Of a stretch of 64,000 bases of DNA, positions 1 to 64,000 are shown piece after piece; within the stretch, counting starts at the first letter, position 1, and each line of letters starts with the position of its first letter. Under the pieces are notes generated by a model. It ran no database searches, was not told the origin of the DNA, and worked only from the letters and a program-made list of their open reading frames with translations. The stretch comes from Candidatus Korobacter versatilis (GTDB lineage Bacteria; Acidobacteriota; Terriglobia; Terriglobales; Acidobacteriaceae). A program made the position numbers and the translations under genes. The stretch lies in the NCBI GenBank assembly GCA_016185395.1, contig JACPNR010000006.1, positions 62,001-126,000 on the forward strand, written 5' to 3'.

Positions 1-2
1 TG

Positions 3-455
3 GATTACGAAGGCGAACTGGGCGTGGTCATCGGGCGCAAGTGCCGCAACGTGCGCGAGGACGAGGACGTGAAGACCTACGTCCGCGGCTACACCTGCGT
101 GAACGACGTGACCGCGCGCGACCTGCAGAAATCCGACGCGCAATGGACGCGCGCCAAGGGCTTCGACACGTTCTGTCCGGTGGGGCCGCTGCTCTCCGAC
201 GAGATCGACGGCGGCAACGTGACGGTGGAGACGCACGTGAACGGCGAGTCGCGCCAGCGCGGCACGACCAAGGATTTCATCTTTTCTCTCGATGCTATAA
301 TCCGCTTCATCAGCCGCGTGATGACGCTTCAGCCCGGCGACCTGATCACCACGGGCACCCCAGCCGGCGTCGGACCGCTGAGCGCCGGAGACATGGTCGA
401 AGTCACCATTCCGGGCATTGGCACGCTGCGAAATCCCGTACAGGACGAGGCTTGA
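3..455 (+). CDS. Fumarylacetoacetate hydrolase family protein (5' truncated)
   Basis: The C-terminal about 150 residues of an FAH-family hydrolase or isomerase; the 5' part lies outside the window, and the frame is open from base 3. Family features seen are the N-D-V-T-A-R-D-L-Q segment, the [11 protein letters not shown] stretch and the T-T-G-T-P-A-G-V-G motif near the C-terminus. Members are metal-dependent enzymes acting on beta-keto acids in aromatic-compound catabolism, or oxaloacetate and acylpyruvate tautomerases or hydrolases; the substrate cannot be chosen from this fragment. It ends 16 bases before the transaldolase start, so the two are probably co-transcribed. Confidence 0.9.
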
Positions 456-471
456 GGGCGAAAACCAGCGC

Positions 472-1122
472 ATGAAATTCTTCATCGACACCGCCAACCT
501 GCAAGAGATCCGCGAAGCCGCTGCCATGGGCATCCTCGACGGCGTCACCACCAATCCGTCGCTGATGGCGAAAGAGGGCAAGCCGAACAACAAAGAGACC
601 ATCCGCGAGATCTGCGGGGTGGTCGGCGGGCCGGTGTCGGTGGAAGTGGTGGCGATCGAGCCGGACGCGATGATCAAGGAAGGCGAAGAGTACGCCGGGT
701 GGGACAAGCACGTGGTGGTGAAGCTGCCGACGACGAAAGCCGGCGTGAAGGCGTGCAAGGCGCTCGCCGACAAGGGCATCAAGGTCAACATGACGCTCTG
801 CTTCTCCCCCAACCAGGCGCTGCTGGTGGCGAAGGCGGGCGCGACCTACGTTTCGCCGTTCATCGGGCGGCTCGACGACATCAGCGAGAACGGCATGGAC
901 GTGATCCGTAACATCCTCACCATCTATCGCAACTACAACTACCAGACACAGGTGCTCGCCGCTTCCATCCGCCATCCCATGCACGTGGTAGATGCGGCGC
1001 TCGCCGGCGCGCACGTCTCCACCATCCCGTTCAAGGTGCTGGAGATGATGTTCAACCATCCGCTGACGGACAAAGGCCTGGCCGCATTCCTGAAGGACTA
1101 CGAGAAAGTCCGCAAGGGCTGA
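472..1122 (+). CDS. tal: Transaldolase, small TalC/FSA-type
   Basis: A 216-residue class I aldolase of the short transaldolase group, working in the non-oxidative pentose phosphate pathway. The N-terminal FIDTAN, the V-T-T-N-P-S-L segment (about residues 25-31) and the Schiff-base lysine in V-V-V-K-L-P (Lys84) are visible. The S-P-F-I-G-R-L-D-D-I segment resembles bacterial transaldolases more than E. coli fructose-6-phosphate aldolase, so transaldolase is preferred. The open frame continues upstream, but the ATG at 472 gives the conserved M-K-F-F-I-D start. It lies 16 bases after the FAH gene. Confidence 0.93.
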   Translation: MKFFIDTANLQEIREAAAMGILDGVTTNPSLMAKEGKPNNKETIREICGVVGGPVSVEVVAIEPDAMIKEGEEYAGWDKHVVVKLPTTKAGVKACKALADKGIKVNMTLCFSPNQALLVAKAGATYVSPFIGRLDDISENGMDVIRNILTIYRNYNYQTQVLAASIRHPMHVVDAALAGAHVSTIPFKVLEMMFNHPLTDKGLAAFLKDYEKVRKG

Positions 1123-1227
1123 GCGCGGCGCCGCCAGTGACTCTAGGGTTTCCGCCGGATATCCAGCCGCTACTCTGACGGGTTACAGTAGGCCTACGCG
1201 GTTGTCGTAGTACGCCGTAAGCGCCGT

Positions 1228-1623
1228 ATGAGTTCACTTCGTCTTATCCCTATTGTGATCGGTGGCGTGGCCGCGCTCGCCGCGAGCGCGGGCTGGCTGG
1301 TCTGGCGCATGCGCCGCAAGACGCCGGAGCAGCGCGAGCAGGAGCGCCGCATCCGCATCGCGCAACTGGGACGCATCACCGACGGCACCGTGATCGACGT
1401 GAGCGAGCTGGCGCACAACGGCTCCACCGCGCTGCAACTGCTCATCTATCAGTACGACGTGGCCGGGGTTTCCTATGAAGCGGCGCAGGATGTGACGCAC
1501 CTGCGTCCGTTCGTGGACCTGCACACCTGCCGCATCGGCGTGCCGGCATCCATCAAGTACGACCCGCAGAACCCGGGGAACTCCATCGTCATCGCGGAAA
1601 GCTGGAGCGGGCTAAGAGCGTAG
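1228..1623 (+). CDS. Small membrane-anchored protein, DUF3592-like
   Basis: A 131-residue protein with one N-terminal membrane segment (about residues 7-27), a basic R-M-R-R-K stop-transfer stretch, a charged helix and a C-terminal beta-rich domain. The end, with R-I-G-V-P-A-S-I-K-Y-D-P-Q-N-P, resembles the DUF3592 pattern in which a small beta domain follows a membrane helix. Function is unknown. It stands alone on the plus strand between the transaldolase and the deacetylase. The family assignment is tentative; the reading frame is well supported by composition. Confidence 0.7.
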   Translation: MSSLRLIPIVIGGVAALAASAGWLVWRMRRKTPEQREQERRIRIAQLGRITDGTVIDVSELAHNGSTALQLLIYQYDVAGVSYEAAQDVTHLRPFVDLHTCRIGVPASIKYDPQNPGNSIVIAESWSGLRA

Positions 1624-1627
1624 AGCG

Positions 1628-1714
1628 TTCACCGCCGAGGCGCCGAGGCCGCGGAAACGCTCCTTTCTTTTGGTTTCCCGGCCATCTCGGCGCCCTCTGC
1701 GCCTCGGCGGTGAA
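1628..1714. repeat. Intergenic inverted repeat, CACCGCCGAGGCGCCGAG type
   Basis: The left arm (1628-1648) and right arm (1686-1714) are near-complements built on CACCGCCGAGGCGCCGAG and CTCGGCG...CCTCGGCGGTG, with a T-rich spacer. A related copy lies at 9055-9127. It fills the gap before the polysaccharide deacetylase start. Confidence 0.75.
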
Positions 1715-1727
1715 ATAGAATCCTTCT

Positions 1728-2447
1728 GTGTTCCCGGAAATCATTGCTGGAGTCGCCGCGGCGGGTGCGGCCGGCGGCGTGTTTGCTTACGGCGCGGCGG
1801 CGGCGAAGTCGCAGCTCTTTGGGACGACATTCTTCGGCGCACCGGGAGCATCGAAGCAGATCGCCCTCACTTACGACGACGGTCCCAACGACCCGTGGAC
1901 CGGGAAGCTGCTCGACGTCCTCGACAAGCACAGCGTAAGAGCCACGTTCTTCCTCATCGGGAAGTATGTGGAGATGCGTCCGGAGATAGCGCGCGCCGTG
2001 GCGCAGCGGGGACACGTCGTCGGCAACCATACGTTCTCGCATCCGAACCTGATCTTCACTTCGCAGAACGCTCTGCGTGGCGAACTCGAGCGGACGGAAG
2101 CCGTGATCACGCAGGCCATCGGCCAGCACTCACGGTTGTTCCGCCCGCCGTTCGGCGCGCGCCGCCCGGCGACCTTGCGAGTCGCGCGTGCGATCGGCCT
2201 CGAACCCATCCTGTGGTCGGTGAAGTGCTGGGACTGGACCGCGCCCAGTGCGGACTACATCGTCGAGAAAGCGCGGCAGCGCATCCGCGGCGGCGACGTC
2301 GTCTTACTGCACGATGGCGGGCACGTCGCCTTCGGGGCCGGCCGCGGCCACACAGTCGAGGCGAGCGACGAGCTCATCCGGCGGTACAAGGGCGAGGGGT
2401 ATGAGTTCGTGACGGTGCCGGAGATGCAAACGGCCCTCGTTCCCTAA
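1728..2447 (+). CDS. Polysaccharide deacetylase (NodB homology domain)
   Basis: A 239-residue carbohydrate esterase family 4 protein that would remove N- or O-acetyl groups from an envelope or extracellular glycan. A hydrophobic N-terminal segment (residues 5-25) suggests a membrane anchor or signal. All NodB motifs are present: T-Y-D-D-G-P with Asp50/Asp51, the metal-binding H-T-F-S-H (His101/His105), R-P-P-F-G (about 139-143), W-D-W (about 168-170) and L-L-H-D with His195. The start is the GTG at 1728. The natural substrate (peptidoglycan, chitin-like or other polymer) cannot be told from sequence. Confidence 0.9.
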   Translation: MFPEIIAGVAAAGAAGGVFAYGAAAAKSQLFGTTFFGAPGASKQIALTYDDGPNDPWTGKLLDVLDKHSVRATFFLIGKYVEMRPEIARAVAQRGHVVGNHTFSHPNLIFTSQNALRGELERTEAVITQAIGQHSRLFRPPFGARRPATLRVARAIGLEPILWSVKCWDWTAPSADYIVEKARQRIRGGDVVLLHDGGHVAFGAGRGHTVEASDELIRRYKGEGYEFVTVPEMQTALVP

Positions 2448-2452
2448 AGGCT

Positions 2453-2534
2453 TGTCATTCCGAGCGAAGCGAGGAATCTGCTTTGTCCGCGTGCAAGCAG
2501 CAGATTCCTCGTCGCTAACGCTCCTCGGAATGAC
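2453..2534. repeat. Intergenic palindrome, TCATTCCGAGCGAAGCGAGGAATC type
   Basis: The left arm (2453-2482) carries TGTCATTCCGAGCGAAGCG followed by AGGAATCTGCT; the right arm (2499-2534) carries its complement. It lies between the convergent deacetylase and hemL, where the long hairpin could end transcription from both sides. Partial copies occur at 16945-16980 and 63494-63520. Confidence 0.85.
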
Positions 2535-2537
2535 AAC

Positions 2538-3830
2538 TCAGAGGCTCTTGAAGCTTTCCCGCGCTGCTTCCACCGTCTCCCGAACATCGTCTTCCGTGTG
2601 CGCGTTGCTCAGGAAGGCGGCTTCGTATTGCGATGGCGGCAGATAGACGCCGCGCTCGAGCATGGCGCGATGCCACTTGCCGAACGCGGCGGTGTCCGAC
2701 TTTGCCGCTGAATCCCAGTCGCTGACCTTTCCCGACTGGAAGAACCACGTGAACATCGAGCCCACGCGGTTGGCCGTAAGCTTCACGCCGGCGGCTTCCG
2801 CCGCGGCCGAGACCTTCTCCACCAGCACGCCGGCGAGCGATTCGAGGCGCGTGTAGATCTCCGGATGCGCGCGCAGGTGCTTCAGGGTCGCCAGGCCCGC
2901 GGCCATGGCGAGCGGATTACCGCTCAGCGTCCCGGCCTGGTATACGGGGCCGAGCGGCGCGACCTTGTCCATGATCTCGGCGCGACCGCCGTAGGCGCCG
3001 ACCGGCAGGCCGCCGCCGATGATCTTGCCCAGCGTGGTGAGGTCGGGCGTGATGCCGTAGAGTTGCTGCGCGCCGCCGAAGGCGACGCGGAAGCCGGTCA
3101 TGACTTCGTCGAGGATGAGCAGCGCGCCGGCGTTCTTTGTAATGGCCCTTAAAGCCTCGAGGTATCCGGCGACAGGCGGGACGCAGCCCATGTTGCCGAC
3201 GACCGGCTCCACGATCACGCACGCGATCTGGTCCTTGAACTTCGCGAACGCCTGCTCGACCGCGGCGACGTTGTTGTAGGGCAGCGCAAGGGTGAACTGC
3301 GCCAGCTCGTCGAGCACACCCGCGGAACCCGGGATACCGAGCGTCGCTACACCGGAGCCGGCCTTCACCAGCAGCGAATCGGCGTGGCCGTGGTAGCAGC
3401 CCTCGAATTTCACGATGTACTTGCGCGATGTGTGAGCACGAGCGAGACGGATGGCGGACATCGTGGCTTCCGTCCCGGAGCTGACGAAGCGCAGCTTCTC
3501 GATCACGGGGAACGCAGCGACGACCGCTTCCGCTAATTCCAGTTCGAGCGGCGTGGAAGCGCCGAAGCTCGCGCCCGAGCGCGCGGCTGCTTCGATCGCG
3601 CGCGTCACTTCCGGGTGCGCATGGCCGAGGATGAGCGGCCCCCACGAGCCGACGTAGTCGAGGTACTGGTTGCCGTCCGCGTCCCAGAGGAGCGTGCCGT
3701 TGCCGCGGACGATCCAGGGCGGGTCGCCGCCGACCGCGCGGAAGGCGCGCACCGGGGAATCCACGCCGCCGGGTATCACCTTTTCGGCGCGCTGCTGCAG
3801 CTTGCGGGAGAGTTCTGTCTTGCGGGGCAA
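2538..3830 (-). CDS. hemL: Glutamate-1-semialdehyde 2,1-aminomutase
   Basis: A 430-residue PLP-dependent class III aminotransferase fold enzyme converting glutamate-1-semialdehyde to 5-aminolevulinate in the C5 route to heme. Visible are the N-terminal [12 protein letters not shown], the cofactor-binding S-S-G-T-E-A (about 117-122), C-Y-H-G-H, the D-E-V pair (241-242) and the PLP lysine in [10 protein letters not shown] (Lys269). Length and motifs are standard. It is convergent with the deacetylase and divergent from mfd; no other heme gene is adjacent. Confidence 0.97.
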
Positions 3831-3837
3831 GGAAGAA

Positions 3838-3870
3838 ATCTACCACGGAGACACGGAGAGGACGGAGGCG
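3838..3870. repeat. Half-copy of a CCACGGAGACACGGAG-type repeat
   Basis: The unit CCACGGAGACACGGAGAGGA lies just upstream of the hemL start in the hemL/mfd divergent region. It resembles one arm of the CCACxGAxGACACGAAGG-type palindromes found elsewhere in this window, without a matching second arm. Confidence 0.5.
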
Positions 3871-3958
3871 TTAGGAACTCGACGGCGTTCAGGTTCGGAT
3901 GGCATCCGGCTGGCGGCGGGCGCACTGCGTTCCGCGCTGGTAGAATCGATGGAGAGTC

Positions 3959-6900
3959 ATGGTGCAGCCGTTTGTCCGCGAGCTGTTCGCGGACGTGGAA
4001 AAGTCTGACGCTTTCCGGCGTGTCCTCCTCCCTCTCAAGCGAGGGACCTCTGCCGCTCCCGGACCGGGGACGGGGGGTACAAAGGCGGGCGCGGGGCGGA
4101 CCCGTGTCTCCGGACTCACTCCTGCCGCAAAAGCCCTGCATCTTCCCTTGCTGCGCCGTGGCGCGCAGCGTCCACTGCTGGTCATCGTGCGCGACAACCG
4201 CGCGGCCGACGCACAGCTGCCGGTATTGCGCGCGGCGTGCGAACTGACCGGCGCTGCCGATCCGGATGCGACCATCGCGCTGCCCGCATATGACGTGCTG
4301 CCGTTCGAGAACCAGTCGCCGCATCCGGAGATACAGGAAGAACGCGCGGCCGCGTTGTGGAAGATAGCGACCGGCGCGGCGGAGATCGTGGTGGCGCCGA
4401 TCGAGTCCGCGCTGATGCGGATGCGCCCGGCGGAGCACTACTCCGGCCTGGCACGCACGCTGCGCAAGGGTGAGAGCCTCGACAGCGAGCGCCTGGTCGA
4501 GCACCTGAACCTGGTCGGGTACGTGAAGGTGGACGTGGTCGAGATGCCCGGGCAATACGCGGTGCGCGGCGGCATCCTCGACGTGTACTCGCCCGAGATG
4601 GACCGTCCCGCGCGCGCCGAGTTTTTCGGCGACGAGATCGAGTCGCTGCGCAAGTTCGACCCCGCGTCGCAGCGCTCGCAGAATCCGCTGGACGAGGCCG
4701 TGCTTTTGCCGCTCACCGAGACTGCCGTCAGCGAAGAGACGCTCGCTGCCATCCACACGCGGCTTTCCGGCCGTCGCATCACCGGCGCGGAAGCGACCGT
4801 GGAAGAGGCGGTCGTCGCGGCCGGCGTGAGCGTTTTTCCCGGCTGGGAACTGTACGCGCCCGTCGCGGGAGCGTCCGCGACCTTGCTCGACCTGCTGCCG
4901 GAAGCGGCCGTGTTCGTGGATGAGCCCGGCGAGGTCGCGCGCGAGCTGGAAGCGTTCTGGGAACGGCTCGAGGCCGCGCACGAGCAGAGCGGCGTGGGCA
5001 AGCTGGTGCGTCCGGAGGAGTTGTTCCTTTCGCCGGACGAGTGGCAGGCGGCGCTGGCGCCGCGCGCGGGTGGGTCGCTTGAACATCTTGGCATCGAGAC
5101 CGCGGACACCGCGACCATCACCCTCGCTTCACAACCCACGCCGAAGTTTCACGGCGCGGTGCCCGCGCTGGTGGAAGAGGTCCAGCGGCTGACGGCGGAG
5201 GGACGCCGCGTGCTTTTCTGCGCCGGCTCGACCGGCGAACTGGAGCGGCTCGCCGACATCTTCACCGAATACAGCGTGCCCTTCCGCCTGGGCATGCGCA
5301 CCGGCACCGCCGGCGGGGAGAGCTTCCTCGATGAAGCGGCGTACTTCACCGAAGACGTGTTCGCGACCACGCTGGTCCGCGCGTATGTGCCGGACGGCGT
5401 GTTGCTGCCGGCATCGCGCCTCGCGGTCTTTGGCTCGCGCGACCTGTTCGACGAGTCCGAAGCTTCCGTCTCGCGACCCATCAAGCAGAAGTCGAAGACC
5501 GCGGCGTTCATGTCCGACTTCCGCGACCTGGCCGTCGGCGACTACGTCGTCCACGTGGAGCACGGCATCGGCCAGTACTGCGGCCTGCGCGAGATCGAGC
5601 AGGAAGGCGCGAAAGCCGAGTTCATGGTGCTGGAATACGCCGAGGCGGCCAAGCTCTACGTTCCCCTCACGCGCCTCGACCTCATCCAGAAATATCGGTC
5701 GGCGGAAGGCGCCAAGCCTGTGCTCAGCCGCTTAGGAACCGCGGCGTGGCAGAAGACGAAGACGCGCGTGAAGAAGGCCATGAAAGAGATGGCCGACGAG
5801 TTGCTCAGGCTCTACGCCGCGCGCAAGACCGCCGAAGGCCACAAGTTCCCGGCCGACACCGATTGGCAGCGCGAGTTCGAAGACGCGTTCGAGTTCCAGG
5901 AGACCGAAGACCAGACTGCTGCGGTCGCCGATATCAAGGCCGACATGCAGTCGCAGCAGCCCATGGACCGCCTGCTCTGCGGCGACGTCGGCTACGGCAA
6001 GACTGAAGTTGCCATGCGCGCGGCGTTCAAGGCGGTGAGCGACGGCAAGCAGGTCGCCGTGCTCGCGCCGACGACCGTCCTCGCCTTCCAGCACTTCGAG
6101 ACGTTCAAAGAGCGGTTCAAGCAGTTTCCGCTGACCATCGAGATGATCTCGCGCTTCCGCACGCCGAAGCAGCAGAAGGCCATCGTCGAAAAAGTGGAGC
6201 AGGGAAAAGTGGACGTGCTCATCGGCACGCACCGCCTGCTCTCGAAGGACATCAAGTTCCAGGACCTCGGGCTGCTCGTGGTGGACGAGGAGCAGCGCTT
6301 CGGCGTCCGCCACAAGGAGCGGCTGAAGCAGATGAAGCGCGAGGTGGACGTGCTGACGATGTCGGCCACGCCCATCCCGCGGACGCTGCACATGGCCGTG
6401 GTCGGGCTGCGCGACATGAGCGTGATCGAGACGCCGCCGAAAGACCGCATCGCCATCCAGACGGTCGTGGCCGCGTTCGACGAGAAGCTCATCAAGTCTG
6501 CCCTCGAGCAGGAGATCGAGCGCGGCGGGCAGGTCTACTTCGTCCACAACCGCGTGGAGTCCATCTACGAGATCGCGGCGAAGATCAAGGACCTCGTGCC
6601 GAAAGCGCGCGTGCTCGTGGGCCACGGGCAGATGAGCGAGACCGAGCTGGAGAGCGTGATGCTCGGCTTCATCCGCCACGAGGCCGATGTGCTGGTCGCG
6701 ACCACCATCATCGAGAACGGACTCGACATCCCCCTGTGCAACACCATCCTCATCAACCGCGCCGACCGGCATGGGCTGTCGGAGCTCTACCAGTTGCGCG
6801 GGCGCGTGGGCCGGTCGAACCGCCGGGCGTACGCATATTTGCTCGTCCCGCCGGAGCAAGAGCTGACGGCCATCGCGCGGCGGCGGCTGGCTGCGCTGAA

Positions 6901-7537
6901 GGAGTTCTCCGACCTCGGCGCGGGCTTCAAGATCGCCGCGCTCGATCTCGAACTGCGCGGCGCGGGAAATCTGCTGGGCGGCGAGCAGAGCGGGCACATC
7001 GATGCCGTCGGCTTCGAGCTTTACACCTCCATGCTGGAGCGGACCATCAAAGAGTTGAAAGGCGAGGCCTCGGAAGAAGCGGTCGAGACGCAGCTGAACC
7101 TCGGGCTGAACATCCGCATCCCGCCGGAGTACATCGCGGAAGAGAACCAGCGCCTGCGGATGTACAAGCGCGTGGCCGCGGTCGAGAGCGTGCAGCAACT
7201 GGCCGACGTCCGCGACGAGCTCACCGACCGTTACGGCGAGCCGCCCGCCGCGGTCCGCAACCTGCTGGAGTACGCCGAGCTGAAGCTGGCGTCGGAGCGC
7301 GTGGGCGTGGCCGGCATCGACCGCCGCCGCGACGTCGTCAACATCAAGTTCACGGAGAAAGCGGTCGTGGATCCGGAAAAGCTCGCGCAGTTCGTCGCCA
7401 AGGAACGCGGCGCGCAGTTCACGCCCGCGGGCGTGCTGCACTTCCAGTTGAAATCCACCCGTCCGGAAGATGTTTTGACGCGGCTCAAGGAATTGCTCGC
7501 GGAACTTGCATCTGAGCAATTAGCCCTTAGCGGTTAG
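3959..7537 (+). CDS. mfd: Transcription-repair coupling factor Mfd
   Basis: An 1192-residue DNA translocase that removes RNA polymerase stalled at lesions and recruits UvrA. Domains in order are the UvrB-like N-terminal part (about 1-470), the CarD-like RNA polymerase-interacting domain around residue 526 (D-Y-V-V-H-V-E-H-G-I-G-Q-Y), the RecG-like helicase with Walker A G-D-V-G-Y-G-K-T (about 675) and D-E-E-Q (about 775), and the C-terminal TRCF domain. An unusual Gly/Pro/Arg-rich stretch at about residues 22-49 separates two segments that are normally contiguous. The last residues (A-L-S-G) are encoded by a repeat. galU follows on the same strand. Confidence 0.97.
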   Translation: MVQPFVRELFADVEKSDAFRRVLLPLKRGTSAAPGPGTGGTKAGAGRTRVSGLTPAAKALHLPLLRRGAQRPLLVIVRDNRAADAQLPVLRAACELTGAADPDATIALPAYDVLPFENQSPHPEIQEERAAALWKIATGAAEIVVAPIESALMRMRPAEHYSGLARTLRKGESLDSERLVEHLNLVGYVKVDVVEMPGQYAVRGGILDVYSPEMDRPARAEFFGDEIESLRKFDPASQRSQNPLDEAVLLPLTETAVSEETLAAIHTRLSGRRITGAEATVEEAVVAAGVSVFPGWELYAPVAGASATLLDLLPEAAVFVDEPGEVARELEAFWERLEAAHEQSGVGKLVRPEELFLSPDEWQAALAPRAGGSLEHLGIETADTATITLASQPTPKFHGAVPALVEEVQRLTAEGRRVLFCAGSTGELERLADIFTEYSVPFRLGMRTGTAGGESFLDEAAYFTEDVFATTLVRAYVPDGVLLPASRLAVFGSRDLFDESEASVSRPIKQKSKTAAFMSDFRDLAVGDYVVHVEHGIGQYCGLREIEQEGAKAEFMVLEYAEAAKLYVPLTRLDLIQKYRSAEGAKPVLSRLGTAAWQKTKTRVKKAMKEMADELLRLYAARKTAEGHKFPADTDWQREFEDAFEFQETEDQTAAVADIKADMQSQQPMDRLLCGDVGYGKTEVAMRAAFKAVSDGKQVAVLAPTTVLAFQHFETFKERFKQFPLTIEMISRFRTPKQQKAIVEKVEQGKVDVLIGTHRLLSKDIKFQDLGLLVVDEEQRFGVRHKERLKQMKREVDVLTMSATPIPRTLHMAVVGLRDMSVIETPPKDRIAIQTVVAAFDEKLIKSALEQEIERGGQVYFVHNRVESIYEIAAKIKDLVPKARVLVGHGQMSETELESVMLGFIRHEADVLVATTIIENGLDIPLCNTILINRADRHGLSELYQLRGRVGRSNRRAYAYLLVPPEQELTAIARRRLAALKEFSDLGAGFKIAALDLELRGAGNLLGGEQSGHIDAVGFELYTSMLERTIKELKGEASEEAVETQLNLGLNIRIPPEYIAEENQRLRMYKRVAAVESVQQLADVRDELTDRYGEPPAAVRNLLEYAELKLASERVGVAGIDRRRDVVNIKFTEKAVVDPEKLAQFVAKERGAQFTPAGVLHFQLKSTRPEDVLTRLKELLAELASEQLALSG
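4022..4108. repeat. Low-complexity insertion inside mfd
   Basis: These 87 bases encode about 29 Gly/Pro/Ala/Arg/Thr-rich residues not expected between F-R-R and V-S-G-L-T-P-A-A-K in Mfd N-termini. The DNA holds a small hairpin (CCCTC-TCAAGC-GAGGG) and G/C-rich runs like intergenic DNA here. The reading frame is kept. Confidence 0.5.
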
Positions 7538-7596
7538 CGATTGGCAATTTGCAAGACCGGGTTTGCTAAGTGCCAATTGCCAATTGCTGCTTGCTC
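7516..7596. repeat. Word-reiterating imperfect palindrome at the mfd end
   Basis: Variants of a short word (CAATTAG, CTTAGCGGTTAGCGATTGG, GGCAATTTGC) precede complementary words (TTGCTAAGTGCC, AATTGCCAATTGC). It starts within the last mfd codons, contains the mfd stop and fills the gap before galU. Confidence 0.6.
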
Positions 7597-7620
7597 CCCT
7601 GTGTTAGTGTTTTCGATTCG

Positions 7621-8514
7621 ATGAAGCGCATACGAAAAGCCGTCTTCCCTGCTGCCGGTCTCGGCACGCGCTTCCTGCCTGCGACCAAGGCGCAGCCGAA
7701 AGAGATGCTGCCGCTGGTGGACAAGCCCATCATCCAGTACGGTGTGGAAGAGGCGCTGGCGGCGGGCTGCGACCAGATCATCATCGTCACCGGCCGCGGC
7801 AAGTCGGCCATCGAAGACCATTTCGACGTGAGCTATGAACTCGAGCGCATGCTCGAGGACCGCGGCAAGACCGACCTGCTGACCATCGTGCGCCAGATCA
7901 GCGACATGATCCACGTGGCGTACGTGCGGCAGAAGGAAGCCATGGGTCTCGGACACGCCGTGCTGATGGCGCGCGAGATGGTCGGCGACGAACCCTTCGC
8001 GGTGCTGCTCGCCGACGACGTGATCGACGCGCGCGTCCCTTGCCTGAAGCAGATGGTGCAAGTGTTCGAGCAGACCGGCACGTCGGTCGTCGCCACGCAA
8101 CAGGTGGATGGCCCCGCAATCTCCGCGTACGGCGTGCTCGACGCGCAGCCGGTCGTCGCTCCGCACATCAAGGGACAGTTTGACGGACGCCTTTACGAGA
8201 TCAAGAACCTGATCGAGAAACCGAAGCCGAAGGACGCGCCCTCGAATCTCGCGGTCATCGGGCGGTACATCCTGACACCGGATATTTTCGACATCCTCGA
8301 GAAGACGCCGCTCGGCACGGGCGGCGAGCTGCAACTCACCGACGGCCTCCGCGGCCTGGCGCAGAAGCAGAAGCTGCACGGCTATCGCTTCGATGGCATC
8401 CGGCACGACACCGGCGACAAGCTTGGCTTTCTGAAAGCGACAGTGGAGTTCGCGCTGAAGCGGCCTGACCTGGGCGACGGCCTGCGGGAATATCTGAAGA
8501 CGCTGAAGCTGTAA
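7621..8514 (+). CDS. galU: UTP-glucose-1-phosphate uridylyltransferase
   Basis: A 297-residue nucleotidyltransferase making UDP-glucose for glycan, LPS and trehalose synthesis. The N-terminal F-P-A-A-G-L-G-T-R-F-L-P signature (from about residue 8), the K-E-M-L-P-L-V-D-K-P-I-I-Q-Y segment and the later L-A-D-D, L-I-E-K-P-K-P and G-G-E-L-Q-L-T-D blocks identify the family. The ATG at 7621 gives the normal N-terminus; an in-frame start at 7570 would lie within the upstream repeat. It is downstream of mfd on the same strand and convergent with purE. Confidence 0.96.
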   Translation: MKRIRKAVFPAAGLGTRFLPATKAQPKEMLPLVDKPIIQYGVEEALAAGCDQIIIVTGRGKSAIEDHFDVSYELERMLEDRGKTDLLTIVRQISDMIHVAYVRQKEAMGLGHAVLMAREMVGDEPFAVLLADDVIDARVPCLKQMVQVFEQTGTSVVATQQVDGPAISAYGVLDAQPVVAPHIKGQFDGRLYEIKNLIEKPKPKDAPSNLAVIGRYILTPDIFDILEKTPLGTGGELQLTDGLRGLAQKQKLHGYRFDGIRHDTGDKLGFLKATVEFALKRPDLGDGLREYLKTLKL

Positions 8515-8534
8515 CGCTTACTTCGGCGTATCAC

Positions 8535-9041
8535 TCATTTTGCGCGCGCGGCTTTGAGCTTTGCAGACTTCTCTTCCACGCCCTTCGCCAGCTTTTCTTT
8601 GTGTGCCGTCATTTTGTCGGCGATCGCCTTGTCGGCGGTGGCGATGATCTGCGCGGCGAGGATGCCGGCGTTCGTCGCCCCCGCCTTGCCGATCGCGACG
8701 GTCGCCACGGGGATTCCGGCGGGCATCTGCACGGTCGAGAGCAGCGAATCGAGTCCGTTGAGCACGCTCGGGATGGGCACGCCGATGACCGGGAGCGTGC
8801 TCTCGGCGGCGATCACGCCCGCTAGGTGCGCTGCGCCACCGGCGCCGGCGATGATGACTTTAATGCCGCGGCCGGCCGCGTTCCTCGCGAACTCCGCGGT
8901 CTTGTGCGGCGCGCGGTGTGCCGAGGTCACGTCGATCTCATAGGCGATGCCGAAGCCCTCGAGCGATTTGGCGGCTTCATTCATGATCTCAAGGTCTGAA
9001 TCACTGCCCATCACGATCGCTACCAGTGCTTTCTCTGCCAT
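8535..9041 (-). CDS. purE: N5-carboxyaminoimidazole ribonucleotide mutase PurE
   Basis: A 168-residue class I PurE catalysing N5-CAIR to CAIR in purine synthesis. Diagnostic motifs are M-G-S-D-S-D (about 11-16), S-A-H-R-A-P-H with the catalytic His, [10 protein letters not shown] and G-V-P-I-P. The C-terminus carries a Lys/Ala-rich extension past the core, ending A-A-R-A-K. It follows purD on the same strand with a gap of about 45 bases occupied by a palindrome. No PurK is next to it. Confidence 0.96.
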
Positions 9042-9054
9042 CTTCTCTCCACTT

Positions 9055-9127
9055 CAACGCCGAGGCGCTGAGCACGCCGAGGTTCTCATTTCATCTTCTC
9101 GGCGCTCTCTGCGTCTCGGCGGTGATT
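9055..9127. repeat. Inverted repeat between purD and purE, overlapping the purD end
   Basis: The left arm CAACGCCGAGGCGCTGAGCA (9055-) and right arm CTCGGCGCTCTCTGCGTCTC then GGCGGTGATT (9101-) are complementary and match the class at 1628-1714. The right arm and spacer encode the final dozen or so residues of PurD and its stop codon. Confidence 0.8.
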
Positions 9128-10411
9128 ATTTTTTGTCGCTACCTTCAATGCTCGCGCTGCAATGTCTTTGCGGTAGTGCATGCCGTCGAACTCTATCTTC
9201 GCACAGGCTTCGTAGGCGCACGCGACGGCTTGCTCGAGCGTCGCGCCGCGGGCGGTGACGCCGAGCACGCGTCCGCCGGCGGTGACAAACTCTCCCGCGG
9301 CGTTCTTCGCCGTGCCCGCGTGGAAGACTTTCACGTCCGGCAGCTTGGCAGCAGCCTCGAGCCCGGTGATGACCTTGCCCTTCTGAAACTCTCCCGGGTA
9401 TCCGCCGGAGGCGAGCACGACGCAACAGGTGGTGTCGGCAGACCACTTGAAGTCGCCGTCGCTCACGCGGCCGTCGACGGAGGCCTCGAAGGCGTCCAGC
9501 AAGTCGCTGTCGAGCCGCATCAGGATGGGCTGGGTCTCGGGATCGCCGAAGCGGCAGTTGAACTCGAGCACCATGGGGCCGCGCGCGGTCATCATGAGGC
9601 CGCAGTAAAGGATGCCGCGATACTCGGCGCCTTCTTCCTTCATGCCAGCGACCACCGGCTGTGCCACGTGATGGATGAGCCAATCGCGCATCGCGGGCTC
9701 GAGCAGCGCGTCGGTCGAGTAAGCGCCCATGCCGCCGGTGTTCGGGCCGGTGTCGCCATCGCCCACGCGCTTGTGGTCCTGCGCGGCGACCAGCGGCGCC
9801 ACGCGCTCGCCATCGCTCATCACCAGGAACGAGACTTCTTCGCCATCGAGGAATTCTTCGAGGACGACGCGCGCGCCGGCCGCGCCGAGCAGCTTGCCGG
9901 AGAGCATCGCCTTGGCGACGGACACCGCTTCTTCCTTGGACTGCGCGATGACCACGCCTTTGCCGGCGGCGAGGCCGTCGGCTTTTACGACGATGGGGGC
10001 GCTGAAATGCGCGAGTGCGTCTTTTAACTCCGACTCTTTCGTCAGGACGGCGTAGTGTGCCGTGGGAATGTTGTGCCGCCGCATGAACTCTTTGGCAAAG
10101 CTCTTCGACGACTCGAGCTGCGCCGCGGCTTTCGTGGGCCCGAAGACGCGGAGGCCGCGCGCGGTGAAGGCATCGACGACGCCCGCGGTCAGTGGAACCT
10201 CTGGACCCACGACGGTGAGGTCTGGCCTGAGCTCGGCAGCGAGGGCGAGCAGCGCGTCGGCGTTCGCAACGTCCACGGGAACACATTCCGCGGAATCCGC
10301 GATGCCCGGGTTTCCCGGCGCGCACCAGACTTTGTCCACGCGCGGCGACTGCGCGAGTTTCCACGCCAGTGCGTGTTCCCTGCCGCCGGCGCCGATGACG
10401 AGTACCTTCAT
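9086..10411 (-). CDS. purD: Phosphoribosylamine-glycine ligase PurD
   Basis: A 441-residue ATP-grasp ligase joining glycine to phosphoribosylamine, the second step of purine synthesis. The N-terminal M-K-V-L-V-I-G-A-G-G-R-E-H-A-L-A-W, the G-P-E-V-P-L block, V-K-A-D-G-L-A-A-G-K-G-V and the N-C-R-F-G-D-P-E-T-Q motif are all visible. The start at 10411 gives the family N-terminus rather than the frame-open start at 10447. The C-terminal tail (H-R-R-D-A-E-S-A-E-K-M-K) is not conserved sequence; it is encoded by the intergenic repeat. Confidence 0.97.
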   Translation of the reverse strand: MKVLVIGAGGREHALAWKLAQSPRVDKVWCAPGNPGIADSAECVPVDVANADALLALAAELRPDLTVVGPEVPLTAGVVDAFTARGLRVFGPTKAAAQLESSKSFAKEFMRRHNIPTAHYAVLTKESELKDALAHFSAPIVVKADGLAAGKGVVIAQSKEEAVSVAKAMLSGKLLGAAGARVVLEEFLDGEEVSFLVMSDGERVAPLVAAQDHKRVGDGDTGPNTGGMGAYSTDALLEPAMRDWLIHHVAQPVVAGMKEEGAEYRGILYCGLMMTARGPMVLEFNCRFGDPETQPILMRLDSDLLDAFEASVDGRVSDGDFKWSADTTCCVVLASGGYPGEFQKGKVITGLEAAAKLPDVKVFHAGTAKNAAGEFVTAGGRVLGVTARGATLEQAVACAYEACAKIEFDGMHYRKDIAARALKVATKNNHRRDAESAEKMK

Positions 10412-10536
10412 TGTCCCAAGACATCCCCGTGGCCCAACCAGGAACAACTAGGTTAGGGAGCGCGTGCGGGACTGTCAACGCGGCTTCGCGCTTGCGGGCT
10501 TCGCTCGAGGAAACCTCCGCTATACTCGCATCACGC

Positions 10537-11922
10537 ATGGGCACACCGGAAACCAACGCCACCACGCAACGTTCGCTCGAAGGGATGCACTCGACCGTCG
10601 CCGTGCCCCACGCGGAAGAGGGTTTCTGGAAGCAGTGGCGCGCGTTCGTCGGTCCCGCCATCCTGGTGAGCGTGGGCTACATGGACCCGGGCAACTGGGG
10701 CACCGACCTCCAGGCCGGCGCGCAGTTCAAGTACGGGCTGCTCTGGGTCGTGGGACTCGCCAGCCTGATGGCGATCTTCATGCAAGTCATCTCCGCGCGG
10801 CTCGGCGTGGTGACCGGCAAAGATCTGGCGCAGTGCTGCCGCGACTGGTACCCCGAGTGGAGCCGCTGGCCGAACTGGCTGCTGAGCGAGCTGGCCATCG
10901 GCGCGTGCGACCTGGCAGAGGTGCTGGGCAGCGCGGTGGCGCTCAACCTGCTGTTCCACATCCCGCTTTTCTGGGCGGTCATCATCACGGCGCTCGACGT
11001 TTTCCTGCTGCTCGCCCTGCAGCGCTTTGGCATGCGGACCATCGAGGCGCTGGTGCTGCTGCTGATCGCGACCATCAGCGTCTGCTACTTCATCGAGCTC
11101 TTCATCCTGCCGCAGACGCGTCCCGATTTCATGGAGATGGGCGCCGCGCTGCTCGCGCCGCGCATCCGGCAGGCAGGCATGCTGGTGGTGGCCATCGGGA
11201 TCATCGGCGCGACGGTGATGCCGCACAACCTGTACCTGCACTCCGCGCTGGTGCAGAGCCGCAAGCTGCAGCAGGACGAGCGTTCCATCCGCCGCGCCAT
11301 CCAGTTCAACACCATCGATTCGGTGGTGGCGCTGGCCATCGCGTTCTTCGTCAACGCGGCCATCATGGTGCTCGCCGCGATGGTGTTCTTCGGCAAGGAG
11401 AGCGCGGTCCTCGGCGACGGACGCACGGTCACCTTCACCGCGGGCAGCGACTGGATCCGCGTGGCATACCTCACGCTCGCGCCCCTGCTCGGGACAGCAG
11501 CCGCCAGCACGCTCTTCGCCGTCGCCCTGCTCGCCAGCGGACAGAGCAGCACCATCACCGGCACGCTCGCCGGCCAGGTGGTGATGGAAGGCTTCATGCG
11601 CTGGCGGATACAGCCCTGGGTGCGGCGGCTCATCACGCGGGTGCTGGCGATCCTGCCGGCCATCTTCATCATCGGGCTGCGCGGCGAGGGCAGCGTGACG
11701 GACCTGCTCGTCCTCAGCCAGGTGGTGCTGGCGCTGCAGCTTCCCTTCGCCATGTTCCCGCTGCTGCACTTCACCAGCTCGCGCAAGCGGATGGGCCAAT
11801 GGAAGAACGGATGGTTCCTGCTTATCGCCGGCTGGAGCAGCGCCATCCTGATCACTGTGATGGATGTGATGGGCCTGCCGGATTCGCTGCGGGCGGCGTG
11901 GCAGGTCGTTACCGGCGGCTGA
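10537..11922 (+). CDS. Nramp-family divalent metal transporter (MntH-like)
   Basis: A 461-residue inner-membrane, proton-coupled Mn2+/Fe2+ importer with about 11 membrane segments. The metal-site motifs are present: D-P-G-N (Asp50-Asn53) in the first helix and M-P-H (around residue 228) in the sixth. The ATG at 10537 follows a long open stretch overlapping the divergent purD 5' region. It is followed after 32 bases by a UspA gene, a likely two-gene operon. The exact metal cannot be fixed from sequence. Confidence 0.93.
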   Translation: MGTPETNATTQRSLEGMHSTVAVPHAEEGFWKQWRAFVGPAILVSVGYMDPGNWGTDLQAGAQFKYGLLWVVGLASLMAIFMQVISARLGVVTGKDLAQCCRDWYPEWSRWPNWLLSELAIGACDLAEVLGSAVALNLLFHIPLFWAVIITALDVFLLLALQRFGMRTIEALVLLLIATISVCYFIELFILPQTRPDFMEMGAALLAPRIRQAGMLVVAIGIIGATVMPHNLYLHSALVQSRKLQQDERSIRRAIQFNTIDSVVALAIAFFVNAAIMVLAAMVFFGKESAVLGDGRTVTFTAGSDWIRVAYLTLAPLLGTAAASTLFAVALLASGQSSTITGTLAGQVVMEGFMRWRIQPWVRRLITRVLAILPAIFIIGLRGEGSVTDLLVLSQVVLALQLPFAMFPLLHFTSSRKRMGQWKNGWFLLIAGWSSAILITVMDVMGLPDSLRAAWQVVTGG

Positions 11923-11954
11923 GCAACACGTTCTGCCGACCAGAGGGACCTTTT

Positions 11955-12371
11955 ATGTACGACAAGATCCTCGTAACGCTCGACGGCACGGGCAGCGACC
12001 GCGCCATCATCGAGCACGTGAAGCCGCTCGCCAAGCTGGCGCGCAGCCGCCTGGTGCTGCTGCACGTCGCCGATGGCTGGGCGGCCCGGACCTACGGCGC
12101 GGACGCGGTCAGTCCGGAGATCACCGAGGACACCGCGTATCTCGCGCAGGTGAAGGCGGAGTTCGAGGCCGCCGGCATCTCCGCCGAGTCCGAGCTGGCA
12201 TACGGCGACCCGGCCACGGAGATCGTCCGCTGGGTCGAGCAGAAGGGTTGCGACCTGGTGGCGATGAGCACCCACGGCCACCGCTTCCTCGAAGACATCT
12301 TCCGTGGGACGACCGCCAGCAAAGTGCAGCACCGCATCGGCGTGCCGGTGCTGTTGCTGCGCGCGAAGTAA
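11955..12371 (+). CDS. Universal stress protein, UspA family
   Basis: A 138-residue single-domain protein of the UspA alpha/beta fold. It starts M-Y-D-K-I-L-V-T-L-D-G-T and has the ATP-binding signature near the C-terminus: S-T-H-G-H, then G-T-T-A-S-K-V, then P-V-L-L-L-R. A G-A-G-G-G-A-like stretch (CAGAGGGACC) precedes the ATG as ribosome binding site. The transporter-UspA pair suggests a role in metal stress or transporter regulation, which is inference. Confidence 0.92.
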   Translation: MYDKILVTLDGTGSDRAIIEHVKPLAKLARSRLVLLHVADGWAARTYGADAVSPEITEDTAYLAQVKAEFEAAGISAESELAYGDPATEIVRWVEQKGCDLVAMSTHGHRFLEDIFRGTTASKVQHRIGVPVLLLRAK

Positions 12372-12429
12372 GGCGACGATCGAAGACGATGTGGAACAAC
12401 AGGTCGGCGTGGGTCTGCGACATACTCCT

Positions 12430-12518
12430 CCCGCCCCTGCGGGGCGGGCGGATTCTATAACGAACCGGTCCCCGGGGCTTCGCCCCGGGCTAGCATTCCT
12501 ATCGCCGCTTCGCGGCGC
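12430..12518. repeat. Cluster of three GC-rich hairpins
   Basis: Between uspA and the convergent exported-protein gene lie CCCGCCCC-TGC-GGGGCGGG (12430-12448), CCCCGGGGCTTCGCCCCGGG (about 12470-12489) and CGCCGCTTCGCGGCG (about 12502-12517). They may end transcription from both sides but lack clear U tracts. Confidence 0.7.
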
Positions 12519-12564
12519 TCCATCCCCTCCGTCCCATTGTTTTTGCGAACAACGAAAGCCGGCG

Positions 12565-13899
12565 CTACGGTTCGTACACGCCGCTGCGCCAGAGCTCGGG
12601 CATGCCGTCGCGCAGGACGCGGTAGAGGCCGTAGCGATAGGAGCCCTCGCCGACGATGCGAAAGAGGAGCTCGCCGCGGCCCTTGCCGTCGGCGTCGATG
12701 GGGCCGACGAGCTCCATGCGCGGGATGGCGTCGAGGTGGTCCTTGTCGGTGACGACAGCAAAGACCTTTTGCGGGGTGAACTCGAGATCGGTGCGCGCGA
12801 CCAGCGTGACGAAGACGTCTGCGGCGGTGGCGGTGACGACCAGCTCCACGTTGTTGTCGAGGGCGAGGTCGTAGCCGGTGACCTGGACGTTCTCGAACTT
12901 CACGGCGGGCGCGGCTTTCTTCGCGGTCCTCTTTCCCGGCGTCTGCTTTCCCGGCGTCTGCTTTGCCGGCGGCGCGCCGCCACGGGCGGCGCGGTACTTG
13001 GCGACCTCGGCCTCGGCGAGCGCGATGGTCTTGGCTTTGAGCGCGCGCTCTTCTTCGGCTTTCCAAGGAAAGGCGTAGCTGCGCGTGGGGCCGGTGCCAT
13101 CGGGATCGGAGACCGCGAGGAAGACCTGGGCGGCTTGGAACGCTGGACCGCCGGGACGCTTGGCGAGCGTGGGATGGTCGCCTGCGGCTTTCGGCGCGGT
13201 CACTGGGGGCGGCTCGAGCGTGGCGCTGACCTGCGAGCCCCCACCGCCGCGCCGCAGCGTGGGACGGTCGGGATCGCTCGCGCCGGCGGAAGCGCTGGGT
13301 GTTACCGGTGAAGCAGGCGCGGGGCGGTCCGGCTGCGCCTTGTCCGGCACGGTGAGTGGGTGGTCTTCCTGCTTGTGCGGCGGCGGCCCCGTCTCGCCGG
13401 ATTTAGGCCTGCGCAGCACGGGCGGGCCTTCGTCGGCGACGGGGCGCGTCTTCTCGCGGCGGGCGGCGGCCGCCTTTTCGGCGCGCTCGATCTCGGCGCG
13501 CGACTTCCACTCGCCCACGCCGAACCACTCGCCCTTTTCCTGACGGGCGAGGCCGACGGTGAAGAAGCCGGCGGGCTCGCCGTTGGCGAGCGCCTCATAG
13601 ACGGTGCCGGGATCGAGGGCGAGGGGGCGCGGGGTGGCGTCGTAGCTGGCAGCGTCGTACCATTTGTCGTTGACGAGGATGGCGACGGGCAGGAGCTTGG
13701 CGCCGGTGGGCTTGGCCGTGACGCCGGCGCCGGGCGGTCCGTAGAGCTCGACGAGGGCGAGCGCGCGGAGCTGGTGCGAGCGCTTGCGCTGGGCGTGTGC
13801 GAGTATGCCCGCGGCAAGAAGCGCGGCGCAGGTGACGGCAAGCACGAGTTTGCGGTATAAGGGCGACTTCGGTGAGCGTGTCCGCAGGAGAACCGTCAT
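12565..13899 (-). CDS. Exported protein of unknown function with a Pro/Lys-rich middle
   Basis: About 444 residues and no family recognised. An N-terminal hydrophobic segment (about residues 17-35, ending A-H-A-Q) looks like a signal peptide or anchor. A first folded part includes V-A-I-L-V-N-D-K-W-Y-D-A-A-S-Y. A long low-complexity region rich in Pro, Lys, Arg and Glu follows, with the repeat K-Q-T-P-G-K-Q-T-P-G-K. A C-terminal domain of about 150 residues has a beta-rich pattern. The ATG at 13899 shares the CATG tetranucleotide with the start of the divergent peroxiredoxin; the true start may be slightly downstream. Confidence 0.75.
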   Translation of the reverse strand: MTVLLRTRSPKSPLYRKLVLAVTCAALLAAGILAHAQRKRSHQLRALALVELYGPPGAGVTAKPTGAKLLPVAILVNDKWYDAASYDATPRPLALDPGTVYEALANGEPAGFFTVGLARQEKGEWFGVGEWKSRAEIERAEKAAAARREKTRPVADEGPPVLRRPKSGETGPPPHKQEDHPLTVPDKAQPDRPAPASPVTPSASAGASDPDRPTLRRGGGGSQVSATLEPPPVTAPKAAGDHPTLAKRPGGPAFQAAQVFLAVSDPDGTGPTRSYAFPWKAEEERALKAKTIALAEAEVAKYRAARGGAPPAKQTPGKQTPGKRTAKKAAPAVKFENVQVTGYDLALDNNVELVVTATAADVFVTLVARTDLEFTPQKVFAVVTDKDHLDAIPRMELVGPIDADGKGRGELLFRIVGEGSYRYGLYRVLRDGMPELWRSGVYEP

Positions 13900-14356
13900 G
13901 TTGGAAGCGAACGACAAAGCACCTGATTTTACCGTGCCGGACGAGACCGGCGCCGACGTCCGCCTAAAAGACTTTCGCGGCAAGAGCGTGGTGCTGTTCT
14001 TCTTCCCCAAGGCCGACACGCCCGGTTGAACCATCGAAGCGTGCGGGTTCCGCGACGCATACAAGAAGATACAGAAAGCCGGCGTGACCGTGCTCGGCAT
14101 CTCCGGCGACACTCCCGCGGCGCAGAAGAAGTTCAAGGAGAAGTACGACCTGCCGTACACGCTGCTCGCCGACGCCGACAAGAAAGTCTCGAACGCCTTC
14201 GGCGTGATCAAAGAGAAGAACATGTACGGCAGGAAGTACAAAGGCATTGCGCGGACGACGTTCGTGATCGGCCCGGAGGGGAAGATCGCGAAAGTGTTCG
14301 AGAACGTGAAGCCGGACGGGCACGCGGAGGAAGTGCTTGCGGCGGTGAAAAGCTAG
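13898..14356 (+). CDS. bcp: Selenocysteine-containing BCP/PrxQ peroxiredoxin (in-frame UGA)
   Basis: A 152-residue thiol peroxidase of the PrxQ/BCP type, reducing H2O2 and organic hydroperoxides. The frame has one internal TGA at 14027-14029, exactly at the peroxidatic position: the family motif is T-P-G-C-T-x-E-A-C, and here the first Cys codon is UGA (Sec44) while the second Cys (Cys49) is kept. Before it are F-F-F-P-K-A-D-T-P-G; after it G-F-R-D, G-I-S-G-D and R-T-T-F-V-I-G. Both halves are full family sequence with no other lesion. AGGAG at 13886-13890 supports the ATG at 13898. A SECIS-like hairpin follows the UGA. Automatic annotation would split this gene. Confidence 0.93.
14039..14058 (+). 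promoter_or_regulatory. Candidate bacterial SECIS hairpin of the peroxiredoxin
   Basis: GCGTGCGG pairs with CCGCGACGC around a three-base loop GTT (14047-14049), giving eight G-C, C-G and T-A pairs with one bulged G (14054). The loop starts 17 bases after the UGA and its first base is G. Spacing and loop fit the published bacterial SECIS pattern bound by SelB. Confidence 0.75.
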
Positions 14357-14361
14357 AACCT

Positions 14362-14436
14362 TAACCACGACGGACACGAAGGTTCACGAAGGAAAACCTA
14401 GAAAACCTTGGTGTTACTTCGTGACCTTCATGGTTG
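14362..14436. repeat. Intergenic palindrome, ACCACGAAGGACACGAAGG type
   Basis: The left arm TTAACCACGACGGACACGAA (14361-) and right arm ACTTCGTGACCTTCATGGTT are complementary. A closely related full copy lies at 28948-29029 and a half copy at 19325-19355. It separates the convergent peroxiredoxin and rsmI. Confidence 0.85.
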
Positions 14437-14450
14437 AGTTTTTCGGTGCA

Positions 14451-15317
14451 TTACTTCGTGCGCTGAAGCTCCCGGTACGCTTCGCTCTTCGAGACTCCAA
14501 ACTCCTTCGCGGCGCGCTTGAGGGCGTCTTTCTCGTCGAGTTTTTCGGCGGACTGAAGCTCGCGGACGCGGGCGGCGATGTTCTTCTTCTTCTCCGGCGC
14601 GACGTCTTCCATCACTTCAGGCGCGCGGGCGATCATGAGCGTGATCTCGCCCTTCACGCCGTCGCGTGCCTTGAGCTGCTCGAGCAGGTCGTCGGCGCGA
14701 CCGCGGAGGAACTCCTCGTGCAGCTTCGTTACTTCCCTGGCGATGACGACGTGGCGCGACCCGCCGAGCACGGCGACGATGTCCGCGAGCGTCTCGACGA
14801 TGCGGTGCGGCGCTTCGTAGAAGACCTGCGTCCGCGGCGAGTTGCGGATCTGCTCGAGTTCCGTGCGGCGCTGGCCCGTCTTGGGCGAGAGGAAGCCGGA
14901 GAAGCGAAAGGAATCGGTCGGCAGGCCGCTCGCCGCGAGCGCCGTGACGAACGCGGACGCGCCCGGGATGGGCACCACCGGGATGTGATGCCGCACCGCG
15001 AGCGTGACCAGGCGGAAGCCGGGATCGGAGATGCCGGGCATCCCGGCGTCTGAGACCACGGCGATCTTCATCCCCTCTTCGAGGTCTTTGACCAGCTCGG
15101 CGGCGCGGGTGAGCTCGTTGAAGTCGTGGTAGCTGACGGTCTTCTTCTTGATGTCGAAGTGGTTGAGCAGCTTCTGTGTCTGGCGGGTGTCCTCGCAGGC
15201 GATGAGGTCGCACTCCTTGAGAATGCGGAGCGCGCGCAGGGTGATGTCCTCGAGGTTGCCGATGGGCGTGGCGACGATGTAGAGGGCGCCACGGCCGTCG
15301 CTGGGAGAGGAAGGCAT
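14451..15317 (-). CDS. rsmI: 16S rRNA (cytidine1402-2'-O)-methyltransferase RsmI
   Basis: A 288-residue SAM-dependent tetrapyrrole-methylase-fold enzyme methylating C1402 of 16S rRNA in the P site. Motifs seen are [15 protein letters not shown] (from about residue 12), [18 protein letters not shown] and Y-E-A-P-H-R. The C-terminal helical part ends [11 protein letters not shown]. It is transcribed divergently from the zinc-ribbon gene. Confidence 0.96.
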
Positions 15318-15394
15318 CCGCGAAGTCTACACCCGCGCTGCGCCGGCGAGTCGCCGGCGCCCACCCTCAGGTTGGGTGGGCTAGAATCGAAGTG

Positions 15395-15748
15395 ATGCCG
15401 ATCTACGAGTACCAGTGCAAGAAGTGCGGACACCGCTTCGAGAAGATCCACCAGAATTTTTCGGAGGCGCGGGTCAAGAAGTGTCCGCAGTGCGGCGGCG
15501 CGGTCGAGCAGTTGTTCTCGGCGCCGGCGGCGCACTTCAAGGGGGAAGGCTTCTACGTGACGGATTACGCGCGCAAGGGGTCGGGCAAGCCCGAGTCGGC
15601 CGATGGCGGGAGTTCGGCGGGGGCGGCGAAAGAAAAAGGCAGCGAGGGCAAGGCGGAGAGTAAGACGGAAACGAAGTCGGAAACGAAAGCGGAGACGAAG
15701 ACGGAAACAAAGGCGGAGACGAAGTCGGAGAAGAAGCAAAAGAAATAG
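15395..15748 (+). CDS. FmdB-type zinc ribbon protein with a Lys/Glu/Thr repeat tail
   Basis: A 117-residue protein. Residues 1-45 are a FmdB/putative regulatory zinc ribbon (M-P-I-Y-E-Y-Q-C, then C-x-x-C-G, then K-C-P-Q-C-G-G), whose biological role is not established. A Y-V-T-D-Y segment common in this family follows, then a tail of K-S-E-T-K, A-E-T-K and T-E-T-K repeats encoded by degenerate short tandem repeats (15658-15742). A GTG lies three bases upstream; ATG at 15395 is chosen. Confidence 0.85.
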
Positions 15749-15791
15749 CGGCGGCAGGATGCCGCCGCTGCAGCCGGCGGGACGCCGGCGC
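15748..15791. repeat. Two adjacent GC hairpins
   Basis: GCGGCGGCAGGATGCCGCCGC (given here as stems GCGGC/GCCGC, 15748-15768) and GCCGGCGGGACGCCGGC (15774-15790) sit between the convergent FmdB and DUF6496 genes, a plausible bidirectional transcription stop. Confidence 0.6.
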
Positions 15792-15800
15792 TACTTGAAG

Positions 15801-15986
15801 CTACGCCGCCTTGCGCGGCACCTTGGCGCCTTTCTGGCGCGCCTTCGACAGGCCAATGGCGATGGCCTGCTTGCGGCTCTTGACCAGGCTGCCGTGCTTC
15901 TTCTGTTTGAAGTGCCGCATCTCGGTGCGGACCTCGCTGGACGCCTTCTTGCCGTACTTTCTGCTGCCGCTTTTCTTGCGTGGCAT
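15801..15986 (-). CDS. Small basic DUF6496-type protein
   Basis: A 61-residue, strongly basic protein starting M-P-R-K-K-S-G-S-R-K-Y-G-K-K-A-S. The end, S-R-K-Q-A-I-A-I-G-L-S-K-A-R, followed by K-G-A-K-V, is the hallmark of the DUF6496 family. Its function is unknown; nucleic-acid binding is only a guess from charge. It is convergent with the zinc-ribbon gene. Confidence 0.8.
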   Translation of the reverse strand: MPRKKSGSRKYGKKASSEVRTEMRHFKQKKHGSLVKSRKQAIAIGLSKARQKGAKVPRKAA

Positions 15987-16161
15987 GCGATGCCTCCCTT
16001 AAGTTTGTGTCCTTGTAAGTAGGACGCCCTGTGTTTTGTGCGGGTTGTCGGAGGAAGCCGAGACGATGAACGCGCCGCTGCTCGGGTTGAATCGTCGCCG
16101 TGGGTGAAAGCATCGAATCCGGTAGACATTGACAGCTATCGATGTCGCAGAGAGGGGCAAG

Positions 16162-16872
16162 ATGATCCGCATCCGCAAGAGCGCTGACCGCGGCCACATC
16201 CAGTGGGATTGGCTCGACACCTATCACACCTTCAGCTTCGGCGAGTATCACGACCGCGAGCACATGGGCTTCCGCGCGCTGCGCGTGATCAACGACGACC
16301 GCGTGGCGCCGGCGAACGGCTTCCCGATGCATCCGCACCGCGACATGGAGATCGTGACCTACGTGCTCCAAGGCGCGCTCGGCCACAAGGACTCGATGGG
16401 CAACGGCTCGGTGATCGCGCCGGGGGACGTGCAGCGGATGTCCGCCGGGAAGGGCGTGGTGCACAGCGAGTGGAACCACTCGAAGACGGAGGGCGTCCAC
16501 CTGCTGCAGATTTGGATATTGCCGGAGGCGCAGGGCATCACGCCGAGCTACGAGCAGAAAACGTTTTCGGCGGAGGAGAAACAGGACAAGCTGCGGCTGG
16601 TGGCGGCGCCGGTGTCGGACAGGAATAAAGATGGGGCGGTCGAGATCCATCAGGACGCGCGCATCTTCGCGTCGTTGCTCGCGAGAGGCGCGCAGGTCGA
16701 GCACACGCTCGCTCCCGGACGGCACGCGTGGCTGCAGGTCGCGCGCGGTTCCGTTGAGCTGAACGGGCAGAAGCTGGGCGAGGGCGACGGCGCGGCCGTG
16801 AGCGAGGAGCAGAAGCTCACGCTCAAGGGCACGGCGGATGATTCGGAAGTGCTGCTGTTCGACTTAGCTTGA
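16162..16872 (+). CDS. Pirin family protein (YhaK-like cupin)
   Basis: A 236-residue bicupin of the pirin family. The N-terminal half holds the metal site: F-P-M-H-P-H-R-D-M-E (two His), V-T-Y-V-L-Q-G, H-K-D-S and V-H-S-E. Some members have quercetinase activity and others bind transcription factors; the role here is unknown. The ATG at 16162 is preferred over the in-frame TTG at 16129 because GAGAGGGG stands about 6 bases before it. Confidence 0.92.
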   Translation: MIRIRKSADRGHIQWDWLDTYHTFSFGEYHDREHMGFRALRVINDDRVAPANGFPMHPHRDMEIVTYVLQGALGHKDSMGNGSVIAPGDVQRMSAGKGVVHSEWNHSKTEGVHLLQIWILPEAQGITPSYEQKTFSAEEKQDKLRLVAAPVSDRNKDGAVEIHQDARIFASLLARGAQVEHTLAPGRHAWLQVARGSVELNGQKLGEGDGAAVSEEQKLTLKGTADDSEVLLFDLA

Positions 16873-16875
16873 GGC

Positions 16876-17047
16876 AGCGATGAGCAAGCAGCAGTAAGCG
16901 ATAAGCCGGGCAGCGAGCCCGGCGGCTTTTTCGTTGTGCGCAGAAGCAGATTCCTCGGCGCTTCGCGCCTCGGAATGACAATCGCGTGGGAGGGCAGGGC
17001 CGAGCGGAACTGCGTTGCGTTGCTTATCGCTTACCGCTTATTGCTTC
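16876..17047. repeat. Nested repeats between pirin and rel
   Basis: The outer arms are word-reiterating complements: GCGATGAGCAAGCAGCAGTA (16877-) against CTTATCGCTTACCGCTTATT (about 17021-). Inside lies a terminator-like hairpin and a half copy of the AGCAGATTCCTCGG...TCGGAATGACA repeat (16945-16980). This fills the gap between two convergent genes. Confidence 0.7.
16905..16931 (+). terminator. Rho-independent terminator after the pirin gene
   Basis: GCCGGGC (16905-16911), loop AGCGA, GCCCGGC (16917-16923), then GGC and TTTTT (16927-16931). It has a seven-pair G/C stem and a U tract on the plus strand, 32 bases after the stop codon. Confidence 0.75.
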
Positions 17048-17048
17048 C

Positions 17049-19262
17049 TCAGATGCGTTTCACGCGCTGGACGTCGCGCACGCCGGCGAGTCTGCGCAGT
17101 CCGGCGATGATGCGGTCGAGGTGCTTCACGTCTTCGGTGTCGACGGTGACGTCGATGGTGGCCTGGGAATCGGCGGAGCGGGCTTCGATGGTGCGGATGT
17201 TGGTGTTGTCGTCGGAGATCACGGCGGTGACCTGCTTGAGCATGCCGGCGCGATCGTCGCAGTAGAGCGTGAGCTTGACCGGGTAGGTGGCGGTGTCGTC
17301 GTTCTTGCGCATCGCGGCCCATTCCACGTCGATGCGGCGGTCGGGCTCGTACATCAGGTTGAGCACGTTGGGACAGAACTTAGAATGCACGGCCACGCCT
17401 TTGCCGCGCGTGACGTATCCGGCGATCTCTTCGCCGCGGATGGGATTGCAGCAACGCGCGCGATAGATGAGCAGGTCATCGGAACCTTTGACCTTGAGCG
17501 CGCCGACTTCGGGCGTTTGTCCGAAGACGCGGCGGATGACGCTGGTGAATCCCGACGCCGGCTTTTCTTCCGCCGGCGTGCCCATGGATTCCGGCACCAG
17601 CCGGCCGAGCACATGGCGCGCGGAGAATTTACCGTAGCCGATGCCGGCGATGAGGTCGTCGGGACGGCCGAGCCCGTGTTCGGAGGCGACCTTCTGGAAG
17701 TCTTCTTCCTTGATCTCCTTGAGCGCGATGCGATATTTGCGCGCTTCCTTGTCGATGAGCTTGCGCCCGATCTCGATGGCGCGCTCGCGCTGGTGGATGT
17801 TCAGCCAGTGCTTGATCTTGTTGCGCGCGCGCGAGCTGCGCACGAAGCCGAGCCAGTCGCGGCTGGGCTTGTGGCCTTCCTTGGTGACGATCTCGATGAT
17901 GTCGCCGTTGCGCAGCTTGGTGCGGAGCGGGACCATGCGTCCGTTGACCTTGGCGCCGGTGCAGGCGTTGCCGACCTCGGTGTGCACGGCGTAAGCGAAG
18001 TCGATGACGGTGGCGTCGCGCGGCAGGATGACGACCTTGCCCTTCGGCGTGAAGGTGTAGACCTCCTCCGGATAGAGCTCGACCTTGAACGTGGAGAGGA
18101 ACTCGCCCGGGTCGGCGACCTCACGCTGCCAGTCCACGACCTGGCGCAGCCAAGCCAGCCGTTGCTCGTCTTTGGCGGAGACGGGCGCGCCGTCCTTGTA
18201 TTTCCAGTGCGCGGCGATGCCCTCTTCCGCGATCTTGTGCATGTCCGCGGTGCGGATCTGGACCTCGAAGGGCGTGCCGTTCTCCGAGATGACCGTGGTG
18301 TGCAGGGACTGGTAGAGGTTCGGCCGCGGCATGGCGATGAAGTCCTTGATGCGTCCGGGGACGGGCCGCCAGAGACTGTGGATGGCGCCGAGTGCCGCGT
18401 AGCAATCTTTGACTGAGCCGGTGACGATGCGGATGGCGAGCAGGTCGTAGACCTGGTCCACCGCGATGTGCTGGCGTTGCAGCTTCTGGTAGACGGAGTA
18501 CAGCCGCTTGATGCGGCTCTCGACCTTGGCCTCGATGCCGTTCTCTTTCAGCTTCTCGCGGATGACGCCCTCGATCTGCTCGAGGAACTGCTCGCCGCGC
18601 TTGCGGCGGGCTTCGACGGCGTCCTTGATCTGCTTGTAGGCGATGGCGTCGAAGTGCTGGAAGGCGAGGTCTTCGAGCTCGCCGCGGACTTTGCCCATGC
18701 CGAGGCGGTGCGCGATGGGCGCGTAGATCTCGAGCGTCTCTTTGGCGATCTGCGCCTGGCGTTCGGCGGGGAGGGCGCCGAGGGTCCGCATGTTGTGCAG
18801 GCGGTCGGCGAGCTTGATAAGCACGACGCGGATGTCATCCACCATCGCCAGCACCATCTTGCGCAGGTTCTCCGCCTGGCGCTCCTCGCGCGAAGCAAAA
18901 TCTATCTTGCTGATCTTGGTTACGCCCTCGACCAGCACGGCGACCTGTTCGCCGAACGTCGCCTTGATGTCTTCGGTGGTGACGGAAGTGTCCTCGACGG
19001 AATCGTGCAGCAGCGCCGCGGCGATGGCGGTGGGATCGAGCTTCATCTCCGCCAGGATGGCCGCGACCTCCAAGGGATGCGCGAGATAGGGTTCGCCGGA
19101 GGCGCGGGATTGTCCCTTGTGATGTTCGAGCGAGTAGTCGTAGGCCTTGCGGATGAGTTCGACGTCGTCGTTGGGACGGTTGGCGCGCACCTTCTTCAGC
19201 AGGTCACGGAACTTCGTGACGGTGAGGACGTTGGTCGCGATCTGGTGGCGCAGCGTGGCCAT
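17049..19262 (-). CDS. rel: Bifunctional (p)ppGpp synthetase/hydrolase
   Basis: A 737-residue RelA/SpoT homologue controlling the stringent response. Order: HD hydrolase with H-D-S-V-E-D-T (His86/Asp87); synthetase with G-R-I-K-D-F-I-A and N-L-Y-Q-S-L-H-T (around residue 300); TGS domain (V-Y-T-F-T-P-K-G, F-A-Y-A-V-H-T); a conserved-Cys region (R-C-C-N-P-I-R-G); and C-terminal ACT domain. The intact HD motif argues for hydrolase activity and the R-x-K-D form of the synthetase loop for a bifunctional Rel rather than RelA. Confidence 0.96.
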   Translation of the reverse strand: MATLRHQIATNVLTVTKFRDLLKKVRANRPNDDVELIRKAYDYSLEHHKGQSRASGEPYLAHPLEVAAILAEMKLDPTAIAAALLHDSVEDTSVTTEDIKATFGEQVAVLVEGVTKISKIDFASREERQAENLRKMVLAMVDDIRVVLIKLADRLHNMRTLGALPAERQAQIAKETLEIYAPIAHRLGMGKVRGELEDLAFQHFDAIAYKQIKDAVEARRKRGEQFLEQIEGVIREKLKENGIEAKVESRIKRLYSVYQKLQRQHIAVDQVYDLLAIRIVTGSVKDCYAALGAIHSLWRPVPGRIKDFIAMPRPNLYQSLHTTVISENGTPFEVQIRTADMHKIAEEGIAAHWKYKDGAPVSAKDEQRLAWLRQVVDWQREVADPGEFLSTFKVELYPEEVYTFTPKGKVVILPRDATVIDFAYAVHTEVGNACTGAKVNGRMVPLRTKLRNGDIIEIVTKEGHKPSRDWLGFVRSSRARNKIKHWLNIHQRERAIEIGRKLIDKEARKYRIALKEIKEEDFQKVASEHGLGRPDDLIAGIGYGKFSARHVLGRLVPESMGTPAEEKPASGFTSVIRRVFGQTPEVGALKVKGSDDLLIYRARCCNPIRGEEIAGYVTRGKGVAVHSKFCPNVLNLMYEPDRRIDVEWAAMRKNDDTATYPVKLTLYCDDRAGMLKQVTAVISDDNTNIRTIEARSADSQATIDVTVDTEDVKHLDRIIAGLRRLAGVRDVQRVKRI

Positions 19263-19324
19263 GGGCTTGTGCCAGTCCGATTATAGCCGCCATTTTCGCG
19301 GGGTTTGGCGGAGGTCAAAGGCGC

Positions 19325-19355
19325 TAACCACAAAGGACACGAAGGTGCGCGAAGG
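19325..19355. repeat. Half copy of the ACCACGAAGGACACGAAGG repeat
   Basis: TAACCACAAAGGACACGAAG followed by GTGCGCGAAGG matches one arm of the palindromes at 14362 and 28948. No complementary arm is nearby; it lies in the divergent region between rel and the epimerase. Confidence 0.75.
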
Positions 19356-19444
19356 TTTAACGGAGCGTTCAAATCGCAGTCGCGGCGTTCAAGCGCGTGT
19401 TCAGGACTTTGCGCCAACGGGGGATCGGGGAGGAGAATAAGCGC

Positions 19445-20338
19445 ATGAACATCGTCATGAGCGGCGCTTCCGGGCTGGTTGGCTCGGCGCTGCTGCCTGA
19501 GCTGGTGCGAGCTGGGCACAAGGTGATACGACTCGTCCGGCAGGAAGCGCGGGCGGGGACGCCGGAGCTGTGCTGGGACGCGAGCGGGCCGCCGATGCCC
19601 TCGTTGTTCGAAGGCTTCGACGCGGTCATCCACCTCGCGGGCGAGAATATTGCGGGGCGCTGGACCGAAGCCAAGAAGCAGCGCATCCGCGAGAGCCGCG
19701 TCAACGGCACGCGCCACCTGGCCGATTCGCTTGCCGTCATGGTGAAGCCGCCGCGCGTGCTGGTGATGGCGTCTGCGATCGGCTACTACGGCGACCGTGG
19801 CGAGGAGCTGCTGAAGGAAAACAGCGGCCCGGGGACGGACTTTCTTGCCGACGTCTGCCAGCAATGGGAGGCCGCTGCCGCTCCCGCGGAAGCCGCGGGC
19901 ATTCGCGTGGTCAAGTTGCGGCTGGGCGTGGTGCTGGCCAAGCACGGCGGCGCGCTGGCCAAGCTGCTCACGCCGTTCGAGCTCGGCGTGGGAGGCCGCG
20001 TGGGCAGCGGCCGGCAGTACTGGAGCTGGGTCACGTTGAGCGACGTGACCGGCGCGTTCATGCACGCGCTGGCAATGGAATCGTTGCGGGGCCCGGTGAA
20101 CGTGACCGCGCCCGCGCCCGCGCGCAACGCCGAGTTCACGCAGGCGCTGGGCCGCGCGCTGCATCGTCCGACCATCTTCCCCTTGCCCGCGTTCGCGGCG
20201 AAGTTGGCGCTCGGCGAGATGGCGGAGGTGGTGCTGCTCGCGAGCCAGAAAGTGGATGGCTCCAAACTGGCCGCCAGCGGCTACAATTTCCGGCACCCCG
20301 AACTGCAACCGGCCCTGGCCGAGCTGCTACGCGCCTGA
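19445..20338 (+). CDS. TIGR01777-family NAD-dependent epimerase (YfcH/SDR39U1-like)
   Basis: A 297-residue atypical short-chain dehydrogenase. The Rossmann motif is G-A-S-G-L-V-G-S (about 8-15); H-L-A-G-E-N-I (about 59-65), S-R-V-x-G-T-R and S-A-I-G-Y-Y-G with the Y-x-x-x family site are present. The C-terminal DUF1731-like part has F-R-H-P. Substrate is unknown. GGAGGAG (19428-19434) fixes the ATG at 19445 against the longer frame. The RsbW-like gene follows after 16 bases. Confidence 0.92.
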   Translation: MNIVMSGASGLVGSALLPELVRAGHKVIRLVRQEARAGTPELCWDASGPPMPSLFEGFDAVIHLAGENIAGRWTEAKKQRIRESRVNGTRHLADSLAVMVKPPRVLVMASAIGYYGDRGEELLKENSGPGTDFLADVCQQWEAAAAPAEAAGIRVVKLRLGVVLAKHGGALAKLLTPFELGVGGRVGSGRQYWSWVTLSDVTGAFMHALAMESLRGPVNVTAPAPARNAEFTQALGRALHRPTIFPLPAFAAKLALGEMAEVVLLASQKVDGSKLAASGYNFRHPELQPALAELLRA

Positions 20339-20354
20339 CGTCGAAGGAGGTCCC

Positions 20355-20843
20355 ATGGCCCATGAGCGTTTTCCCGAGTGGGAGTTCGATCCGAAGAGCC
20401 TGCTCGTGAAGGTGGACGTGAGCATCGCCGCCGACCTCGACCACATCAACGACGTGGTGGACGGCGTGCTCGCCATGATGAAGGTCATGCAATGCGGGTG
20501 CGGCAGGGAGTTCCAGGTGGAGACGGCGCTGCGCGAGTCACTGGCCAACGCCATCATCCACGGCTGCGAGCGCGATCCCGGCAAGAAGGTGCAGTGCACC
20601 GTCGCGTGCGACAACGACCGCGGCATGCTCATCGTGGTGCGCGACCCCGGCCCCGGCTTCGATCCCGCCGCGCTGCCCAGCCCGCTGCACGCCGAGAACC
20701 TGTTCGCCGACCACGGCCGCGGCATCTTCATGATCAACCAGCTCATGGACGGCGTGTCGCACCACGAGAGCGGCACCGAGATCCGCATGCGCGTGAAGGG
20801 CGGCAAGGAGTGCAGCGAGGCCGAGATCTTCTGGAAGAACTAG
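20355..20843 (+). CDS. RsbW/SpoIIAB-type anti-sigma factor ATPase
   Basis: A 162-residue GHKL-fold protein. The N box (R-E-S-L-A-N-A-I-I-H-G), G1 box (V-R-D-P-G-P-G-F-D) and G2 box (G-R-G-I-F-M-I) are clear. Such proteins bind a sigma factor or phosphorylate an anti-sigma antagonist in partner-switching networks. AAGGAGG (20343-20349) stands ahead of the ATG at 20355. No sigma factor or STAS antagonist is adjacent, so its partners are elsewhere. Confidence 0.88.
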   Translation: MAHERFPEWEFDPKSLLVKVDVSIAADLDHINDVVDGVLAMMKVMQCGCGREFQVETALRESLANAIIHGCERDPGKKVQCTVACDNDRGMLIVVRDPGPGFDPAALPSPLHAENLFADHGRGIFMINQLMDGVSHHESGTEIRMRVKGGKECSEAEIFWKN

Positions 20844-20845
20844 CG

Positions 20846-20877
20846 GCAGTCTTCAGTCTTCAGTCGTCAGCTAAAGA
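20846..20877. repeat. Word-reiterating repeat (CAGTCTTCAGTCTTCAGTCG)
   Basis: Three variants of TTCAGTC in a row, ending GTCAGCTAAAGAC, between two convergent genes. The same words, including TTCAGTCGTCAGC, recur inside tgt at 42180-42258. Confidence 0.65.
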
Positions 20878-21240
20878 CTATTTCTGCAGGAACATCTTGA
20901 TCGCGAGCGCGGCGAGGATGACGGCGAAGGTCCGCCGCAGCACGACGTTGGACATGGTCTGCGCCCAGTGCCCGCCGAAGTAGGCGCCGATGAGGACGCC
21001 GACGGCCATCAGCAGCCCGACCTTCAGGTTCACGTTGCCGGCGCGGTAGTACTCCATGATGGCGAAGGCGCCGGTGGGGCCGAGCAACATCATGAGCGAC
21101 GTGCCCTGCGCCATCTTCTGTTCCATGCCGAAGGCGTAGACGAGGATGGGCACGGCGATCACGCCACCGCCCACGCCGATCAATCCGGAAAAGACGCCGA
21201 CTCCGAGTCCCGCCAACAGTGCTCCGAGGATAAGCAACAT
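20878..21240 (-). CDS. Half-size TauE/SafE-type membrane transporter
   Basis: A 120-residue protein with four predicted membrane segments and the TauE/SafE motif F-S-G-L-I-G-V-G-G-G-V-I-A-V-P near the N-terminus. Typical members are about 250 residues with two such halves; this one ends after one, so it probably works as a dimer. The frame is complete, with start ATG and stop. Substrate (sulfite, sulfonate or another anion) cannot be told. Confidence 0.85.
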   Translation of the reverse strand: MLLILGALLAGLGVGVFSGLIGVGGGVIAVPILVYAFGMEQKMAQGTSLMMLLGPTGAFAIMEYYRAGNVNLKVGLLMAVGVLIGAYFGGHWAQTMSNVVLRRTFAVILAALAIKMFLQK

Positions 21241-21287
21241 GGTTTCGCCTCCGTGCTAGACGCTCGCATGGTAGCAAAACAAATCCA

Positions 21288-21316
21288 CCACAGAGGCACA
21301 GAGACACAGAGCAGGA
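21288..21316. repeat. Half copy of an ACCACAGAGGCACAGAGAC repeat
   Basis: ACCACAGAGGCACAGAGACA followed by CAGAGCAGG lies upstream of the TauE-like gene and downstream of the DedA gene. It has the same CCAC-GA-GG-CAC-GA cadence as the arms at 3838 and 14362. Confidence 0.6.
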
Positions 21317-21333
21317 AAAGACTTGCGGGATTA

Positions 21334-21999
21334 CTACGCCACGCGACGCTCGGGCTGCGTAGCGGGGCGAGAGGCAGCGCCGCGCTGCTTGCGCCGGTGC
21401 CACCACCAGGCGCCGAAAGCGGCGAGTCCGCTGGCCACGCCGAGCGCGATGCCTGCCCAGAGGATGGTCCGGTAGTAGCGCGAGAAGAAGCCGAGCAACT
21501 GCCTGCTGTAGTGCGCGCCCAGCCACGCGACGATGGAATAGCGAACGCCGCGCGCCAGCGCCAGCGCGCCAAAGAACTTGCGCAGCGGCAGGCGCAGCGC
21601 GCCCGCGGCCGCAAGGAACGGGGACAGCGGGAACGGTGGCGGGATGAGCGCCGGCACCACGATGGCCCACGCGCCGTGGCGTTCGAACCTGGCGTAGACC
21701 TCCTTCTGCCGCGCGGGCGAGACCTTCTTCTCGAGCGATTCCTTGCCGCCTTTTCGTCCCAGGCGGTAGGTGGGGTAGGCGCCGAGCATGGAGCCGGCCG
21801 TCGCCATGAGCGCGTAATACCACCACGAGCCCGGATGGTGGGCGGCGAGGACGATGGTCAGCAGGTCCATGCTGCCGGGCAGCGGGAGCACGGAGTTATC
21901 CAGGAACGCGAGCAGGATGAGGCCGAAGCCGCCCAGGCTATAGAGCCACGCCCACGCCGCGCGCTGGGCGCCTTCCGCAAGGATGATCGCGGTCCACAT
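21334..21999 (-). CDS. DedA/VTT-domain membrane protein (YqaA-like)
   Basis: A 221-residue inner-membrane protein with about five hydrophobic segments. The VTT/SNARE-associated core is marked by L-A-F-L-D-N-S, the G-S-M-L-G-A-Y-P-T-Y-R-L-G-R-K-G-G segment, R-F-E-R-H-G and the P-P-P-F-P-L-S-P-F-L-A-A-A-G segment. Relatives flip or transport phospholipid carriers. The C-terminal tail is basic and cytoplasmic. Confidence 0.88.
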   Translation of the reverse strand: MWTAIILAEGAQRAAWAWLYSLGGFGLILLAFLDNSVLPLPGSMDLLTIVLAAHHPGSWWYYALMATAGSMLGAYPTYRLGRKGGKESLEKKVSPARQKEVYARFERHGAWAIVVPALIPPPFPLSPFLAAAGALRLPLRKFFGALALARGVRYSIVAWLGAHYSRQLLGFFSRYYRTILWAGIALGVASGLAAFGAWWWHRRKQRGAASRPATQPERRVA

Positions 22000-22168
22000 G
22001 CTGGATGGTTAGAACAGCATTGCGGGCGGAATGTTGCGCGGAGTCGCGCGCTGGCGTTGGCGAGGAGAGCGTGGCGGGAGGCAGCACGGCTGCTGCTGGA
22101 TTCATCAGACTGAGTGCGGTCTTGCTGCTCTGCCCGGCGGGCGAGTGGCCCGCCTCCATACGAATCCT

Positions 22169-23476
22169 ATGTCGGAACACGAGATCGGCCCACTCACGCT
22201 TGTCCTGCTGCTCATCCTCGGCACCGCCCACCTGCTGGGATGGGTCTTCACCCGCCTGCGCCAGCCGCGCGTCATCGGCGAGATCCTGGCCGGCGTGGTG
22301 CTGGGGCCGTCGCTGCTGGGACATTTCTTCTCCGGCGGCTTCGCGCAATTGTTCCAGGCGGGCACGCCGCTGGGCGCGAAATACCAGGTCGTCATCGGGT
22401 TCGTCTACAACCTCGGACTGCTGCTGCTGATGTTCCTCTCCGGCGCGGAGACGCGGCAGCTGTTCACGCGCGAAGAACGCAAAGAGGTCGGCTGGCTGGT
22501 GTCGGTCGGCACGGGGACTCCGTTCCTCGTCGCGCTGGCGGTGGCGCCGCTGCTCGCGCTCGACGCGCTCGCCGGGCCGAACGGCAATCGCTGGGCGGTG
22601 ATCATCGTGCTGGCCATCGCCGTCGCGGTGACGTCGATCCCGGTGATCTCGCGCATCTTCGCCGACCTGGGCATCCTGCGGACGCGCTTCGCGCGCCTGG
22701 TGCTCGGAGTCGCCGTCCTCGAAGACATCGCGCTATGGCTCGCGCTCGCCATCGCGACCGCGCTTGTGGGCAAAGCCGCGCTCGATGGCTGGAGCATGGG
22801 CGCGCACCTCGCCACCACGGTGGCCTTCTTCTTCCTCGGATTGACCCTTATTCCCCGCCTGGTGAAGCGGATCAACAAGTCGAACTGGAACGTGCTGGCG
22901 AAGACCTCTCCGGTGGCCTACGTGGTGGGCGTGCTGCTGGCATACTGCGCCGTCGCGGGCGCGCTCGAGGTGAGCCTGGTGTTCGCGGCGTTCCTGGCCG
23001 GGTTCGCGGTGGTGCACAAGAAGCGGCGGCTGTTCGCGGAAGCGCTCGAGTCGGTGGGCAAGTTCAGCTTCGCGGTGTTCATCCCCATCTACTTCGCCAT
23101 CGTGGGATGGCGGCTTGACCTCTCGAAGTCGTTCTCGTTCCGCATGCTGCTGCTCTTCCTGGTAGGGAGCTGCCTGCTCAAGCTGGTCTCGGTCGCGCTC
23201 GGCGCACGGCTCGCTGGTTTCCGCGGGCTCGACGTGCTGAACCTTGCGGTGGCTACGAACGCGCGCGGCGGCCCGGGCATCGTGCTGGCGAGCGTGGCCT
23301 ACGATGCCGGCATCATCAATGCGGCGTTCTACACCACGCTGGTGCTGGCGGCGGTGCTGACGTCACAGGCGGCGGGCGCGTGGCTGGAGTACGTGCTGCG
23401 CAAGGGCTGGCCACTGCTGAAGGACGAGAAGGTGGAAGCGGCGGCGCAAGCGGTGGAAGCGCCGATCGCGGCTTAG
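22169..23476 (+). CDS. Kef/NapA-type cation:proton antiporter (CPA2)
   Basis: A 435-residue inner-membrane exchanger with about 12 segments. Typical features are Q-P-R-V-I-G-E-I-L-A-G-V-V-L-G-P-S in the second helix, the long central helices (A-V-A-V-T-S-I-P-V-I-S-R-I) and the C-terminal N-A-R-G-G-P-G-I-V-L-A-S. No TrkA-N/RCK domain is attached. Na+/H+ or K+/H+ exchange is the family role; the ion is not fixed by sequence. The ATG at 22169 is chosen inside a longer open frame. Confidence 0.92.
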   Translation: MSEHEIGPLTLVLLLILGTAHLLGWVFTRLRQPRVIGEILAGVVLGPSLLGHFFSGGFAQLFQAGTPLGAKYQVVIGFVYNLGLLLLMFLSGAETRQLFTREERKEVGWLVSVGTGTPFLVALAVAPLLALDALAGPNGNRWAVIIVLAIAVAVTSIPVISRIFADLGILRTRFARLVLGVAVLEDIALWLALAIATALVGKAALDGWSMGAHLATTVAFFFLGLTLIPRLVKRINKSNWNVLAKTSPVAYVVGVLLAYCAVAGALEVSLVFAAFLAGFAVVHKKRRLFAEALESVGKFSFAVFIPIYFAIVGWRLDLSKSFSFRMLLLFLVGSCLLKLVSVALGARLAGFRGLDVLNLAVATNARGGPGIVLASVAYDAGIINAAFYTTLVLAAVLTSQAAGAWLEYVLRKGWPLLKDEKVEAAAQAVEAPIAA

Positions 23477-23569
23477 TCCACAAGACGCTTCGCTCGGAGC
23501 GCAAGCTTCGAGCGCTAGACGAGACAAAACGTCCGAATCTCTTGAGGAGCGAATCTAGGCAACGTGAGC

Positions 23570-23653
23570 TCCGGGGCTAAAGCCCGAGTTGTTGCTTTTC
23601 TTGCACCGGCCTATAAGGCCGGTGCTCCCACCCGCGAAGCGGACGCTTCGCGA
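23570..23653. repeat. Cluster of three palindromes between convergent genes
   Basis: GGGCT-AA-AGCCC (about 23573-23584), GCACCGGCC-TATAA-GGCCGGTGC (23603-23625) and CGCGAAGCG-GA-CGCTTCGCG (23633-23652) stand between the antiporter and pgi. Strong hairpins here may terminate both transcripts. Confidence 0.75.
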
Positions 23654-23675
23654 ACCCGGAGCCGTATTCTTATCT

Positions 23676-25073
23676 TCATTCCGCCCCCGCCTTCAGTTTC
23701 TTCGCGTACTCCTCGTAGCCTTTGCGGCCGAGGAGGCCGTAGGTGAGCTTCTTGCTGAGCTCGACGCCGGGCTGGTCGAAGGCGTCCACGCCGTAGAGTT
23801 CGCCGGCGAAGGCGGTCTGGAACTCGAGCGTCTGGAAGAGCGCGCCGATCGAGTGCTCGTCCACGCGCGGGAGCGTCCAGCGGCAATTCGGGCGGCCGGC
23901 CTCGGTGAAGGCGGCTTCGGTGGCGACGAGCTCCGCGTGAAACAACTGGCCGAGTGACTTGCCGCCGAGGTAGCCGAAGGAATCGAGCTTTGAGAACTCT
24001 TTCGGGATGCGGAGTTCCACGCGCTGCTTCTCGACGTCCCAGAAGGTGATCATCTTGTCGCGCGGACCTTCCATGTAGAGCTGCGACTGCGAGTGCTGGT
24101 CGGTCACGCCGAGCGCGGCGACCGGCGTCTGCCCGGTCTCGACCACCTCGCCCTTGCGGTTGACGCGCTTGCCGAGCGACTCCGCCCAGAGCTGGCGATA
24201 CCAGAAGGCCGCGCCCCACAGGTACGACGAGTACGCGTAGACGATTTCGATCTTCTTGCGCCGCCGCGTATCGAGCGCGTGATGGACGGCGGCCGCTGTG
24301 AGCGCGGGGTTCTGAGCGAGCTTCTCCGACCAGCAGACGGCGTTGGCATCTCTCGCACCGCGCAGCAGCTTGGCGATGTCGAGGCCGATGAGTGCCGCCG
24401 GCACCAACCCCACCGGACAGAGCACGCTGAACCTGCCGCCGACGTTGGGCGGGACGAAGAACAGCGGATACTTCTCTGCCTTCGCGACCGCGAGCAGGTC
24501 GCCCTTCTTTGGGTCGGTGACGGCGATGATGCGCTCGCGGTTGCGCTTGCCGAGCGCGGCGACCAGCCATTCACGCACGATGAGGAACGTGGCCAGCGAT
24601 TCCGCCGTCGAGCCGGATTTCGCAATGACGACCACGGCCGTCCGCTTGGGGTTCATGCGCTCGAGCGCGGCAGCGACGAAGCCGGGGTCCACGTTATCGA
24701 GCACGACAAGCTGCGGGCGCGCGGCGCGCGACTTGCCGTTGGGCTTGCCATTGGCATTCGAGAGCTGCACGGGATGCGGGCCGCGCATGGCAACGTCGAG
24801 CGCGCAGGCGCCGAGGGCCGAGCCGCCAATGCCGACCACGCATACGTGGTCGAGCTCCGGACGCAGGTCGTTGGCGAACTCGGCGATGGCGGAGGCAGTG
24901 GCCTTCTCTTCCGGCAGGTTGGGAAAGCCGATCGCGCCGGAATCCACGCGTCCGCGGAAGGCGCGCACGGCCTCGGCGCACTGGCCGGCGTCCAGGTCCG
25001 CGCGCGCGATACCTTCGCTCCCGACAGCGGAGTCGAGGCAGTTGTCGTAGGTGAACTTCAAGGGATAGGCCAT
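23676..25073 (-). CDS. pgi: Glucose-6-phosphate isomerase
   Basis: A 465-residue sugar isomerase-fold enzyme interconverting glucose-6-P and fructose-6-P. Visible are V-G-I-G-G-S-A-L-G (about 79-87), the phosphate-binding S-K-S-G-S-T (A-K-S-G-S-T-A-E), T-D-P-K-K-G and, in the second half, the catalytic-region segment D-Q-H-S-Q-S-Q-L-Y. It is shorter than the 550-residue enterobacterial form and matches the compact bacterial type. No carbohydrate operon surrounds it. Confidence 0.94.
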   Translation of the reverse strand: MAYPLKFTYDNCLDSAVGSEGIARADLDAGQCAEAVRAFRGRVDSGAIGFPNLPEEKATASAIAEFANDLRPELDHVCVVGIGGSALGACALDVAMRGPHPVQLSNANGKPNGKSRAARPQLVVLDNVDPGFVAAALERMNPKRTAVVVIAKSGSTAESLATFLIVREWLVAALGKRNRERIIAVTDPKKGDLLAVAKAEKYPLFFVPPNVGGRFSVLCPVGLVPAALIGLDIAKLLRGARDANAVCWSEKLAQNPALTAAAVHHALDTRRRKKIEIVYAYSSYLWGAAFWYRQLWAESLGKRVNRKGEVVETGQTPVAALGVTDQHSQSQLYMEGPRDKMITFWDVEKQRVELRIPKEFSKLDSFGYLGGKSLGQLFHAELVATEAAFTEAGRPNCRWTLPRVDEHSIGALFQTLEFQTAFAGELYGVDAFDQPGVELSKKLTYGLLGRKGYEEYAKKLKAGAE

Positions 25074-25096
25074 GACGGTGGGATTGTAGCGGGAAA

Positions 25097-25186
25097 AGTA
25101 AGCAGGAGTTAGTAGATAGGAGATAGGAGTTAGCGGCCGGGACTCGCTGTGGTCCGCTAGCTGCTAACTCCTAGCTCCTAACTACT
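25097..25186. repeat. Word-reiterating palindrome that supplies the RDD gene stop codon
   Basis: Left arm GGAGTTAGTAGATAGGAGAT then AGGAGTTAG; right arm CTAGCTGCTAACTCC then TAGCTCCTAACTACTGG. The word GGAGTTAG and its complement are reiterated with changes. The right arm includes the TAG stop (25182-25184) of the RDD gene. Confidence 0.8.
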
Positions 25187-26360
25187 GGTTGACGAGGAAG
25201 GTGTGCGAGATGCGGTCGTGCCAGGCGAGGCGGTCCTCATCGAGGAACGCCCACACGAAGCCGAGCCAGAGCGACATGGCGGAGACGGACATGGCCAGCG
25301 CGCGGGCGCGGCGGCGTCCCAGCGTGATAGGCTTTTCATCGTCGAAGGGAGCGAGGCCGAGCTGCGTCATCTGCATGCCCGGCGTGGTGCCGCAGCGCAC
25401 GAGGAAGGCGTAGTGATAGGCGGCCCACAGGATGGCGGGCAGCGCGAGCGCACACGCGGCCAGGTCGCGGCCTTGCGGCAGCTCTTTGGCGATCATCATG
25501 AAGATCATGCCGAAGATGGCGGTGGCGGTGAGCACGATGAGCAGGTCGACGAGGCCGGCGCCGAGGCGGGGCCCGATGGGCGCGACCGGCAAAGGCAGCG
25601 CCAGTTCCATGCGCCGGGCGAGCTGGTCGAGCGCGGGCTCGGTCGAGGGCTCGTCCAAGTGGATATCGGCGAGCGGGTGCGCGGGCAGCGTGTGGGCGCC
25701 GTCGGGAACGTCGAGGATGCGGGGCGTCTCGATCTCGCGGATGGACTCGGCGAGTTCATCGGCCAAGGGCATCGGTGGCGGCGCGAGCATGACGCTGGCC
25801 ACCGGCATGGGCCTGGGAAACTCGATGAGGTTCGTGTCCGGGACCTTTTCCACGGTCTCGAGACGGATGGCGGCGTAGCGCTGTTGAGGCGGCGCTTCCG
25901 GCGCCGGTTCGAAGTTCAGACTGAGCGACGATGCGGCGGCGTCATAGCGGCGGCCGCGGCCGCGCTTGGCGTGGTATGCGTCCACGCGCGAGGTGACTTC
26001 GTCGCGCCACACCGGCGGCTCGGGCGGACGATAGAACTGTGGCGGCGGCTCGGTGGTCGCGGCCTCGATGAGCGTGGTCGTCACGGCGGCGGGCGCCATC
26101 GTCTGGGAAACGCCAAGCTGCGGGGTGACGATGGGCGTGCCGGTCGAGCCGAGCGAGAGGTCGCCGAGCGGCATGTCGTCGTCGCCGCCCATCATCAGGT
26201 CGTGGACGAGCGAGGTGTCGTCGGCGGCGGCGTTGAGGGTGGAAGCGAACTGCTGTTCGCTGTCGTCGTAACTTTCAGGGTCGATAAGGACGGACACGTG
26301 CGAGTCCTCCGCCGGGGCGGCGGAGCAACGGCACTGATCTCCACAAAGTGGACAGGCCAT
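25182..26360 (-). CDS. RDD-domain membrane protein with a long N-terminal tail
   Basis: A 392-residue protein. The N-terminus has a Cys cluster (C-P-L-C-G-D-Q-C-R-C) that could bind metal. About 230 residues of acidic, Pro/Ala-rich low-complexity sequence follow, then a C-terminal RDD domain (about 260-392): R-L-G-A-G-L-V-D-L-L-I-V, further membrane helices with R-C-G-T-T-P-G-M-Q, and a final W-H-D-R-I-S-H-T. RDD proteins are inner-membrane proteins of mostly unknown function. It is divergent from lptD. Confidence 0.85.
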   Translation of the reverse strand: MACPLCGDQCRCSAAPAEDSHVSVLIDPESYDDSEQQFASTLNAAADDTSLVHDLMMGGDDDMPLGDLSLGSTGTPIVTPQLGVSQTMAPAAVTTTLIEAATTEPPPQFYRPPEPPVWRDEVTSRVDAYHAKRGRGRRYDAAASSLSLNFEPAPEAPPQQRYAAIRLETVEKVPDTNLIEFPRPMPVASVMLAPPPMPLADELAESIREIETPRILDVPDGAHTLPAHPLADIHLDEPSTEPALDQLARRMELALPLPVAPIGPRLGAGLVDLLIVLTATAIFGMIFMMIAKELPQGRDLAACALALPAILWAAYHYAFLVRCGTTPGMQMTQLGLAPFDDEKPITLGRRRARALAMSVSAMSLWLGFVWAFLDEDRLAWHDRISHTFLVNQ

Positions 26361-26504
26361 TCGTCAGGTTGCGGGCTCGGCCAGAGCAGGCCCGGCGCAA
26401 AACTGGCGCCGTCGCGCGGTCACGTGTTGTCGCAGCGAAAGCCCAGACCGCTACTTCGCTTTGCGCGTGAGCACAAAGGATGTTAACGTTCTGCGCTTCC
26501 CCAA

Positions 26505-28931
26505 ATGAGCGCGCGCAATCAACTAGTTATCACGGCTGTCACCCTTTGTCATCTGTTCGCGGCCGTGCCGCTAGTTACCAGTCAGTTGCTGCCACCGGCG
26601 GCGCCCGCGGCGTCTTCCTCGGCGTCTTCTCCGACAACCAACGAGCAGGACGGCCCGCAGCAGACTTCCTCTTCCGCTGCGTCTTCCCCACCTTCTCCGA
26701 CGGTCACGAACATCTCGCAGGAAGGCGAGCCGGTGACCATCCGCGCGCGCGAGCAGGAGAAGGCCGGCGACGTCTATACGCTGCGCGGCGACGTGGAGAT
26801 CGATTTCCGCGACATGACGCTGCGCGCCGACGAGATCAGCTACAACCAGGCCAGCGGCGAGGCCACCGCCACCGGACACCTGGTGGTCGATGGCGGACCG
26901 CACGATGAGCACATCGAGGCCAGCCATGGGACGTTGAATGTCCGCACGAAGACGGGACAGTTCTACGACGTGGTCGGCACCACCGGGGCGCGCTTCAAGG
27001 GGAAGAACGTAACGCTGACGTCGTCGAACCCATTCGCCTTCTCCGGCAAGCTGGTGGAGAAGGTCTCCGACGACCGCTACGTGGTGCACCACGGGTCCGT
27101 CACGTCGTGCGAGCTGCCCAATCCGAAATGGAGCTTCAACGCGGAGAAGATGGTCGTGGACGTGGGCGGCGCGGTGAAGATCTACAACAGCACCTTCCGC
27201 GTGAAGGGCGTGCCGGTGGTGTATTTCCCGTTCGCGCAGCATCCGGTGGAGCGGCTGGGACGGCAGACCGGTTTCCTCATCCCGACGATCGGCACGTCGT
27301 CGCGCAAAGGGACGATCGTGGGCGAGAGCGTTTACTTCACGCTCGGCCGCAGCGCCGACCTTCTTGTCGGCGCAGAATATTACTCTTCGCGCGGATGGGC
27401 GCAGAATGCGGAGTTTCGCGCCAAGCCGACCGAAGACTCTTTCATCGGCCTGAAGTACACCGGCATGCTCGACCGCGGGCTCACGCAGGCCTCGCCGCTC
27501 GGCGGCTTCGTGAAAGTGGACCAGGGTGGCCAGAACGCGAAGCTGAACGCCGCCGGCAACCTGCATTGGGGCTTGCGCGGCGTCGCTTCCGTCGAATACC
27601 TGAGCTCGTTCGTCTATCGGCTGGCGTTCGCCGAAGCTTTTTCGCAGACGGTGAACTCGGAGGTGAAGTCCGCCGCTTTCGTCTCCAAGACGTACGACGG
27701 TATTTCCTTCAACCTGTTCGGCGCGCGTTACCAGAACTTCCAGAGCACGCTGCCCGGCGACTACATCTCGATCCTGCACGTGCCCAGTCTTGCGGTGTCG
27801 TCGGTGGACCAGCAACTCGGGCGCTCGCGGGTGTTCTGGTCGTTCGACACCGCCATCGAAGGCGTGTCGCGCCGGGAGCCGGAGTTCCGCACGAACGACG
27901 TGGTCGGCCGTTTCGACCTGAACCCGCGCGGCGCGATCGCGGTGACGTGGCATGGATGGTCGTTCCGTCCCGAGGTCGGCCTGCGCGACACCTACTACAC
28001 GCAGCGGCGGGCGATGGCGGGGCCGGTGCAAGTCGCGCTCGACGACAGCGTGAACCGCCGCGCGCTGGAGACGAGCTTCGAAGTGCGCCCACCGGTCATC
28101 GGCCGCATCTTCGAGAAGACGGTGTTCGGCCACAGGGTGAAGCACACCATCGAGCCGCGCATGGTGTATCGCTTCGTCAACGGCATCAGCAACTTCCAGG
28201 ACATCCTGCGCTTCGACGCGCGCGACATCCTCACCGATACCAGCGAGCTGCAATACGCGCTGGTGCAGCGCTTCTACGCCAAACGCGCGGGCGAAGACGG
28301 CATGGCGCGCGAGGTGCTGAGCTGGGAGCTATCACAGAAGTACTTCTTCAACGAGGATTTCGGGGGTGCCGTGGTCCTCGGCCGCCGCAACGTGCTCACC
28401 ACCACGGTGGAGTTCGCGGGCATCGCCTTCCTGACGGAGCCGCGGCGCTTCTCGCCGCTCGTTTCCCGCATCCGCGCGCGCACCAGCCCCAACACCGACC
28501 TGCAGTGGGAGCTCGACTACGACGCGCAGAAGGGACGCATCAACGCCAGCACCGTGCTGGCAAACTATCGCTTCGGCGACTTCTTCGTGGGCGGTGCGCA
28601 CGCCTTCCTGCGCGTCCCGGGCGAGATATTCTCGACCACGCCGCTGGTGGGTCCGGACGTATTCAACCAGTTCCGGACGCTCGTGGGCTACGGACATCCG
28701 AACAAGCAAGGGTTCAGCGCGGCGGCCAATATGGGCTTCGACGCCCACTTCGAGTTCCTGCAATACGGCGCCATCCAGACGAGCTACAACTGGGACTGCT
28801 GCGGCCTCGCCTTCGAGTTCCGCCGCCTCGCCCTCGGCTCGGTGCGCAACGAGAACCAGTACCGCTTTTCGTTCAACCTGGCGAACGTGGCGAGCTTTGG
28901 GAACATGAAGCGGCAGGAACGGTTGTTCTGA
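26505..28931 (+). CDS. lptD: LPS-assembly protein LptD (OstA)
   Basis: An 808-residue outer-membrane protein that inserts lipopolysaccharide into the outer leaflet. An N-terminal signal (about 1-35) and a Ser/Pro-rich linker lead to the OstA-like periplasmic domain (about 70-190), with G-D-V-E-I-D-F-R-D, L-R-A-D-E-I-S-Y-N and G-T-L-N-V-R-T-K-T-G. A long LptD beta-barrel part follows with alternating aromatic strands and H-P-V-E-R-L-G-R-Q-T-G-F-L-I-P. Disulphides of the E. coli form are not obviously conserved. Its presence shows a diderm, LPS-making cell. Confidence 0.92.
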   Translation: MSARNQLVITAVTLCHLFAAVPLVTSQLLPPAAPAASSSASSPTTNEQDGPQQTSSSAASSPPSPTVTNISQEGEPVTIRAREQEKAGDVYTLRGDVEIDFRDMTLRADEISYNQASGEATATGHLVVDGGPHDEHIEASHGTLNVRTKTGQFYDVVGTTGARFKGKNVTLTSSNPFAFSGKLVEKVSDDRYVVHHGSVTSCELPNPKWSFNAEKMVVDVGGAVKIYNSTFRVKGVPVVYFPFAQHPVERLGRQTGFLIPTIGTSSRKGTIVGESVYFTLGRSADLLVGAEYYSSRGWAQNAEFRAKPTEDSFIGLKYTGMLDRGLTQASPLGGFVKVDQGGQNAKLNAAGNLHWGLRGVASVEYLSSFVYRLAFAEAFSQTVNSEVKSAAFVSKTYDGISFNLFGARYQNFQSTLPGDYISILHVPSLAVSSVDQQLGRSRVFWSFDTAIEGVSRREPEFRTNDVVGRFDLNPRGAIAVTWHGWSFRPEVGLRDTYYTQRRAMAGPVQVALDDSVNRRALETSFEVRPPVIGRIFEKTVFGHRVKHTIEPRMVYRFVNGISNFQDILRFDARDILTDTSELQYALVQRFYAKRAGEDGMAREVLSWELSQKYFFNEDFGGAVVLGRRNVLTTTVEFAGIAFLTEPRRFSPLVSRIRARTSPNTDLQWELDYDAQKGRINASTVLANYRFGDFFVGGAHAFLRVPGEIFSTTPLVGPDVFNQFRTLVGYGHPNKQGFSAAANMGFDAHFEFLQYGAIQTSYNWDCCGLAFEFRRLALGSVRNENQYRFSFNLANVASFGNMKRQERLF

Positions 28932-28947
28932 TCAGCAAAGAGCCCTT

Positions 28948-29029
28948 GACCACGAAGGCCACGAAGGCGCACGAAGGAAAAAGCAGGAGCGCAAAACCTT
29001 CGTGTTACTTCGTGACCTTCGTGGTTAAA
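28948..29029. repeat. Intergenic palindrome, ACCACGAAGGCCACGAAGG type
   Basis: Left arm GACCACGAAGGCCACGAAGG then CGCACGAAGG; right arm ACCTTCGTG, TTACTTCGTGACCTTCGTGG then TTA. This is the best-preserved copy; related sequences are at 14362 and 19325. It lies between lptD and larE, both on the plus strand. Confidence 0.9.
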
Positions 29030-29057
29030 GACTTTTCTTTCATTTAGGATTTAAGCA

Positions 29058-29888
29058 GTGCCTTCCACTCCCCAACTCGATCTCCTCAACGCCCGCCTGC
29101 GCGCGCTCGGCAAGGTGATGGTGGCGTACTCCGGCGGGGTGGACTCCGCGTTCCTGGCGTGGGCGGCGCATGAGCAGTTGGGCGACAAGATGCTGGCCGT
29201 CATCGCCGATTCGCCCTCGCTCGCCCGGACGCAGCTAGCGGACGCACTCCTGTTCGCCGAGGAGCAGCGCATCCCGGTCGAGGTCATCGGCACCGGCGAG
29301 CTCGAGAACCCGGACTACGCCAAGAACGACGGCGCGCGCTGCTTCTTCTGCAAGGACGAACTCTTCGCCGTGATGGAGCGCATGCGGGCGGAGCGCGGCT
29401 TCGACGCCGTGGCTTACGGCGTGAACCTCGACGACCAGGGCGACTTCCGTCCGGGACAGAGGGCCGCGCAGCAGCACGGAGTCGCCGCGCCCCTGCTCGA
29501 GGCCGCTCTGGGGAAGCAGGCCATCCGCGAGCTGGCGCGCAGCGCCGGGCTGCGCGTGTGGGACAAGCCCGCGTCGGCGTGCCTGTCGTCACGCATCGAG
29601 TACGGCCGCTCGGTCACGCGCGAGGCCCTCGGCCAGGTGGAGCAAGGCGAGGACGCCCTGCGTGCCCTCGGCTTCCGCCAGGTACGCGTGCGGCACCACG
29701 GCGAGACGGTGCGCGTGGAGATAGCCCGCGAGGAGATGGCGCAGGCGCTCACGCCCGCCATGGCGGCGGAGTTCACCCGCATCTTCAAGGCGCTCGGGTT
29801 CACCTACGTGACCCTCGACCTGGAGGGCTTCCGCTCCGGCTCGATGAACGCCGTGTTGCCGGCCAGCACGCTGCTTCGTGCGCTTTAA
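29058..29888 (+). CDS. larE: ATP-dependent sacrificial sulfur transferase LarE
   Basis: A 276-residue PP-loop ATPase that sulfurates the nickel-pincer nucleotide precursor. The PP-loop S-G-G-V-D-S is at 25-30. Cys175 in P-A-S-A-C-L-S-S-R matches the sacrificial cysteine. Cys95 and Cys98 (R-C-F-F-C-K) with Cys175 make a three-Cys set like LarE forms that carry a 4Fe-4S cluster and recycle sulfur. Start is GTG at 29058. LarB, LarC and a LarA racemase are not in the window. Confidence 0.92.
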   Translation: MPSTPQLDLLNARLRALGKVMVAYSGGVDSAFLAWAAHEQLGDKMLAVIADSPSLARTQLADALLFAEEQRIPVEVIGTGELENPDYAKNDGARCFFCKDELFAVMERMRAERGFDAVAYGVNLDDQGDFRPGQRAAQQHGVAAPLLEAALGKQAIRELARSAGLRVWDKPASACLSSRIEYGRSVTREALGQVEQGEDALRALGFRQVRVRHHGETVRVEIAREEMAQALTPAMAAEFTRIFKALGFTYVTLDLEGFRSGSMNAVLPASTLLRAL

Positions 29889-29922
29889 CCCAGCGTGCGA
29901 TAATCGTAGCTTCTATCCCCTT

Positions 29923-30924
29923 ATGAAGGCGGTCCTTGTGGCGATGTTGAAACGTGCAATGGTGCTGGTGGCCGTGCTGTGTCTGGGCTGCTCGGCGCAA
30001 AACAGCAACAGCGAAGCCAGCCAGGTCAACAAGCGCATCGAGCGCCAGGTGCGGAACTCAGCCGAGATGTCGTCCGCCGCGGAGATCACCGTGGGCGAGC
30101 GCAAGGCGAGTGAGTTCGGTGGCTGGGACGAGGTCAGCGTCCTGGTGAGCGACCAGGGCGCGCAGAAGACATACACCTTCCTGCTCTCCAAGGACGGCAA
30201 GTCGCTGGTGCACTACCAGAAGTTCGATATCTCGACCGACCCGAACCAGCGCCTGATGAGCAAGATCGATCTCACCGGCCGGCCCGTCCGGGGCAACAAG
30301 GACGCCAAGGTCACGGTGGCCGTGTATGACGACTTCCAGTGCCCCTACTGCGCGCGCATGTACGACACGTTGTTCAATGACGTGATGAAGACTTACGGGG
30401 ACCGCGTGAAGGTCATCTACAAGGACTTCCCGCTCTACGAGATCCATCCCTGGGCCGTGCGTGCCGCGGTGAATGCCAACTGCCTGATCGCGCAAAGCAA
30501 CGACGCCTTCTGGCAGTTCAGCGACAGGGTCCATAGGAACCAGCGCGAGATCGGCGAGCAGGAGAGCGCGCCTGATCCGGCGGAGGCAAAGACCGCCAAG
30601 AACGTGAAGGACCCGAAGGAAGCCGGCGCCAAGCCGAAGGTCCGCAGCACGGGCCTGGACAAGCTGGCGAGCGATATCGCGACGCAGAACAAGCTCGATA
30701 CCACGAAGCTCAACGCCTGCATGGAGAAGCGTGACACCGAGCAGGTGCGCCTTTCGCTCGGCGAGGGCAAGCAGCTGGGAGTGAGCGCGACGCCCACGCT
30801 ATTTATCAACGGCGAGCGTCTGGAGGGCGCGGCCAGCGCGGAAGAACTTAAGGCCGTGCTCGACCGCGCGCTGCGTGATGCCGGCGAGACGCCCCCGGCG
30901 GCGGCCAAACCGGCGTCGAAATAG
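29923..30924 (+). CDS. DsbA-like thiol oxidoreductase lipoprotein
   Basis: A 333-residue protein with an N-terminal lipoprotein-like signal (V-A-V-L-C-L-G-C). A segment of about 100 residues precedes a DsbA/thioredoxin-4 domain with active site C-P-Y-C (Cys140/Cys143) in Y-D-D-F-Q-C-P-Y-C-A-R. The domain is interrupted by a Lys/Ala/Glu-rich insert (about 215-245) and ends with the cis-Pro loop V-S-A-T-P-T-L-F-I-N-G. It probably forms or isomerises disulphides at the periplasmic face. ATGs at 29923 and 29944 are both possible. Confidence 0.88.
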   Translation: MKAVLVAMLKRAMVLVAVLCLGCSAQNSNSEASQVNKRIERQVRNSAEMSSAAEITVGERKASEFGGWDEVSVLVSDQGAQKTYTFLLSKDGKSLVHYQKFDISTDPNQRLMSKIDLTGRPVRGNKDAKVTVAVYDDFQCPYCARMYDTLFNDVMKTYGDRVKVIYKDFPLYEIHPWAVRAAVNANCLIAQSNDAFWQFSDRVHRNQREIGEQESAPDPAEAKTAKNVKDPKEAGAKPKVRSTGLDKLASDIATQNKLDTTKLNACMEKRDTEQVRLSLGEGKQLGVSATPTLFINGERLEGAASAEELKAVLDRALRDAGETPPAAAKPASK

Positions 30925-31114
30925 CGGGCGGGCCGCTGTCGGAGCGGCGAGCGGCACTTTGCCAAGGGCGCTTGATACAATCGTCGGTTGGCAGGACTGC
31001 CGTTGGTAGCATCATCCTAGGTAGAAGCTTCTTAGGTGAAGCTGTTCCCAGGCCCCGTATTTCCGGCGCCCGATCTCGTCTTGCCATCGTCCAACCGTGG
31101 AGGGACTGTTCCTG

Positions 31115-32191
31115 ATGCTGAACTCGCTCAATCTTCGCCGCGCAGCGCTGGCGGCCGCTACCGCACTCGCGCTGGTCATGGCATTGGCGCTGGCTGCCTG
31201 CAATAAGGAAAAGACCGCTGGCGACGTGATGGCCGAGGTGAACGGCAAGAAGATCCTGCGCTCGGAAGTGGACAAGTACTACGCCAACCAGACGGCGGGC
31301 ACCCCACAGCCACCGGCGGCGGAGCAGGCCCAGAGCCTGCGCCTGAGCATCCTGCGCGAACTCATTGACAACGAGATCATGATGCAGCGCGCCGAGAAGC
31401 TCGGCCTGCTGGCCACCGACGAAGAAGTGGAAGCCAAGTTCAACGAGATCAAGTCTCCCTACACCCAGGAAGACTTCGACAAGCGGCTGAAGACGCGGAA
31501 CATCACGGTCGAGGATTTCAAGCGCGACCTCCGCCGCTCGCTCACCGTGGACAAGGTGCTCAACAAAGAGATCAAGTCGAAGATCAACATCTCCGATACG
31601 GACGTGAAGGCGTATTACGACGCGCACAAGGCCGAGTTCAACCTGGTCGAGCCGCAGTATCACCTGCAGCAGATCGTGGTCACGTTCCATCCTGACCCGC
31701 GCGTCCGCAACCTGAAGAACTCGAAGGCGCAGAACGAGGCGGAAGCGAAGCGCAAGATCCAGGAGCTGGTGAACCGCCTGGAGAGCGGCGAGGACTTCGC
31801 CACCGTGGCGATGAACTGGTCGGAAGACCCGCAGACGGCCTCGAACGGCGGCGATATGGGCTACATGCCGGAGTCGGCGCTGAAGGGGAACCCGGACACG
31901 ACTACGCGCAGCGCGGTCCTGTCGCTCAAGCCCGGCCAAGTGAGCAGCGTGCTTCCCGCCGTCGACGCCAACACGCGCCAGAGCTACGGCTATCGCATCG
32001 TGCGCCTGGAATCGAAGGAGACGGCGGGCCAGCGCGAGCTGAGCGACCCGCGCGTGCTGCAGTCCATCCGCGAGCAGCTCCGCGGACGCCGCGAACAGTT
32101 ACTGAAGGAAGCCTATTACGAGGCGGTGCGCGACGACGCCAAGATCGAGAACTACTACGCCGAGCAGATACTGAAAGATTCCGGGAAGTAA
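31115..32191 (+). CDS. PpiC/SurA-like peptidyl-prolyl isomerase lipoprotein
   Basis: A 358-residue periplasmic chaperone or PPIase. The signal ends in the lipobox L-A-L-A-A-C (Cys at about residue 29). A SurA-N-like helical part (about 40-160) is followed by a parvulin rotamase domain (about 170-290; Y-H-L-Q-Q-I-V-V, E-D-F-A-T-V-A, D-M-G-Y-M-P, L-K-P-G-Q-V-S). A C-terminal helix closes the chaperone. GGAGGGA (31099-31105) supports the ATG at 31115. It likely helps outer-membrane protein folding together with the preceding DsbA-like protein. Confidence 0.9.
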   Translation: MLNSLNLRRAALAAATALALVMALALAACNKEKTAGDVMAEVNGKKILRSEVDKYYANQTAGTPQPPAAEQAQSLRLSILRELIDNEIMMQRAEKLGLLATDEEVEAKFNEIKSPYTQEDFDKRLKTRNITVEDFKRDLRRSLTVDKVLNKEIKSKINISDTDVKAYYDAHKAEFNLVEPQYHLQQIVVTFHPDPRVRNLKNSKAQNEAEAKRKIQELVNRLESGEDFATVAMNWSEDPQTASNGGDMGYMPESALKGNPDTTTRSAVLSLKPGQVSSVLPAVDANTRQSYGYRIVRLESKETAGQRELSDPRVLQSIREQLRGRREQLLKEAYYEAVRDDAKIENYYAEQILKDSGK

Positions 32192-32203
32192 GCGCCAAAC
32201 CCC

Positions 32204-32269
32204 TTGGCCACGGATGTCACGGATTTTCTTTTGTTTTTCTAATCCTTCTTATCCGTGCAATCCGTGGCT
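32204..32269. repeat. Intergenic palindrome, GCCACGGATGTCACGGATT type
   Basis: Left arm TGGCCACGGATGTCACGGAT and right arm ATCCGTGCAATCCGTGGCTA are complementary around a T-rich spacer. It sits between convergent genes and could terminate both. It has the same cadence as the CCACGAAGG class but a different word. Confidence 0.8.
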
Positions 32270-32283
32270 AATGGTTTTGCGCT

Positions 32284-32793
32284 TTATTCCACGATCGCGA
32301 GGATTGCGCCCGACTCTACGGCTGCGCCCTCTGCCACCGCGATCCGCTGTACCACTCCGGCCTTGGGCGACTTGATCTCGTTCTGCATCTTCATGGCTTC
32401 GACCACGACCACGCCCTGGCCAGCCTCGACGTGCGTCCCGGCGGGGGCAAGGATGCGCACGACCTTGCCCGGCATGGGCGACACGAGCTTCTTCGGGCCG
32501 CTAGCGGCGCCGCCGGTCGCCGCTTGCCGCGAGCGGTAGGAGCGCGGGTCGCGGACCTCGGCGGTGAATGAGATGCCGCGGACGATGATGTGCATGTGCG
32601 CGTCGTCGCTCGCGGTCTGCTCGCGCTTGATGTCGTAGGAGCGTCCGTCGACGAGCAGCGAGAGGACGTCCCGCTCGGCCAGTACGGCGTCCACCGCCAC
32701 TGGCTTGCCGTCGATGGTCACGGCGAGACCGTCGCGGCCGCGTGTGAGTTCCACGCGGTGGAGCTTGCCGTCGATGGTGACTTCGTAAGTCAT
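32284..32793 (-). CDS. Biotinyl carrier protein of an acyl-CoA carboxylase
   Basis: A 169-residue protein. Residues about 100-169 are a biotinyl/lipoyl domain with E-A-M-K-M (biotinylated Lys135) and a conserved P-M-P-G-K. Residues 1-80 form an extra beta-rich domain as found in the BT domain of propionyl- or methylcrotonyl-CoA carboxylase alpha subunits. It is encoded 54 bases after the biotin carboxylase gene, so the two halves of a normally fused alpha subunit are separate here. Confidence 0.9.
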   Translation of the reverse strand: MTYEVTIDGKLHRVELTRGRDGLAVTIDGKPVAVDAVLAERDVLSLLVDGRSYDIKREQTASDDAHMHIIVRGISFTAEVRDPRSYRSRQAATGGAASGPKKLVSPMPGKVVRILAPAGTHVEAGQGVVVVEAMKMQNEIKSPKAGVVQRIAVAEGAAVESGAILAIVE

Positions 32794-32809
32794 TCAGAAC
32801 CAGTTTCGA

Positions 32810-32836
32810 GTTTCTAGTTTCTAGTTTCCAGTTTTC
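32810..32836. repeat. Word-reiterating repeat (GTTTCTAGTTTCTAGTTTCC)
   Basis: Four variants of AGTTTCTAG in tandem fill most of the gap between the carboxylase and the carrier-protein gene. No full complementary arm is present. Confidence 0.6.
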
Positions 32837-32847
32837 CGAACGACCAT

Positions 32848-34395
<1,548 letters not shown>

Positions 34396-34399
34396 CCGA

Positions 34400-34466
34400 T
34401 TGTAATTGTCGCTCTCCGCTTTCCGCTATCCGCTGCCGGCCGGACCACAAGCGGAGAGCGGGCGGA
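34400..34466. repeat. Word-reiterating palindrome (CTCTCCGCTTTCCGCTATCC)
   Basis: Left arm words CTCTCCGC-TTTCCGC-TATCCGC face right arm GCGGAGAGC-GGGCGGAAAGC across CCGGCCGG. It lies between the TPR lipoprotein gene and accC, both minus strand. Confidence 0.75.
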
Positions 34467-34554
34467 AAGCGTCTTCACGCAGAACGGCCGCCCCGCAATG
34501 GGACGGCCGTTGCTGTCTGAGGAGGAAGGGGCCTGACTACTTAGCCGAACGAAC

Positions 34555-35382
34555 TTACTTCTTGGTGTCGTCCATGACGATGCCGCCCGAGGCCTGGGCA
34601 GCTTTCTCCGCCTTGGCGCGCTTGGTGTCCATGGTCTTCTTCACCCACTCGTCCGCGGTCTGCAGGTCGGCCTGCTGGGCGGCGGGGTCGTCACACTGGA
34701 TGTCGGCGCGCTCGCGGTACATGAGGTTGAGGTAGGCCATGGCGTCGTCGTAGTCAGGACGCAGCTGGATCGCCTTCTGCAGCGCGTCGATGCCTTCCTG
34801 CACGGCGGCCTGGTTCTTGTCGCGCAGCATCTGGCAGACCTTCTTGTCCTTGAGCGGCTCGGTCGGCTTGAGGCCAAGCTTGGCACGCTCTTCCATGCGC
34901 GGCTTGTACGCCTTGGTCCAGTCGATGACGGCGATGGAGTACTCGGCCTCGGCGTCCGAGGGATCGGCCTGCAATACCTTCTGGTGCCACTCGCGCGCCT
35001 GGTCGAGGCGCAGGGTGTTGAAGTAGAGCGAGGCGATGCCCTTCATGCTGTTGATGCGGGCTTCCGGCGTGGGATTGAGGTCGAGCACTTTCTGGAACTC
35101 GTCGATGGCCTGCTGCGCCGTCTGCACGTTCTCGGGCGAATCCACGTTCGGGATGACCTGATTGGCGTATGCGGTAGCGAGATACAGCCGCGCGTTGATG
35201 AGCTTGGGATCGAGCTCCACTGCCTGCTTGAAGTGCTCGATGGCCTGCTCGTAGCGCGCGCTCTTGTAGGACTGGACGCCCTTATTGAGCTGGTCGCGGG
35301 CCTTGAGCTTGTTGCAGCCCACGCCGGTCGCGAGCAAAGCCAGCACCGCCAAAGCCAGGGCGAGCTTGGATGCGTTCTTCAT
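34555..35382 (-). CDS. Tetratricopeptide-repeat lipoprotein
   Basis: A 275-residue protein with a lipoprotein signal (A-L-L-A-T-G-V-G-C, Cys23) and several TPR units: Y-K-S-A-R-Y-E-Q-A-I-E-H-F (about 38-52), A-I-D-E-F-Q-K-V-L (about 91-99), A-R-E-W-H-Q-K-V-L (about 123-131) and A-L-Q-K-A-I-Q-L-R-P-D-Y (about 201-212). TPRs mediate protein contacts. It follows the ExbD genes on the same strand, separated by a hairpin, so it may be a separately expressed envelope scaffold. Confidence 0.87.
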   Translation of the reverse strand: MKNASKLALALAVLALLATGVGCNKLKARDQLNKGVQSYKSARYEQAIEHFKQAVELDPKLINARLYLATAYANQVIPNVDSPENVQTAQQAIDEFQKVLDLNPTPEARINSMKGIASLYFNTLRLDQAREWHQKVLQADPSDAEAEYSIAVIDWTKAYKPRMEERAKLGLKPTEPLKDKKVCQMLRDKNQAAVQEGIDALQKAIQLRPDYDDAMAYLNLMYRERADIQCDDPAAQQADLQTADEWVKKTMDTKRAKAEKAAQASGGIVMDDTKK

Positions 35383-35463
35383 CGTCTCCGTCTTCTTTCT
35401 GTGAACCCGGTTTCTGCAAAAACCTGCGTCTCGGTGCGGGCCTGCCGGCCCCCGAACGTGGCG

Positions 35464-35494
35464 AAAGGCAGGAAGCCTTAAGGGCCTTCCTGCC
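35464..35494 (-). terminator. Hairpin after the ExbB/ExbD genes
   Basis: Read on the minus strand, GGCAGGAAG and CTTCCTGCC form a nine-pair stem around a ten-base loop, followed by TTT. The position is about 45 bases after the last exbD stop. The U tract is short, so termination is likely but not certain. Confidence 0.55.
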
Positions 35495-35538
35495 GCACGC
35501 CGAACCGAACCCGCGCCCGCTTCTGCCCGGCTCGGGCT

Positions 35539-35985
35539 TTAGCTGCCTTGCTCGATCTTGGCGGTGATCAGGCCGACCTTGTCCACGCCGGCAGCGTGGG
35601 CGATGTCGATGACCTGGGCCACTTCGAGGAACTGGATATCCGAGTCACCCTTGACGAACATGACCTTTTCCGCGCGCGTCTTGTAGATCTCTTCGAGCCG
35701 CGCTTGGAGATTGTCCCAGGTGACTTCATCCTGATTGATCTTCAGGGTGGAGCGCTGGCCGTTCGCGCCTTTGACCACCTGCACCACCACGGTGCGATCC
35801 GGCGGCTCGGGCTGCTTCTGCTGGTCCGGCGGCGGCGGCTGCGGGACCAGGGCGTCAAGCCCCTTGGGCGTGAGCGGCGTGATGACCATGAAGATGATCA
35901 GCAGCACCAGCAACACGTCGATCATCGGCGTTACGTTGATGTCGCACTGGGGCCCGCCTGCGGAGCCACCGGCTGTCATTGCCAT
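35539..35985 (-). CDS. exbD: ExbD/TolR family protein (second copy)
   Basis: A 148-residue biopolymer-transport protein: a short cytoplasmic N-terminus (D-I-N-V-T-P-M-I-D), one membrane helix (V-L-L-V-L-L-I-I-F-M-V-I-T-P) holding the conserved Asp, and a periplasmic domain. With ExbB it uses the proton gradient to drive TonB. It lies 12 bases after another exbD-like gene; the two share the P-M-I/V-D-V-x-L-V-L-L-I-I-F-M-V core but differ in the periplasmic domain, suggesting a mixed ExbD complex. Confidence 0.93.
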   Translation of the reverse strand: MAMTAGGSAGGPQCDINVTPMIDVLLVLLIIFMVITPLTPKGLDALVPQPPPPDQQKQPEPPDRTVVVQVVKGANGQRSTLKINQDEVTWDNLQARLEEIYKTRAEKVMFVKGDSDIQFLEVAQVIDIAHAAGVDKVGLITAKIEQGS

Positions 35986-35997
35986 TGGATTATCCCC

Positions 35998-36480
35998 TTA
36001 CTTTCCCGGCCCAGCGCCGCCGGCGGGCGGTTGGCCCGCTGGAGCCGGTGGCGGAGTCGCGGCCTTGCGCTGCTCGGTCAGCAGCCCGACCTGGTCTACG
36101 CCTGCCGAGCGGACGTTATCGACCACATCGACGACCACGCCATAGCGCGCGCGGGCGTCACTCTTGATGTAGACGCGCTTGTCCATCTTGTTGGCCAGCT
36201 TATCGCGGACCTTCTGCGCCAACTGGTCAGCCGTGGTCTGCTCGGTGCCGAGGAAGACCTTGCCGTCGTTCATCACCGCGATGAGGATGGCGTCTTCTTT
36301 ATCGGCGTCGGGCATGTCGACCGGGTTGGTGGTCTGCGCCATGGCCACGTTCATGCCGTGCTGCAGCATGGGCGTGACGACCATGAAGATGATCAACAGC
36401 ACCAGCATCACGTCCACCATGGGGGTGACGTTGATGTTGCTGTTGATCTTCGCGCCTTCGTCGCGTTTATTCAGTGCCAT
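35998..36480 (-). CDS. exbD: ExbD/TolR family protein (first copy)
   Basis: A 160-residue ExbD-type subunit with I-N-V-T-P-M-V-D-V-M-L-V-L-L-I-I-F-M-V-V at the N-terminus. The periplasmic domain includes I-L-I-A-V-M-N-D-G-K-V-F-L-G and ends with a Pro/Ala/Gly-rich tail. It follows exbB by 14 bases and precedes the second exbD by 12 bases, so the three form one transcription unit. Confidence 0.93.
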   Translation of the reverse strand: MALNKRDEGAKINSNINVTPMVDVMLVLLIIFMVVTPMLQHGMNVAMAQTTNPVDMPDADKEDAILIAVMNDGKVFLGTEQTTADQLAQKVRDKLANKMDKRVYIKSDARARYGVVVDVVDNVRSAGVDQVGLLTEQRKAATPPPAPAGQPPAGGAGPGK

Positions 36481-36494
36481 GAAAAGCTCCTGGC

Positions 36495-37259
36495 TTATGC
36501 CCGTCCGCGGGCGCGGCCGGTACGCTTCAGGAAGTAATCGATGAGCTCGCTGGAGGAATTATCCATCTCCACGTCGAACGCTTCGACCTTGCCGGTGAAG
36601 TAGTTGAACATCATGACGGCGGGGATGGCGACGAACAGGCCAAGCGCGGTGGTGACGAGCGCTTCCGAGATGCCGCCCGCGACCGCGGAAATGCCCGCCG
36701 CTTTCTCGGAAGACATCTTGCGGAACGCGTTCAGGATGCCGATGACGGTCCCGAACAGTCCGACGAACGGCGCGGTGGACCCGATGGTCGCCAAGCCGCC
36801 CAGACCGCGCTTCAGCTCGGCATGCACGATCGCTTCCGCACGCTCCAGAGCGCGCTTTGAGGCTTCGATGTCCTCGCCCGGGATGTCGGGGGAATCCTGG
36901 TGGGCTTTGAATTCCTGCAATCCGGCGGTGACGACTTTGGCCAGGTGGCTCTTGCGATAGCGCTCGCCGACGCGAAGCGCTTCTTCGATCTTGCCCTCAC
37001 GCAGCGCGCCCGCGACTTGCGGAGCGAACATGCGCGATTGCTTGCGGGCGCCACTAAAGGCGATCCAGCGGTCGATCATCACGCCGATGGACCACGCGGA
37101 CATGATGAACAGGATGATGACCACGCCACGGGCGAGCCAGCCCATCTGGCGCCACAGAGAGATTGGGTCCCAGCCCACCGGCCCCTCGGCTTCCTGAAAG
37201 AAAACCGCGAGCGTGGGCATGTGGGTCATTACGAATGTTGAAAGCACCATGAAAAGCAT
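36495..37259 (-). CDS. exbB: ExbB/TolQ/MotA-type proton channel subunit
   Basis: A 254-residue inner-membrane protein with three helices. The first lies at about 1-20 or 40-60, and the MotA/TolQ/ExbB core includes G-L-G-G-L-A-T-I-G-S-T-A-P-F-V-G-L-F-G-T-V-I-G-I and A-L-V-T-T-A-L-G-L-F-V-A-I-P. It makes the proton channel that energises TonB with the two ExbD subunits encoded next. Confidence 0.93.
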   Translation of the reverse strand: MLFMVLSTFVMTHMPTLAVFFQEAEGPVGWDPISLWRQMGWLARGVVIILFIMSAWSIGVMIDRWIAFSGARKQSRMFAPQVAGALREGKIEEALRVGERYRKSHLAKVVTAGLQEFKAHQDSPDIPGEDIEASKRALERAEAIVHAELKRGLGGLATIGSTAPFVGLFGTVIGILNAFRKMSSEKAAGISAVAGGISEALVTTALGLFVAIPAVMMFNYFTGKVEAFDVEMDNSSSELIDYFLKRTGRARGRA

Positions 37260-37384
37260 GAGTTGTTCCTTTCCTCCTCAGAACTCTGGAACCGATAACG
37301 CTGAACCCGTCTCAGAAACGAATCCGGAAACTCTGGAACTTCAGGGCCGGCCCGCCGGTAGGAACCACTCTGCTCTGCGGGGCA

Positions 37385-37424
37385 TTCGCGGGCGGCGGCG
37401 GGAACGTTCTCCGCCGCCGCGCGT
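37385..37424. repeat. GC hairpin between tonB and exbB
   Basis: GGGCGGCGGCGGGAACG and CGTTCTCCGCCGCCGC form a stable hairpin in the 176-base tonB-exbB gap. It has no U tract and may modulate readthrough between the two genes; nothing else is seen in this gap. Confidence 0.45.
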
Positions 37425-37435
37425 TCAGATCCTGG

Positions 37436-38176
37436 TTATCCGCCAGCCAACGTGAAGTTCACGGTGATGGTGGTGTCGACTTCGACCGGCTCGCCATTCA
37501 GGAAGTAGGGCTTGTAGCGCCACTGCCGTACGGCCTCAAGGGCCGATTGCTGGAGCATAGGATGTCCACTTACCACCTGGAGCTGCTCGATGGTCCCATT
37601 CTTGCTGATGACCGCATGCAGCACCACCGACCCTTGGATGCGGGCCGTCTTGGCCGTGGTGGGGTATTGCGGCTTGATCTGCGTAATCAGGTTGCCGGCG
37701 GTTACGCCGCCGGAAACGCGGACGCGCTGCGGCGTGGCCACCTTGGGCACCGACACCGGCGTGGAGCTGATGATGCCGCCGATCACGCCACCCATCTGGC
37801 CGCCCGGAGTGCCACCGGGGACGCCGCCCACCACGCCCGCCATTCCCGTGGTCGGCGGTGGCGCTTCCTCTTCGGTGATCATCTTGACCTTCTCGGGGAT
37901 CTTCGTCGGGGTGCGCAGAGCGCCGTTCACGATCTCCGACTGGATCTCTTTCACCACCTTCATCGGCGCGGCGGCCGGTGGCGGTGGCGGCGGCGGTGGC
38001 GGCGGGGCCACCAGGAACGTCATGAGCTGCTGCTTGGGCAGCGCTTCGGTGTAGATCAGCGGGATGAGGATCATCACGCCGATGAGGAAGATCTGCACGA
38101 CGAATGAGAACATCGTCGTCCAGCCCCGCTTGGTCTTGATCTTGCCCGCCGACTCCATCAGGCTGTCTTCAAACAT
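37436..38176 (-). CDS. tonB: TonB-family energy transducer
   Basis: A 246-residue protein with an N-terminal cytoplasmic stretch, one membrane helix (about 23-45), a run of ten prolines (about 58-67), a periplasmic linker rich in Gly/Val/Pro and a C-terminal TonB domain (about 160-246; Y-P-T-T-A-K-T-A-R-I-Q-G, V-V-L-H-A-V-I-S, W-R-Y-K-P-Y). It transmits force from ExbBD to outer-membrane receptors. No receptor gene is present here. Confidence 0.93.
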   Translation of the reverse strand: MFEDSLMESAGKIKTKRGWTTMFSFVVQIFLIGVMILIPLIYTEALPKQQLMTFLVAPPPPPPPPPPAAAPMKVVKEIQSEIVNGALRTPTKIPEKVKMITEEEAPPPTTGMAGVVGGVPGGTPGGQMGGVIGGIISSTPVSVPKVATPQRVRVSGGVTAGNLITQIKPQYPTTAKTARIQGSVVLHAVISKNGTIEQLQVVSGHPMLQQSALEAVRQWRYKPYFLNGEPVEVDTTITVNFTLAGG

Positions 38177-38292
38177 GGCCTTAGCTCTCCCTGGCAGCTA
38201 TTTCCCTGTTGTGTTTTGACACCACCGGGCCCGATAAAGTGCCCGTTGTCGCAACAGGCGAACGTCCCGGCGCCGGCCGGGAGTGATGGGGA

Positions 38293-39495
38293 CTATGCCT
38301 TGACGCGCACCTTCTGCTGCTTGGTCTCGGCCGAAGCCGGGACCGGGCCGCGTCCTGATCGTTGCGCACGCCAGTCCTGATACGCGACCAGCATGGGGGC
38401 CGCTACCGCGATCGAAGAATAGGTACCTATTAGGATGCCGACTACCAGGGCAAAGGAGAACCCATGTAATACCTCTCCGCCAAATAGATATAAGGAGAGT
38501 ACCGTCAGGAACGTGAGGCCGGAGGTCAGGATTGTACGACTTAGGGTCTGGTTGATGCTACGGTTAACGATCTCCGCCAGCGATTCCCGCCGATAGAGCC
38601 TTACGTTCTCCCGGATACGGTCGAAGACGACGATGGTGTCGTTCATCGAGTAACCCGTAAGGGTCAGGATGGCGGCCACGACCGTGAGCGATATCTCCTT
38701 ATTGAGCAACGAGAAAGCGCCGACCGTGATGAGGGTGTCGTGGAACACGGCGACCACGGCGGCCACGCCGTAGATGAGCTCGAAGCGGAACCAGAGGTAG
38801 ACCAGCATGCCGGCCAGCGAGAGGCCGATGGCCCAGAGCGCGCGGTCGCGCAGCTGCGCGCCGACCTGGGGACCGACGATCTCCACGTTGCGGACGGCAA
38901 AGTCAGAGGTAAAGAACGCCTGCTTCAGGCCGGCGATGACGGTATCCGGGACCGTGCCCTTGAGGTCGTCGATGGACCCGAGCACGCCGCCCTTGGTCTT
39001 GTCGCGGAATTCGACGATCTTGCGCGCCAGATCGGCGTAGGCCGGCTCGTTGCCGCCGTTGGTAAGCGGGTCACGCGCGATGAGCGTGTCGCGGAGGCTG
39101 GCAAAGCCGGCGTTGTTCAGGTCTTGTTTGTCCTTGGGAGCGTCGGCGGGCTCGAGCGCGCCGATGATGGCGTTCTTGCCGGCGTCGAGCGCGGCCTCGT
39201 TGGCAGCGCGCTGCTCGAGGCCGATGAGCACTTCGTTGTTCGCGGCGGCACCGTAGCGCTGGATGCGCGCGTCCTTCAGCCCGGCTTTGTCGGTCTTGGC
39301 GCGGACGGCGTCTTCCTGCGGTGATTGCGTGAACTTCACGTACACCAGCGTGCCTCCCTTGAAGTCCACGCCCAGCGGCACCCCGTGCCAGAAGAAGATG
39401 GAAAGCAAGCCGGCCACGCTGAACACCAGCGAGAAGCCGAGGAAGTACCACTTCTTCCCTAACCAATCGATATTTACGCTACGAAATAATTCCAC
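38293..39495 (-). CDS. secF: Protein translocase subunit SecF
   Basis: A 400-residue membrane protein helping SecYEG translocation with the proton gradient. Six helices are predicted. The N-terminal R-S-V-N-I-D-W and G-V-D-F-K-G-G-T-L-V-Y-V and the later G-Y-S-M-N-D-T-I-V-V-F-D-R-I-R-E-N motif are typical. The large periplasmic loop is longer than in E. coli SecF, with an inserted Ala/Asp-rich section (about residues 95-160). It starts 19 bases after secD. Confidence 0.95.
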   Translation of the reverse strand: MELFRSVNIDWLGKKWYFLGFSLVFSVAGLLSIFFWHGVPLGVDFKGGTLVYVKFTQSPQEDAVRAKTDKAGLKDARIQRYGAAANNEVLIGLEQRAANEAALDAGKNAIIGALEPADAPKDKQDLNNAGFASLRDTLIARDPLTNGGNEPAYADLARKIVEFRDKTKGGVLGSIDDLKGTVPDTVIAGLKQAFFTSDFAVRNVEIVGPQVGAQLRDRALWAIGLSLAGMLVYLWFRFELIYGVAAVVAVFHDTLITVGAFSLLNKEISLTVVAAILTLTGYSMNDTIVVFDRIRENVRLYRRESLAEIVNRSINQTLSRTILTSGLTFLTVLSLYLFGGEVLHGFSFALVVGILIGTYSSIAVAAPMLVAYQDWRAQRSGRGPVPASAETKQQKVRVKA

Positions 39496-39514
39496 GTGAG
39501 TCCCTTGGTCCTCT

Positions 39515-41125
39515 TTAAATACTCAGCGCTTCACCGCGCTGCTTGCGATTCAAGATGGCGTCGAAGATCACGCGCGAGACGAACACCGCGGTGAACAGGT
39601 TGGCAGCGAGACCGAAGAACAGCGTGGTCGCAAAACCCTGCACCGGCCCGGTGCCGACGAGGAACAGGATGAGCGCCGAGACCATGGTGGTGACGTGCGT
39701 ATCCAGAATGGTGATCCAGGCGTGGCCGAAGCCCTGCTCCACCGCCGAAGACGGCGTCTTGCCGCTGCGCAACTCTTCGCGGATACGCTCGAAGATCAGC
39801 ACGTTCGAATCCACGCCCATGCCGATGGTCAGGATGACGCCCGCGATGCCCGGCAGCGTCAACACCGCGCCGGCGAAGCCGAGGAAGCCGAGCAGGATGA
39901 TCAGGTTGAGAACCAGCGCGAGGTCGGCGTTGATGCCGGCGCCGCGGTAGTAGACGAGCATGAAGACCATCACGGCGAGCACGCCCACGATTCCGGCGGT
40001 CACGCCTTGCCGGATGGAATCCGCGCCCAGCGACGGCCCCACCGTGCGCTCTTCGAGATAACGCATCGAGGCCGGCAGCGCGCCGGAGTTCAGCACCAGC
40101 GCCAGGTCTTTCGCTTGCTGCTCGGTGAACCGGCCGGTGATGCGGCCCGAATCGGTGATCTCGGATTGAATGGTCGCGACTTCCACCACGCGGTTGTCGA
40201 GCACGATGGCGAGCGAGTCGCCGATGTGCGCGCGGGTGAACGCGCCGAAGCGCTTGCCGCCATCGGGGGTGAGCAGGAACGATACTTCCGGCCGCGCGTT
40301 CTCGTCGCGCTCCGAGGTCGCCTGGCGCAGGTCATGGCCGGCCACGGCGGAAGCGCGCGTGAGGATATACACCACGTCGCCTTCGGCAGTCGCCTGCACC
40401 GGACGTCCGTGCAACATCACGCCGCCTTCGGGCAGAACGCCGCCGTGCGCCTGCAGCGCTTCTGACTCGTCCTTGTACGCGGTGGGGTCGAGGGCCTGGC
40501 GGATCTCGAGCATCGCGGTGGACTGGATGATGTCTTTCACGCGCGCGGGATCGTCCACGCCGGGGAGTTGCACCAGGATCTGGTTCTCGCCCAGGCCGTG
40601 CTTCTGGATGACCGGCTCGCTCACGCCCAGCTTGTCCACGCGCTCGCGGATCTTCTGGATGGCGAGCTCGACGGCGCGGTTCTTCAGGTCGGTCGCCGCC
40701 GCCGGCTTCATCGCGATGGTGAAGGAACCCGCGCCGGAGCTGAGGTCATATTCCGGCACTCTCTCGGCGAGGACGTCGCGCACCTTCGAAGTCTGGTCGG
40801 GCGCGATGTTCGCGACCACGATCCTCTCGGGCTGGTTGACGGAGTCGGGCTTGGAAATGTCCGCGCCGGTTACGCCGGCGGTGCGCAGGCCCTCGCGCAC
40901 CCGCTCGACGGCGCGGTCGGTCTCCGCGTTCACCGCGTCGTTGACCATGACCTGCAGGATGAGATGGGTGCCACCCTTGAGGTCGAGACCGAGATGGATG
41001 CGTTCCTGCATCGCCGCCAGCAGGCCCTGCTTCGACCAGCTCTTGGGGACGCCGATGATGCCGTAGAGAAACACCAGCATCACTGCGATGATGATGACCG
41101 TCTTTGCCGTGAGGTTCTTCTTCAT
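39515..41125 (-). CDS. secD: Protein translocase subunit SecD
   Basis: A 536-residue partner of SecF. It has an N-terminal helix, L-G-L-D-L-K-G-G-T-H-L-I-L-Q-V (about 43-58), a periplasmic P1 domain and five C-terminal helices with the conserved G-M-G-V-D-S-N-V-L-I-F-E-R-I-R-E-E-L. Gene order yajC-secD-secF is the common bacterial one. Confidence 0.96.
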   Translation of the reverse strand: MKKNLTAKTVIIIAVMLVFLYGIIGVPKSWSKQGLLAAMQERIHLGLDLKGGTHLILQVMVNDAVNAETDRAVERVREGLRTAGVTGADISKPDSVNQPERIVVANIAPDQTSKVRDVLAERVPEYDLSSGAGSFTIAMKPAAATDLKNRAVELAIQKIRERVDKLGVSEPVIQKHGLGENQILVQLPGVDDPARVKDIIQSTAMLEIRQALDPTAYKDESEALQAHGGVLPEGGVMLHGRPVQATAEGDVVYILTRASAVAGHDLRQATSERDENARPEVSFLLTPDGGKRFGAFTRAHIGDSLAIVLDNRVVEVATIQSEITDSGRITGRFTEQQAKDLALVLNSGALPASMRYLEERTVGPSLGADSIRQGVTAGIVGVLAVMVFMLVYYRGAGINADLALVLNLIILLGFLGFAGAVLTLPGIAGVILTIGMGVDSNVLIFERIREELRSGKTPSSAVEQGFGHAWITILDTHVTTMVSALILFLVGTGPVQGFATTLFFGLAANLFTAVFVSRVIFDAILNRKQRGEALSI

Positions 41126-41155
41126 GAGAATGTCTGGGCCTGCCCTAAAAATGTC

Positions 41156-41470
41156 CTAAGAAGCTTTTTCTTCCGCGGCCATGGAGACGATGGCGGAGCG
41201 CGCCACCTCGAGCCGCAATCCGTCGGGCGGCACCTTCAGCAGCACCACGTCGTCCTTGACGGAGAAGATGGTGCCGCGGAGCCCGCCCGAGGTGATGACC
41301 TTGTCCCCTGCCTTGAGTTCGCCCAGCATCGCCTGCCACTTCTTCTGGCGGCGCTGCTGCGGCATGATGAGCAGAAAATAGAAGACCGCGAAAATGAGGA
41401 TGAGCGGCAGAAAGCCGACGATGCCGGCCGCGCCACCCGTTTGGAACAACACTGCGAGATTCGACGTCAT
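41156..41470 (-). CDS. yajC: Sec translocase accessory protein YajC
   Basis: A 104-residue protein with one membrane helix (P-L-I-L-I-F-A-V-F-Y-F-L-L-I-M-P) followed by the conserved Q-Q-R-R-Q-K-K-W and the K-A-G-D-K-V-I-T-S-G-G-L-R-G beta domain. An in-frame TTG six bases upstream (41476) is less likely as start than the ATG at 41470. It precedes secD by 30 bases. Confidence 0.93.
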   Translation of the reverse strand: MTSNLAVLFQTGGAAGIVGFLPLILIFAVFYFLLIMPQQRRQKKWQAMLGELKAGDKVITSGGLRGTIFSVKDDVVLLKVPPDGLRLEVARSAIVSMAAEEKAS

Positions 41471-41609
41471 GGACAAGGGGTTAAACAGGTTCCGCCGTAC
41501 TGCTCAAAGGCGCAAACTTCCTTACTTGTATCTCTCAACCGGGAAACAGTTACCGCTCAGTGGGACCGGGAGGCGCTGCACCTGCGGCCGCGCCGAGGAT
41601 GGGAATCAC

Positions 41610-43004
<1,395 letters not shown>

Positions 43005-43022
<18 letters not shown>

Positions 43023-43670
43023 GATGGTCCCGGGCACGTGCTGGAACTCGAACTGCCGCAGCGCTTCCGTCAGCACGCGCATCTGGCGGTCGCGTTCGCC
43101 GGCCGAACCGAGCACCCGGCCAAGCGCGTGTCCCACGGGATGCACCGCGCGCGGCGGACGCATCGGGCGGGAGTCCTCCGGCGACACGGTGATGAGCACC
43201 GTCGGTATCCCCTTCGCTTCAATCTCTCGTTGCACCGCAACGATCACCCGATGGCAGACCGGTCAACCGCCGGTGAGCACGATGGCATCCGCCTGCGAGC
43301 GCTCGATCTCCGCGGCGATGGCGGGCGCGAGCCGCTCGTACTGCGCCTTCAGGTCGGGCGAGTAGCCCTTGAATCCGATGTGCTTGTTCCCCACGCGTTT
43401 GATGAAGCCCTCTGCCGCGAGTTCGCGCAAGCGGTCGAGCGGGAAGACGCTGTTGGCGTCTTTCTGGGCGTTCGTGAGGTCGTAGTGCCCGTGCTTGAAG
43501 CGCAGCAGCGAGGTGTCGGCGTCGCCGGAAATGACGCGATACGTCTCGTCGCCGTCGTCGGAGTACGCCTCCTGCCCTTCGAGGTAGACGCCGGTGGAGC
43601 TCACCAGCGCGACCGTCAGCTCGGCGAGCTTTGCCGTGACCGGCGTGTAGGGCACGCACTTCCTCGACAT
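43005..43670 (-). CDS. GrdB-like selenoprotein (glycine/betaine reductase selenoprotein B family), in-frame UGA
   Basis: A 221-residue protein read through TGA at 43263-43265 (Sec136). Before it: Y-R-V-I-S-G-D-A-D, V-F-P-L-D-R-L-R-E-L-A and D-A-I-V-L-T-G-G; at the site U-P-V-C-H-R; after it I-E-A-K-G-I-P-T-V-L-I-T, M-R-P-P-R-A and G-H-A-L-G-R. This is the stand-alone, GrdB-related family known to carry UxxC or CxxC. Its substrate is unknown; a redox role is inferred. Starts at 43670 or 43685 are possible. A hairpin fitting SECIS follows the UGA. It is 162 bases upstream of tgt. Confidence 0.9.
43227..43243 (-). promoter_or_regulatory. Candidate bacterial SECIS hairpin of the GrdB-like gene
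   Basis: On the minus strand TCGTTGC and GCAACGA form a perfect seven-pair stem with loop GGT (43234-43236). The loop begins 26 bases after the UGA and starts with G. Spacing and loop fit the bacterial SECIS pattern. Confidence 0.75.
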
Positions 43671-43736
43671 GGACTTAGAGAGCATGCGTCGTAGTATATC
43701 GGCGGCGCGGATGCCGTCTATCCCTTTGGCGATGGG

Positions 43737-43824
43737 AGGAATTGCAGATTGCAGAATAAGCCGAAGACCGTCCCGCGCGCCACGGCCCCATTTCTGCAAT
43801 CTGACTCCTGCAATTCCTTCCCGC
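43737..43824. repeat. Word-reiterating palindrome (GAATTGCAGATTGCAGAATA)
   Basis: Left arm GAATTGCAGATTGCAG and right arm CTGCAATCTGACTCCTGCAA are complementary with a long spacer, in the divergent gap between the selenoprotein and the membrane-protein gene. The same word family occurs at 45406-45484 around the other end of that gene. Confidence 0.8.
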
Positions 43825-43934
43825 GCTCTTTGGCGCTTGACTTGAAACTGTGGCCGACATATAAGCGACCGACCTTCCCCAAGGTTCAGCGGCGTGATCC
43901 CACGGGACCTCCAGGCCCGATCGTTGTGAGGTGA

Positions 43935-45401
43935 GTGATGCGCCGTACGCGATACATGAGCTGGCTGTTCCTTGCGCTCTCCATCGGTTTTTTCTTCATG
44001 CAGGATTTTCGCTGGGCGCTCGCCATGCCCATGATGCAGTACCGCCTGCAGCAGGGTGACGCCGCCGCGCTCAACGCCACGCAGAGCATTGGCGCAGACC
44101 GCATCCGCGCGCTCGCCGACCGTGCCCGCGCCGATGGCGACGCCAATGGCCTCGCCTTCGCCGCGCTGCACTGGCCGGGCGACGATCCCCAGGAAGCGCT
44201 CAACCTCGCCGACGCCGCCGTGATCAAAGATCCGGCCAAGGGCTGGGTGTATTCCCACGTCGCCTTCCGCTATCTCGGCAAGCACGACTCGCCCACCATC
44301 GACGAGCTGGCCAAGAAGTCCATGGACTACGACAGCAACAACGCCATCAGCTATCTGCTGATGGCCGAGATCTATCGCCGGCGCGACGCGCAGCCCGTGC
44401 ACCTCACCAAGGTGAAGGACCGGTACCAGATCGAGCTGCTCGGAGGAAAGAAAGACTGGCTGGGCGCGATGCAGGGCGCCTTCAACGCGCCGCAGTATGA
44501 CGGCTTTGCCGTGCCGCGCTTCCTTACTGAGCGCGCCGTGCTCAAGCGCGAGCACTGGGAGAACCCGAGCACGCTGGTGCTGCTGATCGCCGAGTATCCC
44601 ATTCCCAACCTGCTCGACCTGAGCAACTACGCGCGCTACCGCATGCAGTCGGCCATCGACAAGAATGCCGACGGCAAGCACAACGCCGAGCTCATCCACG
44701 ATGGCTACCTCGTCTATCGCTTCGGCCACCTCATGGAGAACGGCGCCGCCTCGAGCATCGAAGAGATCCTGGGACGCGCGGTGCAGAACATCGCTTACGA
44801 GCCGCTGCACGACGCGCTGCGCTCGACCAAGAACGAGGACGCCGTCATCGCGCTGAACCTCGACCACCAGCGCGCGCAGTTCGCCAACAACGAATTCCGC
44901 CACGTCCTGAACCGGCGTTCGAACACGCTGTGGAGCGGCGTGGTCATCATGGTCTGCGCCTCGCTCACCGCCGTGTTCGCGCTGCTCACGCTGCTCTGCC
45001 TGGCCTACGTGAACCTCAAGCGCTGGGTGCGGTCCGATAGACAAGGACGCATCTTCAACATCGTGACGATGGCAGAGAACTACATGCCCATCCTGCTGTT
45101 CCTGTCGTCGTACACCATGTTCATGTTCTACATCCCGTACGCCTCGAACTTCCGCGCCTACATGAACGCGGAAGGCGACATGCGCTCCCTCGAGCCGCTG
45201 ATGCAGAACGTGTATCCGCTCATCGGCATCGACCCGTACGAGGCCGCGCCGGTGCATCCGTTCGGCAGTTATCTGTACTGGGTGGTGGTGTGCTTCGTCG
45301 CCGTGGGCGGGGCCATCCTGATGAAGCGCTTCTACTCCGCCGAATCCAAGATCATGGAACACGAGGAGCACGAGGCCAACGCCGCCGGCGCGGGCGAGTA
45401 A
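43935..45401 (+). CDS. Large membrane protein of unknown function
   Basis: A 488-residue protein; no family recognised. One hydrophobic segment lies at about 8-25, followed by about 300 soluble residues with a helical, TPR-like pattern (L-N-L-A-D-A-A-V-I-K-D-P, then Y-L-L-M-A-E-I-Y-R-R). Three more membrane segments lie at about 335-360, 380-405 and 445-470, and the C-terminus is acidic. It probably exposes the helical part outside the cytoplasm. Word-reiterating palindromes flank it on both sides, so it could have moved as a unit; this is speculation. Confidence 0.78.
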   Translation: MMRRTRYMSWLFLALSIGFFFMQDFRWALAMPMMQYRLQQGDAAALNATQSIGADRIRALADRARADGDANGLAFAALHWPGDDPQEALNLADAAVIKDPAKGWVYSHVAFRYLGKHDSPTIDELAKKSMDYDSNNAISYLLMAEIYRRRDAQPVHLTKVKDRYQIELLGGKKDWLGAMQGAFNAPQYDGFAVPRFLTERAVLKREHWENPSTLVLLIAEYPIPNLLDLSNYARYRMQSAIDKNADGKHNAELIHDGYLVYRFGHLMENGAASSIEEILGRAVQNIAYEPLHDALRSTKNEDAVIALNLDHQRAQFANNEFRHVLNRRSNTLWSGVVIMVCASLTAVFALLTLLCLAYVNLKRWVRSDRQGRIFNIVTMAENYMPILLFLSSYTMFMFYIPYASNFRAYMNAEGDMRSLEPLMQNVYPLIGIDPYEAAPVHPFGSYLYWVVVCFVAVGGAILMKRFYSAESKIMEHEEHEANAAGAGE

Positions 45402-45405
45402 GGCG

Positions 45406-45484
45406 ATTGCAGAAGTCAGATTGCAGCATCAGTAGGGCCGTGGGTCCGGCCTATTCTGCAATCATCGATCTGCAATCTGCGATC
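45406..45484. repeat. Word-reiterating palindrome (GATTGCAGAAGTCAGATTGC)
   Basis: Left arm GATTGCAGAAGTCAGATTGC then AGCATCAG; right arm ATTCTGCAATCATCGATCTG then CAATCTGCGATC. It lies between two convergent genes and shares the ATTGCAG word with 43737-43824. Confidence 0.8.
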
Positions 45485-45486
45485 GG

Positions 45487-46431
45487 CTAGGCGCTCGCCC
45501 CTTCCGCCTTCGTGGTGTCCGGCGGGACATCCAGCGCGGCGGGCTTCAGCTTCTCCGCCAGTTTCTTGATGGATTGCGCCTCGCTGGGCGAGAGCAGCAG
45601 GTGATGCAGCACGCGCGACTTCTTTTCCTTGCTCTTGCCGCCGCTCGCCGTGACCTGCACGCGCTCCATGTCCATGGTGTAGAGCGAGCCGCAGCGCTGG
45701 CAACTGAACAGGTCCATGCGGGTGAAGTCGCTGCCGTCCTTCGGGCCACCGAGCTCTTCGATGTAGCGCAGGTCTTTCGCCTCGGCGCGGCGCTTAAGTT
45801 CCGCCACGTCGCCGGTGTTGACGGTGAGCACGCTCGGGTCGGGCACGCCCCATTCCTCGCACGTCTCGCAGAACGGGTGCTCGTCCATGTGGGAGAACGC
45901 GGTCTTCAGCGAGCACCAGTAGATGGCGGCCAGTTCGCTCGCCCACACGATCCAGAGCGCGACGCCGCTCACGGCCGAGCCGCGCAGCGTCCAGGCGCCT
46001 TCCACGTTGATGGCACGCAGCGCTTCCCACAGCAGTTTGGGGAAGATCGTCAGGCCGACCAGCCCGATGAACGGGACCGGCTCCTCGCCGCGCCGCGCCA
46101 GCGCCCACACCCACACTGCCCAATGGAAGTAGTAGGCGACCGTGGTGACCACCAGCGTGATGCCCACGGCGACCGCGTCACTGCGCACCTTCTTCTGCTT
46201 GAGCATGGCCGCGCACATGTACCCGATGACGGCTCCGAATCCCAGCGCGATGAGCGCGTTCAGGTAGACGATGGGGCAGTACACGATGATGTACGCGTAG
46301 ACGAACGCGCACGCGCAGGCGATCACCGAGCCCACCACCACGGCGTAAAGCGCGCCGGTGACGGAATACTTGCCGGAATGCTGGTAATACAGGCCGTCGA
46401 GACTCATGCTCGCCCCCATTGCTGCAGCCAA
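45487..46431 (-). CDS. Membrane protein with cytoplasmic zinc-ribbon-like Cys pairs
   Basis: A 314-residue protein, not recognised. About five membrane segments (residues 25-190) are followed by a soluble part with two Cys pairs (F-C-E-T-C-E-E and S-C-Q-R-C-G) suited to metal binding and a Ser/Lys-rich C-terminus. Three ATGs lie close together at 46431, 46419 and 46407; the last gives M-S-L-D-G-L-Y-Y. It is divergent from the carbonic anhydrase gene. Confidence 0.78.
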   Translation of the reverse strand: MAAAMGASMSLDGLYYQHSGKYSVTGALYAVVVGSVIACACAFVYAYIIVYCPIVYLNALIALGFGAVIGYMCAAMLKQKKVRSDAVAVGITLVVTTVAYYFHWAVWVWALARRGEEPVPFIGLVGLTIFPKLLWEALRAINVEGAWTLRGSAVSGVALWIVWASELAAIYWCSLKTAFSHMDEHPFCETCEEWGVPDPSVLTVNTGDVAELKRRAEAKDLRYIEELGGPKDGSDFTRMDLFSCQRCGSLYTMDMERVQVTASGGKSKEKKSRVLHHLLLSPSEAQSIKKLAEKLKPAALDVPPDTTKAEGASA

Positions 46432-46531
46432 GACTAGGAAGGCAGTGGGCGGAAATTACTTCCGCCGGGGGATGAAGTCAAGACGGATGTGGGCGCCACG
46501 GCTGCCCGCCGAACAGATATCATGTCCAGCC

Positions 46532-47029
46532 ATGAGCGTGATCGACGAAGTCCTGAAGGCCAACGAAGCATACGCGCAGCACCACGAGCTGCGGCACGTC
46601 TCGCCGCGCCCCAAACGCCGCCTCGCCGTGCTCACCTGCATGGACACGCGCCTGGAGAAGCACACCCTCGGCCTCGCCACCGGCGACGCCCACATCCTGC
46701 GCAATGCCGGCGGCATCGTCACCGACGACGTCATCCGTTCGCTCGTGGTCTCGCACCACCTGCTCGGCACCAACGAGGTCATGATCATCAACCACACCGA
46801 CTGCGGCCTCATGGACCGCACCGAGGAAGAGCTGCAGCGCCTGGTGCTCACCCGCTCCGGGTCAGACGCGGTCGCGCCCGCGCGCTTCTTTGGCTTCAGC
46901 AATGTGGAAGAGAACGTCCGCCAGCAGATGCAGAAGCTGCGCTCGCATCCGTGGATACCGAAGGAGATGCCCGAACGCGGCTTCGTTTACGACGTGAAGA
47001 CCGGGCGGCTGAAGGAAGTCCTGCTCTAG
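46532..47029 (+). CDS. Beta-class carbonic anhydrase
   Basis: A 165-residue zinc enzyme hydrating CO2. The ligand set is C-M-D-T-R (Cys36, Asp38, Arg40) and H-T-D-C-G (His88, Cys91), and L-R-N-A-G-G-I-V-T-D-D is conserved. Length fits the short bacterial beta-CA form. The ATG at 46532 is preferred to the longer frame that would overlap the divergent membrane-protein start. Confidence 0.92.
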   Translation: MSVIDEVLKANEAYAQHHELRHVSPRPKRRLAVLTCMDTRLEKHTLGLATGDAHILRNAGGIVTDDVIRSLVVSHHLLGTNEVMIINHTDCGLMDRTEEELQRLVLTRSGSDAVAPARFFGFSNVEENVRQQMQKLRSHPWIPKEMPERGFVYDVKTGRLKEVLL

Positions 47030-47039
47030 GGAGGTGCGT

Positions 47040-47900
47040 TTACGACGACGCGCTTTTTTCCTGGGTGCGTTTTTCCTTTTCTAGCTTGGAAAAGTGCGAC
47101 TGCATCGCTTCGTAGACGCTGTCGACCTTGTGGTGGAGCTGCGCCACCTCGAGCTCGGCCTTGAGGTTGACCTGGTACTCCAGGTCGGACTTCACGCGGT
47201 CCTTCTGCGACTGCCGGTTCTGGCTGATGAGCACGAAGATGGAGAGGAAGATGGCTTCGAGCGACACGATCATGGTGAGCAGCCCGAAGGGATACGGATC
47301 GAACCGGGGCAGCCCCAGCGGCAACTGGTTGATGGCGATCCAGAACGAGAACCAGATGAAATTCAGCGCCAGGAACAACATGCTGCCGCTGAATTCCGCG
47401 ATCCAGTCGGCCACGCGCTGGAACGTGGTGGTTTCCACTTCAATCACGTCGTTCACGTTCTGCGAGGCCTGGGTGCGCAACAGCTCGTCGGTCGCGCGCA
47501 GGCGCTTGCCCATCACCGCGAGGATGTCGAGCGCGATGTGCGGTTTCTTCTGCAGCACCTGCCAGAAATCGTCGTGCTCGAGCACGAGCATCTCGGTGTC
47601 TTCCACCGCCACGGCGGTGGCCGAGCGCGCGCCTGGGTCGAACAGGGATATCTCGCCGAGCATCTCGCCCGCTTCGACCTCGCCCAGGATGACCTTGGTG
47701 CCTTCGGTCGTCTCCACGTAGACCTGCACGCGTCCCTTACTCAGCAGCATGAGGGAATCGCCGGCGTCGCCGCGGGCAAAGATGGTCTCGCCCTTTGAGA
47801 CGGAGCGCGCTTCCATGCTGGCGGCCAGGACCTTGCGCTCGTCCTCGTCCATCAACGAGAACAACGGGGCTTCGGCGAGCATCGCAACGATTTCGGCCAT
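47040..47900 (-). CDS. Cyclic-nucleotide-binding domain plus DUF1003 membrane protein
   Basis: A 286-residue protein. Residues about 10-125 form a CRP-type cNMP-binding domain (F-A-R-G-D-A-G-D-S-L, G-E-M-L-G-E-I-S-L-F, R-S-A-T-A-V-A). A DUF1003 domain follows with two membrane helices (S-G-S-M-L-F-L-A-L-N-F-I-W, S-L-E-A-I-F-L-S-I-F-V-L-I-S-Q-N-R-Q) and a coiled C-terminus. The R-S-A-T arginine suggests cAMP or cGMP binding. CAGGAGCTC before 47900 supports this start over the frame opening at 47978. DUF1003 function is unknown. Confidence 0.88.
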   Translation of the reverse strand: MAEIVAMLAEAPLFSLMDEDERKVLAASMEARSVSKGETIFARGDAGDSLMLLSKGRVQVYVETTEGTKVILGEVEAGEMLGEISLFDPGARSATAVAVEDTEMLVLEHDDFWQVLQKKPHIALDILAVMGKRLRATDELLRTQASQNVNDVIEVETTTFQRVADWIAEFSGSMLFLALNFIWFSFWIAINQLPLGLPRFDPYPFGLLTMIVSLEAIFLSIFVLISQNRQSQKDRVKSDLEYQVNLKAELEVAQLHHKVDSVYEAMQSHFSKLEKEKRTQEKSASS

Positions 47901-48009
47901 GAGCTCCTGCGCGCAGACGGGAAATGAATGCGTGTGCACGCGCAGTTTGCCATAGGAAGCGCAGACGCGCCTAGGCAATTTGAGGATTCGAGCCCCGGAG
48001 GATGGCAGT

Positions 48010-48531
48010 CTAGCGGGCGGAGTTCCCGCGCGACTCTTCTTCTTTCAGGCTCACCACCACGTACCGCCGCATGCCCTCGCCCTCGCTCTGCGTGAAGAGA
48101 TCGCCGTGGGCCTTCAGCGCGAGGTGCACGATGCGCCGCTCGCGCGCCGACATGGGCGAGAAGCTGTAGGGCTGGCCCGTGCGGCGGACACGCTCGGCGG
48201 CATGGCCGGCCGCCTGCGTGAGTTCCTCGAGACGGCCCGAACGGTAGTTGCGGCAATCGAAGATGACCAGGTCGTGCTCCTCGGATTCGAGGCGGAGCGA
48301 CTTCAGCGCGACCGTCTCGAACGAGCGCAGCAGCTCGGCGTTCTGCGCCAGCACCGCGGGCGAGTCCGGCCCGCCCAGTTCCACCAGGATCGCGGGACGC
48401 TCCGGCGAGTTCTCCGGCACGGCCGGGTCCACCGTGATGCGCCACTTCAACTGGAAGCCGCCGGCCGGGATGAGTCTCTTGAGGAGAGCGTCGATGTGTT
48501 TGGCAGCAGCAACCTTATCGTCGAGTGGCAT
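48010..48531 (-). CDS. jag: Jag/KhpB-type KH-R3H RNA-binding protein
   Basis: A 173-residue protein with a KH-like domain (G-G-P-D-S-P-A-V-L-A-Q-N-A-E-L-L, F-D-C-R-N-Y-R) and a C-terminal R3H domain (F-S-P-M-S-A-R-E-R-R-I-V-H-L-A-L, then S-E-G-E-G-x-x-R-Y-V-V-V). KhpB proteins bind RNA, some with KhpA, and affect cell shape and division. Gene order rpmH-rnpA-yidD-yidC-jag, though 210 bases from yidC, is the classic one. Confidence 0.9.
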   Translation of the reverse strand: MPLDDKVAAAKHIDALLKRLIPAGGFQLKWRITVDPAVPENSPERPAILVELGGPDSPAVLAQNAELLRSFETVALKSLRLESEEHDLVIFDCRNYRSGRLEELTQAAGHAAERVRRTGQPYSFSPMSARERRIVHLALKAHGDLFTQSEGEGMRRYVVVSLKEEESRGNSAR

Positions 48532-48740
48532 GGCCTAGGGATTATAGCGGGAGAGACTTCCTCGGACCGATGAGGTGCACGTTCTCTCCCACGAGAGTTG
48601 AAGACCGATTGGTTTTGCGGAGTTGCTTGAAGATGAAGAACACGTCCAGCTTCTGTGAGGACATCGGAATCGCGACGTCTCCCGTCCCATCGGGCTTGCG
48701 AAGCCGCTCCGTGTCACTAAGAACGGAAACGGGCCTTCCT

Positions 48741-50528
48741 TTACTTCCTTGGTTTGCGGGCGCGTTCTTCCTGGTGCGCGCGCACCTGGCGTCCGAACTC
48801 GGTGTTGTTCATCCAGACTTGCTGCACCAGGCCGATGAGGTTGCCGATGGCCCAGTACAAGCCCAGTCCGGCGGAGAGGTTCCAGCTGATCACGCCCATC
48901 ATCACCGGCATCATCACCGCCATCATGCGTTGCTGCGTGGGGTCCATGCCCGCCTGCGGCGTGAAGCGCTGGGTGAAGAACATGGTTATGATGATGAGGA
49001 TGGGCAGCAGGTGGATCGCGTCGGGCGCCGCGAGGTCGTGCAGCCACAGCCAGTGCGCGTGCCGCAGCTCGATCGAGTTGCCCAGCATGCTGTAGAACGC
49101 GAACAGGAACGGCATCTGCAGCAGCATGGGGAAACACCCGCCGATAGGGTTCACCCCGTGCTCTTTGTAGAGCGCCTGCAGCTCTTCGTTCTGCTCCGCG
49201 CGCCGCGGGTCGGTGACTTTGTACTTCTTGTATTTCTCCTGGATGGCCTTCACTTGCGGCGCGACCTTCTGCATCTTCAGCGCCGACTTCATGCTGGAAA
49301 GCCGCAGCGGGAACAGCGCCAGGTTGATGATCACCGTGAGCACGATGATGGCCCAGCCCCAGTTGTGTACCCAGTGCTCGTGCGTCCACTTCAGCCACAG
49401 GAAGAGCGGCTTGGAGATGAATCCGAAGAAGCCGAAATCGAGGGCGCCTTCGAGGTTCGGGCCTTCATTCGAAGCGCGCACCGACTGCAACACGTCGACC
49501 GCCTTCGGCCCCACGAACAAGCGCGCGCTGGTCTTGCCGCTCGGGTTCCCCACCGCCACGCCCAGCACGCTCACCTTTACCGTCTTGCCGGGCTCGGGCT
49601 TGGCCGGGTCCGCAGGAATCTCGGCTTGCGAGTGCAGCGTGACCATCGCTGCGTGCCGCGGGTCGTCCGGCAAGAAGACGCCGGCAAAGTACTGGTCGAT
49701 CACGCCGGCCCAGTGGAACGGGCCTTGCACCGTCCCGCCCCCGGAGACTTTCTTCGCGGCGAGCCGCTCGATGTTGTCGTTGTACTGGTAGTCAATGCGC
49801 TCGGCGCCGTAGGACGCGGGGTTCGTGGCATCTCCGAACCCGCTCGGCCACGCGGGATACGCGGTCACGTTCGCGCCGCCGCGCGTGACTTCCGTCTCGA
49901 CTTTCACTTCGTACGAGTGGCCGAAGTGGAACGACTTGCGGACGCTGAGGTCGCCATTCAAATACTCGAAGGTGAGGTCGGCCGGCGCGGCCTTCGTACC
50001 GGCCGCGTCCGTAACGTAGAGCGCCGAGTTGAGCTGGTTGCGCAGCGTCTCGTCGTACGCCCACAGCGCGAGCGGATATCCGGCCTGCTCGGCGCCGTAC
50101 TTGTTGACCAGCTCGAGCGGCTTGCCGGCGTTGTCGTTGTACTTCTTCAGCACCCACGACTTCACCTGCGCGCCGCGGTTGGTGAAGGTGATCCTGTAGA
50201 GGTCGTTCTCGACCACGACTTCGGATTCCGCAGAAGCCTGCTTGTTCTGGACTGGAACCGCAACCTGCGTCTGGCCGGCTTGTCCAGCAGCGGCAGCCTG
50301 AACGCTCGACGGATTCGCGCCGCTCTGGCCGCCCGCGGCGGGCGTCTGCGCCGGCTGCATCTGCTCCGGTTTCTTCTCTTCCTGTTTGTCCGGCGGCGCC
50401 AACTGCGGCGCGAACTTGCGCAGCAGCGGCTGCGTCGCCAGGATGATGACGAAGGTGATGGCAAAGACGAGGATGAGCCGCTTCTGCAGCCCCTGGTCCT
50501 CGTTCGGATTTTGGAAGTCGCCGTTCAA
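48741..50528 (-). CDS. yidC: Membrane protein insertase YidC
   Basis: A 595-residue Oxa1/YidC insertase of the long Gram-negative form. It has an N-terminal helix (about 17-35), a Gln/Ala/Pro-rich linker, a large periplasmic beta domain (about 100-370) and the C-terminal core of five helices with W-G-W-A-I-I-V-L-T-V-I-I-N, M-L-L-Q-M-P and G-L-x-L-Y-W. Its start overlaps the yidD stop by four bases. Confidence 0.96.
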   Translation of the reverse strand: MNGDFQNPNEDQGLQKRLILVFAITFVIILATQPLLRKFAPQLAPPDKQEEKKPEQMQPAQTPAAGGQSGANPSSVQAAAAGQAGQTQVAVPVQNKQASAESEVVVENDLYRITFTNRGAQVKSWVLKKYNDNAGKPLELVNKYGAEQAGYPLALWAYDETLRNQLNSALYVTDAAGTKAAPADLTFEYLNGDLSVRKSFHFGHSYEVKVETEVTRGGANVTAYPAWPSGFGDATNPASYGAERIDYQYNDNIERLAAKKVSGGGTVQGPFHWAGVIDQYFAGVFLPDDPRHAAMVTLHSQAEIPADPAKPEPGKTVKVSVLGVAVGNPSGKTSARLFVGPKAVDVLQSVRASNEGPNLEGALDFGFFGFISKPLFLWLKWTHEHWVHNWGWAIIVLTVIINLALFPLRLSSMKSALKMQKVAPQVKAIQEKYKKYKVTDPRRAEQNEELQALYKEHGVNPIGGCFPMLLQMPFLFAFYSMLGNSIELRHAHWLWLHDLAAPDAIHLLPILIIITMFFTQRFTPQAGMDPTQQRMMAVMMPVMMGVISWNLSAGLGLYWAIGNLIGLVQQVWMNNTEFGRQVRAHQEERARKPRK

Positions 50529-50776
50529 ATCCTTGCCTTATCGCAACTGTGTACTGAGTACTGCGTACCGGGTACTGGGTCTAATCCGCCCTTCACGAAC
50601 GGATGGCAGCGCAGCACGCGCCACAGCGCCAGCGCCGTGCCGGCGATCAGGCCGCGCTGCTCGAGCGCCTCGATGGCATACTGCGAACACGTCGGCGTGT
50701 AGCGGCACGAGGGCGGCAGCGAGGGCGACACCCACCGCTGGTACGCGCGCAATGCGCTTTGCAGGATCCTCTTCAC
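50525..50776 (-). CDS. yidD: Membrane protein insertion efficiency factor YidD with a repeat-derived tail
   Basis: An 83-residue peripheral membrane protein aiding YidC. The family core is complete: Y-Q-R-W-V-S-P-S-L, C-R-Y-x-P-T-C-S-Q-Y-A-I-E-A-L, W-R-V-L-R-C-H-P-F and G-G-L-D-P-V-P. The tail from about residue 67 (G-T-Q-Y-S-V-H-S) is encoded by a word-reiterating repeat. It overlaps rnpA (stop 50773) by four bases and yidC by four bases, so translation is coupled. Confidence 0.93.
   Translation of the reverse strand: MKRILQSALRAYQRWVSPSLPPSCRYTPTCSQYAIEALEQRGLIAGTALALWRVLRCHPFVKGGLDPVPGTQYSVHSCDKARI
50533..50582. repeat. Word-reiterating repeat encoding the YidD tail
   Basis: ACTGTGTACTGAGTACTGCG, TACCGGGTACTGGG: the word GTACTG is repeated with changes. 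It forms the end of yidD and lies just before the yidC start. Confidence 0.7.
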
Positions 50777-51162
50777 TTAGCTCCCCGCTCGATGACAGCA
50801 AAACCTTTGGCCACTTCCGCCAGCAGCACCGGCAGGGCGGCCTTCGCCGCCGAGCGCTTCGGATTGATGACCACGTCTGTCGCCCGATGTAGCGCGCTCA
50901 AGTTCATGCGGACTGCTTCCCGGACCCGGCGCCGTATCCGGTTCCGGTCCACCGAGCCGCCGAGCGCGCGGCTCACCGTAAAGCCGATGCGTGGGCCGTC
51001 TTTCCCCGCCGCTTCGTTCACGCCCCCAACAACTGCACGGTCGAGATAGAAGAACGTCATGTGGGCCCCGAAGTGGCGCCGTCCGGTCTCATACACCCGC
51101 AGGAAGTCCGCGCGTTTCAACAAACGCGCCGACTTCGGAAAGCTCTGTGGGGAGGCGTTCAC
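50773..51162 (-). CDS. rnpA: Ribonuclease P protein component
   Basis: A 129-residue RNase P protein subunit. The N-terminal basic L-L-K-R-A-D-F and the RNR motif (V-D-R-N-R-I-R-R-R-V-R-E) are present; F-Y-L-D-R-A-V-V-G sits in the sheet. It is encoded 63 bases after rpmH and overlaps the yidD start by four bases. Confidence 0.95.
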   Translation of the reverse strand: MNASPQSFPKSARLLKRADFLRVYETGRRHFGAHMTFFYLDRAVVGGVNEAAGKDGPRIGFTVSRALGGSVDRNRIRRRVREAVRMNLSALHRATDVVINPKRSAAKAALPVLLAEVAKGFAVIERGAK

Positions 51163-51225
51163 GGCTGTAGGTCGGGTGCCCCGTCCTTTGCGGAGGCTCG
51201 GCAGCGAAAGGCGGGCGCAAGACCC

Positions 51226-51384
51226 CTATTTGTCTCGGAAACCAGGCTTCACGCTCACGCGCTTGCGCCCTTTGGCGCGGCGGCGCGAAAGCACCTTGCG
51301 GCCGCCCGTGGTCTTCATGCGGCTGCGGAAGCCGTGCTTCTTCGAGCGGCGACGGCGGTTGGGCTGGAATGTGCGCTTCGGCAT
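51226..51384 (-). CDS. rpmH: 50S ribosomal protein L34
   Basis: A 52-residue protein starting [13 protein letters not shown] with K-K-H-G-F-R[12 protein letters not shown] and [11 protein letters not shown], followed by a slightly long tail (K-P-G-F-R-D-K). It leads the rnpA-yidD-yidC-jag set. Confidence 0.97.
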
Positions 51385-51477
51385 CGGAGGACTACTCTCC
51401 TAACAGGAAAAATTGCAGTGGGACAAACGACGAGTATATAGGACGGTCCACGCATCCAGCAACGAGAGCGAGGGAGT

Positions 51478-53172
51478 TCAGCCGAGGAAAACGTCGCGCG
51501 GAGCCGCGAGCAAGTCCACGCGTCCGCACTCTTGCAACAATCCGTAGCTCGCCCAGAAGAAAAAGGAGAGCCCGCATAGCGCCAGCAGTGCGATCATCTT
51601 CGACAGCAGGGTTGGCGCATTGAACACGATCACCCCGCCTACGGCGACTCCGACAAGCAGAAGAAAACCCATTCCCGTAAGCACGAGCTTTTGCCAGTTC
51701 ACTCTCTTCGTAAAGTCGCTCACATAGGCAAAGTGTCCGGCGACCATGAATGGTTGCAGCATGATTGCGATCATCGCCACTTCGAGAGCCGTTGCTGTGC
51801 CGGCGGCGCTGCCCGGCGTGCCGAACGCGGCGCCTGCTCCCGCTACGAGCGGCAGCCAGGCTGCAAAACGCAGTGCACTAACCTTGAATATCAAGCGCGA
51901 GAGTTCCCAATAACCGACGGGGAAGCAGGCGTACACCGGCATGACGCGTTCCCCTGTCATGCTGGCGTGAAAGCCGATCCAGCGTCCGCCCATGAGCGGC
52001 GCTCCGAGGCCGCATCCGATCACGACGGCGACCAAAGCAAACCCTCTCGTCGCTGGCAGTAGCACCGCCAGTAACGCGCTGCCCGCGATCGTCAGCGCGC
52101 TGATCTTCCATGCGGCGGTGTAGCCCGAGGGCCTTCCGCCCAATAGTAGCTCCATCAATACCAGTTCTCGCGGCGTCAGACACCTACTGGCCGCCCGATC
52201 CAACGGGCCCGCTTGCGATGACTGCGACGACTCTCCTACTCTCCCTTCGAGGATTCCGGCGCGGCCGACTTCACGGGCCATTCCCTCGCGCACCTTTTGC
52301 CATTCGGCCAGCCCATCTTCAGTGAGAGTGTCCTCCACCGGGATGTCCCCCGCTTCCTCATCGAGCGCGACCACGCTGTCGGGAGACTGCAACATCTCGT
52401 CCAGCGCCGGATCGGAGTACGTGGCGCTCAGCCGACGCCATCCCGTGACCGACAGCGCGCCGGTCCCCAGTACCGGCAGCAACCACCACACCCATGTACC
52501 GCCTCCCAGGGTGCTCCACATCGCGGCCGCGACCCATCCCCCGGGCAGGAACCGCGCGAACGGGAACACCGGCGCGAGCCAGTTCGGCGCGTAGACGGCC
52601 GCAAACGCCGGAAGGTGCAAAGCCATCACTAACTGAAGCACTCGTGGCGGCAACCAAGGAGGACGCCATGTCAGCGTGACGGCGAGGCTCGCCACGAGAA
52701 GCCATTGCAATGCCGCGGCGAACAAGATCAACGGCCACTTATCGCCCAACAACTCGCGATCGAGGGCGGCAGCGCTAAAGACCGCTAGCGCCGCGAACCC
52801 TACCGCCCCGGCGGTGATCAGCCATTTGCGGACCATCACCACGAGGAACCGGTCCGGCGGCAACGGATAATGCAATGCGGCGTAGCGGTAATAGGAGCGG
52901 TGCAGCAGTGTCAGAAGTCCGTTCGACCGGGTGATAACGGTCGCAGTGGCATAAAGCGACAGGGCAGCGAAACCCCCGGCGACATTGCGCGTTGTCGCCG
53001 CCGCTCCCAAGCCCGTCAGCACCAGAAATGGGACGAGAAGCCGGTTGCCAGTCCGCGACTCTACCCAGCGGCGCCGAGAGCGCTTGTATTCCTTCCATCG
53101 CTCGCGCGACTCTCGCAGGCGTGCGCGTGCGACTCGCAAGATGGCGCGCTCGGCCGCGGGATACCGGAACAT
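51478..53172 (-). CDS. ABC transporter membrane subunit, large and divergent
   Basis: A 564-residue protein with about ten to twelve membrane segments and a basic N-terminus. A hydrophilic loop of about 60 residues (acidic, around 265-325) splits it in two halves. Family not recognised. It directly follows the ABC ATPase gene (stop TAG immediately next to ATG), so it is the likely partner. Substrate is unknown; it may be an ABC-2-type exporter. Confidence 0.78.
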   Translation of the reverse strand: MFRYPAAERAILRVARARLRESRERWKEYKRSRRRWVESRTGNRLLVPFLVLTGLGAAATTRNVAGGFAALSLYATATVITRSNGLLTLLHRSYYRYAALHYPLPPDRFLVVMVRKWLITAGAVGFAALAVFSAAALDRELLGDKWPLILFAAALQWLLVASLAVTLTWRPPWLPPRVLQLVMALHLPAFAAVYAPNWLAPVFPFARFLPGGWVAAAMWSTLGGGTWVWWLLPVLGTGALSVTGWRRLSATYSDPALDEMLQSPDSVVALDEEAGDIPVEDTLTEDGLAEWQKVREGMAREVGRAGILEGRVGESSQSSQAGPLDRAASRCLTPRELVLMELLLGGRPSGYTAAWKISALTIAGSALLAVLLPATRGFALVAVVIGCGLGAPLMGGRWIGFHASMTGERVMPVYACFPVGYWELSRLIFKVSALRFAAWLPLVAGAGAAFGTPGSAAGTATALEVAMIAIMLQPFMVAGHFAYVSDFTKRVNWQKLVLTGMGFLLLVGVAVGGVIVFNAPTLLSKMIALLALCGLSFFFWASYGLLQECGRVDLLAAPRDVFLG

Positions 53173-53901
53173 CTACCGTCTCTCCCGCAGGCTGGCGAAC
53201 AACGAGTCGAGTACGCCGCGATCGACCTGATGTTCCTGCCGCAGTTCGGGGATGCTGGCGAACACCACGGACCTCCCGCGATCGATCACGCACACGCGAT
53301 CGCAAAAGTTCTCCGCGATGTCGAGGATCTGCGTTGAATAGATGATGGTGCGCCCGCGCTTCGTGGCGCGATGACATTCGTCGCGGAAGTACGCGATGCC
53401 GGCCGGATCCATCCCCGAGGCGAACGGCTCGTCGAACATCCACAGCTCGGGGTCGGCCACGAGCATTGCCGTCAGAGCTGCTTTGTACGATTGGCCGCGC
53501 GAGAGCCGTGCAACCGGAGCCTTTACCAAAGGCAGCATGTCGAAGCCATCGAGGACTTCGGCAACCCGCTCGGGCTCTCCCGTCTCGAAGCCGTAAACGC
53601 GCAGCACCATCCCGATGTGCTGCACCACTGTCATCTCCGGGAAAAGTGGCGGGAAATCGGGAAGGAATGCTAGCCGCCGCCGGAGATCGATCCGCCCGCG
53701 CTTCAACCGTTCTCCGTCGCACAGGATCTTCCCGTTGTCTGGGACGACGAGTGTCGCCAAGCAGCGCAGCAAAGTGGTTTTCCCCGCGCCGTTCGCGCCC
53801 AGCAGCGCAATCACCTGGCCTGGTTCGATGGTTAGTGAAAGGTCACGGAGGGCTTGCACCTTAGCGTACCGCTTGCTTACAGCTTGGATCTCGAGTCGCA
53901 T
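53173..53901 (-). CDS. ABC transporter ATP-binding protein
   Basis: A 242-residue ATPase. Walker A is G-A-N-G-A-G-K-T-T; signature L-S-R-G-Q; Walker B L-W-M-F-D-E-P. An F-A-S-G-M-D D-loop region and the switch region after I-I-Y-S-T-Q replace the usual H with Q in that place, an oddity since this Gln occupies the H-loop position. ATG at 53901 is preferred; an ATG four codons upstream is possible. It lies between rpmH and dnaA, which are adjacent in many genomes. Confidence 0.92.
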   Translation of the reverse strand: MRLEIQAVSKRYAKVQALRDLSLTIEPGQVIALLGANGAGKTTLLRCLATLVVPDNGKILCDGERLKRGRIDLRRRLAFLPDFPPLFPEMTVVQHIGMVLRVYGFETGEPERVAEVLDGFDMLPLVKAPVARLSRGQSYKAALTAMLVADPELWMFDEPFASGMDPAGIAYFRDECHRATKRGRTIIYSTQILDIAENFCDRVCVIDRGRSVVFASIPELRQEHQVDRGVLDSLFASLRERR

Positions 53902-54034
53902 CGTTGGCCGCATGGATTACAGCCGCTTACCCGCACTGTAGTCAACTCATTCACTTCATCAACTCCATACGCCGACAGCATCGCCAAGTTAGAATCGTCC
54001 GGTCCGGAGGAACAACGCCCCGAGCAATCCCGTC

Positions 54035-54562
54035 ATGAATACCCACGCGACGAGAGCCCGCCCGACCAAAGACGAAGCCGCTTCCTACTACTTCACCTAC
54101 ATTGACCAAGTCGCGGGCGACGACCCGCTGGCCGCCATCCGCGATCAGCTCGAGCCCGCGGTGAAGTTCCTCTCCGGCATCTCCGAGGAAAAGTCGCTGC
54201 ATCGCTACGCGCCCGGCAAGTGGAGCCTGCGCCAGCTGCTCAACCACGTCACGGACACCGAGCGTGCCTTCCTCTTCCGCGCCCTGTGGTTTGCGCGCGG
54301 CTTCACCGCTCCCTTGCCCGGCTACGACCAGGATGTCGCCGTGGCCGGCGCTGGCGCGGACGGCATCTCCTGGGCTTCGCACGTCGAAGAGTTCCGCCGC
54401 GTGCGCCTGGCGAGCATCGCGTTCTTCGAGAATCTTCCCGCCGAAGCCTGGTCCCGTTCCGGGATCGCCAGCGACAACCGCTTCACCGTCCGCGCGCTCG
54501 CCTTCATCATCCCCGGACACGTGGCGCACCACCTGAAGATCGCGCGCGAACGCTATCTCTGA
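54035..54562 (+). CDS. DinB-fold (DinB_2) protein
   Basis: A 175-residue four-helix protein of the DinB/YfiT superfamily. The metal-binding pattern is L-L-N-H-V-T-D-T-E-R (first His) and G-H-V-A-H-H-L-K-I (last two His), with W-S-L-R-Q-L-L-N-H. Members are thiol-dependent S-transferases or of unknown function. It is a single gene between the ABC operon and dnaA. Confidence 0.85.
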   Translation: MNTHATRARPTKDEAASYYFTYIDQVAGDDPLAAIRDQLEPAVKFLSGISEEKSLHRYAPGKWSLRQLLNHVTDTERAFLFRALWFARGFTAPLPGYDQDVAVAGAGADGISWASHVEEFRRVRLASIAFFENLPAEAWSRSGIASDNRFTVRALAFIIPGHVAHHLKIARERYL

Positions 54563-54568
54563 CGCGGT

Positions 54569-54644
54569 GTCATGCTGAGCGCGTCCGCGCGAAGCATCTC
54601 ACCCGCTGAGATCCTGAGCCCGCCGCAGCGGGCCCAGGATGACA
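54569..54644. repeat. Intergenic repeat, GTCATGCTGAGCGCGTCC type
   Basis: GTGTCATGCTGAGCGCG, AAGCATCTCACC and TGAGATCCTGAGCCC, CCAGGATGACA form an imperfect palindrome in the dnaA upstream gap. The unit TCAT-C-GAGCG resembles the 2453 class with a different word. Confidence 0.65.
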
Positions 54645-55022
54645 ACCTGTAGATTCTCACCCTGCACAACTCGCGTTGCAGTTACTCGACAGCTACTTGA
54701 CAACGGCGCGCGCGAAGCATAACAAGAGCGAAAAATTTTTCTTGCAAACAACGCGCGCAACTTTCCACAGCCATTTTTTTTCGTGGTAGGATGCGGCTCA
54801 GTCAAAAAGAAATCCGCTGCCCTGATTCGGCAACAACAGATTCGAAACTTACCCGTCGCCCAGCCGGCGCCGGCCTTGGCAATAAGCGACTCAACCATCG
54901 TCCCGCTCCGCCTTTGGCGGTTTCATCCAGCCCGAGGCGACAGGGATTGCTGTTCAAGAAACCACTTTTTCACAGGCTGCGCCGGCGCTTGCCGGAGCGC
55001 CAGATCGATAAGGCTTGGCACA
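54645..55022. other. Upstream region of dnaA
   Basis: No gene is credible here. It holds an A/T-rich segment (GCGAAAAATTTTTCTTGC, then CATTTTTTTT) and two degenerate DnaA-box-like sites, CTTTCCACA (54761-54769) and TTTTTCACA near 54967. This is the likely dnaA promoter region; no confident -35/-10 pair was identified. An open frame running into dnaA from 54783 is not conserved-looking. Confidence 0.45.
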
Positions 55023-56420
55023 ATGTCTCTCTCGTCTACCGCTACCGCGACTGCCAATCCCTGGGTCCGGATCCTTTCCGCGCTCGAGAAAAAGATCAAC
55101 CGCCACTCGTTCGAGACCTGGCTCAAGCCCACCCGCTTCAGCCACGCCGAGGGCGAGTTGCTCGTCATCCGCGTGCCCACCGCGGAGTTCCGCAACATCG
55201 GCGAGAAGTACGCCGACCTCATCCAGGAGGCCATCGACGGCCTCGACCTGGGTTACAACGACGTCAAGTACATGACGCAGGAGGAGCTCGCTCCGCCCGC
55301 GCCCGTCCGCGCCGATGGCGGCTTTGCCGCCGTGGGCACGGGACAATCCAACGTTCCCGGAGCGCGTCCCGGCGCGCAGGTGCGCTTCGATTGGGATGGC
55401 GCCGCGCAGCTCAACCCGCGCTACACCTTCGACAACTTCGTGATCGGAGCGGCGAATCAGTTCGCGCACGCCGCGGCGCAGGCCGTGGCCGAGCGTCCCT
55501 CGAAGGCCTACAACCCGCTCTTCCTCTACGGCCCGGTCGGCATGGGCAAGACGCACCTGATGCAAGCCATCGGGCACGAGATCAAGCGCCGCCTGCCGGA
55601 GGCGGCCATCTGCTACCTGTCGAGCGAGAAGTTCACCAACGAAATGATCAACTCGTTGCGTTACGACAAGATGACCAGCTTCCGCGATAAGTATCGCCAC
55701 GTGGACGTGCTGCTCATCGACGACATCCAGTTCCTCGCTCAAAAAGAACGCACGCAGGAAGAGTTCTTCCACACCTTCAACGCGCTGCACGAAGGGCTGA
55801 AGCAGATCGTGATCGCCAGCGACCGTCCGCCGAAGGAGCTGGCCGAGATCGAGGACCGCCTGCGCAACCGCTTCGAGTGGGGATTGATCGCGGACATCCA
55901 GCCTCCCGACCTCGAGACCAAGGTCGCCATCCTGCAGAAGAAGGCGGAGACGGAACGCGTGTCGCTGCCCACCGACGTCGCGCTCTTCATCGCGTCGAAC
56001 ATCCGCTCGAACGTGCGCGAGCTCGAAGGCGCGCTCATCCGGCTCATCGCCTACTCCTCGCTCACCGGCACGGAGATCAATATCCAGACGGTGCAGCAGG
56101 TGCTCAAGAACTTCATCGAGGCGCAATCGCGCAAGGTGACCATCGACTCCATCCAGAAAGCCGTGTCGGAGCAGTTCGGCCTGCGCGTGCCGGAGATCAA
56201 GGCGAAGAACAACTCGCGCCAGATTGTCTATCCGCGGCAGATCGCCATGTATTTGGCTAAGCACCTGACGGAAGCGTCGCTGCCCGAGATCGGCCGCCAG
56301 TTCGGCGGCAAGCACCACACCACCGTGATGCATTCGGTCGACAAGATCGAGACCGTCCGCAAGAACGACAAGGATTTGAACAGGTTGCTGAATAAGCTGA
56401 CCGAGACGCTGACTACGTAG
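55023..56420 (+). CDS. dnaA: Chromosomal replication initiator protein DnaA
   Basis: A 465-residue AAA+ initiator that binds origin boxes and opens DNA. Domain I includes S-F-E-T-W-L-K-P; a Gly/Pro/Ala linker is domain II (about 90-125); domain III starts at about 130 with Y-T-F-D-N-F and Walker A G-P-V-G-M-G-K-T-H-L (about 170-178), L-L-I-D-D-I-Q-F-L and R-L-R-N-R-F-E-W-G-L; domain IV ends with G-G-K-H-H-T-T-V-M-H-S. The start 55023 gives the normal N-terminus. Confidence 0.97.
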   Translation: MSLSSTATATANPWVRILSALEKKINRHSFETWLKPTRFSHAEGELLVIRVPTAEFRNIGEKYADLIQEAIDGLDLGYNDVKYMTQEELAPPAPVRADGGFAAVGTGQSNVPGARPGAQVRFDWDGAAQLNPRYTFDNFVIGAANQFAHAAAQAVAERPSKAYNPLFLYGPVGMGKTHLMQAIGHEIKRRLPEAAICYLSSEKFTNEMINSLRYDKMTSFRDKYRHVDVLLIDDIQFLAQKERTQEEFFHTFNALHEGLKQIVIASDRPPKELAEIEDRLRNRFEWGLIADIQPPDLETKVAILQKKAETERVSLPTDVALFIASNIRSNVRELEGALIRLIAYSSLTGTEINIQTVQQVLKNFIEAQSRKVTIDSIQKAVSEQFGLRVPEIKAKNNSRQIVYPRQIAMYLAKHLTEASLPEIGRQFGGKHHTTVMHSVDKIETVRKNDKDLNRLLNKLTETLTT

Positions 56421-56703
56421 CAGCAGTTTGCGCTTCGTTTTCCGCCGAACGCTTGCGTTTTATACGGGCACGATGTGGAGAGCATGTGGAAGATGTGGGA
56501 CAGCGGGACGCAATCGAGGTCGAGTCCCGGTCCTGCAGCGGCGCCAACCGTGAACGGGACCAGGTATCGGCGGGCGCCGCAGCGGAAAAGTAGTACAGGC
56601 TGAGGGGATTAGGATTGATTCCCACTTTTCCTCTCCACCTACTGTTACTACTGGTTTATTAGTGGTTTGATTTGATATAGAAACATCAGTCGGGGACACC
56701 ACA
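56421..56703. other. dnaA-dnaN intergenic region, candidate oriC
   Basis: A 283-base gap without a gene. It contains three tandem sites like inverted DnaA boxes (TGTGGAGAG at 56474, TGTGGAAGA at 56485, TGTGGGACA at 56494) and an A/T-rich stretch (about 56638-56685; TTATTAGTGGTTTGATTTGA) that could unwind. Boxes differ from the TGTGGATAA consensus at two to three positions. Position beside dnaA and the switch of gene direction near here support an origin. Confidence 0.45.
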
Positions 56704-56760
56704 ATGCCTTCAGCTATGGCTTCTACCGGAACGGGAGCAGGCACCGAGACAGGGACGACC

Positions 56761-57873
56761 ATGGAGATCACAGTCAGCAAGCTCGACCTGCTGAAAGAAT
56801 TGACGGCGACGCAGGGCGTGGTCGAGCGCAAGACGACCATTCCCATCCTGTCAAATTTCCTTTTCGAGGCCGCCGGCGACAAACTCTCCATCACCGCCAC
56901 CGACCTTGATCTGAGCCTGCGCACCGCGTGCGCGGCCAAAGTGAAGAAGGAAGGCTCCTGCACCATCCCGGCGCGCAAACTCTACGACTACGTGAAACTG
57001 CTGCCCGATGGCGACATCTCCATCAAGCAGCTCGAGAACCACTGGGTGCAGATCCGCAGCGGCCGCTCGAACACGAAGATGGTCGGCATGGCGCGCGCGA
57101 ACTTCCCGGCACTGCCGGTTTTCCCGACGTCGGGCGTGGTGAAATTGCCGGCCAGCGTGCTCCGCATGATGATCGCGAAGACCATCTTCGCCATCTCGAA
57201 CGAGGAATCCCGCTACACGCTCAACGGCGCGCTGCTCGTGCTCAAGCCGGAGTCCATCACCATGGTCGCCACCGACGGCCACCGCCTCGCGCACATCGAG
57301 ACTGGCGCCGCCAAGTTCGATGTCTCCGGCGAACTCAAGGTCCTGGTCCCCAAGAAGGCCATGGCCGAGATCAACGCCCTGCTTTCCGGGAGCGATGTGG
57401 AACACGTGGAGTTCGGCCGCGACGAGTCCACGCTCTTCTTCCGCATCGGCTCGCGCCTGCTCACCTCGCGCCAGCTCACCGGGCAGTTCCCCAACTACGA
57501 AGCCGTCCTCCCGAAAGACAACAACAAGTTCGTGGTGCTGCGCTCGGAGGATCTGGCCGCGGCCATCCAGCGCGTGGCGCAGTTTGCCGACGAGCGCTCG
57601 GGCGCCATCCGCATGCGGCTCGATAAGGGCGAGGTGAAAGTGTCATCGTCCTCTACCGAGACCGGCGAGTCGGAAGATTCCATCGAGACCAGCTACAACG
57701 GCGAGATGGTCACCATCGGCTTCAACTCCAGCTACCTACTCGATTTCCTCAAGGCCACGCCCGGCGGCGAAGTGCGCCTCGAATTCAAGGACGCCCAGTC
57801 CGCCGGCCAGATGCGCCCCGAAGAAGGTGACGACTTCAAGTACCGCTACGTCGTCATGCCCATGCGGATATGA
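56761..57873 (+). CDS. dnaN: DNA polymerase III beta sliding clamp
   Basis: A 370-residue processivity clamp. The start M-E-I-T-V-S-K-L-D-L-L-K-E-L at 56761 matches the family; an in-frame ATG at 56704 would add a Gly/Thr-rich 19-residue leader. Three clamp domains are seen, with T-T-I-P-I-L-S-N-F-L in the first, V-A-T-D-G-H-R-L-A in the second and Y-R-Y-V-V-M-P-M-R-I at the end. The downstream gene overlaps the stop by four bases. Confidence 0.96.
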   Translation: MEITVSKLDLLKELTATQGVVERKTTIPILSNFLFEAAGDKLSITATDLDLSLRTACAAKVKKEGSCTIPARKLYDYVKLLPDGDISIKQLENHWVQIRSGRSNTKMVGMARANFPALPVFPTSGVVKLPASVLRMMIAKTIFAISNEESRYTLNGALLVLKPESITMVATDGHRLAHIETGAAKFDVSGELKVLVPKKAMAEINALLSGSDVEHVEFGRDESTLFFRIGSRLLTSRQLTGQFPNYEAVLPKDNNKFVVLRSEDLAAAIQRVAQFADERSGAIRMRLDKGEVKVSSSSTETGESEDSIETSYNGEMVTIGFNSSYLLDFLKATPGGEVRLEFKDAQSAGQMRPEEGDDFKYRYVVMPMRI

Positions 57874-58661
57874 CGTTTCTGCGAAATCGGCTGATTCGGA
57901 TTTGCGCCGCTGTGATTCTGGCGGCGCTTCTCTTTTTGAGTCACAAAGGAACCATTTCTTCCACCGAAGCAGGCACAGTCGCGGCATTCGTTCTCGTTTA
58001 CATCACTTTGGAGTATGTGATCACGAATCACGAGATTCTTGCGGTAATGAAGAACCAGTGGGCGAGGCAGAGCGCAGTGCTTATGCGTTTCGGGCTGAGA
58101 CAGCTAGCAGGAGAGGCTCAAGTATGGATAGCAAACTTCGGCTTAGCAAATCTCATGGTTATCGAAGTTCGCATCGAGTCGCGGAGGGATGATCGTGTGA
58201 TTCTTTATAAGCATGCAATCATCGCGCCCGGTGTAGTCAAGCATTACGCCATCCCGAAGAGCGTCTACCAGCATGTTCAATTGTTCCGGGCGTACGACGT
58301 CTCCGTGAAGTACTTTGGCATTGATGAAGTCGAACAATCGGCCAGCCGGGCATACACACTTCTTGTCTCGCAGGGTCGTGTTGTCAAGATCAAGCGCGGA
58401 ATCCATGAGATGTGGGGAGTTGATTGCCCAAAGTGCATGACTTGGCCGTACACATGCATGATTACAGATGGGCTTCAGAACTATGAGGAGGCAGTCGTCC
58501 GAATGAACGAAATGGCGGAGGAGCTCCGCGAGACCTGCCCCGACCACGCGTCGAAATGGACACTAACGACCGAACACGCTAACAAGAAGGGGACAAAAGA
58601 GGACGTATCGTGGTCAGACAGTGACAGGCGCTGGCATCGAGGCAGCGATAAGGGGCGCTGA
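57870..58661 (+). CDS. Two-helix membrane protein of unknown function
   Basis: A 263-residue protein. Two N-terminal membrane helices (about 8-26 and 33-52) are followed by about 200 soluble residues rich in beta pattern (I-E-V-R-I-E-S-R-R-D-D-R-V-I-L-Y) and a Cys cluster (C-P-K-C-M-T-W-P-Y-T-C). It is not recognised. The ATG overlaps the dnaN stop (ATGA), but the lower GC content and codon use differ from dnaN, suggesting a later arrival. Confidence 0.72.
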   Translation: MTFLRNRLIRICAAVILAALLFLSHKGTISSTEAGTVAAFVLVYITLEYVITNHEILAVMKNQWARQSAVLMRFGLRQLAGEAQVWIANFGLANLMVIEVRIESRRDDRVILYKHAIIAPGVVKHYAIPKSVYQHVQLFRAYDVSVKYFGIDEVEQSASRAYTLLVSQGRVVKIKRGIHEMWGVDCPKCMTWPYTCMITDGLQNYEEAVVRMNEMAEELRETCPDHASKWTLTTEHANKKGTKEDVSWSDSDRRWHRGSDKGR

Positions 58662-58756
58662 CCCGACCGCCGTAACGGCACCACTCGCTGCAGCTGGAGC
58701 CGCGGTAGTATGGGTCTTGGTGTTGCTGCTCTGGGGGGCGAGTTCAGCTGAGGCGG

Positions 58757-59203
58757 TTAGTCCTCAATTGTTACACGCTTGGCGCGTCCGTCGAAGGTGA
58801 CGGTCCAATTGCGCAGGATGTCCCTGCCAATCAAACACGCGTAGGAGCGCTCCTTCGCAAATACAGCCGATACGATGCGGATGGAGTTGAACGGGCGCAA
58901 AGCGGTGCCGGGAAAGCTTATTGCGCCGGCGTGTTCGCCACAGCGATGCGTCGCGCCAATCGCTGTTATCTCACTTCCCTCATTCGTCTGGAAGAGTTTG
59001 CAGTAGTTTGCAAATACTTTGCTAACGACCGTAACAGATGCACCGGTGTCCAGCAGCGCTTTGATGGGTCGGGCCGCCGGGTATTCCAGACCAATGGCAT
59101 GCCCGGCCTTGATGACGTCGCGAGAGTTCAGGATAACGACATCGATGCAGGGACCGGGATCAGTCTGATCGAAGGGATTCCACTCGAGCTCTACGCGAGA
59201 CAT
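58757..59203 (-). CDS. Retropepsin-like aspartic protease family protein
   Basis: A 148-residue single-domain aspartic protease fold. The catalytic motif is A-L-L-D-T-G-A-S-V-T-V-V (Asp52), and the second hydrophobic-Gly signature is C-L-I-G-R-D-I-L-R-N-W. Like retroviral enzymes it would act as a dimer. A 77-residue protein is encoded directly before it with one base between stop and start, so the two are translationally coupled. Substrate is unknown. It lies in a lower-GC islet. Confidence 0.88.
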   Translation of the reverse strand: MSRVELEWNPFDQTDPGPCIDVVILNSRDVIKAGHAIGLEYPAARPIKALLDTGASVTVVSKVFANYCKLFQTNEGSEITAIGATHRCGEHAGAISFPGTALRPFNSIRIVSAVFAKERSYACLIGRDILRNWTVTFDGRAKRVTIED

Positions 59204-59204
59204 T

Positions 59205-59438
59205 CTAGGAGACGAGATAGACTGGGTCTCTCAGCCATATCTGCTTTACAAGAAAGCCGCGACCTACCCCGAACTTCTGCAGACCAGCCTTAAGAGCATC
59301 CGAGTAAGTGCCAAAGAACCCGTCCAAGACCACGTTTTCTTGTATTACTACATATTCTCCGGGATGCGAACGCGACCATTCTGCGCGGTGATCCTCGAAT
59401 ACTCGGAGCTCCGTCGAGAAGAGAGCAGGCGTCTGCAT
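59205..59438 (-). CDS. Small protein partner of the retropepsin gene, DUF5678-like
   Basis: A 77-residue protein: E-W-S-R-S-H-P-G-E-Y-V-V-I-Q, G-F-F-G-T-Y-S-D-A-L-K-A-G and F-L-V-K-Q-I. The pattern resembles small DUF5678-type proteins often found beside retropepsin-like genes. Its role is unknown; it may be a substrate, chaperone or partner of the protease. Coupled to the next gene by TAG-A-ATG. Confidence 0.7.
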   Translation of the reverse strand: MQTPALFSTELRVFEDHRAEWSRSHPGEYVVIQENVVLDGFFGTYSDALKAGLQKFGVGRGFLVKQIWLRDPVYLVS

Positions 59439-59479
59439 CGAAATCCCCCAAGAAGTCTAGTTTCCGAGACCGTGGACAG

Positions 59480-59534
59480 TTAGGTTCATTGCGTTATTGC
59501 ACTATAACGTCATAATGCCAAAATGCGATAATGC
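59480..59534. repeat. Reiterated GCGTTATTGC/GCGATAATGC words before a small gene
   Basis: CATTGCGTTATTGCACTATA, ACGTCATAATGCCAAAATGC and GATAATGCAG: variants of one word in both orientations. It covers the region upstream of and including the start of the 59515 gene and could be an operator for its product or a repeat of the word-reiterating class. Confidence 0.5.
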
Positions 59535-59835
59535 AGTCAAGTCTCTTGTGAGCCCTAGGGAAAAGCACATTCCGGATGATGCCCAACGGACCTCCATCTG
59601 TCTTACAGCGGAGGATAGGGCTGCGGTTCGCTGGATCAACGAGGTTCGCCGCGCCAAGAAGGACAAACGGACAACAACCAACGATATCCTCGTGGATGCG
59701 CTCTGGTACTTCCTGGAGAAGACTGAGAGCAGAACGAGAGACCAGATTCGTGGCACGTTGCCGCCCGTCGCGCCTGTCCTGCCACCCGCGCCCGAGAAGG
59801 TCACCGAGATTCACAAACCAAAGAAGAAACGCTGA
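59515..59835 (+). CDS. Small ribbon-helix-helix-like basic protein
   Basis: A 106-residue protein. A central part, R-T-S-I-C-L-T-A-E-D-R-A-A-V followed by a helix and then T-T-N-D-I-L-V-D-A-L-W-Y-F-L, has the strand-helix-helix order of RHH DNA-binding domains. The C-terminus is Pro-rich and ends K-P-K-K-K-R. An in-frame TTG at 59497 is possible. A repressor role on the repeated words around its start is speculation. Confidence 0.6.
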   Translation: MPKCDNAVKSLVSPREKHIPDDAQRTSICLTAEDRAAVRWINEVRRAKKDKRTTTNDILVDALWYFLEKTESRTRDQIRGTLPPVAPVLPPAPEKVTEIHKPKKKR

Positions 59836-59870
59836 AAAAGCAGTCACAAACGGGCGTACACTTCCCCGCC

Positions 59871-60485
59871 ATGCTCAAGCGCCTGACCGCCGTCCTCCTT
59901 CTTCTCTTCGCTGCCGCCGCCTTGGCGCAGGCGCCCGCCGCGGGCAAGAAGCCGAACCCCGGTCTGCGTCCTGATGCCGGCGCCATCACCGCCGGCGTCT
60001 ATCACAACCGCTACTTCGGCTTCGATTACCAGCTCCCCGCCGGCTTCGACGACCGCACCTCCGCCATGCCGAAAGATGGACGCGGCATCACCTTCGCGCT
60101 GCTCTACATCTCCGAGCCCAAGCACCAGACCAGGGTTGCCCGCTCGGTCACGCTGCTCGCCGATGACGCCATCGTCTGGAAGTCGAAGGACGGCGCCGCG
60201 TACCTCGACAAGGTCAACGTGCAGATGCAGGCGCACGCCGGCCTCGTCGGCAAGCTCCTCCCGCTCGAGATCGCCGGGCACACCTTCTACCGCCAGGACT
60301 ACCAGCCGCACGCGCAATTCCTCGCGCGCCAGACCATCGTCGCCACCGTGATAAAGGGGTACGTGCTCTCCGCCGTGCTCACCGCCGGCGACGCCGCCGG
60401 CATCGACGCCCTGCTCGCCGGCGTCCGCGCCATGAAGTTCAACCCAGCCAAGCCCAAGACGACGACATCCACACCGCGCCGATGA
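59871..60485 (+). CDS. Exported protein of unknown function (paralogue of the 62496 protein N-terminal domain)
   Basis: A 204-residue protein with a clear signal peptide (cleavage after A-L-A-Q, about residue 20). The mature part begins with G-A-I-T-A-G-V-Y-H-N-R-Y-F-G-F-D-Y-Q-L-P-A-G-F, which matches the same region of the TonB-C protein at 62496. Function is unknown; the shared motif suggests a common envelope domain. Confidence 0.75.
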   Translation: MLKRLTAVLLLLFAAAALAQAPAAGKKPNPGLRPDAGAITAGVYHNRYFGFDYQLPAGFDDRTSAMPKDGRGITFALLYISEPKHQTRVARSVTLLADDAIVWKSKDGAAYLDKVNVQMQAHAGLVGKLLPLEIAGHTFYRQDYQPHAQFLARQTIVATVIKGYVLSAVLTAGDAAGIDALLAGVRAMKFNPAKPKTTTSTPRR

Positions 60486-60530
60486 ACCCCGCTTGTTGAA
60501 CCCCGGGTCTCGAACGTTGGCCTTCGGAGG

Positions 60531-60592
60531 GGCAGCGCTTCAGCGCTGCCGTTCAGCCCGCTGCTGGCAGTTCGAGCCCGCTTCAGCGGGCG
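60531..60592. repeat. Two hairpins between plus-strand genes
   Basis: GGCAGCGCTTCAGCGCTGCC (60531-60550) and GCCCGCTTCAGCGGGC (60576-60591) lie between the exported-protein gene and the deacetylase gene. They resemble the 12430 cluster. Confidence 0.7.
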
Positions 60593-60619
60593 GCACGACC
60601 TGACGTACACTCTCGCCAC

Positions 60620-61669
60620 ATGCCCGGCAGCTTCGTCATCTCGCTCGACTTCGAGTTGCACTGGGGTGTACGCGACCACCGGTCTGTCGCCGACTATCGC
60701 GAGAACCTTCTGGGCGTCCGGCACGCGATTCCGCAGATGCTCGCTGCCTTCGCTCGTTTCAACGTGCGCGCCACCTGGGCGACCGTCGGCTTCCTCTTCT
60801 TCGCCCGGAAGGCAGACCTGCTCGCGGCGCTGCCGGCGCTGCGCCCGGAGTATGAAGACGCTACGCTCTCGCCCTACCCGGAACTCGCCTCCATCGGCGA
60901 CTCGGAGGCTGCGGACCCATTCCACTACGGGGCGTCCCTCCTGCGGCTCATCCAGCAGACGCCCGGGCAGGAGATCGCGACGCACACCTTCTCCCACTAC
61001 TTCTGCCTGGAAAAGGGACAGACGCTCGATGCCTTCGAGGCCGACCTCGCGGCCGCACAGCTCGCCGCCGAGCGCTTCGGCCTGGGGACAAAGCCGCTGC
61101 AGTCGCTGGTGTTCCCGCGCAACCAGTCGAACGGCGCGTATCTCGAAGCCTGCCGCCGCGCCGGCTTCGTGTGTTACCGCGGCAACCAGCGCTCGCCGCT
61201 CTACGCCGCGTCGGACACGCTCGGCGACAAGGGCCTCGTCAAGCGCGGGCTCCGGCTTGCTGACGCGTATCTGCCGCTCACCGGCCTGAGCGCGCGGTCG
61301 TTGCCGGAGATCGCTGCGCAGGATCCCGGCGTGCCCTACGACGTCCCCGCGAGCCGCTTCTTGCGTCCGTACGCGCCGAGGCTGGGGTTCCTCGAGCCGC
61401 TGCGCATGCGCCGCATCGAGCGCGAGATGACGCAGGCGGCCGAGCGCGGGCTCGTCTATCACCTGTGGTGGCATCCCCATAATTTCGGCGCGAACACCGC
61501 GGAGAACATCGCCGCGCTCGAGCGCTTGCTGGGCCACTTCGGCAAGCTGCGCCGCGAGCACGGCATCGAGAGCCGGACGATGGCGGAGGTGGCCGGGCAG
61601 GCCGCCGTCTTCTCAGCGACTTCTTCTTCCGCGCGCCAAGATTCGCCGCCGGTGAACGCGAACGCATGA
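60620..61669 (+). CDS. Polysaccharide deacetylase-family protein
   Basis: A 349-residue protein. S-L-D-F-E-L-H-W-G near the N-terminus carries the first acidic metal ligand, and H-T-F-S-H (His122/His126) the His pair; a later V-Y-H-L-W-W-H-P-H is the last conserved block. No signal peptide is evident, so a cytoplasmic glycan precursor may be the substrate. It overlaps the formyltransferase start by four bases. Confidence 0.88.
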   Translation: MPGSFVISLDFELHWGVRDHRSVADYRENLLGVRHAIPQMLAAFARFNVRATWATVGFLFFARKADLLAALPALRPEYEDATLSPYPELASIGDSEAADPFHYGASLLRLIQQTPGQEIATHTFSHYFCLEKGQTLDAFEADLAAAQLAAERFGLGTKPLQSLVFPRNQSNGAYLEACRRAGFVCYRGNQRSPLYAASDTLGDKGLVKRGLRLADAYLPLTGLSARSLPEIAAQDPGVPYDVPASRFLRPYAPRLGFLEPLRMRRIEREMTQAAERGLVYHLWWHPHNFGANTAENIAALERLLGHFGKLRREHGIESRTMAEVAGQAAVFSATSSSARQDSPPVNANA

Positions 61670-62481
61670 CCGACGCCCAGCCGAACGCCGCCGCCACGCC
61701 GAAGCAGAAGACGCTCGTACTGCTCACCCGCCCCGGCGACTACGGACGCATCGTCCACAACTTCCTCGCGCAGCGCTTTCCCTTCAATGCCGTGGTCTAC
61801 GAAGCCCCCGGCAGCTCGTGGGAGCTCGCGCGCCGCCGCGTCGAGCGGCTCGGCCTGTGGCACACGCTGGGACAGATCGCCTTCCGCGCCGGCGTCTTTC
61901 CTCTCCTGGCGCTCGGTGCGCGTGCGCGGATCGCCGAGTTGATGCGCGAGCACGGACTCGCCACCGCGCCGGTCCCCAAGGAAGTCGAAACCATCCACGT
62001 GCCGAGCGTGAACTCGTCCGCGTGTCTCGCCGCGCTCGAGCGGCTCAAGCCGGATGTGGTCATCGTCGCCGGCACGCGCATCTTGAGCGAGCAGGCGCTT
62101 GCCGCCGTCCCCGGCGCCGCCTTCGTCAACATCCACGCTGGCATCACGCCGCTCTATCGCGGCGTCCACGGCGCCTATTGGGCGCTCGCGGAGAACGACG
62201 CCGCTCACTGCGGCGTCACCGTCCACCTGGTGGACAAGGGCATCGACACCGGCGGCATCCTCGCCCAGGCGCAGGTCGTCCCCACGCACCGCGACAACTT
62301 CGCCACCTACGGCCTGCTGCAGACCGCCGCCGGCCTGGCTTTGCTAAGAGACGAAGTCCTCGCCCGCCTGCTTGCCGGCGACCGCTCCACCCGGCGCGCG
62401 CCCGCGGGAGCATCGCGGCTCTGGAGCCATCCCACCGCGTGGCAGTATCTGCGGACGCGTCTCGCGCGCGGGGTCCGCTAG
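61666..62481 (+). CDS. Formyltransferase-family enzyme
   Basis: A 271-residue N10-formyltetrahydrofolate-type formyltransferase. The core is V-N-I-H-A-G-I-T-P-L-Y-R-G (the Asn-x-His pair), H-C-G-V-T-V-H-L-V-D-K-G-I-D-T-G-G-I-L with the catalytic Asp. It is neither purN nor fmt in its flanks. ATGA overlap with the deacetylase suggests both modify an amino sugar, deacetylation then formylation; this is inference. Confidence 0.87.
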   Translation: MTDAQPNAAATPKQKTLVLLTRPGDYGRIVHNFLAQRFPFNAVVYEAPGSSWELARRRVERLGLWHTLGQIAFRAGVFPLLALGARARIAELMREHGLATAPVPKEVETIHVPSVNSSACLAALERLKPDVVIVAGTRILSEQALAAVPGAAFVNIHAGITPLYRGVHGAYWALAENDAAHCGVTVHLVDKGIDTGGILAQAQVVPTHRDNFATYGLLQTAAGLALLRDEVLARLLAGDRSTRRAPAGASRLWSHPTAWQYLRTRLARGVR

Positions 62482-62495
62482 CGGGCTTCTGTAAA

Positions 62496-63473
62496 ATGAA
62501 AGTTCCCATGCGGACCGCTCGCGCCCTCGTGCTTCTCCTGTTGCTCGCGCTCAGCGCGAGCGCGCAACGCTCGGACGGCAACGTCCGCCGCATTGTGGCC
62601 GGCGCCGGCGCCATCCAGGCGAACACTTACGTCAACCGGTCCATCGGCGTGAGCTACGAGTTCCCTGCCGGATGGCGCGCCCAGACTCCCGCTATGCCGC
62701 CGAAATTCGCGGATCGTCCTTTTCCTGTCGCCATCCTCACGGCTCAACCGCTGGTCGCCAGGAACGTTTCCATCGCGCTGCTGATGATGCCGCTCGACGC
62801 CCTCGCCAGCGTTCCCGCCGAGGAACGCCGCGACGCCGGCAAGTTCCTCGAACGCTGGGCGCGCGCCTCGGAGAGAACCGAAGATGCGCACCTGGCGATC
62901 ATCGGAGCCATCCATCCGATCGAGGTCGACAGCCACTCGTTCGTGCGCGCGGACGTCCGCCGCAGTGGCCATGCAGCAGAGTCCTACGCAAGCGTCTTCG
63001 CCGGTCCGGTCAACGGGATCATGTTCGTGCTCGAGCTCGATGCGCCCTCGCTCGCCGAGGCGAATGGCCTCACGGATGTCTCTGACTCGCTCACCTTCTT
63101 CCCGCCCGACGATCCCGACGACACGCCCCAGCCACCGCTTGTGGTCCATGCGGATCCCAGCACGGTGAAGCGCATCACGATCTCCGAGAGCGCGGCGCGC
63201 GCGCGGGTGCGGACGAAGGTGGACCCGCAGTATCCCGCCGAGGCGCTCGAGCGCGCCGTGGAGGGCGACGTGATGATCGACATCGTTGTCGGCGCGGACG
63301 GCAACGTCGCCGAGGCCACCGTCCTCTCCGGACACCCCCTGCTCAACGACGCCGCGCTCGACGCCATCAAGCAATGGACGTTCGAGCCCATGACCGTCGA
63401 CGGCGCTCCCGCCGAGACGCAGACCAAGATCCGCGTCCGCTTCAGCCTCAGCACCGCCCGGCAAAGCAGCTAG
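62496..63473 (+). CDS. Exported protein with C-terminal TonB domain
   Basis: A 325-residue protein with a signal peptide (ends S-A-S-A-Q). Its N-terminal domain (G-A-I-Q-A-N-T-Y-V-N-R-S-I-G-V-S-Y-E-F-P-A-G-W) is shared with the 59871 protein. The C-terminal 85 residues are a TonB-C domain (V-D-P-Q-Y-P-A-E-A-L-E, V-D-G-x-P-x-E-T). Lacking a transmembrane anchor typical of TonB, it may act as a periplasmic scaffold. Starts at 62496 and 62508 are both possible. Confidence 0.85.
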   Translation: MKVPMRTARALVLLLLLALSASAQRSDGNVRRIVAGAGAIQANTYVNRSIGVSYEFPAGWRAQTPAMPPKFADRPFPVAILTAQPLVARNVSIALLMMPLDALASVPAEERRDAGKFLERWARASERTEDAHLAIIGAIHPIEVDSHSFVRADVRRSGHAAESYASVFAGPVNGIMFVLELDAPSLAEANGLTDVSDSLTFFPPDDPDDTPQPPLVVHADPSTVKRITISESAARARVRTKVDPQYPAEALERAVEGDVMIDIVVGADGNVAEATVLSGHPLLNDAALDAIKQWTFEPMTVDGAPAETQTKIRVRFSLSTARQSS

Positions 63474-63493
63474 CGCCGCGAGACTGACCGCGC

Positions 63494-63520
63494 TTGTCAT
63501 TCCGAGCGAAGCGAGGAACC
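63494..63520. repeat. Half copy of the TCATTCCGAGCGAAGCG repeat
   Basis: CTTGTCATTCCGAGCGAAGC followed by GAGGAAC matches the left arm at 2453 exactly for about 24 bases. No second arm. Confidence 0.85.
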
Positions 63521-63555
63521 CCTATCGCGTCCAAGCTCTTCCTGGAGCGCGCGCC

Positions 63556-63592
63556 AAAAACAAAAAGGCCGGAAGCTTCCGCCCCCGGCCCT
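63556..63592 (-). terminator. Rho-independent terminator of the last gene
   Basis: Read on the minus strand: GGCCGG (63585-63590), loop, CCGGCC (63567-63572), then TTTTTG and TTTTT. It lies about 15-50 bases after the stop of the minus-strand membrane-protein gene. Confidence 0.75.
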
Positions 63593-63607
63593 TCGAACCC
63601 TCTGAAG

Positions 63608-64000
63608 TTAGTGGTGGATGTCCCGGCGCAGCACCCGCTCCACCGTCTTCTCCACGGTCGAGGTGAACGGGTCAGGCGTATCGATGCGCGGCGCGCCCGA
63701 GCCGTATCCGGCGGAGGCTTCCGCCAGCGCCTCGTTCCAGCGCTGCAGGATGGGCCTCGACTGCGCCATGCTCGGCATCATCACCGGCGCCGGCTCCGGA
63801 CGCACCACGTAGAAGAGCCACAAGCCGCAGGAAGCGATGAAGACGGTCGCGCGCAGCAAGCTGTAAGCCGGCGCCCACTCGGGGCCGAACTGCGCGCGCA
63901 TGCTGACGAGCAGGAGGTCGGTCGCGGCGTATATGCCCACGCCCATCGCGATGCCGAACGTGCGATGCCGCAACGTCAGGCCAAGCTTATTGCCGAAGAG
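63608..64000 (-). CDS. Membrane protein of unknown function (5' truncated)
   Basis: 131 residues visible; the frame is open to the window edge (L-F-G-N-K-L-G-L-T-L-R-H-R-T-F). Two hydrophobic segments (about G-I-A-M-G-V-G-I-Y-A-A-T-D-L-L-L-V and A-T-V-F-I-A-S-C-G-L-W-L-F-Y) precede a soluble C-terminus ending R-V-L-R-R-D-I-H-H. Not recognised. Confidence 0.7.
   Translation of the reverse strand, partial: LFGNKLGLTLRHRTFGIAMGVGIYAATDLLLVSMRAQFGPEWAPAYSLLRATVFIASCGLWLFYVVRPEPAPVMMPSMAQSRPILQRWNEALAEASAGYGSGAPRIDTPDPFTSTVEKTVERVLRRDIHH

Follow-up and report, generated by a model that had tools for sequence, protein, structure and literature searches.

The gene at positions 43,005 to 43,670 of the window (the whole stretch of 64,000 nucleotides of Candidatus Korobacter versatilis DNA that was analysed) is identified by comparison with its relatives as encoding a true selenoprotein that belongs to the PrdB/GrdB superfamily. 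Its UGA codon 136 is evidently decoded as Sec with the help of a hairpin that follows shortly after, and relatives use Sec and Cys interchangeably at this position. By the evidence of gene neighbourhoods and co-occurrence, the clade of this protein is linked genetically to a peroxiredoxin of AhpE type that has Sec, or rarely Cys, at its peroxidatic position and no conserved second Cys; the clade lacks the PrdA/GrdE partner required by proline or glycine reductase. This comparative-genomic tie suggests that the protein more likely helps to destroy peroxides than to ferment amino acids. The features of the gene and its surroundings are the following.

43005-43670, minus strand: gene of the predicted PrdB-like selenoprotein (ATG at 43670, TGA stop at 43007-43005; 221 residues, one Sec)
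43263-43265, minus strand: in-frame TGA, predicted codon of Sec136 (the U of GG-U-P-V-C); TGA also in the orthologues of genomes G119, G075, G018 and G030
43254-43256, minus strand: Cys139, second residue of the UxxC motif; invariant in alignments A1 (n=9) and A2 (n=14)
43227-43243, minus strand: putative bacterial-type SECIS hairpin, TCGTTGC-GGT-GCAACGA (17 nt), inside the coding sequence; seven perfect base pairs, loop GGU
41610-42842, minus strand: tgt (queuine tRNA-ribosyltransferase, PF01702), downstream neighbour, used as a synteny marker only
13898-14356, plus strand: PrxQ/BCP-type thiol peroxidase, the other predicted selenoprotein of the window (T-P-G-U, TGA at the peroxidatic position)

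The minus-strand frame is open across the TGA at 43265-43263, as the sequence-only reading had proposed in joining two frames at one UGA, and the residues around Sec136 read LTGG-U-PVC-HRV. The terminal stop of the gene (43007-43005) is likewise a TGA. A search of 300 genomes of the same family as the window genome yielded eight close orthologues, 67-82% identical, all of which aligned end to end and ungapped except for the last 1-3 residues. At the position of codon 136, TGA was found in the four genomes given above and TGC or TGT in G001 (same genus), G162, G089 and G023. The UxxC motif of the window protein is U-P-V-C. In a tree of 29 members five Sec/Cys changes were required. Conserved gene order was seen beside the orthologues in G001, G030, G023, G089 and G162, where tgt is followed by yajC and secD.

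Taking into account that four orthologues carry TGA and four a Cys codon, a sequencing error or a pseudogene, in which the TGA would be a mistake or a true stop and the product would end at residue 135, is exceedingly improbable and was rejected. Coding conservation on both sides of the TGA, the conserved hairpin and the presence of selA and selB speak against it as well; in its favour is the failure to find tRNA-Sec in the assembly of the window genome. The earlier judgement that a sequencing error was very unlikely was thus borne out, and close relatives do not end at the same UGA: they have Cys there and read on.

Genes for selA and selB were detected in the same genome (555 and 366 bits, above the cut-offs), in agreement with the earlier claim of an active Sec system. 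Neither Rfam nor a same-genus tRNA-Sec used as query revealed a tRNA-Sec gene in the assembly (90% complete, 15 contigs); clear tRNA-Sec genes were seen in relatives only. Those Rfam tRNA matches that could be named by ARAGORN were ordinary Gly, Ser, Tyr, Lys and Trp tRNAs, and the same-genus query matched only 19 bases, in a stretch without a tRNA. The same assembly does carry several selenoprotein genes with TGA alongside selA and selB. As it is only 90% complete, the missing tRNA-Sec would most simply be explained by a gap.

Bacterial SECIS elements have a G in the loop, which lies about 16-37 nt after the UGA. The hairpin of the window gene falls within this range: it begins 19 nt and its loop 26 nt past the TGA. 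The seven pairs and the GGT loop had been correctly noted before, but the 26 bases then given as the distance of the hairpin are the distance to the loop. Of the 1522 TGAs in the window, 16 (1.1%) have downstream, in the tested range, a perfect 7-bp hairpin whose loop contains a G, and for 3 (0.2%) the loop is 3 nt long, so that the hairpin is by itself modest evidence. Rfam SECIS_4, the sole Rfam match at the site, scored 20.8 bits, far under its gathering score of 38. In the window's family, however, the hairpin seems more than chance, as it tracks the TGA: the five TGA genes (the window gene included) all have it, unchanged or with GGC as the loop, and in the four Cys orthologues it is disrupted, the codons in the region being CAA CGA in the former and CAG CGG in the latter.

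Two more distant loci retain the hairpin sequence in whole or in part. In locus L054 a Cys-type PrdB-like gene (3596-4258), which adjoins a peroxiredoxin gene still using TGA, has kept the exact 17-nt hairpin sequence of the window gene, and in L091 the sequence is retained in part. Such hairpins are as expected of relics after a Sec-to-Cys change, which have been described (PMC1794560); part of the retained sequence could stem from constraint on the peptide VAVQR.

The protein had been called GrdB-like. The superfamily match stands (Pfam GRDB, PF07355, 42.2 bits against a gathering score of 22), but it covers profile positions 213-345 of 347, the C-terminal third only, and the nearest family is PrdB. 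The best model was that of D-proline reductase PrdB (TIGR04483), with 158.1 bits over residues 8-208 and a cut-off of 300 that was not reached, whereas GrdB-type models gave 50 bits at most (TIGR01917, 48.8 against a cut-off of 602). A PrdB annotated in Peptoclostridium acidaminophilum shares 42% identity with the window protein across 95% of the length. The PrdA/GrdE family PF09338 was absent from the window genome (90% complete) and from 21 of 22 clade-A genomes, the window genome included. The single exception, G637, has PF09338 on contig C53 beside other PrdB-like genes, while its clade-A copy lies separately on C44. The low GrdB scores and the lack of PF09338 led us to reject GrdB of glycine reductase, and the view of the gene as stand-alone, outside any glycine reductase operon, is upheld. 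Because PF09338 is absent and the TIGR04483 score is below the cut-off, the protein is on present evidence best regarded as PrdB-like and not as a component of a proline reductase.

On contig C53 of G637 (L164, 27000-39000), PrdB-like genes with TGA lie in tandem and two PF09338 (PrdA/GrdE-type) genes are interspersed among them, possibly a real proline- or glycine-reductase-like cluster in Acidobacteriota. A second, larger PrdB-like clade, mostly with TGA and widespread in the phylum (L027-L032, L104-L117 and others), was also seen; those copies that were measured have about 33-40% identity to the window protein, and no peroxiredoxin was matched nearby in the loci checked.

The first Sec/Cys alone is universal among the aligned members. 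U-x-x-x-C or C-x-x-x-C occurs in the peroxiredoxin-linked branches L090-L099, and the more distant members L105, L108 and L112 have C-x-x-S, a group for which any model with two required residues must account. A search of the sequences of solved structures with the family profile gave no credible match, and no relative of the protein was found in the IMG/VR viral contigs. Because the AlphaFold2 model, built on five sequences, was of low confidence (mean pLDDT 69) and found no significant match in a PDB fold search (best E 0.018, query-normalised TM-scores at most 0.43), neither a thioredoxin fold nor any other fold can be claimed.

The function was approached through the neighbourhoods of the clade, defined as members scoring at least 194 bits against profile A1 (clade A). 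Of 396 Acidobacteriota genomes, 15 contained clade A and a further 87 only more distant members. At all 14 clade loci read outside the window's family (L118-L130 and L054), a gene for an AhpC/TSA peroxiredoxin lies directly upstream on the same strand, at a distance of 25-261 nt. In 13 of the 14, the peroxiredoxin has TGA at the peroxidatic position (T-P-V-U); the sole linked Cys peroxiredoxin, in L119, adjoins a Cys-type PrdB-like gene, and at none of these loci is a Sec PrdB-like protein paired with a Cys peroxiredoxin. Loci with a Cys-type PrdB-like protein (L125-L127, L054) show the linkage too. A second Cys is not conserved in the peroxiredoxin, and structures of Mycobacterium tuberculosis AhpE are among its best PDB matches.

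The window's own locus has no upstream peroxiredoxin gene; a copy with one TGA is found elsewhere in the genome (G000:C3:211571-212050). In the window's family the two genes lie apart, yet each of the nine genomes that have the PrdB-like gene also has an orthologous TGA peroxiredoxin, scoring 166-194 bits, whereas none of the five compared genomes without the gene reaches this range, giving weaker matches only. When the 396 genomes were ranked by peroxiredoxin score, all 15 clade-A genomes were within the best 16; the lone exception, G531, has the peroxiredoxin without a PrdB-like gene within the 10 kb read. The nominal hypergeometric value of 3e-26 overstates the association, because adjacent genes are inherited together, as is the case for most of the phylum-wide association, and because the peroxiredoxin profile was partly built from the same loci. 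The linkage of PrdB-like and peroxiredoxin genes was not found in the open-licence papers searched, and earlier reports elsewhere are possible; in the same literature no papers on Acidobacteria PrdB or Solibacter selenoproteins were found. The substrate, formerly put down as unknown, can be narrowed, since the clade is tied to a Sec peroxiredoxin of AhpE type.

Peroxiredoxins that lack a resolving Cys depend on an external electron donor, which for AhpE is mycoredoxin (Mrx1) or mycothiol (PMC4360819). On balance, we consider it more likely than not that the PrdB-like protein acts as a soluble thiol-selenol oxidoreductase and is the redox partner, probably the reductant, of the linked peroxiredoxin. 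Beyond the functional linkage of the two genes, we infer the following steps. Peroxide would oxidise the peroxiredoxin selenol to a selenenic acid, and Sec136 of the PrdB-like protein (Cys in relatives) would attack the oxidised peroxiredoxin. Cys139 would then resolve the mixed bond, leaving a Se-S bond within the PrdB-like protein, and the UxxC pair would be re-reduced by a thiol system of the cell, e.g. thioredoxin. The PrdB-like protein would thus take the role that the CxxC mycoredoxin has for M. tuberculosis AhpE.

Two other functions have to be weighed against this linkage. The protein could be a substrate-reducing enzyme of the proline/glycine reductase type that cleaves a C-N or other C-X bond of a small molecule, the peroxiredoxin only shielding this or other selenoproteins from peroxide. 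The identity to the P. acidaminophilum protein and the full-length match to the PrdB model (see above) are compatible with such an enzyme, as are Sec peroxiredoxins in amino-acid-fermenting anaerobes (work cited in PMC13188914) and the FlK-like thioesterase gene that precedes the PrdB-like gene, in the same orientation, in some members of the family. We nevertheless regard it as less likely: 21 of 22 genomes have no PrdA/GrdE partner, in G637 the PrdB-like genes next to PF09338 (C53) are distinct from the clade-A copy, which sits with a peroxiredoxin (C44), and across branches outside the window's family it is the peroxiredoxin, and no substrate-type gene, that is constant. The second possibility, a general thiol redox or repair selenoprotein with several partners, whose linkage would mark a shared selenium-stress regulon and not a direct pair, appears less likely still. 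It would fit the separation of the two genes in the window's family and the clustering of selenoprotein genes of different redox families, known from PMC13188914 (section 9) and PMC2398784, but in several Acidobacteriota families the linkage involves one and the same type of peroxiredoxin, Cys-type PrdB-like members included (L125-L127, L054).

Several loci of the window's family have the FlK-like hot-dog thioesterase gene (PF22636) ahead of the PrdB-like gene and in the same orientation, at a distance of up to about 0.4 kb in five of them and of 1.7 kb in L076; it is not beside the window copy or the copies of G001 and G018. The genes have the following locus coordinates.

L075 5115-5558, FlK-like thioesterase gene (PF22636)
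L078 8614-8985, FlK-like thioesterase gene (PF22636)
L079 8688-9065, FlK-like thioesterase gene (PF22636)
L080 7230-7673, FlK-like thioesterase gene (PF22636)
L081 9084-9470, FlK-like thioesterase gene (PF22636)
L076 5920-6309, FlK-like thioesterase gene (PF22636)

The other selenoprotein gene of the window (13898-14356), with 168 bits against an NCBIfam cut-off of 140, encodes a PrxQ/BCP-type peroxiredoxin. The sequence-only reading had described the two selenoproteins as unrelated; the families are indeed different, yet this one is also a thiol-redox protein.

Compared with known systems, the window protein resembles D-proline reductase PrdB (TIGR04483) over the full length, in its UxxC motif, in the position of the Sec or Cys and in size (about 220-240 residues). 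It differs in its score (158 bits against 300), in the lack of PrdA and in its occurrence in Acidobacteriota, and its clade relatives are linked to a peroxiredoxin and not to a proline reductase operon. With GrdB (PF07355, TIGR01917) it has in common the Pfam GRDB match of 42 bits and UxxC, but the profile is covered partially, the score is far under the equivalog cut-off and a GrdE-family partner is lacking. The proposed likeness to the AhpE/mycoredoxin-1 pair of Mycobacterium tuberculosis is that a one-Cys or one-Sec peroxiredoxin would be recycled by a small two-residue redox protein; mycoredoxin is glutaredoxin-like, whereas the partner here is of the PrdB family, and both partners have Sec in many genomes.

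PrdB-type UxxC selenoproteins have been published and are abundant, with 235 in the Global Ocean Sampling set and 42 in the Sargasso Sea (PMC1088965, PMC2398784). These ocean-metagenome proteins, named 'Proline reductase PrdB', likewise have UxxC and Cys homologues and are probably of the same broad kind as the window protein. They were assigned to proline reduction in those papers, whereas the clade of the window protein is linked to a peroxiredoxin.

As far as comparative evidence can tell, one UGA is indeed translated as Sec in a soil-type Acidobacteriota genome, within a stand-alone relative of PrdB whose gene is split in two by callers that stop at UGA. PrdB-type selenoproteins are among the most abundant in ocean metagenomes and have been assigned to D-proline reduction; a clade without a proline reductase partner and tied to a Sec peroxiredoxin points to a definite function, open to testing, for some members of this widespread and possibly mis-labelled family. 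Tentatively, a new type of peroxiredoxin recycling may be envisaged, in which a PrdB-family selenoprotein (UxxC/UxxxC) would serve as the dedicated reductant of a one-Sec AhpE-like peroxiredoxin through a Se-to-Se electron relay in Acidobacteriota, and this may be the real job of many "proline reductase" genes. The linkage also offers a possible reason for keeping Sec in these bacteria.
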